The notes beneath the pieces are model-generated. The model was not told the origin of the DNA. It searched no databases and worked only from the letters and a program-made list of their open reading frames with translations. A program made the translations under genes and the position numbers. Below are positions 1-35,122 of a stretch of DNA of 35,122 nucleotides, piece by piece (position 1 is the first letter of the stretch; every line of letters starts with the position of its first letter). Origin of the DNA: an uncultured Pseudomonadota bacterium (GTDB lineage: Bacteria > Pseudomonadota > Gammaproteobacteria > Comchoanobacterales > Comchoanobacteraceae); assembly GCA_913020085.1 (NCBI GenBank), contig CAJVZW010000015.1, positions 1 to 35,122 of the forward strand. Reading direction: 5' to 3'.

Positions 1-2
1 TG

Positions 3-263
3 GGAATAGAGAAAATTTTAGGTCATTATGATCAGGTTTTTGATGTGACCATTTGTTATGGTTCAAAAAACTTGAGCCTACATAATTTGTTTTCAGGGAA
101 AATCCCCTCAATTAAGCTGATCGCAAGGGATGTAACTGTTCGTCTTAAGAGCGCTAATAATCGCCGTGAATTATATGATGCAGTAAAAAAGATATGGGCT
201 GAGAAATCAACTGATAAAATGAATTTTGATCAAGTAGGATGCAAATCCTCCTCATCCTCTTGA
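3..263 (+). CDS. 3' end of a probable lysophospholipid acyltransferase (YihG/PlsC-like), truncated by the window edge
   Basis: The frame is open from base 3, so only the last 86 residues are present and the start lies outside the window. The residues DQVFDVTICYG, then FSGKIPSIKL about 15 residues on, and the end VKKIWAEK resemble the C-terminal part of YihG-type 1-acyl-glycerol-3-phosphate acyltransferases. That part usually reads DVTIxYP, then a GRIPKV-like strand, then LWxEKD near the end. The catalytic HX4D motif would lie upstream and cannot be seen. If right, it would acylate lysophospholipids at the inner membrane. The last codons form a serine run that overlaps the convergent exported-protein gene by 34 bases. 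The family call rests on a short C-terminal match, so it is moderate. Confidence 0.5.
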   Translation, partial: GIEKILGHYDQVFDVTICYGSKNLSLHNLFSGKIPSIKLIARDVTVRLKSANNRRELYDAVKKIWAEKSTDKMNFDQVGCKSSSSS

Positions 264-721
264 ATATCAATTAGGTCATTATCAGTAATTTCTATGTTAA
301 AATCTTGCGTTTGGTCTGGCCAAATTTTTAATGGGTTTTCATCAATATACGGTAGCGTTTCAATACGGCTATCCCCTTTTATAAGCTGCACAGAAATGAC
401 TTTTGAGACAGCGGCGGAAGAGTCTGTTTGTTTATTTTCTACAAACCCCTTGATTAGAAAACGGTCACGGTTTGAGCCAATGTGATATTCGATATTTTCT
501 TCAGACTCAAGACCGGGATCCCAAAATGAGGAAGGAAAACATACTGTTAGTATTTTTGTTTCTTTGGGAGCAATATCAGTCGCAGGATCAGGGGAGCACA
601 TTTTGTACTTATCGGAGTAAGCCAGTTTGATTTTATACTGAGAGTTATTAACGACGTGAATATTGGTCTGGGTGTCCGCAAAAGAAGATATAGATAGTAA
701 TATAAAGAAAAGGTACAACAT
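230..721 (-). CDS. Small exported protein of unknown function (163 aa)
   Basis: I do not recognise this protein. It starts with a hydrophobic segment (LYLFFILLSISSFA), followed by a plausible signal-peptidase site before DTQTN, so it is probably periplasmic or secreted. The mature part has only two cysteines (in KMCSPD and LTVCFP), which could form a disulfide. Its pattern of alternating hydrophobic residues suggests beta strands, and the C-terminus is very acidic (DIQEDEEDL). The ATG at 721 is chosen over an in-frame ATG at 739 because a GGAG lies 6-7 bases upstream of it and a perfect TATAAT box overlaps the upstream ATG. The N-terminal third (VNNS, a cysteine, then IAP) resembles the exported protein at 23342-23680. 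Its 3' end overlaps the acyltransferase gene. Confidence 0.6.
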   Translation of the reverse strand: MLYLFFILLSISSFADTQTNIHVVNNSQYKIKLAYSDKYKMCSPDPATDIAPKETKILTVCFPSSFWDPGLESEENIEYHIGSNRDRFLIKGFVENKQTDSSAAVSKVISVQLIKGDSRIETLPYIDENPLKIWPDQTQDFNIEITDNDLIDIQEDEEDLHPT

Positions 722-737
722 AAAAACTCCAGTTGCC

Positions 738-743
738 ATTATA
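738..743 (-). promoter_or_regulatory. -10 box for the exported-protein gene
   Basis: On the - strand this reads TATAAT, a perfect sigma-70 -10 hexamer. The transcript would begin near 731 and leave a leader of about 10 bases containing GGAG before the ATG at 721. No convincing -35 hexamer is seen, so the call rests on the -10 box and its placement. Confidence 0.4.
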
Positions 744-788
744 CAGCAAAATAAATCTTAGAAAAGGGTTAAAATTTTAATAAAGCAT

Positions 789-817
789 TTGATTAAAAAC
801 CAGGCATCTCTTATTGT
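789..817 (+). promoter_or_regulatory. Candidate promoter for the Nif3-trkH-polA-glycolysis gene run
   Basis: TTGATT (789-794) and TATTGT (812-817) are separated by 17 bases, four of six matches to each sigma-70 hexamer. Transcription would start near 824, about 18 bases before the GTG of the first gene. A 5-bp inverted repeat (ATCTC at 806-810, GAGAT at 818-822) flanks the -10 box. It is the only promoter-like site I see ahead of the twelve-gene run, but the hexamers are not strong. Confidence 0.4.
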
Positions 818-841
818 GAGATATGTTGCGGAGTTTTCGGG

Positions 842-1153
842 GTGTATCGAATTAATTTTTATGTTCCAGAAGAAGAACTTGATCGAGTTAAAGCAAAAAT
901 GTTTGAAAAAGGTGCGGGCCGTATTGGTGACTATGAACACTGTGCATGGCAGGTTTTAGGAAAGGGGCAGTTTCGTCCGCTATCTGGTAGTATGCCCTTC
1001 ATAGGAGAGCAGGGGAAAGTAGCCACCGTGAGTGAATTTTATTGTTCCATGGTGTGTCTTGATGAGCACATAACCGCTGTTGTATCTGCACTGAAAGAGG
1101 CACATCCATACGAAACGCCGGCTTATGAGGTAATAAAACTGGAGGAATTTTGA
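842..1153 (+). CDS. Nif3/YqfO-family small protein
   Basis: The 103-residue protein matches the short stand-alone YqfO-like proteins common in gammaproteobacteria, which correspond to the domain inserted in longer Nif3-like proteins. The pattern YVPEEELDRVKAKMFEKGAG, then RIGDYEHCAWQ, GQFRPLSGS and HPYETPAYEV is the family signature almost throughout. The biochemical role of the short form is not established; a PII/CutA-like fold is known for the family domain. The start is GTG with GGAG at 830-833. There is no in-frame ATG between it and the upstream stop at 794-796. The stop overlaps the start of trkH, so translation is probably coupled. Length is normal. Confidence 0.85.
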   Translation: MYRINFYVPEEELDRVKAKMFEKGAGRIGDYEHCAWQVLGKGQFRPLSGSMPFIGEQGKVATVSEFYCSMVCLDEHITAVVSALKEAHPYETPAYEVIKLEEF

Positions 1154-2565
1154 TTATTTCTGTTCGCACAATGCTCAGTTTTTGGGGGAAAGCGATTCTG
1201 CTTTTCTCCAGCATATTTTGGATGAGCGCGGCGATTGCCTGGTATTTTGAAGAGCCGATCAGCTTATTTGTTACCATGGGTATGATCTGTTTATTACTGG
1301 GGGGATATCTAGCGTTGATAACGAGTGATGAGGTCACAGGTCTACATGGCGTCCAATGTTTTGTTGAGATTTTTTTGTTATGGCATATTGTTGGCTTAAT
1401 TGGCGCTATCCCATTTTACTATCAGCTATCAGATGTGAAATTTATTATGTGTTTTTTTGAGGCAATATCTGGATTAACTACCACTGGCCTTGAGGTATTT
1501 GATATTAATCGCATGGGTAGATCTTTGTTGTTTTATCATCAGGCTTTAGAGTTTATTGGCGGAATTGGGGTGGTTGTATTCTTGTTGGCGATATTCCCAG
1601 AGCGTTTTCATAATGCAGCACGTCTTTTTAACGTAGAAGTTACAGGTCCTAATGAATCAAAACAATTTTTAGTGAGGATTGGGACGTCTGCAAGATTTTT
1701 TTCATTCTTATATGTTGTACTGACGACTTTATGTTTCACCTGTTTGTGGTTGACAGGTGTTGATTGGTTCAGCGCGATTTGTGAGTCTTTTGGCGTTATA
1801 TCAACGGGCGGATTTGCCATACATGATGATGGGCTATTATTTTATCGTAATGACAGCATAATTTGGGTGGCGATAGCTTTTATGCTACTAGGGAGCATAA
1901 GTTTTCGCTCGCATTATTTAGTATGGATTGCTCGTGTATGGAATTATTATTTTTTTGATAGAGAAACACGAGTTTATTTGCTGATGATGGCTTCCGTGCT
2001 GATTCTTGTTGTCGGTACATACCTTTTTACACCAGTTGAGCAGAAGCTGCTTCACTGGGTCTACCAAGTTGTGGCTATCATGACAACCACGGGAGTAAAG
2101 GTGGATGGTGTGAGCTTACCTGACGTATGGCTATTTATCCTCACGATCATGGGTGTCATAGGAGGCTGTGCAGGGTCAACTGCTGGTGGAATCAAGTGGG
2201 CACGTATTTTATATTTATCACGTCAATTTAAACGAAGCATTTTATTTTTTATTAATCGACATCAAGTGTTGGCGGATGATAAGCCTGGAAAAACAGCACG
2301 ATCACTAGAAGGATTTGGAGCCATCGTTATATGGAGTTACCTTATTTTTGCCGCCTTGTTCATTTTTTCAGGCCTCAGTATAGGTCAAAGTCTTCAGCTG
2401 ACAATTGCCGCACTATCCTGCGTTGGGGCAATGCTGATTGAGGTAGTAGATATGACTCATTTAAGTTCAATCACCCAATGGTTAACTGCTGAAGCGATGA
2501 TTGCAGGCAGAATGGAATTAATCGTTTTTTGGGTTCTTTTTTCTTTTAGCTATTGGAGGAAATAG
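1150..2565 (+). CDS. trkH: Trk potassium uptake channel subunit TrkH
   Basis: Integral inner-membrane protein of the Trk/Ktr superfamily that conducts potassium, normally gated by the TrkA ring on the cytoplasmic side (trkA is at 30296-31576). Four pore-loop repeats can be traced: TTTGLEVF, then STGGFAIHD, then TTTGVKV, and a fourth SCVGAM that is less conserved than in E. coli, where the loop reads NLGPG. The conserved GGCAGSTAGGIKWARI follows the third pore. The end GRMELIVFWVLF..YW matches the usual GRLE..TLL..FW ending. At 471 residues it is about a dozen shorter than E. coli TrkH. The start is TTG, overlapping the previous stop, with GGAGG at 1141-1145; an ATG at 1171 lacks a ribosome-binding site. 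Confidence 0.93.
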   Translation: MIISVRTMLSFWGKAILLFSSIFWMSAAIAWYFEEPISLFVTMGMICLLLGGYLALITSDEVTGLHGVQCFVEIFLLWHIVGLIGAIPFYYQLSDVKFIMCFFEAISGLTTTGLEVFDINRMGRSLLFYHQALEFIGGIGVVVFLLAIFPERFHNAARLFNVEVTGPNESKQFLVRIGTSARFFSFLYVVLTTLCFTCLWLTGVDWFSAICESFGVISTGGFAIHDDGLLFYRNDSIIWVAIAFMLLGSISFRSHYLVWIARVWNYYFFDRETRVYLLMMASVLILVVGTYLFTPVEQKLLHWVYQVVAIMTTTGVKVDGVSLPDVWLFILTIMGVIGGCAGSTAGGIKWARILYLSRQFKRSILFFINRHQVLADDKPGKTARSLEGFGAIVIWSYLIFAALFIFSGLSIGQSLQLTIAALSCVGAMLIEVVDMTHLSSITQWLTAEAMIAGRMELIVFWVLFSFSYWRK

Positions 2566-5073
2566 GTGAGGCAATATAATGTCATTATTGTTGATGGATC
2601 TTCCTATTTATTTCGTGCCTATCATGCATTGCCTAACTTGAGGAATCAAAAAGGTGAGCCGACTGGTGCGGTGTATGGCGTGATTAACATGTTGATGAAA
2701 CTTCGTAAAGCATATGAATCCAAATATTTTATTGTTGTATTTGATGCTCCTGGAAAAAACTTTAGGCACGATATTTTTGTAGATTATAAAGCAAATCGGG
2801 GAAGCATGCCTGATGATTTAAGAACTCAGATAAAGCCGCTGCATGCAATCATCGATTATCTTGGTCTCCCCATTGTCACTCACAGTGGTGTAGAGGCTGA
2901 TGATGTAATTGCCACACTAGCAAAGAACGCAGCTAAGCAAAATCATAATGTGCTTGTGTCAACAGGAGATAAGGATATTGCACAAATTGTAACGGACCAA
3001 ATTCATTTGATTAACACTATGAATGGGCTGAAGCTTGATCCTGAGGGGGTGGTAGAAAAATTCGGCGTGAGACCTGATCAAATACTTGATTATCTTACCC
3101 TAATTGGAGATAGCAGTGATAATATCCCTGGGGTAAGAAAAGTAGGGCCTAAAACTGCGGTTAAGTGGCTAAAGGAATATGATAATATTGATACTCTTGT
3201 TGAAAACCGACAACAAATCAAAGGAGTTGTTGGGCAGAATTTATGTGCAGAGTATGAGCAGTTTTCATGGGTTAAACCAATTATTGAGCTGAAGGACGAT
3301 CTTGCACTTGATTATGAGTGGGATGATTTTGTTCCTAAAGACCCAAGCGAAAATGATTTGGTTAGTATGTTTAGAAGTCTTGACTTCAAAAGGTGGGCAG
3401 AGGAGATAGACTCAAACAAGAGAGAAGTAGAAATTCGATCAATCGAAAATTGGAGTGATGCCGTCAAGGGCTTAACAAAAGATAATGCTATTTTAATCCG
3501 CACCCCTGTACATCAGATAATATTCAGCGAAACAATTATTCTTGCGCCATTAGAGCAGGATGTTTTTAGTGAAAATACATTTACGCTGCTCGATGCAAAG
3601 GAAATTTTTAACGCAAGTAATATGATCCTAGATGTGACTGAATTTGAGGATTTAAGTCTCATGCAGTACTGTGTAAAAAGTAATCAAAAGACAGATGATC
3701 TTGGAGCATGGTTGTTAAATAAATTAGGACTTGAGCTGAGCCAGGAAGCAAAACATCTTCTGGAAACAGGCTCAGTCAACCAGGTGGCTCTAAGTGAGCT
3801 TTGCCAGATATTATTTGAATTGAAATCAAATCTAGAGTCAGATATTGGGCCAGTTAGTTCCATTTATAACCTTGAGAAGCAGCTACTGTCGGTGATTATT
3901 AACATGCAAAACGCCGGTGTTGCCATTGATGTTGATAAGTTAGTTGTTCTAGATAGAAAGTGGGAGAAAGCACAGGCCAAGATCCAGGATGATATTTTTG
4001 CACAAACAGATAGCCGAATTAATCTTGATTCTCCCAAGCAGCTTAGAGAATTATTATTTGACCAAATGGGGTTACCCGTGGTTGAAAAAACAGGAACGGG
4101 TGTGCCATCTACTTCTGAATCAACACTTCAGCAACTAGGGAAAACTCACCCATTGGCGCTCAGGATCATAGAGTATAGAATGTTAACAAAGCTTCGTTCC
4201 ACTTATACTCAATCGTTAATCAATGCCCGATCTGTATCATCGGGAAGAATTCATGGAGAGTTTCTGCAGACAGGAACCAACACCGGCAGGTTATCATCAA
4301 GACAACCCAACTTACAAAATATTCCTGTTAAAACGCCTGAAGGCAGGAAAATTAGACAGTGCTTTATTGCCCAGCCGGGAAATGTTTTGTTATCTTTAGA
4401 TTATTCCCAGATTGAGCTGCGTTTAATTGCGCACCTTGCTGATGATGATACATTGATTGAGGCCATCAATAATGGTGAGGATATTCATGCAGTTGTTGCA
4501 TCTGAGGTGTTTGGTGTACCGCGAGATCAGGTCAGCGACGATCAGAGAAGAAGGGCCAAGGCAATCAATTTTGGTTTAATATATGGCATATCTCCTTTTG
4601 GCCTCTCAAAGCAATTAGATATCGATATCAGCGAAGCAAAAACAATAATAGATCAATATTTTTCACGATTTCAAAAAATCAGGGACTTTATGCAGCAGTG
4701 TATAGATGAAGCACACGCAAAGGGTCATGTAAGCACCGTCATGGGAAGAAGGATTGAAATAGCAGGCATTGATGAGAAGAATGTTCCACGGCGGCAAGCT
4801 GCGGAGCGAGTTGCAATTAATGCGCCAGTGCAAGGAATGGCCGCTGATATAATGAAATTTGCAATGGTAGGTATTGCCAAGGACGTCCTGGCAGGTAAGG
4901 ACGATATCACACTTATATTACAGGTGCATGATGAACTGGTTTTTGAGGTAAAATCAGAGTTGTGTGATAAATATATGGAGAGCATTTCACAAATCATGGA
5001 ATCAGTAATACAGCTTAAAGTTCCGCTATCAGTTGTTGGCGGCAGAGGAGAAAATTGGGATGAAGCACACTAA
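2566..5073 (+). CDS. polA: DNA polymerase I with a degenerate 3'-5' exonuclease domain
   Basis: Family A polymerase used in Okazaki fragment maturation and excision repair. Residues 1-290 are the 5' nuclease (VDGSSYLFRAYHA, GVEADDVIATLA, STGDKDIAQ, GDSSDNIPGV). Residues 450-835 are the polymerase, with Asp612 and Glu617 (SLDYSQIELR), Lys665 and Tyr673 (RRAKAINFGLIYG) and His788-Asp789-Glu790 (QVHDELVFEV). The middle region (about 290-450) is shortened and carries none of the acidic metal ligands of the proofreading site. Where E. coli has FDTETDSLD this protein has ILIRTPVHQ at residues 309-317. Total length is 835 against 928 in E. coli. The start is GTG with GGAGG six bases upstream, directly after the trkH stop. 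The 3' end overlaps tkt by 14 bases. Confidence 0.97.
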   Translation: MRQYNVIIVDGSSYLFRAYHALPNLRNQKGEPTGAVYGVINMLMKLRKAYESKYFIVVFDAPGKNFRHDIFVDYKANRGSMPDDLRTQIKPLHAIIDYLGLPIVTHSGVEADDVIATLAKNAAKQNHNVLVSTGDKDIAQIVTDQIHLINTMNGLKLDPEGVVEKFGVRPDQILDYLTLIGDSSDNIPGVRKVGPKTAVKWLKEYDNIDTLVENRQQIKGVVGQNLCAEYEQFSWVKPIIELKDDLALDYEWDDFVPKDPSENDLVSMFRSLDFKRWAEEIDSNKREVEIRSIENWSDAVKGLTKDNAILIRTPVHQIIFSETIILAPLEQDVFSENTFTLLDAKEIFNASNMILDVTEFEDLSLMQYCVKSNQKTDDLGAWLLNKLGLELSQEAKHLLETGSVNQVALSELCQILFELKSNLESDIGPVSSIYNLEKQLLSVIINMQNAGVAIDVDKLVVLDRKWEKAQAKIQDDIFAQTDSRINLDSPKQLRELLFDQMGLPVVEKTGTGVPSTSESTLQQLGKTHPLALRIIEYRMLTKLRSTYTQSLINARSVSSGRIHGEFLQTGTNTGRLSSRQPNLQNIPVKTPEGRKIRQCFIAQPGNVLLSLDYSQIELRLIAHLADDDTLIEAINNGEDIHAVVASEVFGVPRDQVSDDQRRRAKAINFGLIYGISPFGLSKQLDIDISEAKTIIDQYFSRFQKIRDFMQQCIDEAHAKGHVSTVMGRRIEIAGIDEKNVPRRQAAERVAINAPVQGMAADIMKFAMVGIAKDVLAGKDDITLILQVHDELVFEVKSELCDKYMESISQIMESVIQLKVPLSVVGGRGENWDEAH

Positions 5074-6985
5074 AGAAAATTATCAGATTTTAGCAAATAC
5101 GATACGGTTTTTGTCACTTGATGCGGTGGAAAAAGCAAAGTCTGGCCACCCCGGAATGCCTTTGGGCATGGCTGATATCGTGAGTGTTTTATGGATGGAT
5201 CATATTAACCTGATGCCAAAAGACTATGCTTGGGCAGGGAGAGACCGTTTTATATTATCAAATGGTCACGGGTCCATGTTGCAGTATGCAATAAACTTTT
5301 TGTCCGGTTATCAGATCACAATTGACGATATTAAAAATTTCAGACAACTGGGGTCAATTACTGCAGGTCATCCAGAGTATGAGCCTGCTGCAGGGATTGA
5401 AACTACAACTGGTCCATTGGGTCAGGGATTTGCGAATGCAGTTGGAGTTGCAATGGCACTTGCAGATCAGCAGCCCAAAAGCAAGGTATATGTCACTATT
5501 GGGGACGGGTGTTTGATGGAAGGAATCAGTCAAGAGGCAGCATCATTAGCAGGAACTTGGCAGTTAAGCAATCTTGTTGCAATGTGGGATGATAACGGAA
5601 TCAGTATTGACGGACAAACCGATAGCTGGTTTTCAGAAGATGTTCCCTTGCGGTTTGAGGCGAATGGTTGGCAGGTTATTCGCTCAGTCGATGGACACGA
5701 TTATCAAGCGATTGATGCTGCGCTTAATCAAGCCAAGCAAGCCAATCGTCCGGTTTTAATTCAGTTTAAAACCACCATTGGCAAAGGCTTAAGATCAATT
5801 AGCGGCACCAGTAAAGTGCATGGCGCTCCGGTAGGGCAGCCACTTATTGATAAAATGAGAGAAGACCTTTCATGGTCATTTGGTGCATTTGAGATTCCAC
5901 CTGAGGTAAATGTGATTATGAAATCCATTACCCAAAGATGGCAAAATTATTATGACGCAAATCCTAAAATAACCGAGGTGTCATCACCATCGATCGATAC
6001 AAATGCAATCATATCAGAGGCGTTAGACAGCCAGCAGAAAATGGCAACACGTGCAGCTTCGCAGTGGGTTATAAAAAAGATAGCACCAGGTTTGACACAA
6101 TTAATGGTAGGCTCAGCTGATTTAAAGGAGTCTAATCTTGTTGGATGGGATGATGCGCAGGTATTTGGACCGCAAAACTATCAGGGGCGGTATGTCCATT
6201 TTGGGGTCAGAGAGTTTGCGATGTTTGCAATTGCTAATGGACTTGCCTTAACCGGAAAACTTCCTGCAGTGGCAACATTCCTTACTTTTATGGATTATGG
6301 AAGAAATGCAATGCGTTTGGCCGCAATGATGCAGTTATCAGTGATCTATGTTCTTACTCATGACTCAGTGGGTGTGGGTGAGGATGGTCCAACGCATCAG
6401 CCTATTGAGCATTTAGCGATTTGCCGCGCCACTCCAGGTCTCACATTATGGCGTCCTGCCAGCTTGTTAGAAACAGCAGTTTCATGGACAGAGTCTTTAA
6501 AGGGAGGGCCACATGTTTTGGCCTTATCAAGACAGAAACTAGCACCAATCCCACATAAAGAGTCTGATATCCAGAAGATCAAAAAAGGGGCTTACGTTTT
6601 ATACGAGACAGATCAAAACCCACAAGTTGTTATATTTTCCTCAGGTTCTGAGACAGCAATGATTTATGAGGCGCTGGAAGAATTAGAGGGCGTATGTAAA
6701 TCTCTTCGTATTGTCTCTGTTCCATCCATGGACCGTTTTTTGGCACTTCCATTATCTGAACAAAAAGATATTCGTTCTGAAGATATACCGATTAAGTTAG
6801 TGGTGGAGGCAGGTTCATCGAGCCCTTGGTATCAGATTGCACATGATGCCACTATGATTACTATTGATACTTTTGGAGCATCTGCCCCGGGTGATGAGAT
6901 TTTGGCCCATAAGGGGATATCACTAAAGAATGTGAAGAAAGTGATAATGACGAGACGACAGGCATTTGCGAATAAGGAGACCTAA
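5060..6985 (+). CDS. tkt: Transketolase
   Basis: Thiamine-diphosphate enzyme of the non-oxidative pentose phosphate pathway that moves two-carbon units between sugar phosphates. The 641 residues have family length. The diphosphate-binding motif is GDG at 148-150 with Asn179 (WDDNGISIDG). The invariant KSGHPGMPLGMAD is at 27-39, LSNGHGS at about 67, and LTHDSVGVGEDGPTHQP marks the pyrimidine domain. The start is the ATG at 5060 inside the polA end, preceded by GAGGAG at 5045-5050; a longer frame from 5033 would add nine residues unlike the family. It abuts gap with a one-base TAATG overlap. With gap, pgk and pyk it forms a block also known from Legionella and Coxiella. Confidence 0.97.
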   Translation: MKHTKENYQILANTIRFLSLDAVEKAKSGHPGMPLGMADIVSVLWMDHINLMPKDYAWAGRDRFILSNGHGSMLQYAINFLSGYQITIDDIKNFRQLGSITAGHPEYEPAAGIETTTGPLGQGFANAVGVAMALADQQPKSKVYVTIGDGCLMEGISQEAASLAGTWQLSNLVAMWDDNGISIDGQTDSWFSEDVPLRFEANGWQVIRSVDGHDYQAIDAALNQAKQANRPVLIQFKTTIGKGLRSISGTSKVHGAPVGQPLIDKMREDLSWSFGAFEIPPEVNVIMKSITQRWQNYYDANPKITEVSSPSIDTNAIISEALDSQQKMATRAASQWVIKKIAPGLTQLMVGSADLKESNLVGWDDAQVFGPQNYQGRYVHFGVREFAMFAIANGLALTGKLPAVATFLTFMDYGRNAMRLAAMMQLSVIYVLTHDSVGVGEDGPTHQPIEHLAICRATPGLTLWRPASLLETAVSWTESLKGGPHVLALSRQKLAPIPHKESDIQKIKKGAYVLYETDQNPQVVIFSSGSETAMIYEALEELEGVCKSLRIVSVPSMDRFLALPLSEQKDIRSEDIPIKLVVEAGSSSPWYQIAHDATMITIDTFGASAPGDEILAHKGISLKNVKKVIMTRRQAFANKET

Positions 6986-7974
6986 TGAAGATAGCGATTA
7001 ATGGCTTTGGACGGATTGGAAGAGCGCTATTACGCGCCAGCTTAGATAGACCTGAGCTTAAATTAGAGGTTGTGGCAATCAATGATCTATCATCGTTTGA
7101 GACAATGGCGCATCTTGTTAAATATGATAGTGTGCATGGCAAATTAAAAGCAGATGTTTCACTCGAAGGTCACCAGTTACTTATAGACAACCACTCAATT
7201 GTGCTTAGTAGTGAGAAAGAACCAGATAATATTCAGTGGGGAGATGTTGATTATGTCTGTGAGTGTACAGGTGTAATTCAATCAAGAGTTGATTTAAATA
7301 AGCACATAGCTAACGGAGCAAAACGGGTATTACTATCAGGTCCGGCATCTGAAAATGTTGATAAGATGGTTGTATATGGAGTGAACCATCTGGAAATAGG
7401 CACTCATCATCGATTATTGAGTAATGCATCGTGTACAACCAATTGCTTGGCCCCTGTTGTTAAGGTGTTAAATGACCAATTTGGGGTTGTTGAAGGGTCG
7501 ATGGTTACGGTACATGCTTACACAAGCGACCAACGATTAATTGATGCTCCACACAGTGATTTAAGACGCTCTAGAGCCGCTGCCCTGTCAATGATTCCAA
7601 CTAAAACAGGCGCTGCTAAAGCAATTGCGAGTATAATACCTGAGTTGGCAGGGTTGTTAGATGGATATGCCCTTCGCGTTCCTACGGCAAACGTGTCAAT
7701 GGTTGATCTCACATGTCGCCTTAATACTCAGGCCAGTATTGAAGAAATTAAATCGGCCTTTATTGATGCTCGAAATGGAGAATTAGCCGGCATATTAGAT
7801 GTTTCAGAGGAGCCATTGGTATCATGTGATTATAATCATACAACTTTCTCTGCAACAGTTGATGCGCTCGAGATAAGGAAAGTAGGTCAGCTTTATAAAA
7901 TTTTAGCCTGGTATGATAATGAGTGGGGATTTGTGAACAGAATGCTCGATGTAATGCATTATGCAAAAGTATAA
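6985..7974 (+). CDS. gap: Glyceraldehyde-3-phosphate dehydrogenase
   Basis: Phosphorylating GAPDH of glycolysis/gluconeogenesis, cytosolic. The N-terminal NAD-binding INGFGRIGR is at residues 5-13 and Asp34 (AINDL) sits where NAD-dependent enzymes bind the adenosine ribose. The catalytic cysteine is Cys150 in SNASCTTNCLAP, with partner His177 in TVHAYTSDQ. The ending WYDNEWGFVNRMLD is canonical. The S-loop (DLRRSRAAALSMIPTKTGAAKA) is of the DLRRARAAALS type found in plastid, cyanobacterial and many proteobacterial enzymes rather than the E. coli GapA type. AAGGAGA at 6972-6978 supports the ATG at 6985. Its 3' end overlaps pgk by 14 bases. Confidence 0.97.
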   Translation: MKIAINGFGRIGRALLRASLDRPELKLEVVAINDLSSFETMAHLVKYDSVHGKLKADVSLEGHQLLIDNHSIVLSSEKEPDNIQWGDVDYVCECTGVIQSRVDLNKHIANGAKRVLLSGPASENVDKMVVYGVNHLEIGTHHRLLSNASCTTNCLAPVVKVLNDQFGVVEGSMVTVHAYTSDQRLIDAPHSDLRRSRAAALSMIPTKTGAAKAIASIIPELAGLLDGYALRVPTANVSMVDLTCRLNTQASIEEIKSAFIDARNGELAGILDVSEEPLVSCDYNHTTFSATVDALEIRKVGQLYKILAWYDNEWGFVNRMLDVMHYAKV

Positions 7975-9055
7975 TAGTGTCCTAATCCGCGTTGATTTTA
8001 ATACACCAATCGATGAGTCAGGTATTAAAGATACTTATCGAATTGATGCCTGCCTGGAGGAAATCCGATATTGGCAGATGCGTGCGAAACGGATTATTAT
8101 TATCAGTCACTTGGGCCGTCCCAAAGGATACGATAAGGCGCTTAGTCTCGCTTTAATCGGTCGCTATATGGAAAAGTGTCTTAATATGCGTGTGCCATTG
8201 GTAAGATGGCCAGGTGATAATATTGATTCTGAGGGGATTTTCTTAGCAGAGAACATTCGTTTTTTTAGTGAAGAGTATGATAATGATACAGTCTTCTCCA
8301 AATCATTATCATCGGGTATAGATCACTTTGTTTTTGATGCTTTTTCGGTTGCTCATCGCCAACATGCCTCATCATGTGGGGTATTTGAACATGTAAAATC
8401 AATGAGCTATGGAAAACGTTATCTTGATGAAATTAAGGCGCTCCATTTAATTACGCAAAAGACAAGCACTCGATCTGTGATTATGGCAGGATCTAAAACA
8501 GAGACGAAAATACCACTGATTGAGAGTATTCTGCCTCACACACAGCATTTATTACTTGGTGGCGTGATTGCCAATACCTTTTTAGCTGCCACTGGAGTGG
8601 ATATGGGGCAGTCCAAAGTCGATCACGATGCGCTTCAAATGGCGCTTGATATTATGGAAAAAGCGAAGCAATTAAATACTCAAATTCACCTACCTGTCGA
8701 CGGGAAAAATAAAAGTGGACAAGTTGTTTCACTAGATAATGAAGAGACTATTTACGATGTAGGTCCTGAGACATTATCGCTGTGGAGAGATATTATCTCA
8801 CAATCCAGTCAAGTGATATGGAATGGCTCGCTTGGATTTTATGAAGATCATCAGTTTGATGCGTCAAAGCAGCTGGCGGAATTTCTTGCTAATCTTGATA
8901 TTCAGGTGATTGTAGGTGGTGGTGATACACTAGCTGTAATTCAAGACCCTGCTTCTTATACTCATGTTAGCACGGGAGGAGGCGCGTTTTTATACTACTG
9001 GGAGAACAAACGTTTTCCATTTGAGGAATTAATCAAAGAAAAGGATATGGAATGA
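7961..9055 (+). CDS. pgk: Phosphoglycerate kinase, divergent and short
   Basis: Catalyses the ATP-forming step between 1,3-bisphosphoglycerate and 3-phosphoglycerate. Recognised by RVDFNTP (10-16), SHLGRPKG (49-56), ENIRFF, DAFSVAHRQHAS, GGVIANTFL, WNGSLGFYE, GGGDTLAVI and STGGGAF. The substrate-binding residues expected in RVDFN, HLGRP, ENxRF and AHRxHAS are all present. It is 364 residues against about 390 in most bacteria and is noticeably diverged: WNGSLGFYE replaces WNGPMGVFE, and STGGGAFLYYW replaces STGGGASLELL. It starts almost directly at the first beta strand. The ATG lies within the end of gap and the stop overlaps the ATG of pyk (ATGA). The gap-pgk-pyk context removes doubt about identity. 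Confidence 0.94.
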   Translation: MQKYNSVLIRVDFNTPIDESGIKDTYRIDACLEEIRYWQMRAKRIIIISHLGRPKGYDKALSLALIGRYMEKCLNMRVPLVRWPGDNIDSEGIFLAENIRFFSEEYDNDTVFSKSLSSGIDHFVFDAFSVAHRQHASSCGVFEHVKSMSYGKRYLDEIKALHLITQKTSTRSVIMAGSKTETKIPLIESILPHTQHLLLGGVIANTFLAATGVDMGQSKVDHDALQMALDIMEKAKQLNTQIHLPVDGKNKSGQVVSLDNEETIYDVGPETLSLWRDIISQSSQVIWNGSLGFYEDHQFDASKQLAEFLANLDIQVIVGGGDTLAVIQDPASYTHVSTGGGAFLYYWENKRFPFEELIKEKDME

Positions 9056-10497
9056 GAAAGACAAAAATTGTTGCAACGATTGGGCCCAGCTCTCAAGATG
9101 TTAAGACCCTGGAGGGAATGGTTAAAAATGGCCTAGATGTGGTGCGGTTAAATTTCTCTCATGGGGAGTTTGCAGAACATGAAAATGTTGTTAACACGAT
9201 ACGGTCAATTGGCAAAAAACATGAAAAACATATTGGGATACTTGTTGATTTACAGGGACCAAAGATACGTATAGGTAGATTTAAGTCTGGGCCTATCTTA
9301 TTAAAGCCAGGTGATTTATTTACTATTGATCCTAACTGGCCAAACAATGAGGGCAATAAAGACGGGGTAAGTGTTGATTATGAACGACTTGCTACGGATG
9401 TTAAAGTTGGTGATTTTCTGGTTTTAAATGACGGACTGATCTCTGTTAAAGTTTGCTCTATTGAAGGGACAAAAGTGTTTACGCAATGTGTGGTCGGAGG
9501 AGAGCTGTCCTCATCGAAAGGTATTAATGTACGAGGTGGTGGGTTATCAGCATCCGCACTCACCGAGAAAGACTTGGAAGATCTCGAGTCGGGATGCCGT
9601 TTAGGAGCTGATTATATTGCCCTCTCTTTTGTAAAAGATGAACAAGATATTATTCGTGCTCGGTCATTGATTAAAAAGCATGGCGGGCATGCAGGTGTAG
9701 TGGCGAAGATTGAGAGAAAAGAGGCGCTGGATCATTTGGATCAAATAATTAGCGCAAGTGATGGCGTTATGGTTGCAAGAGGAGATTTGGCCTTGGAAAT
9801 TGGAGATGCCGAGGTTCCAATCGTTCAGAAGCAGATTCTTCAGCGCTCTAAAACCTTTGTTAAGCCAGTTATTATCGCAACACAAATGATGGAGTCAATG
9901 ATTGTAAATAAAACCCCTACTCGTGCAGAAACATCTGACGTTGCTAATGCGACATTAGATGGCTGTGATGCCGTAATGCTCTCTGCTGAGACCGCGATTG
10001 GTGAGCATCCAGAGGAGGTAATCCAGGCTGTTGCAAGAACATGTCAGATGGTCGAACAATCAAAGTGGTGGCACAGCCAAACTGAAAATTTCCCCATTGA
10101 TCATATGATTAATGAACGTTCAGGCGTTATCGCATGGTCAGCAGCACAAATGGCAATGCAGCAACCCGTTTCAGGATTAGTCACGATCACTGAGTCAGGG
10201 CTTACGGCGCTAAGGATTTCGCGGTTTCGAATTGATTTACCGATATATGGAGTATCAAGGTGTGATGAGGGGTTGGGTAAAATGACATTGTATCGCGGTG
10301 TTTTGCCGATAAAATTCAATATTTCTCAGGTGGAGTCACATCAACTTTCTGACCATGTTTTAAGCCTATTGGTTGATAAACAACTGATCGGACCAGATGA
10401 TCATGTTGTTGTTACTAAAGGTGATGTAATTGGTATTAAAGGTGGCACAAACAGTATTAAAATTTTATCATGGAATGAGAGAAAGGTGAGACACTAA
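9052..10497 (+). CDS. pyk: Pyruvate kinase
   Basis: Converts phosphoenolpyruvate and ADP to pyruvate and ATP at the end of glycolysis. Motifs in order are KTKIVATIGPSS at the N-terminus, VRLNFSHG, ILVDLQGPKIR, AKIERKEALDHLD with the catalytic lysine, MVARGDLALEIG, ATQMMESM, PTRAETSDVANA and DAVMLSAETAIGE. The 481 residues match the family, and the C-terminal third fits the usual regulatory domain. Its ATG overlaps the pgk stop and its stop shares one base with the ATG of the next small gene, so it sits inside a tightly coupled transcript. Confidence 0.97.
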   Translation: MRKTKIVATIGPSSQDVKTLEGMVKNGLDVVRLNFSHGEFAEHENVVNTIRSIGKKHEKHIGILVDLQGPKIRIGRFKSGPILLKPGDLFTIDPNWPNNEGNKDGVSVDYERLATDVKVGDFLVLNDGLISVKVCSIEGTKVFTQCVVGGELSSSKGINVRGGGLSASALTEKDLEDLESGCRLGADYIALSFVKDEQDIIRARSLIKKHGGHAGVVAKIERKEALDHLDQIISASDGVMVARGDLALEIGDAEVPIVQKQILQRSKTFVKPVIIATQMMESMIVNKTPTRAETSDVANATLDGCDAVMLSAETAIGEHPEEVIQAVARTCQMVEQSKWWHSQTENFPIDHMINERSGVIAWSAAQMAMQQPVSGLVTITESGLTALRISRFRIDLPIYGVSRCDEGLGKMTLYRGVLPIKFNISQVESHQLSDHVLSLLVDKQLIGPDDHVVVTKGDVIGIKGGTNSIKILSWNERKVRH

Positions 10498-10679
10498 TGG
10501 AAATATTTGCATTAATTGGCTTAGTGATCGCGATATATTTTTCATATTTGCTATACACAAAAAACCCACAGGCTTTCTCAAGTGAGAATGTAGAGAAATC
10601 GATGCTTATTTTCGGCGTCTTGGGCTTATTCCTCATCGTGGTGATTGGCTTAGCTGTTTTAAGTATTCGAGGGGTTTAA
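10497..10679 (+). CDS. Two-helix small membrane protein, unknown function (60 aa)
   Basis: I do not recognise this protein. It has two hydrophobic helices, about residues 3-20 (FALIGLVIAIYFSYLLY) and 37-56 (LIFGVLGLFLIVVIGLAVL), joined by a polar loop of about 16 residues (TKNPQAFSSENVEKS). Its ATG shares a base with the pyk stop (TAATG), and the PhoU-like gene follows after 11 bases, so it is almost certainly translated from the same message. It has no SecG-like sequence and no lipobox. Its place just ahead of the PhoU-like/PiT pair makes an accessory role with the transporter possible, but nothing in the sequence shows that. Confidence 0.6.
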   Translation: MEIFALIGLVIAIYFSYLLYTKNPQAFSSENVEKSMLIFGVLGLFLIVVIGLAVLSIRGV

Positions 10680-10690
10680 AGGAATTAAAT

Positions 10691-11371
10691 ATGACAATCG
10701 CACCATCATTATTTGGACTTATCGCTCGATCACCTTTTAGGCGTATTGAACTTCACATGGAATTAGTAAGTCGCTGTGCTTTGTTATTAAGACCATTTTA
10801 TAAAGCTATCGATAGTCAAGATTGGGAGGAGGTCACCAGTCAGCATTTGCTTATCAGAGATCTTGAAGAGCAAGCAGATGCACAAAAAAAGAAAATACGT
10901 TTAAAGCTACACAAAAACTTATTTTTGCCTGTATCTCGAACAGATCTTCTCACCTTATTAACCACTCAAGACAATCTTGCTAACCAAACCAAGGATGTGA
11001 CTGGATTAATGTTGGGAAGAAAGATGCGATATCCCAAAGAAATTCGTAAATTAATGCGAGAATTCGTCGAAGCGGTTTGTTTAACTGTTGAGCAGGCACA
11101 TTCAACAATTGGTGAGCTCAATGATTTACAAGAGTCAGCTTTTGGTGGCAATGTGATTCATCATGCAGAGGCGATGATAGACCAGCTCGATCAGCTTGAG
11201 AGCAAAACGGATGAAATCCAGATTCAAATTCGGCAAATACTATTCCAGGTTGAGAATGAACATTCACCAGTAGATGTAATATTTTGGTACAGCAGTATTG
11301 AGCAGATGGGAGAGATTGCTGATTGGGCGCAGCGTATAGGTGCGAAGTTGCTGCAAATTTTGTCTCACTGA
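10691..11371 (+). CDS. PhoU-like DUF47 (TIGR00153) phosphate-transport regulator
   Basis: This 226-residue cytoplasmic helical protein belongs to the DUF47/TIGR00153 family, distant relatives of PhoU. The start (APSLFGLIARSPFRRIELHM), the RDLEEQADAQKKKIRLKLHKNLFLPVSRTDLLTLL stretch and the long helices ending in IADWAQRIGAKL are typical. Such proteins are usually encoded just upstream of a PiT-type phosphate permease, as here, where the permease starts eight bases after this stop. They are thought to modulate that permease, but the mechanism is not settled. The conserved acidic patches of PhoU proteins (EEQAD, ESKTDE) are present and could bind metal. Confidence 0.88.
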   Translation: MTIAPSLFGLIARSPFRRIELHMELVSRCALLLRPFYKAIDSQDWEEVTSQHLLIRDLEEQADAQKKKIRLKLHKNLFLPVSRTDLLTLLTTQDNLANQTKDVTGLMLGRKMRYPKEIRKLMREFVEAVCLTVEQAHSTIGELNDLQESAFGGNVIHHAEAMIDQLDQLESKTDEIQIQIRQILFQVENEHSPVDVIFWYSSIEQMGEIADWAQRIGAKLLQILSH

Positions 11372-11379
11372 GAGGTTAA

Positions 11380-12642
11380 GTGGAGCACGCTTTTTTATTT
11401 ACATTAGCGATTGTGGCTAGTTTTAGTATGTCATGGGCAATTGGAGCGAATGATGTAGCAAATGCTATGGGAACATCCGTTGGGTCGCGCTCTATTACTA
11501 TAAGGCAAGCCATTTTAATTGCAGCAATTTTTGAGGCGCTTGGTGCATTTAGTGCCAGTGGCCAGGTGACGGAAACTCTACGGCAGGGAATAGTGAATGT
11601 TGAGATCTTCCAAGACCGTCCTATGGTGCTTGTTATTGGAATGCTATCGGCATTATTTGCCTCAGCAACTTGGCTAATTATTGCAACATATCGTGGCTGG
11701 CCTGTGTCAACAACGCACACTGTGGTGGGTGCGATTATCGGTTTTGCACTACTTACTGTAAAGCTCTCCCAGATCAATTGGTTTGTTATACTTAGAATTG
11801 CTTCAAGTTGGGTGTTTACACCATTGCTTGCAGCTTTTGCAGCATACATGTTATTTCGATCAGTATACCGTTATGTTCTTGCCGCGGTCGAGCCCCGATT
11901 GGCCGCAAGGAAATGGCTGCCCGTTTATGTGTTTTCTGCCGTATTTGTTACGATGCTTGTCACAATCTTTCAGGGTCTTGAGCCGCTTGGCTATCGTGTT
12001 GAGATAATGCCCACACTTATTTTTTCCACTGTTGTTTCATTGAGCCTATCAATACTTTTCAGGCAACTACTTGAACAAAATTATCTTGAGGAGAATACGG
12101 ATGACCTTTTTGATTTTGCATTTGTTGAGAGCTCTTTTGGTGTACTGACTGTATTCACCGCTTGCGCAATGGCATTTGCCCATGGATCAAATGATATTGC
12201 CAATGCCATTGGCCCGTTAGTCGCCATTGTTGATATTCTCGTAGATCATCGTATCTCAATTGATAGTGCTCCGATACCAATCTGGATTGTTGGACTAGGA
12301 TCGGCAGGTGTCGTTTCTGGTCTTGCTATGTATGGGTACCGCATTATGGATACAGTAGGCGTTAAAATAACCCCTCTCACTCCCTCTCGAAGTTTTTCTG
12401 CCCAGCTGTCAACAGCGCTTATAGTCATTTTAGCTTCCGGTGTGGGTTTACCTGTCTCAACAACACAGACCTTAGTAGGAGCAGTTCTTGGTGTTGGCTT
12501 TGCACGTGGGATAGGAGCATTAAACCTTAATGTTGTAAAGAGTATATTTGTGTCCTGGTTAGTTACCCTCCCTTGCGGGGCAATACTTGCTATCTTTTAT
12601 TTCCAATTAATCTCGGGGATGGTCCTATGGCTCGGTTTGTAA
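11380..12642 (+). CDS. PiT-family inorganic phosphate transporter
   Basis: Inner-membrane low-affinity phosphate permease of the PiT family. The two inverted repeats each carry the family signature: ANDVANAMGTSVGS near residue 24 and AHGSNDIANAIGPLVA in the second half. STTHTVVGAIIG and STTQTLVGAVLG each follow in the matching position. At 420 residues it has normal length, with about ten membrane segments. It begins with GTG eight bases after the DUF47 gene, with AGAGG at 11371-11375 as ribosome-binding site. Transport is probably coupled to protons or sodium, which the sequence does not decide. The last 16 bases overlap apaH. Confidence 0.93.
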   Translation: MEHAFLFTLAIVASFSMSWAIGANDVANAMGTSVGSRSITIRQAILIAAIFEALGAFSASGQVTETLRQGIVNVEIFQDRPMVLVIGMLSALFASATWLIIATYRGWPVSTTHTVVGAIIGFALLTVKLSQINWFVILRIASSWVFTPLLAAFAAYMLFRSVYRYVLAAVEPRLAARKWLPVYVFSAVFVTMLVTIFQGLEPLGYRVEIMPTLIFSTVVSLSLSILFRQLLEQNYLEENTDDLFDFAFVESSFGVLTVFTACAMAFAHGSNDIANAIGPLVAIVDILVDHRISIDSAPIPIWIVGLGSAGVVSGLAMYGYRIMDTVGVKITPLTPSRSFSAQLSTALIVILASGVGLPVSTTQTLVGAVLGVGFARGIGALNLNVVKSIFVSWLVTLPCGAILAIFYFQLISGMVLWLGL

Positions 12643-13442
12643 TTGGAGACATTCACGGTTGCTTTATAGAGCTTGAGCGTTTACTGGAAAAAATGAATTT
12701 TTCAGATACAGATCAGCTTGTTTTCCTCGGTGATTATGTTGCAAGAGGGCCTGATTCATTATCAGTTTTGCGGCTAATCAAAGATTTGAAGAACGCCACA
12801 TGTATTTTAGGAAATCATGACCTTCACTTGCTCTATGCATATTATATTGCTTATTTAAATAACGAATCTGTTGGGGACTTTAAGCTCCAGCCATCTTTTA
12901 TGGATATTTTTAATGCACCTGATGCGGATAATTTACTTGAGTGGTTAAGACACCGTCCACTTTATCACGATATCGAAAATCATACTTTTGTTCACGCTGG
13001 TATTTTCCCTCATTGGACACAGTCTGAGGCCAAAGAGTATGCAAGTGAGGTGGTGCGGGAACTGCAAGGGCCAAATTTCAGTGAGTTTTTTAAACAAATG
13101 TACGGGAATACTCCTAACTATTGGAGCCTAAATCATGATAAAACCGACCGTTTGCGGTTTATCACTAATGCATTTACACGCATGCGTTATATAATTAAGA
13201 AGCAATTTTTGGACTTTGATCAAACAGATAATCCCGCCGACTCACCGGATCTTACACCATGGTATGAGATGCCGAGAAACGATGATTTAGTGATTTATTT
13301 TGGCCACTGGGCATCTCTTCAAGGGAAAATACATACCCAAACAGTTCATTCACTTGATGGTGGCTGTGTATGGGGAGGCACACTGATGGGTATGAATATA
13401 GACACATGTGAAATTTTTGAGGTTAAGAATGAAAAATCCTAA
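12627..13442 (+). CDS. apaH: Symmetrical bis(5'-nucleosyl)-tetraphosphatase
   Basis: Metallophosphatase that splits Ap4A into two ADP. The metal ligands of the calcineurin-like fold are visible: Asp8 and His10 in IGDIHGC, Asp36 in LGDYVARGPDSL, Asn63-His64 in LGNHDLHLL, His in FVHAGIFPHW, and the later His in YFGHWASLQG. The family-specific end GGCVWGGTLMGM is also present. The ATG at 12627 gives 271 residues, close to the 280 of E. coli; a longer frame from 12573 would add 18 unrelated residues. CGGGGA at 12614-12619 is a suitable ribosome-binding site. It overlaps the transporter upstream and rpiA downstream by 14 bases. Confidence 0.95.
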   Translation: MARFVIGDIHGCFIELERLLEKMNFSDTDQLVFLGDYVARGPDSLSVLRLIKDLKNATCILGNHDLHLLYAYYIAYLNNESVGDFKLQPSFMDIFNAPDADNLLEWLRHRPLYHDIENHTFVHAGIFPHWTQSEAKEYASEVVRELQGPNFSEFFKQMYGNTPNYWSLNHDKTDRLRFITNAFTRMRYIIKKQFLDFDQTDNPADSPDLTPWYEMPRNDDLVIYFGHWASLQGKIHTQTVHSLDGGCVWGGTLMGMNIDTCEIFEVKNEKS

Positions 13443-14082
13443 GTTTTATGCAGCAAAAGCAAGTATCGATTCAATTTATCCCGGGATGACTATTGGAGTT
13501 GGGACTGGATCAACAGTTGATGAATTGATACCACAGCTTCCAAGTGACTGTCGATATGTGGCAAGCTCAATAAGAACGGGGCAATCTTTAAATGCACATA
13601 ATCTGACTGTTTTAGAATTTAATGAAGTAGATAAGATAGATGTATACATCGACGGTGCTGATGCGATTTACCCTTCGTTTGTTTTGCTAAAGGGTGGTGG
13701 CGGAGCAATGACTCGTGAGAAGATATTAGCGACATTTGCTGATAAATTTATTGTGATTGCAGATGGTACTAAATGGGGACAGGACTTTAAAAATATCGCC
13801 TGCCCTGTTGAAGTGATTGATTTTACTAGAAGTCATGTTGCCAGACAAATTAGAGCGATGGGAGCTCATTGTGAATATCGTTCTGGTTTTAAAACAGACC
13901 AAGGGCACGTAATTTTAGATGTTTATGGGTTTGATCTTGGGCAACCAAATCAGCTTGAATTATCGATCAAAAAGATTCCAGGGGTGATTGATAGTGGTCT
14001 TTTTGCGCTCAGGCGTCCAGAATGTATATTAATTGCTGATAATGATCAAGTTAAGAAAATAGATAAAGATTCTGATCACTGA
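13429..14082 (+). CDS. rpiA: Ribose-5-phosphate isomerase A
   Basis: Interconverts ribose 5-phosphate and ribulose 5-phosphate in the non-oxidative pentose phosphate pathway, complementing tkt in the same gene run. The key segments are GVGTGSTVDELI, DGADAIYPSF, LLKGGGGAMTREKIL, and IPGVIDSGLFA near the end. The catalytic aspartates of DGAD, the lysine of LKGGG and the glutamate of TREK are kept; the next residue is Ala where E. coli has Glu (DGADE). The ATG at 13429 has GAGG at 13419-13422 and gives 217 residues against 219 in E. coli; a start at 13408 would add seven residues. The 3' end overlaps the convergent DUF2203 gene by 32 bases. Confidence 0.95.
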   Translation: MKNPKFYAAKASIDSIYPGMTIGVGTGSTVDELIPQLPSDCRYVASSIRTGQSLNAHNLTVLEFNEVDKIDVYIDGADAIYPSFVLLKGGGGAMTREKILATFADKFIVIADGTKWGQDFKNIACPVEVIDFTRSHVARQIRAMGAHCEYRSGFKTDQGHVILDVYGFDLGQPNQLELSIKKIPGVIDSGLFALRRPECILIADNDQVKKIDKDSDH

Positions 14083-14470
14083 TACGGTGAGTAGTGTCTG
14101 TCTTAGGGTCATACCATTCGCTGATACTGCTTTGCCGAATCTTCCATCTCAGATAAACTTCGTCATCTCCCACCAATGTTGGCCACTCAATAATACCTTT
14201 TTCAATTGATACCAGTCGGCAACCAACTTCACTTAGTATATGAATGGTGTCTTCGATGCAGCGCAGAAGAATTTTCACACTACTAGCACTATCTAGCGTG
14301 ATTTCGTGATTAAAATCATGTAGGGATAAGTCCATCGACTCATCAATGTCCATATGGTGTAGATGTTTTTTAAGCAGCGTGTTCATTTGGTAAATTCGGG
14401 AAACTTCTTGCCTAATAGCATTTACTGCTGCATTTGCCTCATGTAGACTATAGTAGGTTGAATCTGACAT
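14051..14470 (-). CDS. DUF2203-family protein
   Basis: The 139-residue protein fits the DUF2203 pattern: an N-terminal YYSLHEANAAVNAIRQEV helix, a helical middle, then GCRLVSIEKGIIEWP, VYLRWKI, ISEWYDP and HRIS, corresponding to the family's GLVDFP, LCWRLGE, WHD and RRPI. The family has no known biochemical role. It ends inside the rpiA gene on the opposite strand. The ATG at 14470 is preferred over an in-frame TTG at 14482 because GGAA lies seven bases ahead of it. A TTGACA-containing promoter sits about 30 bases upstream. I recall the family mainly from other phyla, so its presence here may reflect transfer. Confidence 0.65.
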   Translation of the reverse strand: MSDSTYYSLHEANAAVNAIRQEVSRIYQMNTLLKKHLHHMDIDESMDLSLHDFNHEITLDSASSVKILLRCIEDTIHILSEVGCRLVSIEKGIIEWPTLVGDDEVYLRWKIRQSSISEWYDPKTDTTHRISDQNLYLFS

Positions 14471-14498
14471 TGGTATTTCCAAAACCTAGTGTGTACAG

Positions 14499-14526
14499 TT
14501 TCTATGATCCACATAAGAATTGTCAA
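14499..14526 (-). promoter_or_regulatory. Candidate promoter for the DUF2203 gene
   Basis: On the - strand TTGACA (14526-14521) is followed after 16 bases by TAGAAA (14504-14499). The -35 is perfect and the -10 matches four of six. Transcription would start near 14492, about 22 bases before the ATG at 14470. Confidence 0.45.
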
Positions 14527-14595
14527 CTGCCAATGAAAACAAATCGCCGACGAATAGAATGCTCTTGAAATATAAATCTTATTTGGGGAAAATAA

Positions 14596-15204
14596 TTGTC
14601 AAAGATTAAGAAAATGTTTAATGGCTTGGTTCCAATTGTCATTGACTGTGAGATGTCTGGGGTGGACCCAAGTAAACATGCCCTACTTGAGGTCGCAGCT
14701 TACGCACTTGAGTATAACAATGAGCTTTGTCTTGCTGAACATTATCATCAACATGTTAATCCATTTCCAGGTGCTTTATTTGACCAGCAGGCGATGGAGA
14801 TTAATGGAATCATTGCTGATCACCCTCTTCGGTTTGCAATTGATGAACACACGATGCTCGAGCAGCTGAATGAATTCATCCATAAACAGCTCACCATACA
14901 TGGTGCGAATCGAGCAATTTTGGTTGGTCATAATATCCACTTTGATCTGGCTTTTTTGACCGCAGCACAAGAAAGAACAGGGGTAAAGCTTCGCATCCAT
15001 CATTTCTGCGTTTTAGATACTGCTACTCTTGGGATGCTTTTTTTCTCTCAGAGCGTGCTTGCTAAAATAATAAAAAAAGCTGGGATACAGTTCGATCCTA
15101 ATTTAGCCCATGGTGCGTTATATGATGCGAAAAAAACGGCGGAATTGTTTTGTTATTTTTTTAACCGAGGACTTTTAGAAAATCGGAAAGAGAAGAGCGA
15201 TTAG
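14596..15204 (+). CDS. rnt: Ribonuclease T
   Basis: DEDD-family 3'-5' exoribonuclease that trims tRNA CCA ends and the 3' ends of other stable RNAs. Catalytic residues visible are Asp17 and Glu19 (IVIDCEMSG), Asp117 (GHNIHFDLAFL), His172 and Asp177 (AHGALYDAKKTA). The pattern NRAILVGHNxxFD...AAxER...VLDTATLG follows E. coli RNase T along most of its length; 202 residues against 215. The start is TTG at 14596, with GGGGAAAA six to seven bases upstream; the first ATG (14614) lacks a ribosome-binding site and would remove residues before the conserved GLVPIVID. The 3' end overlaps the convergent hda gene by 44 bases. Confidence 0.93.
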   Translation: MSKIKKMFNGLVPIVIDCEMSGVDPSKHALLEVAAYALEYNNELCLAEHYHQHVNPFPGALFDQQAMEINGIIADHPLRFAIDEHTMLEQLNEFIHKQLTIHGANRAILVGHNIHFDLAFLTAAQERTGVKLRIHHFCVLDTATLGMLFFSQSVLAKIIKKAGIQFDPNLAHGALYDAKKTAELFCYFFNRGLLENRKEKSD

Positions 15205-15835
15205 GCGTTTTTTGGTGCGTCTGTAAGTAGCCAAGATAACTAAATATAATATCTATTTGTACCGAGGTTTGTCGATTGTGCTGCTCAATAATCTTTTTAC
15301 TTAGCGTTTCGTTTAGCTCGTACCCATATCGTTTTGTGATAATTTGATGGAGTTGATACAAATGATTGTCACTATAGGTCTGGGGGGTTTCAAGAGTGAT
15401 CGCAGTATGCATCCTTGAAATAACGTCCTCACGACTTGCAAGGGGAAGCATGTCTCTAGCGGCAGTTAACATCGGCAGATTATTATTAAGTCGGTGGTTG
15501 TATAAGTCAATAAAGCTCTCCGCTGGGATAGTATGGTTGATCAGATAGTCAAGATTATCAAGAATTAAAACGGGGATCTCAAAATAAGCGGTAAGATCAG
15601 AAGATTTTGGTGTTTTTTGACTAATAAATAATATTGGGTCATTTTTTAGTTCATTGATTATGGCAAATAATAGGTGAGTTTTCCCAGACTTCTCTGGTCC
15701 AGTAATATGAAGATGGAAATAAGGTGGTTCAGCGAGCCAGGATTTGATCGCCGATACAATTTTCCTCTCAGGGTCGAAAAAAGTATCTAAATGGCAGTCT
15801 ATCTTTTCATTTAACCAAAAATATTGTTGTGACAT
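15161..15835 (-). CDS. hda: Hda, DnaA-related regulator of replication initiation
   Basis: DnaA-like AAA+ protein that, in E. coli, works with the DNA-loaded sliding clamp to inactivate DnaA-ATP. Walker A is GPEKSGKT (46-53), Walker B is VLILDNLD (89-96), and the sensor region carries SRM as in the usual SRL. The 224 residues are close to the family length. The DUF2066 gene directly upstream, two bases away, is the classical partner in gammaproteobacteria and supports the call. The N-terminal clamp-binding motif (QLSLPL in E. coli) is not recognisable; QQYFWL at residues 3-8 is the only candidate. Its 3' end overlaps rnt. Confidence 0.87.
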   Translation of the reverse strand: MSQQYFWLNEKIDCHLDTFFDPERKIVSAIKSWLAEPPYFHLHITGPEKSGKTHLLFAIINELKNDPILFISQKTPKSSDLTAYFEIPVLILDNLDYLINHTIPAESFIDLYNHRLNNNLPMLTAARDMLPLASREDVISRMHTAITLETPQTYSDNHLYQLHQIITKRYGYELNETLSKKIIEQHNRQTSVQIDIIFSYLGYLQTHQKTPNRSSLSDFLKVLG

Positions 15836-15837
15836 AC

Positions 15838-16821
15838 CTAGCTCTTTAATTCAGTAATCCACTGGTAACTAATATTGGTCCTTTTGAAATGACTTGTTCC
15901 AGTATTCAGAGCAAATTGTCCTGATTTTTGCAGATTTTCTGTAAATGCATCAAGGCCATGCTTTACAGTAATGCGAGCCAACAAGTAGTGATCTGAGAAT
16001 TCACTTATATCTATATTCTCAACATCATTAACCTGACGAATTTTTCGCAGTAAATGCTGATATTCGTTGTAATTATAGATATTGGAGAATTCGATGAAAA
16101 ATGAATCATGGCTGAGATCTTGTGCATAGAAAGCATATTGGCTGGCATAATAATCTGCAGTATGAGAGATCATACTTTCAATAGCGATTTCTTTACTTGC
16201 GCTGCTGGTTTGCCATTTAACACTATTACCATCAATAATAAGTATCCATTTAATATGCTGCTCCTCTTCGATACCTATCAGAAGACTATCGGGACTATAA
16301 CGTTTGGCACGTTCTTTGATTGATGAGATCGGATTTGAGGAGGAGATGTTTTGCGTATCGCGAAGATCATAAATCGGGGTAATATAATGCAGGCCACGAG
16401 ATTCCGCACTTTCAGATATTAGTTTGTCGTAACGTTTTACAGAATCTTGTTTTTGTAGTTGCATCCATACCAGTGTTTTTGGTCGGTTATTCGTCCAAAC
16501 AGGTTGCTCATATTTAAGTAAAATGCGGTCGACAAATCCAGGGTCAAATTTTACAGATAGATATAGATCATTGTTTTGATGATATTGAAATTGAAGAATC
16601 TGATCCTCGATTTCTGTCAACTCATTTTCAAGGTCAATAACGCCGCATGCATTTTTATTACCACTGACCTTTATAAATGTCATACATGCTGCTTTTCTAA
16701 TCGCGATTTTCCAGGACTCAGTGCTTTTATCTGTAATTTTAATACGGGCTTCATACAAGGAATCAGCCATAACTGCTGTAGGAAAAAACAGGAAAAAGCA
16801 TATAGTGATCAACACTTTCAT
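15838..16821 (-). CDS. DUF2066 exported protein
   Basis: The 327-residue protein has a signal peptide (KVLITICFFLFFPTAVMA) with cleavage likely before DSLYEA, so it should be periplasmic. The opening LYEARIKITDKSTESWKIAI, the RKAACMTFIKVSGN segment and the later VDRILLKYEQPVW correspond to DUF2066, found next to hda across gammaproteobacteria. Function is unknown. It stops two bases before the hda ATG, so the two are probably cotranscribed. GGAAAAAA directly before the ATG serves as a modest ribosome-binding site. Confidence 0.82.
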   Translation of the reverse strand: MKVLITICFFLFFPTAVMADSLYEARIKITDKSTESWKIAIRKAACMTFIKVSGNKNACGVIDLENELTEIEDQILQFQYHQNNDLYLSVKFDPGFVDRILLKYEQPVWTNNRPKTLVWMQLQKQDSVKRYDKLISESAESRGLHYITPIYDLRDTQNISSSNPISSIKERAKRYSPDSLLIGIEEEQHIKWILIIDGNSVKWQTSSASKEIAIESMISHTADYYASQYAFYAQDLSHDSFFIEFSNIYNYNEYQHLLRKIRQVNDVENIDISEFSDHYLLARITVKHGLDAFTENLQKSGQFALNTGTSHFKRTNISYQWITELKS

Positions 16822-16895
16822 TCATTTTTTTCCATGTTTACTCCCCACATTATGCCTTTTTTCTGCGTAAAATCCAAATGATAATTCGCGGGGCA

Positions 16896-16924
16896 TTGAC
16901 ATTTAGTTTGCTTGTGGTTACATT
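16896..16924 (+). promoter_or_regulatory. Candidate sigma-70 promoter for ihfB
   Basis: TTGACA (16896-16901) is a perfect -35 hexamer, and TACATT (16919-16924) follows after an ideal 17-base spacer with four of six matches. Transcription would start near 16931 and give a leader of about 70 bases that contains the inverted repeat at 16940-16966. Confidence 0.55.
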
Positions 16925-16939
16925 GGTTTTATAAAGCAT

Positions 16940-16966
16940 TGAAACGTATTTAATTTTGTCGTTTCA
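16940..16966. repeat. Inverted repeat in the ihfB leader
   Basis: Seven-base arms TGAAACG (16940-16946) and CGTTTCA (16960-16966) are perfectly complementary across a 13-base AT-rich spacer; a G-U pair could extend an RNA stem by one. It lies just downstream of the predicted start of transcription, so it could be an operator or a leader hairpin. No T-run follows, which argues against an intrinsic terminator. Confidence 0.5.
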
Positions 16967-17000
16967 GGGCATAAACCAAAACGAAGATGAGTATATTACT

Positions 17001-17348
17001 ATGGTAAAGTCAGAGTTGATATTATCGTTAAGCTATAAGCTGGATCATTTGTCTCCTGCGGACCTTGAGTTTGCGGTGAATTTTATTTTAGAGGAAATGG
17101 CGCGAGTACTTTCTAGTGGTGGTCGTATTGAGGTCAGAGGTTTTGGAACTTTTTCTGTCCGATACCGCAAGGCCAGAAGAGCTCACAACCCAAGAACAGG
17201 TATGAAAGTAGCTACTCCATCGAAATTCAGGCCGCACTTTAAGCCCGGAAAACTTCTGAGAATGAGGGTTGATAAAAACCGAGAAAAATATCCGCTTAAA
17301 GTTTCCAGAGCGACACGCGTTCATTTAGACGAGGTCGAAGAAGTATAA
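17001..17348 (+). CDS. ihfB: Integration host factor beta subunit
   Basis: DNA-bending nucleoid protein of the HU/IHF family. The start MVKSELILSLSYKL parallels MTKSELIERLATQ of E. coli IhfB, and GGRIEVRGFGTFSVRYRKARRAHNPRTG includes the DNA-intercalating proline (Pro64). PHFKPGKLLRMRV matches the beta-subunit C-terminus. The protein has 115 residues, with a basic then acidic tail of about 20 residues beyond the usual end. The ATG at 17001 is used because the family begins there; a TTG at 16956 would add 15 residues. The only Shine-Dalgarno-like sequence, GATGAG at 16986-16991, is weak. It is not next to rpsA as in E. coli, and ends one base before the convergent dcd gene. Confidence 0.93.
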   Translation: MVKSELILSLSYKLDHLSPADLEFAVNFILEEMARVLSSGGRIEVRGFGTFSVRYRKARRAHNPRTGMKVATPSKFRPHFKPGKLLRMRVDKNREKYPLKVSRATRVHLDEVEEV

Positions 17349-17927
17349 TCATACGATTGGGTCGGTGATTCCAACCTGGCCCATATACTTCCCCATTTTA
17401 TCCTTATATGACACTGCACATTCGTTATCTGCTTGTAGGAAAAGCAGCTGGGCGACACCTTCCTTTGCATAAATGTAGGCAGGCAAATTGGTAGTGTTAG
17501 AAAATTCAAGTGTAATATGGCCTTCCCATTCAGGTTCAAGCGGTGTCACATTAACAATGATGCCGCAGCGCGCATATGTTGATTTACCAAGACAAATTAC
17601 TAGGGTGTCTCTCGGTATTTTGAAGTATTCTAATGTTCTTGCCAGGGCAAAAGAGTTGGGCGGAATGATACATATATCTTGCTTGACTTCAATAAAGCAT
17701 TTATCTGAAAACGATTTAGGATCTACAACGGTAGGCCCCGAGGTTGATAAAGCGTTTGTGAAAATCTTAAATTCATCTGTGCACCTAACGTCATATCCAT
17801 AGCTTGATAAGCCGTAAGAGATAATCTTTTCATTATTGAGAGCACGAACTTGATTTTCAACAAATGGATTGATCATTTCTTTTTCAAGAGCCATTTTTTT
17901 TATCCAACGATCTTCTTTTATTGCCAT
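17349..17927 (-). CDS. dcd: dCTP deaminase
   Basis: Deaminates dCTP to dUTP on the route to thymidylate. The sequence follows the 188-residue Dcd group common in Legionella, Coxiella and Pseudomonas rather than the E. coli type: [70 protein letters not shown] and LEFSNTT with the catalytic glutamate region. The GKSTYARCG loop binds the triphosphate. The ATG at 17927 (192 residues) has GGG about six bases upstream; an in-frame GTG at 17933 would use those same bases. mrp lies just upstream on the same strand, a common pairing. The stop abuts ihfB with no gap. Confidence 0.96.
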
Positions 17928-17953
17928 AATCACCCTTTTGGTTGTTTCATCTA

Positions 17954-18952
17954 TTATTGAACAATAATTTTGGGTATTTTGCTACTCCGATCATCTAATT
18001 TTTTAGATATTTCAAGAAAGAAGTTGAATATAAATGATTTTAAATGTATTTCAAATTCCTCTGTTTGAGCATCTGGGCCCAGTAATGGCATTTGGTGTTG
18101 AGTCTTAATGGCCTTCAGACTGTCAGGTGCGTGTGTTTGAGCAAGGTTAATTTGGCAATCACATTTTGGGCAAGATAAAAATGCCATATTATCAATCCAG
18201 CCATCTACTGAGACATTGAGTTTGTTCATCATAAGTACACCTTTAGCAGCATCTTTATAAGATAAGATAGATGGTGTGGATATGATGATACTGCTTGATA
18301 TGGCGATTTCTTTCATCAAGGTAAGCTGTATATCTCCCGTTCCTGGTGGAAGGTCAATAAAAAGATAATCAAGTTCAGGCCACTTGGTCTGTGTAAGCAT
18401 TTGTTTTAATGCACGAGATGCCATTGGCCCTCGCCAAATTACCGGAGCGTTTCTGTCCTCTGTCAGGATACCGATCGACATCCAATGTACATTGTGCTGT
18501 AAAACGGGAATAAAAAAACCATCATCAACTTCGGGCCCTTGATAGTGATCAAACAGATCAGTTTGGTTTGGGCCGTATATATCAGCGTCTAGTATGCCTA
18601 CTTTCAGACCATGCTTTGCAGCAAACCGGGCAATTTGATGGGTCATTGTGGATTTGCCAACACCACCTTTGGTGGAGTAGATCGGAACAATGTTTTTGAT
18701 TGTTTTTGGTTTGAGGGCGTTTCGGTCTTGAGTTTTTTTTGCTTTGACCTTATGAGCAATTTTAATGGGAGAAGGCGCTGTTTTTGCCAGCGAAGTATAA
18801 AGCTCATCGGCTCGGTCAAGAGGTGGGTAGCTCAAATAGATGGTAGATACATCAGAACCAGACTCGAGCTCAGCTGAGCTCGAGAGCGGGTTTAGGGTGT
18901 AGGGATCTTTTTGTTCCAGGAACCACTTGTTAATATTTTTCAAATCTGTCAT
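17954..18952 (-). CDS. mrp: Mrp/ApbC-type iron-sulfur cluster carrier
   Basis: P-loop ATPase that carries Fe-S clusters to apoproteins. The deviant Walker A is [10 protein letters not shown] (93-102), followed by [47 protein letters not shown] and the cluster-binding CxxC in FLSCPKCDC. The N-terminal 85 residues stand where the MIP18/DUF59 domain is usual but are short and weakly conserved ([15 protein letters not shown]). The C-terminal region is also cut down compared with E. coli (332 against 369 residues). A perfect 22-bp palindrome falls in codons 23-30. The ATG overlaps the stop of the upstream hydrolase (ATGA), and dcd follows. Confidence 0.9.
18863..18884. repeat. Perfect 22-bp palindrome inside mrp
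   Basis: The left half CTCGAGCTCAG (18863-18873) is followed without spacer by its exact reverse complement (18874-18884). It is GC-rich in an AT-rich surrounding and encodes Ser24-Glu30 of Mrp in the weakly conserved N-terminal part. It could extrude as a cruciform, be bound by a dimeric protein, or be neutral. Confidence 0.9.
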
Positions 18953-19860
18953 CTAGCGAAATGTATCCAATCAGATATCAATTGATCAGCTTCTTGGGTT
19001 TGAATATCATCATACATCAAGAACTCATGAATTGCACCTGGAACCACCATTAAATCGACAGTCATTGAATTAAATCCGCAGATTGCAGCCATTTGTATCG
19101 TCTCATTCGCCAGTTTATGCCCTGAACCCGTTACAAAAAGTATGGGGATTTCTATGGCGATAGAATTTTGGAGTAAATTTATTTCTGGATTATTATGGAC
19201 TTGATCAACGAAGTAGCATCCTAATGTCCCTGACATCGACTCAGCACTTGGAAGGTCAGATAAAGCAAGAGTATTCATTTGATATAGGCCATCAACCATC
19301 ACCATTTTTTTAATCATGCTGCGATCTTTTAGTTGATTATATATCCATAGCGCGGTGTGACAACCACTTCCAGCACCCACTAAAATCAGCTCATCACCAG
19401 GTACATATTTATTGCGATCTTTAATAAGATGTCGCGTCCATTCAAGTGCATCTTCGTGAGCAGATGGATAAATGTTTTCAGGGGCAAGAATGGGTTCTTT
19501 GATCATAATATTGGTTTCTTTATTTAAGAGAGCATCCATTAGTCGATCATAGCTCCATCTTTGGTCATAACAAAAATTACCTCCGGGGAAAAATAGTATC
19601 AGTTTGTTTGCAGTCTCAGAACAATTGAAATATCGGTAATTATGCTGTTTGCCATTGACCAGAGTGCTCTCATCAGACACATGCGGTGAGGTGTATTGTT
19701 TAACGATGGGATAAGATTTTTTAAATTCACGAAGTTGATTTATGACTTTCGGGTAGTGTGCAAGGTTTTTTTGTCGTTTAATGAGTGTAACAATGTGTTG
19801 TTTAATCTGAGCAACCCCCGGGGCTATTTCTTTCATTAATTTTATTGGTTCAATTTTCAT
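18949..19860 (-). CDS. Alpha/beta hydrolase, HSL-like esterase fold
   Basis: The 303-residue cytoplasmic protein resembles the hormone-sensitive-lipase/alpha-beta hydrolase 3 group. ILFFPGGNFCYD (about 89-99) stands where the oxyanion HGGG is usual. LVGAGSGCHTALW (about 161-172) holds the nucleophile serine in GxSxG form. VPGAIHEFLMY near the end supplies the histidine. The acidic residue of the triad is less certain. Substrate unknown. The ATG at 19860 is chosen because GGAG lies exactly six bases ahead; in-frame GTG (19872) and ATG (19866) overlap or touch that site. It is coupled to mrp by an ATGA overlap. Whether the altered oxyanion motif still supports catalysis is unclear. Confidence 0.65.
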   Translation of the reverse strand: MKIEPIKLMKEIAPGVAQIKQHIVTLIKRQKNLAHYPKVINQLREFKKSYPIVKQYTSPHVSDESTLVNGKQHNYRYFNCSETANKLILFFPGGNFCYDQRWSYDRLMDALLNKETNIMIKEPILAPENIYPSAHEDALEWTRHLIKDRNKYVPGDELILVGAGSGCHTALWIYNQLKDRSMIKKMVMVDGLYQMNTLALSDLPSAESMSGTLGCYFVDQVHNNPEINLLQNSIAIEIPILFVTGSGHKLANETIQMAAICGFNSMTVDLMVVPGAIHEFLMYDDIQTQEADQLISDWIHFAR

Positions 19861-19934
19861 TTTCATCTCCACTGATATTATAGTATATTATTCATACACA
19901 TGTTGGTGTTTTCTTGAGTAAAGCAGTGTCGGTT

Positions 19935-20603
19935 ATGCAATTAAAAGGTTTAGTATTAACAACAAAGAAAATAGAAAAACAGACTGAAATATTTAAACGT
20001 ATTAGCTTTTATTTTGTAACATATGCCAAGGTGGTACATAAGCAGTTTGATATACAATATTTTGATTATATCGTGCTTACCTCAATAAATGCGGTGGATG
20101 CGGTTTTTACTCAATACCCCCAATTATCTACACGGGCTATTTTTGTCTCAGGTGAGAAAACAGCAGAGCACGTTAATCACTTTGTGAGAGATACCCCCGT
20201 TTATTACAGTCAGGGAGACAGAGGCGTCAGTGGAATAATTAGCTTATTAGATAAGTATAAGCCACGCGGTCGGGGTATTTGGTATCGGGGTGAGAGGGTC
20301 TACGATAGCCAGTGTTTTTCTTCTTTTAATATTTCTCAGCAGATTGTATATGACCTTGAGCCACTTCATCAGAATTTAATGAAGTTGATACAACAAGAAA
20401 ACTTCGATTTGATTGTGATCCGCAGTGTACAGCAGGCGGAAGTTGTGGAACAATGGATAGGCGATTTACTGAAAACATTTCCAGTGGTTGCAATGTCGGG
20501 TCGTATAGCGACGTTTTTGAAGGCAAAGGGGTGTAGCAATATCATGATTGAAAATTTTTCAGATTTAAATGATTTGGCTTCCAAATTGAGACTGAAAAAA
20601 TGA
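19935..20603 (+). CDS. hemD: Uroporphyrinogen-III synthase
   Basis: Cyclises hydroxymethylbilane to uroporphyrinogen III in haem synthesis. Sequence conservation in this family is low, but the two-lobe pattern is present: LVLTT at the start, YIVLTSINAVDAV, IFVSGEKTAEHV, WYRGERVYDS, VYDLEPL, LIVIRSVQQAEVV and VVAMSGRIATFLKAKGCSN. The next gene is hemY-like with an ATGA overlap, matching the hem operon order minus hemX. The ATG at 19935 (222 residues) places LVLTT where the family begins. An in-frame TTG at 19914 would add seven residues; neither has a clear ribosome-binding site. E. coli HemD has 246 residues. Confidence 0.78.
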   Translation: MQLKGLVLTTKKIEKQTEIFKRISFYFVTYAKVVHKQFDIQYFDYIVLTSINAVDAVFTQYPQLSTRAIFVSGEKTAEHVNHFVRDTPVYYSQGDRGVSGIISLLDKYKPRGRGIWYRGERVYDSQCFSSFNISQQIVYDLEPLHQNLMKLIQQENFDLIVIRSVQQAEVVEQWIGDLLKTFPVVAMSGRIATFLKAKGCSNIMIENFSDLNDLASKLRLKK

Positions 20604-21682
20604 TGAGAATTTTGACACATTTCCTCGTGCTTGCTCTTGTGCTGATTGGGTTTTACGCCATCTCAGTTAATCCCCCCATTATGCGCATGGAGCTATTTGC
20701 GTTTGGAAACCTATATGTGCTTGAAGCCATGCAGATGTATACCCTGCTTATTGTGGTTGTATCTGTGATGTACTTGGCCATACGGATTGCATTATTGGCT
20801 GGGCATCTATTCTCATGGGCATCACGTTTTCAACAGTCTAAGAAGAATAGCGCTGCAGATCGATTAATTAGACAGGCCATTGAGTGTTGGGTAATTGGTA
20901 ATCCAGATAGAGCGGCAAGAAAGTTTGAGAAGGCATCTGTGATGTTGCCGCACGACCCCTTAAGAGAGTTATTCTCTGCTTGGCTTTTGGCGAGTAAGGA
21001 TCAATTGCAGCTAGCTGATGCTAAGGTATTAGATTTGCTGAATAAGAAACTGATTAATGAAGAGTCTGCTGCGGGGATAAGGGCGCGACTTTATTTAGAG
21101 AATAGCCAAGCACCTGTTGCAGCAGCAATATTATCCCAGCAAGTTATGACGCGTCCCAGCCGGGGTTTATTAGAGTTATATTGTCAAATCCTCTATGATC
21201 ATCAACAGCGCTTGCTAGATAATTACATTAAAAGTGTGGTTGCGATTTTACCATGCTGGCGTTTGGTAAAAGATAAAATCATATACAAAAAAGTCATTAA
21301 ACAAGCTTGTTTGCACGCAATCAAGGTTGAAGATAGCGATTTTTTTGTTTTATGGCCATATGCAAAATCAATTTTGTCTAAAGAAGAAATTCTTTATATC
21401 GAGTACTTCAAGATAAAAACGCTGGATAAAGATGCGGAGGCAGCTGTTGATTTGCTACTATCTCATTTGCACTCTAAGAATTACCTATCGCTATATCAGC
21501 TCTTAGGCGATAGTGCTTACAGGGTTGATGATCAGATTAAGATCGCTAACCGCTGGATGGTTTACGTCGCAAAAGATATCAGCTCTGAGGTATTAACTCG
21601 CCTATACTTTAAAGGGGGAGATATACAGCAGGGGGTTGAGTTTGCAAGAGAATACCTGGCGATTACAGATAAAACGAATTAA
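20600..21682 (+). CDS. hemY: HemY-like membrane protein with tetratricopeptide-type repeats
   Basis: The 360-residue protein starts with two membrane helices (about 5-20 and 42-68), including GFYAISVNPPIMRMELFAFGNLYV, which matches the HemY_N domain of the haem operon. A helical-repeat region follows, with TPR-like segments such as AIECWVIGNPDRAARKFEKA and LYLENSQAPVAAAIL. HemY is encoded after hemD in gamma- and betaproteobacteria; its exact role in haem synthesis or envelope function is not settled. It overlaps hemD by ATGA. The name should not be confused with the protoporphyrinogen oxidase HemY of Bacillus. It ends with a four-base convergent overlap with fadD. Confidence 0.82.
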   Translation: MMRILTHFLVLALVLIGFYAISVNPPIMRMELFAFGNLYVLEAMQMYTLLIVVVSVMYLAIRIALLAGHLFSWASRFQQSKKNSAADRLIRQAIECWVIGNPDRAARKFEKASVMLPHDPLRELFSAWLLASKDQLQLADAKVLDLLNKKLINEESAAGIRARLYLENSQAPVAAAILSQQVMTRPSRGLLELYCQILYDHQQRLLDNYIKSVVAILPCWRLVKDKIIYKKVIKQACLHAIKVEDSDFFVLWPYAKSILSKEEILYIEYFKIKTLDKDAEAAVDLLLSHLHSKNYLSLYQLLGDSAYRVDDQIKIANRWMVYVAKDISSEVLTRLYFKGGDIQQGVEFAREYLAITDKTN

Positions 21683-23280
21683 GATTTTAGCTTCCTTCTT
21701 AGTATTTTCCCGATCGGAGATTTTGGCAGTACTTTACTGAACTCGATATGTTTAGGCACCTTATAATGTGTAAGATGTTCATAGCAATAGTTTTGTATAT
21801 CAATTGCTCTTAAGCTGGGATTTTTCTTTACAATAATTGCCTTCACGCTCTCGTTTTTATTCTCATCGACATGAGAAATCACACCACATTCAAGAACATC
21901 AGGATGGTGTGTTATGATGTCTTCTACTTCACTTGGGTAGACATTGAAACCACCTACAATGATCATATCTTTGAGTCTGTCCAGGATTTTTATATGTCCA
22001 TTGGCACTAACACTTGCAATATCTCCTGTCTTAAACCACCCGTCTTCTGAGAATGGATTGTCATTATCGTTGGCTTCTATTTTCCAATAACCACGCATTA
22101 CCTGAGGGCCTTTTACCTCAAGCTCTCCTGCAATATCAAAGCCCAAGACTTCACCGGTGCTATTAACAACCCTCACTTCAGTATTTGGTGCGGGCTTACC
22201 AACGTTTCCCGAAAAGCTTCTGTGGTTCTCTGATAGTGAAATAATAGGGGAGGTTTCCGATAGTCCATACCCTTCGTTGACAACGCAGCCTGTTATCTTT
22301 TGCCATTGTTTTGCTATTCGTGATTGTGTACTCATGCCGCCAGCAATCGTCGCTCTTAAATGAGAAAAGTCAATTGTGCCGAAGTCTTTGTTGTTAATCA
22401 TATGAAGCATCAACGTGTTAAGTGTGGGGATGCCATGAACGGGTTCAGATTTTATGGTTTTGACTAAGGAGGGAATATCTCTTGGGTTGGTTACAAGTAG
22501 ATTTTTGCCGCCATAAGTCAGTGTGACATAAGATACAATAAGTGAAAATATATGGTATAGGGGTAATGCTGTCAAAATAGTCGTTTTGTCTTGGTAAAGG
22601 CCCTCTGGGACAATGCTACGAGCCTGTGTTATATTCCAGCAAATATTGGAATGAGATAATATAGCGCCTTTTGCAACACCTGTCGTCCCTCCTGTGTACT
22701 GGATAAACGCGAGATCGCTTGGTTTTGTTCTGGGCGACTTTAGAGAGGGGGGGCGTTTTAATATTTCTAATAAGCTCTGTGCACCTTTAAGCTTGTAAGA
22801 GGGTACCATTCGTTTGATATATTTCACCAGGAAGTTTATTAAATTGCGTTTAACTGTAGAGTGCATGTCACCTAATTTACTGATGATGACATGTTTTACA
22901 TCGGTGCCTTGGATGGCCTTTTCAACAATATGTGCCATATTTTCGAGGACAAAAATTGCTTTTGCACCTGAATTTTTTAGTTGATGATGTAATTCACTGG
23001 CTGTATAAAGGGGATTTATATTAACAACACACAGTCCTGATATTAATATCCCAAATACGCAGACCGGTTGTTGTATGCAGTTTGGAAGCATCACAGCTAC
23101 CCGGTCAGATGATTTCAAATGAAGCTCATCAAGAAGATATGTTCTGATCGACTGGCTATGTTTAAGTAATGATTCATATGATAAGTTAGTCCCCATATTA
23201 GAGTATGCAATATTGGAGGGATATTTTTTACAACACTCAGCTAGCATATTAGGTAGCGTGTTATATATAGGGTTTTTCAT
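21679..23280 (-). CDS. fadD: Long-chain fatty acid-CoA ligase
   Basis: Adenylate-forming enzyme that activates fatty acids to acyl-CoA for beta-oxidation or lipid synthesis. Motifs in order: YTGGTTGVAKGAILSHSN (AMP/ATP P-loop), GYGLSETSPI, DGWFKTGDIASVS, ILDRLKDMIIVGGFNVYP, and the C-terminal catalytic lysine in LPKSPIGKILRRKL. With 533 residues it is close to the 561 of E. coli FadD. An extended -10 promoter is found 28-36 bases upstream of the ATG. The 3' end overlaps hemY by four bases. The exact acyl-chain preference cannot be read from the sequence. Confidence 0.92.
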   Translation of the reverse strand: MKNPIYNTLPNMLAECCKKYPSNIAYSNMGTNLSYESLLKHSQSIRTYLLDELHLKSSDRVAVMLPNCIQQPVCVFGILISGLCVVNINPLYTASELHHQLKNSGAKAIFVLENMAHIVEKAIQGTDVKHVIISKLGDMHSTVKRNLINFLVKYIKRMVPSYKLKGAQSLLEILKRPPSLKSPRTKPSDLAFIQYTGGTTGVAKGAILSHSNICWNITQARSIVPEGLYQDKTTILTALPLYHIFSLIVSYVTLTYGGKNLLVTNPRDIPSLVKTIKSEPVHGIPTLNTLMLHMINNKDFGTIDFSHLRATIAGGMSTQSRIAKQWQKITGCVVNEGYGLSETSPIISLSENHRSFSGNVGKPAPNTEVRVVNSTGEVLGFDIAGELEVKGPQVMRGYWKIEANDNDNPFSEDGWFKTGDIASVSANGHIKILDRLKDMIIVGGFNVYPSEVEDIITHHPDVLECGVISHVDENKNESVKAIIVKKNPSLRAIDIQNYCYEHLTHYKVPKHIEFSKVLPKSPIGKILRRKLKS

Positions 23281-23307
23281 AACTATACTTTTATAATACT
23301 TACGCTA

Positions 23308-23316
23308 ATTATAGCA
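23308..23316 (-). promoter_or_regulatory. Extended -10 promoter for fadD
   Basis: On the - strand this reads TGC followed by a perfect TATAAT, an extended -10 element that can work without a strong -35. Transcription would begin near 23301, about 20 bases before the fadD ATG. Confidence 0.5.
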
Positions 23317-23341
23317 AAGATTATTGATTTATATGGTTATA

Positions 23342-23680
23342 CTAAGAGGGTTCGTGGTTGCAGGAGCTGCTTAAAACGAGAGCAGGCCCTGTAGCCTGTT
23401 GAAGGATTTTCACCGAACAATCGTTATATTCATTAATTGGTGAAGCAAGAAAGTCACTGCTGTTTGATTCTTTAAATATAAGGCAAACATTGTTCCCTAC
23501 AGATTTCGTATCAACACTGATATCCACGCTAGATAGCGGAGATATCTCTACTTTATCACTTAATATATCCAGAGGGTTACAATTGTTTTCAATCGTCATT
23601 GTAAAGTGGTTATCAGTAGAATTGTTGACAGTAAATGCAAAGATTGAGGAGCATGCAATCAATGTAATAAAATATCTCAT
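23342..23680 (-). CDS. Small exported protein of unknown function (112 aa)
   Basis: I do not recognise this protein. An N-terminal hydrophobic stretch (YFITLIACSSIFAF) looks like a signal peptide, giving a mature protein of about 95 residues with four cysteines (ENNCNP, NNVCLI, YNDCSV, SSSCNH), enough for two disulfides in the periplasm. The part TVNNSTDNHFTMTIENNCNP, then VEISPLSSVDISV, resembles the start of the mature exported protein at 230-721. The ATG at 23680 is chosen over an in-frame TTG at 23686; no strong ribosome-binding site is visible. It follows recO after 24 bases on the same strand and may be the last gene of that transcript. Confidence 0.55.
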   Translation of the reverse strand: MRYFITLIACSSIFAFTVNNSTDNHFTMTIENNCNPLDILSDKVEISPLSSVDISVDTKSVGNNVCLIFKESNSSDFLASPINEYNDCSVKILQQATGPALVLSSSCNHEPS

Positions 23681-23704
23681 ATACAATAGTTAGCATATAT
23701 GCAA

Positions 23705-24364
23705 TTAATTAGCAATATTGTGCTTTATTAGATCCAGCGATGAAATACTGCCACCGGGAATAAGTATTTGTAACATTTTCCTTATCAGCGGGCCACAAGC
23801 TTGGGCACGCGCTTCGGAGATTTCTCCGCACATAATGGATTTGACATCTTTGACTTGCAGAGGGCTATTTTCACAATTTATTAGCCATCGTTCTTGTTCA
23901 ACATGAATGAAGTATTCATCCGGGTAAGATGTGTCAATACCATACCCGATCAATGTGAGTAAACCAAGCTCGAACCCTCTTACAACTACAGGAAGAGGCT
24001 TGGACTTTAGCTGCTGTAGTGTTTGATAGTAAAGGTTAAAACTTCCCTCCACTGTTCCGGCATCATAAATAAACTTATCCATTAGTTCATTAATATAAAG
24101 GCCAGCAATCAAGGGATAACCGGTTAGATAAAAGGCATCCTGGCTTTGGATATTATACATTTTATACATATTCCCAGTGCTTTTTTTAAGTTGAGTACTA
24201 AAACGCTGGAAAGGTTGCAAGATACCTGATTTTCTCACTTTGGGTAGACGGTAAAATACCGGGATGATCTCATCATCATCTGAAAATACATGGCAAATAA
24301 CCGTGTTATCTTGATAGGGAATTTGACGAATAATAAAGAGATTATTTTTAACAGAATTCATCAT
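23705..24364 (-). CDS. recO: DNA repair protein RecO
   Basis: RecO works with RecR to load RecA on SSB-coated single-stranded DNA. Recognised by the N-terminal OB-fold pattern FIIRQIPYQDNTVICHVFS, then SGILQPFQRF, GLYINELMDKF and RGFELGLLTLIGYGID, which parallel LQPFTPL, GLYINELLSR and RRFELALLGHLGYG in E. coli. Length is 219 residues (E. coli 242). The ATG at 24364 (followed by another ATG) overlaps the TGA of the flippase-like gene as ATGA; a start at 24406 would add 14 unrelated residues. Its usual neighbour era lies one gene upstream, separated by the flippase. Confidence 0.9.
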   Translation of the reverse strand: MMNSVKNNLFIIRQIPYQDNTVICHVFSDDDEIIPVFYRLPKVRKSGILQPFQRFSTQLKKSTGNMYKMYNIQSQDAFYLTGYPLIAGLYINELMDKFIYDAGTVEGSFNLYYQTLQQLKSKPLPVVVRGFELGLLTLIGYGIDTSYPDEYFIHVEQERWLINCENSPLQVKDVKSIMCGEISEARAQACGPLIRKMLQILIPGGSISSLDLIKHNIAN

Positions 24365-25641
24365 ATGATAGCTAATACGCGAGTTGGCGAATGTCGCCAT
24401 ACCCATAGTGCAGCTGCAAGCGCACTCAGCGCGGCAGGTATTGCATCAGCAATGACTGCGCCCGTGAGTCCAATGCGAGGGATCAGTAAATAGGATAATA
24501 AACAAATTGCAACCAGTTTTACTTGTAGTATACGAGAGACGATTCTTTGTTGCCCCCCGAAAATCATGTAATCTAGGGCGGGTTGGCAGATTGTGTATAT
24601 ATGGTAGCAAATTGTGCATAAAACCAGATCTGGAATAATGGTCAGATAAATACTCCCAAAGCGAAGTAAAATCATTTCCGGGTACATAACTATAATCAAA
24701 GTAATCGACCATACGATCAGATAGCGAAAGCGATTTACATGCTTAAGATCCATCTGTAGCTCATCTAGCTGATTCATTTCAAGGTGTCGTGTAATGCGGG
24801 GCTTTAAATAGCTCTCCATTGACTTCGTGCCCAGATGATACGCAAATGTAATGGTTGTGATTGCGCCATAGAAACCAAGCGTCGCATCGGATAGTATGAG
24901 GCTTCCTGCTGGCGCCCATAATGCGTAGTACTGTACAAAGAAATATATGATGGAGCGGCTTAATGTAATGACAAATGTGGATAGCGTAAAGTGGAATCCA
25001 TCATTAATCCACTGGAGGCGGTCAGTTTGACGCGGTTTGGCTCTAGGTATTGGGAACTTGCTAATCATCGCCAAATAGATACTACAGCAGCACACAAATG
25101 AAGCACCGTAGCAAACAACGATATTGATTGTTGTAAGGGGGGTGTTGAAAAATGATAAGCCGAGGATCATTAGCGTGAAACTTAGAGACTGGATGACTGC
25201 CCGCGGGGCAAATGAGAATAGATAAGCTTTATTAAAAAGCAAATATTTATTAAGAATTGTGTCAACACAGATGATAGGAATCATGATAACACCGATCATA
25301 AGGCTGTTATCAATATAGCTGTAGTGGAAGCATAGATAAGACAGTGCCATCAGAACCAGCGATCGATTCATAAGAGAGCGAAACACCCAGCGTACATATC
25401 CATTGAGGTCATTTAGAAGATTTTGTTTTAGATAACGGGAGATATAGTAAAACAGCGCATAGTCTTGCCCAAGGATCATGATATGGCTGATGAAATGGAT
25501 GGCTTTGATTACAAATTTATATTGCCCAAAATCAGCAACACCCACTTGCGAAGAGATATAACTTTCAATAAAAAATATAATATTAAAGGAAATGACTGAT
25601 AGCACCGTGATTAGGCCACTGGTATAAATTAAATTAATCAT
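24361..25641 (-). CDS. Polysaccharide flippase-like (MOP superfamily) membrane protein
   Basis: The 426-residue protein is almost wholly hydrophobic, with about 12 membrane helices separated by short charged loops. The N-terminus (SGLITVLSVISFNIIFFIESYISSQ, VADFGQYKF) and the later LGFYGAITTITFAYHLG resemble Wzx/oligosaccharide flippases, which read QILLARLLGPEEFGLY and related. The LGFYG segment corresponds to the family's VGYYSAA-like region. No substrate can be inferred, and no glycosyltransferase lies nearby. It overlaps era by four bases upstream and recO by four bases downstream (ATGA both times), so it is built into the rnc-era-recO operon, where such a gene is not expected. A different multi-helix exporter remains possible. 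Confidence 0.6.
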   Translation of the reverse strand: MINLIYTSGLITVLSVISFNIIFFIESYISSQVGVADFGQYKFVIKAIHFISHIMILGQDYALFYYISRYLKQNLLNDLNGYVRWVFRSLMNRSLVLMALSYLCFHYSYIDNSLMIGVIMIPIICVDTILNKYLLFNKAYLFSFAPRAVIQSLSFTLMILGLSFFNTPLTTINIVVCYGASFVCCCSIYLAMISKFPIPRAKPRQTDRLQWINDGFHFTLSTFVITLSRSIIYFFVQYYALWAPAGSLILSDATLGFYGAITTITFAYHLGTKSMESYLKPRITRHLEMNQLDELQMDLKHVNRFRYLIVWSITLIIVMYPEMILLRFGSIYLTIIPDLVLCTICYHIYTICQPALDYMIFGGQQRIVSRILQVKLVAICLLSYLLIPRIGLTGAVIADAIPAALSALAAALWVWRHSPTRVLAII

Positions 25642-26474
25642 GAGCTATCAACTAAAATAAATGTTTTCAGGAATACAGGTGTTTGCCAGCGTGTTTCAAG
25701 AGATAGCCTGGCGGTTTGACCAATTTTTTTTATCATATCACCATTTTTTCCGATGAGAAGTTTCTTTCTGGATGCTCGGTCAGTGACAATATCAACGTGA
25801 ATATGTAGGATATGTTTCACCTGTTTAATTTCACGGATATTGATTTTTGTCATATAAGGAATTTCCTTACTTAGATGTGTCAACATGGCTCCTCTGATAC
25901 CATCTTCAATATCCTTTTTTTGTTGCTCAGTTTTTGACAATTCATCGATGTCTAACCAAGGTCGTTTGGGACACATTGATAATAGCAAATGCTTTAAGGG
26001 CACCATTGTTTGTTTTATTTTAGCTGAAATGGGTACAATAAAATCAAACTGGGTCATTTCACGTGCTTTAGCGATTAAATCCTCCTGTTCTTTTGTCTCA
26101 ATCAGGTCACATTTATTAATAAGCATAATCTGTTTATTTGCACGATGTGCGGACTGGATTATATGGTCATCCTCAGCTGTCCAGTTATTGGCAGCGATAA
26201 CCATCAAATTGATATCAGAGTCATACAAGCCTCGCGAGGCGATTCTATTTGCACTGCGATGATGATAAGGAGACTGCCGGCTTTGAATGCCCGGGGTGTC
26301 TACAAAGATTAATTGATGATTTTCCCAGTATATTACCGCTTTTAGTGATTGAATGGTGGTTTGAGGTTTTGCATTAACGCTGCAGATATTTCTCTCGGCG
26401 AGGGCGTTTGTGATCGATGATTTCCCAACATTTGGTTTTCCAAATAATGTAATTGTCCCGCTGTGTTTATTCAT
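25638..26474 (-). CDS. era: GTPase Era, ribosome assembly factor
   Basis: Ras-like GTPase with a C-terminal KH domain that assists 16S rRNA 3'-end maturation and 30S assembly. G1 is GKPNVGKSS, the G2 threonine lies in PQTTIQSLKAV, G3 is DTPGIQ, G4 is NKCD, and G5 is ISAKIK. The KH motif is LLIGKNGDMIKKIG. At 278 residues it is about 23 shorter than E. coli Era, stopping soon after the KH domain (VFLKTFILVDSS) where others continue with about 20 residues. Its ATG lies eight bases inside rnc, the classical neighbour, and the stop overlaps the flippase-like gene. Confidence 0.95.
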   Translation of the reverse strand: MNKHSGTITLFGKPNVGKSSITNALAERNICSVNAKPQTTIQSLKAVIYWENHQLIFVDTPGIQSRQSPYHHRSANRIASRGLYDSDINLMVIAANNWTAEDDHIIQSAHRANKQIMLINKCDLIETKEQEDLIAKAREMTQFDFIVPISAKIKQTMVPLKHLLLSMCPKRPWLDIDELSKTEQQKKDIEDGIRGAMLTHLSKEIPYMTKINIREIKQVKHILHIHVDIVTDRASRKKLLIGKNGDMIKKIGQTARLSLETRWQTPVFLKTFILVDSS

Positions 26475-27135
26475 TATCTAGTTGATCCAATAATCGGAGC
26501 ATTTCACTTGCAGCATCTTCTTCGGCGGCTTTTTTTGAGCTGCCTTTGCCTTCAGTCACGAGTTTATGCTGTGTCAAAATACATTCTGCTATAAAAATTA
26601 GTTTGTGTTGATGTCCCGTTGTGGTTTTTAATTCATATTCGGGGATTTTATGGCCATCTTTCTGGAGTTTCTCCTGTAGAATGTTCTTTGGGTTTTTAAG
26701 CAAGCCGGGGTTCATATTTTCTATTATGTCCTGATACAAAAATAAAATAACCTTTTCAGCTGAGGGTAAGTCTGAATCAATAAATATTGCACCAAAGATT
26801 GCTTCAAGCGAATTCGCCAACACGGCGGGACTTCTATGGGCTTGGTGATGATTAAACTGAATATATTCGCCCAGATGTAGTTCGGAAGCGATGATAGCGA
26901 GTGATTTCTTTGAAACCAGATGGCTTTTCATTAAGCTCAGCATACCTTCATCTGACATGGGATGTTTCTTGAAAAGGTAATGACTGATGACACATCCAAG
27001 CACTGCATCTCCTAAAAATTCTAAACGCTCATTGTCATTCTCATTTGAGCTCTTATGGGCACATGCGTTTTCTAGCAAGGATAAATCATTAAAATCATAA
27101 TTAAGCTTTTTCGACAAATTTTTATAAATGTTCAC
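26467..27135 (-). CDS. rnc: Ribonuclease III
   Basis: Double-strand-specific endonuclease for rRNA and mRNA processing. The nuclease signature NERLEFLGDAVLG (35-47) supplies Glu36, Glu39 and Asp43; Glu63 is in SDEGM and Glu111 in SLEAIFGA. The double-stranded RNA-binding domain (about 153-219) includes LQEKLQKDGHKIPEYEL and GSSKKAAEEDAA. Asn108 stands where E. coli has the conserved Asp114 of ADTVEAL (here ANSLEA). The start is GTG with AGGAG six bases upstream. It follows lepB after 64 bases, a gap with its own promoter-like site, and overlaps era. 222 residues against 226 in E. coli. Confidence 0.95.
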   Translation of the reverse strand: MNIYKNLSKKLNYDFNDLSLLENACAHKSSNENDNERLEFLGDAVLGCVISHYLFKKHPMSDEGMLSLMKSHLVSKKSLAIIASELHLGEYIQFNHHQAHRSPAVLANSLEAIFGAIFIDSDLPSAEKVILFLYQDIIENMNPGLLKNPKNILQEKLQKDGHKIPEYELKTTTGHQHKLIFIAECILTQHKLVTEGKGSSKKAAEEDAASEMLRLLDQLDNE

Positions 27136-27153
27136 AAACCTCTCCTGGGTTTT

Positions 27154-27182
27154 ATTTTAACGCTTCTTTATTTGTTATGCAA
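27154..27182 (-). promoter_or_regulatory. Candidate promoter for rnc-era-flippase-recO
   Basis: On the - strand TTGCAT (27182-27177) is followed after 17 bases by TAAAAT (27159-27154). The -10 matches five of six, the -35 only three of six. It lies in one of the few real gaps of this strand, between lepB and rnc, and would give a leader of about 15 bases. Confidence 0.35.
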
Positions 27183-27199
27183 TTGAAAAAGAGACATCA

Positions 27200-28420
27200 T
27201 CACAATGACTTACCGATACGAGATTGATCGATTTCGCCCGTAAATGGGCTCCAGTTCATCCAGATGTAAAAGGCCTTTCCAATAAGATAGTCACGAGACA
27301 CGGGGCCAAAAATTCTTGAATCACCACTGTTATCACGATTATCACCCATCATGAAATAGTGATTAACTGGAATGACAATATCTGTTAAATCATTTGAGTA
27401 GGTTGGCGATATTTGGATCTCATGCGTCTTTCCAGGTAGAAATTCAGTTAATTGGATAGTTTGTTGACTGTGTTTGGCGGTGGTATTAACAGTTTGGGTT
27501 ACCGGAGTACCATTGATGATAAGTTGTTTATTTTTATATACAATATGGTCGCCAGGCATCCCAACAACACGTTTTACTAGCTTCTCTTCGCCCTTCGGGT
27601 TTTGGAAAACTACAATATCGCCACGCTGCGGGGTACCTATCGGGATGATTTCAGTTTGGGTAATGGGGAGTCTCAAGCCATATGCGTATTGATTAACGAG
27701 CAAGAAGTCACCTGGCATAATTGTTGGTTCAAGTGATCCAGTAGGAACTTGATAAGGTTGCACCACAAAGAAACGAATCAGCGCGATAATCAATAGCGGT
27801 ATAAAATACTGATTTGAAAAGGGTACTAACAAGCTTCTGGAGATTTTTCGCTGAACAATGGGTGAGTATTTAACGATACCCATTAATAATGTCAGCGCCA
27901 CGAATAGGCTTTCGACATTAAAAATTAGAATAACACTGATGCCTGCTGAGAAATAAAATAACTTATAAAGTCTTTCATGCCAGGGTTTAAATGCGTATTG
28001 TGAATAGATAAACACATTGATACAGGAAAGCATGGCGGTGAGTAATAAGAAGACAGAGGGTGCCTGGGCAAAAAAGTTAAATAGGATTCTTAGCTCTTGT
28101 GAAAATGAATAAAGGCAAGATATAAGAACCCCAAGGAATACGAACTCTTTTGCAACATCATAAATGGCTTCCTCTAGCAGAGTTTTCGTTGAATACTTCC
28201 AATAATAACTGGCAATGATGACGCTGGGTATACCTACAACCAGTAATGTGACTTGCATTCCAAATAAAAGATTTACAGCTACTGCCAAAATAAATGAGCC
28301 AAAAAATATACAAGGATCAGTCAATTCATTGTACGATTTATTTTTTGAACTAAGATATCCTGTGAGCAGAAGGGCGATACTTGCAAGCGCAGATAAGGCA
28401 GTGACATTATAGGCAAACAT
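27200..28420 (-). CDS. lepB: Signal peptidase I with a large N-terminal multi-helix membrane domain
   Basis: Removes signal peptides of exported proteins at the periplasmic face of the inner membrane. The catalytic part is normal: Ser229 in QVPTGSLEPTIMPGD (the residue after Ser is Leu, usually Met), Lys283 in LVKRVVGMPGD, and GDNRDNSGDSR. What is unusual is the N-terminus: about 205 residues with roughly six or seven hydrophobic helices come before the helix that leads to the serine, against about 90 residues with two helices in E. coli. Total length is 406 (E. coli 324, many others about 250). The ATG at 28420 has GGAAG five bases upstream; an in-frame ATG at 28432 overlaps the lepA stop and has no such site. 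lepA is directly upstream. Confidence 0.93.
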   Translation of the reverse strand: MFAYNVTALSALASIALLLTGYLSSKNKSYNELTDPCIFFGSFILAVAVNLLFGMQVTLLVVGIPSVIIASYYWKYSTKTLLEEAIYDVAKEFVFLGVLISCLYSFSQELRILFNFFAQAPSVFLLLTAMLSCINVFIYSQYAFKPWHERLYKLFYFSAGISVILIFNVESLFVALTLLMGIVKYSPIVQRKISRSLLVPFSNQYFIPLLIIALIRFFVVQPYQVPTGSLEPTIMPGDFLLVNQYAYGLRLPITQTEIIPIGTPQRGDIVVFQNPKGEEKLVKRVVGMPGDHIVYKNKQLIINGTPVTQTVNTTAKHSQQTIQLTEFLPGKTHEIQISPTYSNDLTDIVIPVNHYFMMGDNRDNSGDSRIFGPVSRDYLIGKAFYIWMNWSPFTGEIDQSRIGKSL

Positions 28421-28431
28421 AGTAACTTCCA

Positions 28432-30225
28432 TTATTTGTCGTTAACTTTTAGAACAGCAAGGAATGCATTTTGAGGTATGTGAACTCTTCCCACCTGCTT
28501 CATACGTTTTTTACCAGCTTTTTGTTTCTCTAGCAACTTTTTCTTTCTTGAGATGTCTCCTCCGTAGCATTTGGCTGTGACGTCTTTTCGCATTGCGCTA
28601 ACCGTCTCTCTGGCAATGATATTACTGCCTATGGCTGCTTGTATAGCAACAGCAAACATTTGCTTTGGTATTAACTCTTTTAACTTCTTGGCCAACAAGC
28701 GACCTAATGAATATGCGCGATCTTTATGTATGATTGTTGCCAGTGCATCTACTTTTTCACCATTAATCATGATATCAAGTCGAACTAATGTTGCTTGGCG
28801 AAACTCTTTAAAGTGGTAATCAAGCGATGCATAACCTCGACTTAACGATTTTACCCGATCAAAAAAATCAAGCACGATTTCACTCATTGGTATCTCGTAG
28901 TGTAATGCGACCTGTTTGCCATGATATTGAACATCTTTTTGTATCCCCCGTCGCTCTATACACAATGTCATGATATTTCCAAGATACTCATCAGGAGTCA
29001 GTATATTTACATCGGCAATGGGCTCATGAATCTCATCGATAAGATTAATATCAGGTAATTGACTTGGGTTACCAATTTCAACACGCTTGCCATCTTTTGT
29101 GACCACAGCAAATATCACGCTTGGGGCTGTTGTAATAAGGCTTAGGTCATACTCGCGTTCCAGACGTTCTTGAACGATCTCCATATGGAGAAGGCCAAGA
29201 AAACCGCAGCGAAAACCGTGACCAAGGGCATCTGAGTTCTCAGGTTCGTAAAATAATGCGGCATCATTGAGGTTCAATTTGGTGAGTGCATCTCTGAATG
29301 CCTCATAATCATCAGCTGATTGAGGAAAGAGGCCAGCATATACTTGAGGCTTACTTTTTTGGAATCCAGGCAGTACCTGCTCACATCCATTTTTTGCCGT
29401 TGTAATGGTGTCACCTACTGGTGCCCCGCTGACATCCTTAATCCCGGCAACTAAAAAACCAACTTGGCCTGCAATCAGAGTATCTTGATCAACCCTTTTG
29501 GGGGTAAAGAAGCCAATTTTAAGTACTTCATATTTCACGTCAGTAGACAGTATTTTGATTTGGCTTTTAAGTTTTATTTGGCCGTTCACGATACGGATCA
29601 ATGAGACAACGCCAAGATAGTTATCAAACCAAGAATCAATAATAAGTGCTTGTAAAGGTGCATCGATATCACCTATTGGGGGCGGTATTTGATGAACCAG
29701 TGCTTCTAGTAGGTGGTCGATTCCTTGTCCAGTTTTGCCGCTCACAGCAATGCTGTGTTCGGTATCAATACCAATTATTTCTTCAACCTCATTTTTTATT
29801 CTCTCTGGATCTGCCTGGGGCAAATCGATTTTATTTAGTACAGGTAAAATCTGTAGGTCATTTTCGAAAGCTGCGTAACAAACCGCGACAGTCTGTGCCT
29901 CGACACCTTGTGCACAATCAACAACGAGTAATGCGCCTTCACAAGCACTGAGAGACCTTGAGACCTCGTAGGCAAAGTCAACATGGCCTGGAGTGTCGAT
30001 GAAGTTAAGCTGGTAAGTTTGACCATTTTGGGCGGTGTAGTTGAGCGTAACCGATTGTGCTTTGATGGTAATACCGCGTTCCTTTTCTAAATCCATGCCA
30101 TCTAGAATACGATCTTGCATTTCTCGTGCATCAATACCTTGGCAGGATTCGATTAACCGGTCAGATATTGTGGATTTTCCATGGTCAATGTGAGCAATAA
30201 TTGAGAAGTTTCTGATATTTTTCAT
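28432..30225 (-). CDS. lepA: Elongation factor 4 (LepA)
   Basis: Translational GTPase that acts on ribosomes. Residues 1-180 are the G domain ([35 protein letters not shown]). The LepA-specific parts include [19 protein letters not shown] and the C-terminal [27 protein letters not shown]. 597 residues equals the family norm, with no indels noticed. The lepA-lepB order with the rnc-era group behind is standard for gammaproteobacteria. The stop shares bases with an ATG of lepB (TAATG). An extended -10 promoter candidate lies 25-53 bases upstream. Confidence 0.97.
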
Positions 30226-30249
30226 CGAGTGAATAATTTTGCGTGGTTA

Positions 30250-30278
30250 AATTTACCATGAATAGCACCTAATAACAA
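30250..30278 (-). promoter_or_regulatory. Candidate promoter for lepA-lepB
   Basis: On the - strand TTGTTA (30278-30273), a 17-base spacer and TAAATT (30255-30250) with a TGG directly before it form a -35 plus extended -10 arrangement, four of six matches in each hexamer. It lies in the 70-base gap between trkA and lepA. Confidence 0.4.
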
Positions 30279-30295
30279 TTACTTTGGGTGTGCAA

Positions 30296-31576
30296 TCAGG
30301 CGCCAGGAAAGCTGGATGGCAGGGCGGATGCGATGAGAGTATTTTTCCACGAGCTGGGTGGAATTTCATGGCTGGAGAAAAAGATTATATAGTCACCCGC
30401 ATATATTGATTGTTCTGAGTCAAATTCAAGTAAACGGTGATTACGATAGATATAAATAGGTTTGAGATTAGGTGAAGGGTTTTCACCGGTTATCATTCGC
30501 ACACATATTAAATTACCGTGGGGTGATAGGTCATAAGTACGAACATTTTTCCGGTCAAGTAGTCTGCTGTAGATACTCTGAATAACAAGGGATTGAGGGG
30601 ATAACAGGATATCTATCTGATCCTGCTCAATAAGATTTAAATAATCATGTCTTGAAATCAGCGCCAGTGCACATCGACAGCCAATTTTTTTAGCTTGCAT
30701 GGCCGCGATTAGATTATCCTCGTCATCATCAGTCAGCGCTAAAAACCAATCACATGCTTGTATATTTTCTCTTGCAAGTATTTTCTGGTCTGCAAACTCA
30801 TCGTGGATAAATGTTACATTGGGGTGAAGGGATGCGTAATGCAAACAATTTTCATGAACAGGGTCAATAATTGTTAAGTTGATAAGATCAGATAGTAAAT
30901 AGCAAAGTTGACTTGTAAGGGGATTCGCTCCAGCGATGATCACTTTTTCTGTTTGGGTTTTATTTGGGTTGATAATATTAAGATTGTCCTGTGCATGTAG
31001 GCTTGGAAACAATGCCAATACCTCATTATCTGGCAGATGATCACTTTTAAGAAGTTTGTAATTTTTAGATGATTCTTTATTTTGAGGCTCACTCTCATCA
31101 AGCATAAAATGGATTGCCTTTAGCTGACCATTACACATGTCGTAGGCTTTTTTTGCGCCAGGGAATAGCAGAAGCTGTTTGATCGATCGAGCAATAATCT
31201 TTTCAGGATTTACAAACACATCTATTGGTAGATCATGGTCGCTAAAAAGTTCTCTTCTAACAACATAGTGATTGCTTGAAATCCTGGCAATTTTCGTCGG
31301 GACTTTAAAGATTGAATGAGCTACTTGGCAGGCAATCATATTCTGCTCATCATTTTGAGTTACAGCAATAATTGAGCGCGCTGTCTGTGCGCCTGCCTCC
31401 CTCAAGCTTTCAGGATAAGACGGCCTGGCACAAATGGCCCTGACCTCATTTTGCTCTTCAATTTGACTGAGCGCAACTTTATCCTCTGATATGACAGTAA
31501 CTAAGTGCCCATCTGCTGTTAACCGAGAGATTAACATGCTAGCTAGAGGATTTGATCCTAAAATGATAATTTCCAA
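30296..31576 (-). CDS. trkA: Trk potassium uptake regulatory subunit TrkA with altered nucleotide motifs
   Basis: Cytoplasmic partner of TrkH, with two RCK-type NAD-binding domains (about 1-205 and 206-426). Strong matches to E. coli TrkA: SLREAGAQTARSIIAVTQNDEQNMIACQVAHSIF in the first half, CDWFLALTDDDEDNLIAAMQAKKIG and IDILLSPQSLVIQ in the second. The glycine-rich loops are changed: residues 7-12 read GSNPLA where E. coli has GAGQVG, and 216-221 read GANPLT where it has GGGNIG. The first domain also lacks the acidic residue after beta-2 (TVISED), which the second keeps (IIDP). Length 426 against 458. The start is TTG at 31576, with a TATAAT box about 30 bases upstream. trkH lies 28 kb away in this window. 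Confidence 0.9.
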   Translation of the reverse strand: MEIIILGSNPLASMLISRLTADGHLVTVISEDKVALSQIEEQNEVRAICARPSYPESLREAGAQTARSIIAVTQNDEQNMIACQVAHSIFKVPTKIARISSNHYVVRRELFSDHDLPIDVFVNPEKIIARSIKQLLLFPGAKKAYDMCNGQLKAIHFMLDESEPQNKESSKNYKLLKSDHLPDNEVLALFPSLHAQDNLNIINPNKTQTEKVIIAGANPLTSQLCYLLSDLINLTIIDPVHENCLHYASLHPNVTFIHDEFADQKILARENIQACDWFLALTDDDEDNLIAAMQAKKIGCRCALALISRHDYLNLIEQDQIDILLSPQSLVIQSIYSRLLDRKNVRTYDLSPHGNLICVRMITGENPSPNLKPIYIYRNHRLLEFDSEQSIYAGDYIIFFSSHEIPPSSWKNTLIASALPSSFPGA

Positions 31577-31603
31577 GTAACTATCTCACACTGATTATCA
31601 TTC

Positions 31604-31609
31604 ATTATA
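31604..31609 (-). promoter_or_regulatory. -10 box for trkA
   Basis: On the - strand this is a perfect TATAAT, about 28-33 bases before the trkA TTG, giving a start of transcription near 31597. No good -35 hexamer is visible at the right distance. Confidence 0.35.
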
Positions 31610-31660
31610 ACGTAATCCAAAATAATTCGTATATTTCATATCGAATTTTAAAAAAAAGCA

Positions 31661-31669
31661 TGTTAAAAT
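31661..31669 (+). promoter_or_regulatory. Extended -10 promoter for petABC
   Basis: TGT followed by TAAAAT forms an extended -10 element (five of six in the hexamer) about 27 bases before the petA ATG. The upstream -35 region is AT-rich without a clear hexamer. It faces away from the trkA promoter in the same gap. Confidence 0.4.
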
Positions 31670-31696
31670 CAAATCTCATGCTACACAAGGATGATT

Positions 31697-32278
31697 ATGA
31701 GTAGTGAAGACGTTGACTTAAAAAAACGCAAATTTTTATCTCAAGCGACAACCGCTATTGGCGCGGTTGGTGTCTGCGGAGCAGCAGTTCCACTTATTTC
31801 TTATCTTACGCCAGGCCGAGAAGCCCAAATGTCAGCTAAGGCTGTAGAGGTTGATATTGCTGATATGAAAGAGGGTGAGCAAAGAACAGTTGTCTGGAGA
31901 GGCAAGCCAATATGGATTGTTCGTCGTTCAGTTGCTCAAGTGGATTCGCTAAAGAAGCTTGATGCGCAGTTAAGTGATCCAAATTCAGCGATAGAGCAGC
32001 AACCTGGCTACGCTCAAAATGCATATCGATCAATTCGTCCAGATATTCTTGTTCTTGTTGGTGTCTGTACCCACTTGGGGTGTGCACCTACTTATAGACC
32101 CGAACCTCAATCGATTGATGAGACTTGGCCAGGTGGGTTTTTTTGTAGCTGTCACGGATCAAAATTTGACATGGCTGGAAGAGTTTATAAAGGGGTTCCT
32201 GCACCGACTAACCTAGAAGTCCCCCCCTATCATTTTCTTAATGAAGATACGATTGTTGTAGGAAAAGATCGCGCATAA
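31697..32278 (+). CDS. petA: Ubiquinol-cytochrome c reductase Rieske iron-sulfur subunit
   Basis: [2Fe-2S] subunit of the bc1 complex that passes electrons from quinol to cytochrome c1. Cluster ligands are Cys124 and His126 (CTHLGC) and Cys150 and His153 (CSCHGSKFD); Cys129 and Cys152 would form the usual disulfide. The N-terminal helix (residues 14-37) anchors it in the membrane. The Tat-type signal before it reads LKKRKFL, with Lys-Arg in place of the twin arginine. AAGG at 31687-31690 fits the ATG at 31697 with a spacing of six, so the ATG at 31691 is rejected. 193 residues is normal. petB follows after 10 bases. Confidence 0.96.
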   Translation: MSSEDVDLKKRKFLSQATTAIGAVGVCGAAVPLISYLTPGREAQMSAKAVEVDIADMKEGEQRTVVWRGKPIWIVRRSVAQVDSLKKLDAQLSDPNSAIEQQPGYAQNAYRSIRPDILVLVGVCTHLGCAPTYRPEPQSIDETWPGGFFCSCHGSKFDMAGRVYKGVPAPTNLEVPPYHFLNEDTIVVGKDRA

Positions 32279-32288
32279 AGGAGTAATT

Positions 32289-33497
32289 ATGTCCCTAAAT
32301 AAGTGGATAAATGATAGATTGCCTATAGATGATTTTGTTGATCAGCATTTGCGTCATTATTATGCGCCCAAAAATTTAAACTTTTTGTATTTTTTTGGCT
32401 CACTTGCCATGCTGTGTCTAGGGATCCAGATCTTATCAGGGATTTGGCTGCTTATGTACTACGAGCCGACCGTTGAAACAGCATTTGATTCTGTAGAGTA
32501 TTTGATGCGTGATATACCCTTTGGCTGGCTTCTTCGCTACACACATGCAGCAGGGGCGTCTGCATTTTTTGTTATTCTATATATGCATGTTTATCGAGCA
32601 TTATTATACGGATCTTATCGAAAGCCGAGAGAGCTCTTATGGCTGTTGGGATTGTTTTTATTAATCTTAGTGATGGCAGAATCCTACACAGGATATATAT
32701 TGCCATGGGGGCAGATGTCATATTGGGCAGCAAAAGTCATTATGAATATCTTTGGCTCAATCCCAGTCATTGGCCCACCTCTTATGCATTTGATTCAAGG
32801 TGATTATGTTATTTCTGAGGCAACCCTCCAGCGATTTTTTGCATTTCACGTGGTAGTTTTTCCGATGGTACTGTTGGGCGTTGTTTTTATTCACTTGTGC
32901 GCCCTTCATACGGTTGGCTCAAATAACCCTGACGGGATTGAAATTAAAGATAATCTTGATAAAGATGGCATTCCTGTCGATGGCGTTCCATTTCATCCTT
33001 ATTTTACCATCAAAGATATTGTTGCTGCTGTTGTTTTTCTCATTATCTTTTTTGCAGTTATTTTTTACGATCCTACATTTCATGGGCTGATACTAGAGAA
33101 AGAAAACTTTATTCCGGCAGATCCTCTGGTCACACCGCCAGAGATTAAGCCCACATGGTATTTAGCACCTTACTATGCCATTTTGCGTGCTGTGCCCGAT
33201 CAGTTATTAGGAGCACTGGCAATGTTGGCCTCATTATTTATATTTGCATTTATGCCTTGGCTGGATCGTGCACCAGTGAAATCAATGCGCTATAAAGGAA
33301 CTAGATCAAGAGTGAGTTTGTTTTTGTTCGTCGTATCATTTTTATCATTGATGGTGCTTGGCCTATTGCCTGCAACACCAACTAACACTATTCTTGCACG
33401 CATTGCAACAATCGTATTTTTCGGGTTTTTTCTGACTCTTCCTTATATTACGGTTTATGACAATCATAAAACACCACCTGATCGGGTAAGGATGTAG
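32289..33497 (+). CDS. petB: Cytochrome b of the bc1 complex
   Basis: Membrane subunit that carries haems bL and bH and the quinol-oxidising and quinone-reducing sites. Haem ligands are His86 and His100 (YTHAAGA, MHVYRALLYG) and His187 and His202 (FAFHVVVFP, FIHLCALHTVGSNNPDG). The Qo-site motif usually written PEW appears in the longer form PPEIKPTWYLAPYYAILRAVPD. TGYILPWGQMSYW is canonical. 402 residues, about eight or nine helices. The spacing within the second histidine pair (14 residues between) is, as I recall, that of gamma- and betaproteobacterial enzymes. It is followed by petC one base after its stop. Confidence 0.97.
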   Translation: MSLNKWINDRLPIDDFVDQHLRHYYAPKNLNFLYFFGSLAMLCLGIQILSGIWLLMYYEPTVETAFDSVEYLMRDIPFGWLLRYTHAAGASAFFVILYMHVYRALLYGSYRKPRELLWLLGLFLLILVMAESYTGYILPWGQMSYWAAKVIMNIFGSIPVIGPPLMHLIQGDYVISEATLQRFFAFHVVVFPMVLLGVVFIHLCALHTVGSNNPDGIEIKDNLDKDGIPVDGVPFHPYFTIKDIVAAVVFLIIFFAVIFYDPTFHGLILEKENFIPADPLVTPPEIKPTWYLAPYYAILRAVPDQLLGALAMLASLFIFAFMPWLDRAPVKSMRYKGTRSRVSLFLFVVSFLSLMVLGLLPATPTNTILARIATIVFFGFFLTLPYITVYDNHKTPPDRVRM

Positions 33498-33498
33498 T

Positions 33499-34209
33499 AT
33501 GGCCTTTAATCATTGGATGATTTTACTATTCTCAGTATGGGCTAATATTACATGGGCACACGGTGAATCATTGGTGGAGCTTGATCATGCCCCTTTAAAT
33601 ATCGAGAATAGGGATCAGCTTTTAAGAGGAGCAAAACATTTTCAGCAGGTCTGTTTAACATGCCATAGTATGCACTATCTTCGTTATGACGATATTACTC
33701 AAGAGGCCGGTATAATTAAGGAGAGAATGCCAGTATGGGATGACCTATCATGGGGTGGCCGTCCACCTCCTGATCTATCATTGATTGTAAAGAGAAGAAC
33801 CGCTGATTGGTTATATACCTTCCTTAGGGCCTATTACATTGATGACACACGCCCAACGGGAGTCAATAACCTTGTTTGGCCCAACACGAGCATGCCGAAT
33901 CCATTTATATCAAGGCAGGGCACACAGCAGCTGCTTATTTCTGAAGCACATCTTCATGATAGTAAGGGGAAGTATCGTTGGTCACAAGTTCTAAAATTAG
34001 ATCGCCCTGGTCAGATGTCAGGAGAAGAATTTGATCAGTATATTGATGATATTGTTAATTATCTTGTCTATGCTGCTGACCCATCATATTTGAAACGCGA
34101 AGCATATGGGCCATGGGTAATCGGCTATTTGTTGATTTTATTATTCTTTGTTGCAAGACTTAGTATGAGTTATTGGGATGATGTAAAAAGAAAGCATCAC
34201 ATGAAGTAA
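33499..34209 (+). CDS. petC: Cytochrome c1 of the bc1 complex
   Basis: Membrane-anchored c-type cytochrome that takes electrons from the Rieske protein. A signal peptide (HWMILLFSVWANITWAHG) precedes the mature domain. The haem is bound through Cys52, Cys55 and His56 (CLTCHSMHYLRYDD), with Met132 in TSMPNPF as axial ligand. The C-terminal helix GPWVIGYLLILLFFVARLSM anchors it. 236 residues is typical for gammaproteobacteria. It starts one base after petB. The gene behind it is not sspA, the usual follower in related bacteria, but an unidentified membrane protein. Confidence 0.95.
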   Translation: MAFNHWMILLFSVWANITWAHGESLVELDHAPLNIENRDQLLRGAKHFQQVCLTCHSMHYLRYDDITQEAGIIKERMPVWDDLSWGGRPPPDLSLIVKRRTADWLYTFLRAYYIDDTRPTGVNNLVWPNTSMPNPFISRQGTQQLLISEAHLHDSKGKYRWSQVLKLDRPGQMSGEEFDQYIDDIVNYLVYAADPSYLKREAYGPWVIGYLLILLFFVARLSMSYWDDVKRKHHMK

Positions 34210-34212
34210 AAA

Positions 34213-35122
34213 ATGTATCTCATTTCCTATATACCTCGTCAGTTCTCTCCAATTATGAGAGAAGATTTTAATAATGACTGGACAAGAGCAGCCTATAAGT
34301 TCTATCACCTTCCGACAGGTCGACAATTTGACAAATTAAAATTGATCTGGAATGAGGACAACCAATTTCAGATTTCTGACACAGTCAAAGCGTGCTTCAA
34401 AGAATCGCCATTAAATTATCTTTTTGATTCTTTAACTCAGGTAGTTTGCCCTCTAGAGAATGATATTTTCAAAAGAGAGCAAAATTGGATCTCAAGATCA
34501 TCTACTGAAGAGATTGTTTTTTATGATGATCAGTCATATTTTCATCTCTATCCAGTTCGTTTCCTCGGCTCTGATCGCCACATGCCAAATGCGATGGAGT
34601 ACTCTACTTATTTTAAACTTAAAAGTACTTATATTATTACAAAAATCAGTCAGGGAGAAATCCAATATTGGCTGTTGACAGAGGATGAGTATCTAGTGGA
34701 ATTAATTGGTCGAAAAAGAGAGAAAGTAAGATGTGCTTATGAGCTAAAAAATATGCCTAGCACTGCACATTTAGAAAATAAAAATGACTTTTTTAAGAAT
34801 GTAATTAATAATATTATTCCGCAGATAGACACTAATCAGTTTCCTAGTTTTTGCAAAACGATTCATCTTGAACATTATAAGATGCCAACAACTACCATGA
34901 AGCGTAACGCAAATAGGGGGCTTTTGATCTCATGTGTAGTTGGCCTAATGGTTGTGATAGGTATCATCAAGATAATTTACTTTAACCATATGGCAGGAAT
35001 TTTCGGAATTCCCATAGGTACTGTACTTAAGTGTTTTCAGATAACTGGAATTTTCACTTTAGGGTCTGTGGCCATGAGTTGTTGGGTGTATAGAGATTTT
35101 TCTGCTGGAGAGCTCAGTCTCA
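34213..35122 (+). CDS. Unidentified membrane protein, cut by the right edge
   Basis: The frame is open from ATG 34213 to the end of the window, at least 303 residues without a stop. I do not recognise it. Residues 1-235 are soluble and fairly rich in aromatic residues (for example YLISYIPRQF, IQYWLLTEDEYLVELIGRK). Two hydrophobic segments follow, about 237-256 (LLISCVVGLMVVIGIIKIIY) and 263-292. A large N-terminal cytoplasmic part with C-terminal helices would fit this layout. The start lies three bases after the petC stop, so it is probably cotranscribed with petABC; the ribosome-binding site is weak (GAAG). Continuous coding over 900 bases in an AT-rich genome makes it a real gene. Confidence 0.7.
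   Translation, partial: MYLISYIPRQFSPIMREDFNNDWTRAAYKFYHLPTGRQFDKLKLIWNEDNQFQISDTVKACFKESPLNYLFDSLTQVVCPLENDIFKREQNWISRSSTEEIVFYDDQSYFHLYPVRFLGSDRHMPNAMEYSTYFKLKSTYIITKISQGEIQYWLLTEDEYLVELIGRKREKVRCAYELKNMPSTAHLENKNDFFKNVINNIIPQIDTNQFPSFCKTIHLEHYKMPTTTMKRNANRGLLISCVVGLMVVIGIIKIIYFNHMAGIFGIPIGTVLKCFQITGIFTLGSVAMSCWVYRDFSAGELSL

Follow-up and report, generated by a model that had tools for sequence, protein, structure and literature searches.

A signal peptidase I with a multi-hairpin membrane anchor, probably grown by copying of its own hairpin

The lepB gene of an uncultured gammaproteobacterium of the family Comchoanobacteraceae (order Comchoanobacterales) encodes a signal peptidase I in which about 200 extra residues precede the catalytic Ser233. 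The enlarged anchor is probably made of tandem copies of LepB's own hairpin, one hairpin having become two in an ancestor of the family and the pair having become four in the genus studied here. The gene lies in a stretch of 35,122 nucleotides, hereafter called the window, and was compared with that of a sibling species (G001), with the other genomes of the order and with a survey of the class.

The lepB gene and its catalytic domain

The minus strand of the window carries the order lepA-lepB-rnc-era, followed by a multi-helix membrane ORF and recO. LepB is thus encoded next to lepA, rnc and era; the E. coli gene also adjoins lepA and rnc. The features of the locus are as follows, with residues numbered from the first ATG.

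28432..30225, minus strand: lepA, whose stop codon shares 1 nt with the first lepB ATG
28426..28430, minus strand: GGAAG, the likely Shine-Dalgarno sequence of the second lepB ATG (28418-28420); the sibling has GGAG at the same place
27200..28432, minus strand: lepB ORF, encoding 410 aa from the first ATG or, if translation begins at the second (28420), 406 aa
28259..28411, minus strand: hairpin A, residues 8-58, two helices; the weakest assignment (hydropathy, AlphaFold2, two-hairpin profile with A+B in register)
28106..28258, minus strand: probable hairpin B, residues 59-109 (in register with the LepB hairpin profile; sibling 12.0 bits, window 4.3)
28061..28105, minus strand: periplasmic linker, residues 110-124, with a short predicted helix at 112-123; FS.E.R..FNF....P is conserved in the sibling
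27920..28060, minus strand: hairpin C, residues 125-171, with an FNVE junction at its end (aligned to the extra hairpin of family members)
27764..27919, minus strand: hairpin D, residues 172-223, the ancestral TM1-loop-TM2 anchor of LepB (alignments, AlphaFold2)
27203..27763, minus strand: periplasmic catalytic domain, residues 224-410 (Pfam, structure comparison)
27734..27736, minus strand: catalytic Ser233, or Ser229 from the 28420 start (alignments)
27572..27574, minus strand: general-base Lys287, or Lys283 from the 28420 start (alignments)

Judged by its domain and motifs, the product is signal peptidase I (LepB), with an S26 domain and a Ser-Lys dyad. PF10502 matches residues 208-391 only (1.9e-50, 171.6 bits against a cut-off of 22.9), and the NCBIfam model TIGR02227 gives 158.3 bits against a cut-off of 47. 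The preliminary description was correct in recognising a signal peptidase I with its serine at about residue 229, the position of Ser233 when counted from the 28420 start. The two residues of the dyad stand in the contexts VPTGSLEPT (Ser233) and VKRVVG (Lys287), are invariant across 21 aligned LepBs and align with the E. coli LepB structures 1t7d and 1b12. E. coli LepB is the best solved relative: a Foldseek search with the whole AlphaFold2 model found it at 6.4e-15 and, at E < 0.001, signal peptidase catalytic domains and nothing else. The NCBIfam model PRK10861, that of the E. coli-type LepB, gives 151.2 bits, under its cut-off of 277, and the model of the conjugative TraF peptidase (TIGR02771) only 32.6 bits against a cut-off of 100.25. 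No other S26 match was found in the genome of the window, which is 83% complete. The enzyme should follow the standard Ser-Lys mechanism, with normal signal peptide cleavage.

Among the other ORFs of the window, the multi-helix membrane ORF that separates era from recO (24361-25641, minus strand; 426 aa) matches nothing in Pfam at E up to 10 or in NCBIfam at E up to 1, and looks by eye like a putative protein of the polysaccharide-flippase type. Two short ORFs on the same strand, of 169 aa (230-739) and 114 aa (23342-23686), have no convincing Pfam or NCBIfam match, and the ORF at 1150-2565 on the plus strand resembles a divergent TrkH-like potassium transporter, with NCBIfam scores that fall well short of the cut-offs (192 bits against 331, and 182 against 866).

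Hairpins of the extension and their counterparts in relatives

A hydropathy scan detects seven helices upstream of the catalytic domain, the last one of the catalytic hairpin included, and AlphaFold2 predicts eight long helices and the short one at 112-123, in line with the six or seven extra hydrophobic helices described earlier. Eight helices are therefore predicted in place of a single two-helix anchor hairpin. They pair as 2-30/38-57, 59-80/85-109, 125-146/152-170 and 173-189/202-223, in a model whose mean pLDDT is 74.5 and whose block means are only 44-66 over residues 11-130. Nine Lys and Arg residues fall in the predicted cytoplasmic loops and one outside. The assignment of the hairpins is graded: D is certain, C is well placed by the family, B is probable and A is plausible.

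The extension matches no Pfam or NCBIfam family, the nearest being one sub-threshold Pfam line (DUF1056, E 0.16), and Foldseek with a model of residues 1-230 (pTM 0.37) returned nothing at E < 1, the best hit having E 1.3. Profile and structure searches of the extension alone, which had been proposed at the outset, thus gave neither a family nor a structural relative. A comparison with relatives, proposed as well, showed that ten further genomes of the order carry a second hairpin and that none of the 14 has a convincing separate gene for the extension. The relatives point to copies of the LepB anchor; they do not support the earlier idea of a fused membrane protein, whether as a large foreign domain or as a remnant.

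In an ordinary LepB the catalytic serine follows one hairpin, which consists of a helix (TM1), a basic cytoplasmic loop and a second helix (TM2). A LepB match was found in 13 of the 14 genomes of the order, which holds a single family, and at least a second hairpin is kept in 12 of these 13. The alignment places it in front of the first in the ten genomes outside the genus of the window, while a single additional helix, making three, is present in G010 and about four hairpins (eight helices) in the genus of the window. Helices were counted with a simple hydropathy scan, by which several family members have three helices and not four, although both hairpins are seen in their alignment.

Local alignment of the extra hairpin with the protein's own catalytic hairpin identified unmistakable tandem copies in six of 13 proteins (L036, L050, L034, L088, L125 and L151), for which not one of 400 control windows or 300 shuffles scored as high. 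This pairwise self-comparison is unconvincing in the other seven (L027 is borderline), including all four family members tested (L005, L012, L013 and L020), and because it is too weak within the family, profiles were relied on. A canonical hairpin profile was built from 102 single-hairpin LepBs, and the best of 28 control membrane proteins reached 3.3 bits with it. On the extra region it gives 22.8 bits for L050, 19.4 for L036, 19.3 for L034, 14.5 for L088, 10.7 for L125, 8.8 for L142, 8.4 for L003, 7.9 for L027 and 7.5 for L137; L086, the same protein as L034, is also above the best control, and L005, L020, L012, L001, L062, L151, L149, L007 and L029 are at or below control level. With a profile of the clear extra hairpins, L013, L018 and L005 of the window's family rise above 558 control windows; the other family members do not, and none of hairpins A, B and C of the window's genus is picked out singly.

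Against the family's two-hairpin profile, C+D gives 49 bits over nearly the full length in the window and 47 bits over the last two thirds in the sibling. The A+B pair of the window gives 11.6 bits, in register and nearly end to end, a score that none of 343 control windows and none of 200 shuffles equals; the partial A+B of the sibling gives 8.9 bits, with two of 343 control windows as high. Taken alone against the canonical profile, hairpin B of the sibling reaches its 12.0 bits with 0 of 558 windows as high, and that of the window its 4.3 bits with 17 of 558 control windows as high, the latter score ranging from 2.0 to 9.1 bits with the profile and segment used. A and C alone do not exceed the controls with the hairpin profile. 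Probably, then, the two hairpins of the pair were copied together, as one unit.

In a tree of the catalytic domains, the two eight-helix proteins form one clade (SH-aLRT 99), which is nested in the two-hairpin clade of the family (94, without the divergent proteins of G004 and G006); the three-helix protein L024 was labelled with the two-hairpin group. The fewest changes found for the origin or origins of two-hairpin LepBs on this tree is eight, and the strongly supported branches force only one. The LepBs of G006 (L029) and G004 (L062) have strongly divergent catalytic domains, and their long branch stands apart from the other family members.

Anchors with two hairpins also occur elsewhere in the Gammaproteobacteria. 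An even draw of the class comprised 158 genomes, at least 90% complete by filter, with the window's own (83%) included; LepB was found in 153 of them, 145 of which were resolved. Eight genomes were left out: G044, G081, G121, G151, G163 and G180, together with G111 (L150, no serine motif by pattern) and G026 (L031, masked). Two or more hairpins are present in ten of the 145 resolved genomes, from nine gammaproteobacterial families including the window's (G000, G003, G020, G059, G063, G099, G128, G140 and, in second copies, G116 and G142), frames shorter than 285 aa having been counted, in part by length alone, as too short for a second hairpin. At least three more genomes (G060, G120 and G153) have three helices. 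More than two hairpins were seen among the resolved genomes only in the genus of the window.

Two observations accompany this survey. G116 (L151, contig C74, the copies adjacent) and G142 (L142, contig C71) each have two lepB copies, of which one is of the ordinary kind and the other has two anchor hairpins, which offers a comparison within a genome. L121, L149 and L154 have one extra helix (three in all), and their N-terminus would be cytoplasmic.

The anchor would thus have grown in two steps, by duplication of the LepB hairpin from one to two in an ancestor of the family and by copying of the hairpin pair from two to four in the genus of the window. As each hairpin would begin and end outside the cytoplasm, adding a whole one would leave the topology unchanged, with the N-terminus out and the catalytic domain periplasmic, and this would explain why growth is mostly in helix pairs.

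Alternative readings of the extension

Residues up to 170 are 31% identical between the window and the sibling over 138 aligned codons, with the frame kept; identity is 59% in the region of hairpin D and 73% in the catalytic part. The extension has a pN of 0.47 against a saturated pS of 0.87, and a pN/pS of 0.54 compared with 0.27 for the enzyme. Two patches stand out as conserved, SKT.L..AIYD..KEF at about residues 82-97 and FS.E.R..FNF....P at about 109-125. The lepB ORF is genuine, and by this comparison and the start shared with the sibling its upstream part is translated and constrained, although less so than the enzyme.

What the extra helices do can be read in several ways: they may be a platform, a contact for signal peptides or the translocon, or a product of near-neutral growth. 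Most likely they would form a bundle beside the catalytic hairpin and hold the enzyme at the membrane surface, and the bundle might, at a guess, give contact area to signal peptides or the translocon. The module for handling substrates or binding partners that the preliminary description put forward may also be what they form. On the near-neutral reading, the extra hairpins would still derive from LepB, and the anchor would lengthen as tandem duplications accumulate in lineages with small populations and reduced genomes, no new function being gained. This is a possibility to be taken seriously, if short of an even chance, as the extension is far less conserved than the enzyme, hairpin gain is seen in nine families and the topology is undisturbed by it. 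However, the frame and the two patches have been kept over a deep divergence at which synonymous sites are saturated, and a second hairpin or more has been retained by nearly all LepB-bearing genomes of the order (the 12 of 13 above). Because conservation of the extension is the weaker, near-neutral growth is nearly as likely as a functional role.

A different origin, by fusion of a foreign membrane protein (a piece of a CPA2-type cation/proton antiporter, for instance) to the front of LepB, is quite unlikely. It takes its support from tblastn searches of 369 class genomes with the extension, in which several, the window's own included, showed an antiporter-like protein of about 400 aa matching at about query span 59-197 (best 1.2e-4 per genome); nine of the 22 weak non-lepB hits across these genomes were read, and they are antiporter-like proteins or other membrane frames, the name "antiporter" having been assigned by eye from the sequences. 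A profile of seven antiporter-like proteins gives 21.3 bits on residues 59-198 of the window protein, more than the LepB-hairpin score on the same stretch, and this is the strongest contrary result to the duplication reading. However, these antiporters were chosen for matching, which biases the score upward, a bias correction of 14 bits enters into it, the sibling scores 1.6 bits, so that the CPA2 profile match is not common to the two species, and the matched span extends into hairpin D, which by alignment is LepB's own anchor. Neither Pfam nor NCBIfam reports an antiporter for the extension at E up to 10, and the Foldseek search with residues 1-230 brought up nothing at E < 1. An antiporter origin was rejected because the match came from selected proteins, does not recur in the sibling and overlaps hairpin D. 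Fusion of a foreign domain is probably not what produced the extension.

The sibling's lepB contig is broken inside the first hairpin, and its start was taken from the end of the lepA contig, which continues in the lepB frame as MEKTMLASHIGIFTL and matches MEVTM of the window; the lepB start is the same in both species because the sibling's lepA contig runs into this matching sequence. The start at 28420 is better supported than the first ATG, GGAG in the sibling and GGAAG in the window standing ahead of this second ATG. A start near residue 195, which the preliminary description had considered, is practically excluded by this shared start and by the conservation of the upstream part. Translation from about residue 170-200 with a spurious upstream frame, for which an internal ATG (Met184) and the single helix of Gram-positive type I signal peptidases could be cited, is hardly credible, since a start at Met184 would remove the conserved first helix of hairpin D and the sibling maintains both the frame and the start beside lepA.

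Significance and comparison with known systems

LepB is essential and serves as a target for antibiotics, and the two helices of its anchor are commonly seen as a plain tether. The LepBs compared here form a natural graded series, with the same enzyme on one, two and about four hairpins, that gives a handle on a role of the anchor beyond tethering, for which gauging signal peptides and contacting the translocon are candidates. Growth by whole hairpins is a topology-neutral route for membrane proteins, and if the extra helices are near-neutral, they make a tidy example of a protein that grew and gained no new function.

Older reviews mention a few LepBs that have a third helix. A literature search for signal peptidases with extra or duplicated helices found no report of a duplicated LepB anchor in sources from which subscription journals were mostly absent.

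The E. coli enzyme (S26A) resembles the window protein in the catalytic domain, the Ser-Lys dyad and the boxes; it differs in having one anchor hairpin of two helices and its serine at about residue 90, where the window protein has about four hairpins and its serine at 229/233. The E. coli catalytic domain is described as periplasmic, with a Ser91/Lys146 pair (PMC9360617). The two-hairpin LepBs of the order and of other Gammaproteobacteria (for example L036, L050, L034 and L088) likewise have an extra LepB-type hairpin before the catalytic one but two hairpins, not four. The likeness to CPA2-type antiporters is weak, concerns residues 59-198 of the window protein and does not extend to the sibling.

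The eukaryotic signal peptidase complex, in which Sec11 and accessory subunits build a multi-helix assembly round the peptidase, offers a possible analogy only; in it, a thinned transmembrane lipid window gauges the h-region and selects short h-regions (PMC13385932). By this analogy, the copied anchor might form a single-chain, multi-helix membrane window around the peptidase, in which signal peptides are chosen according to how long their hydrophobic core is; such a bacterial counterpart of the multi-subunit eukaryotic window is unlikely. The eukaryotic complex draws its helices from several subunits, whereas the window LepB carries them all in one chain.
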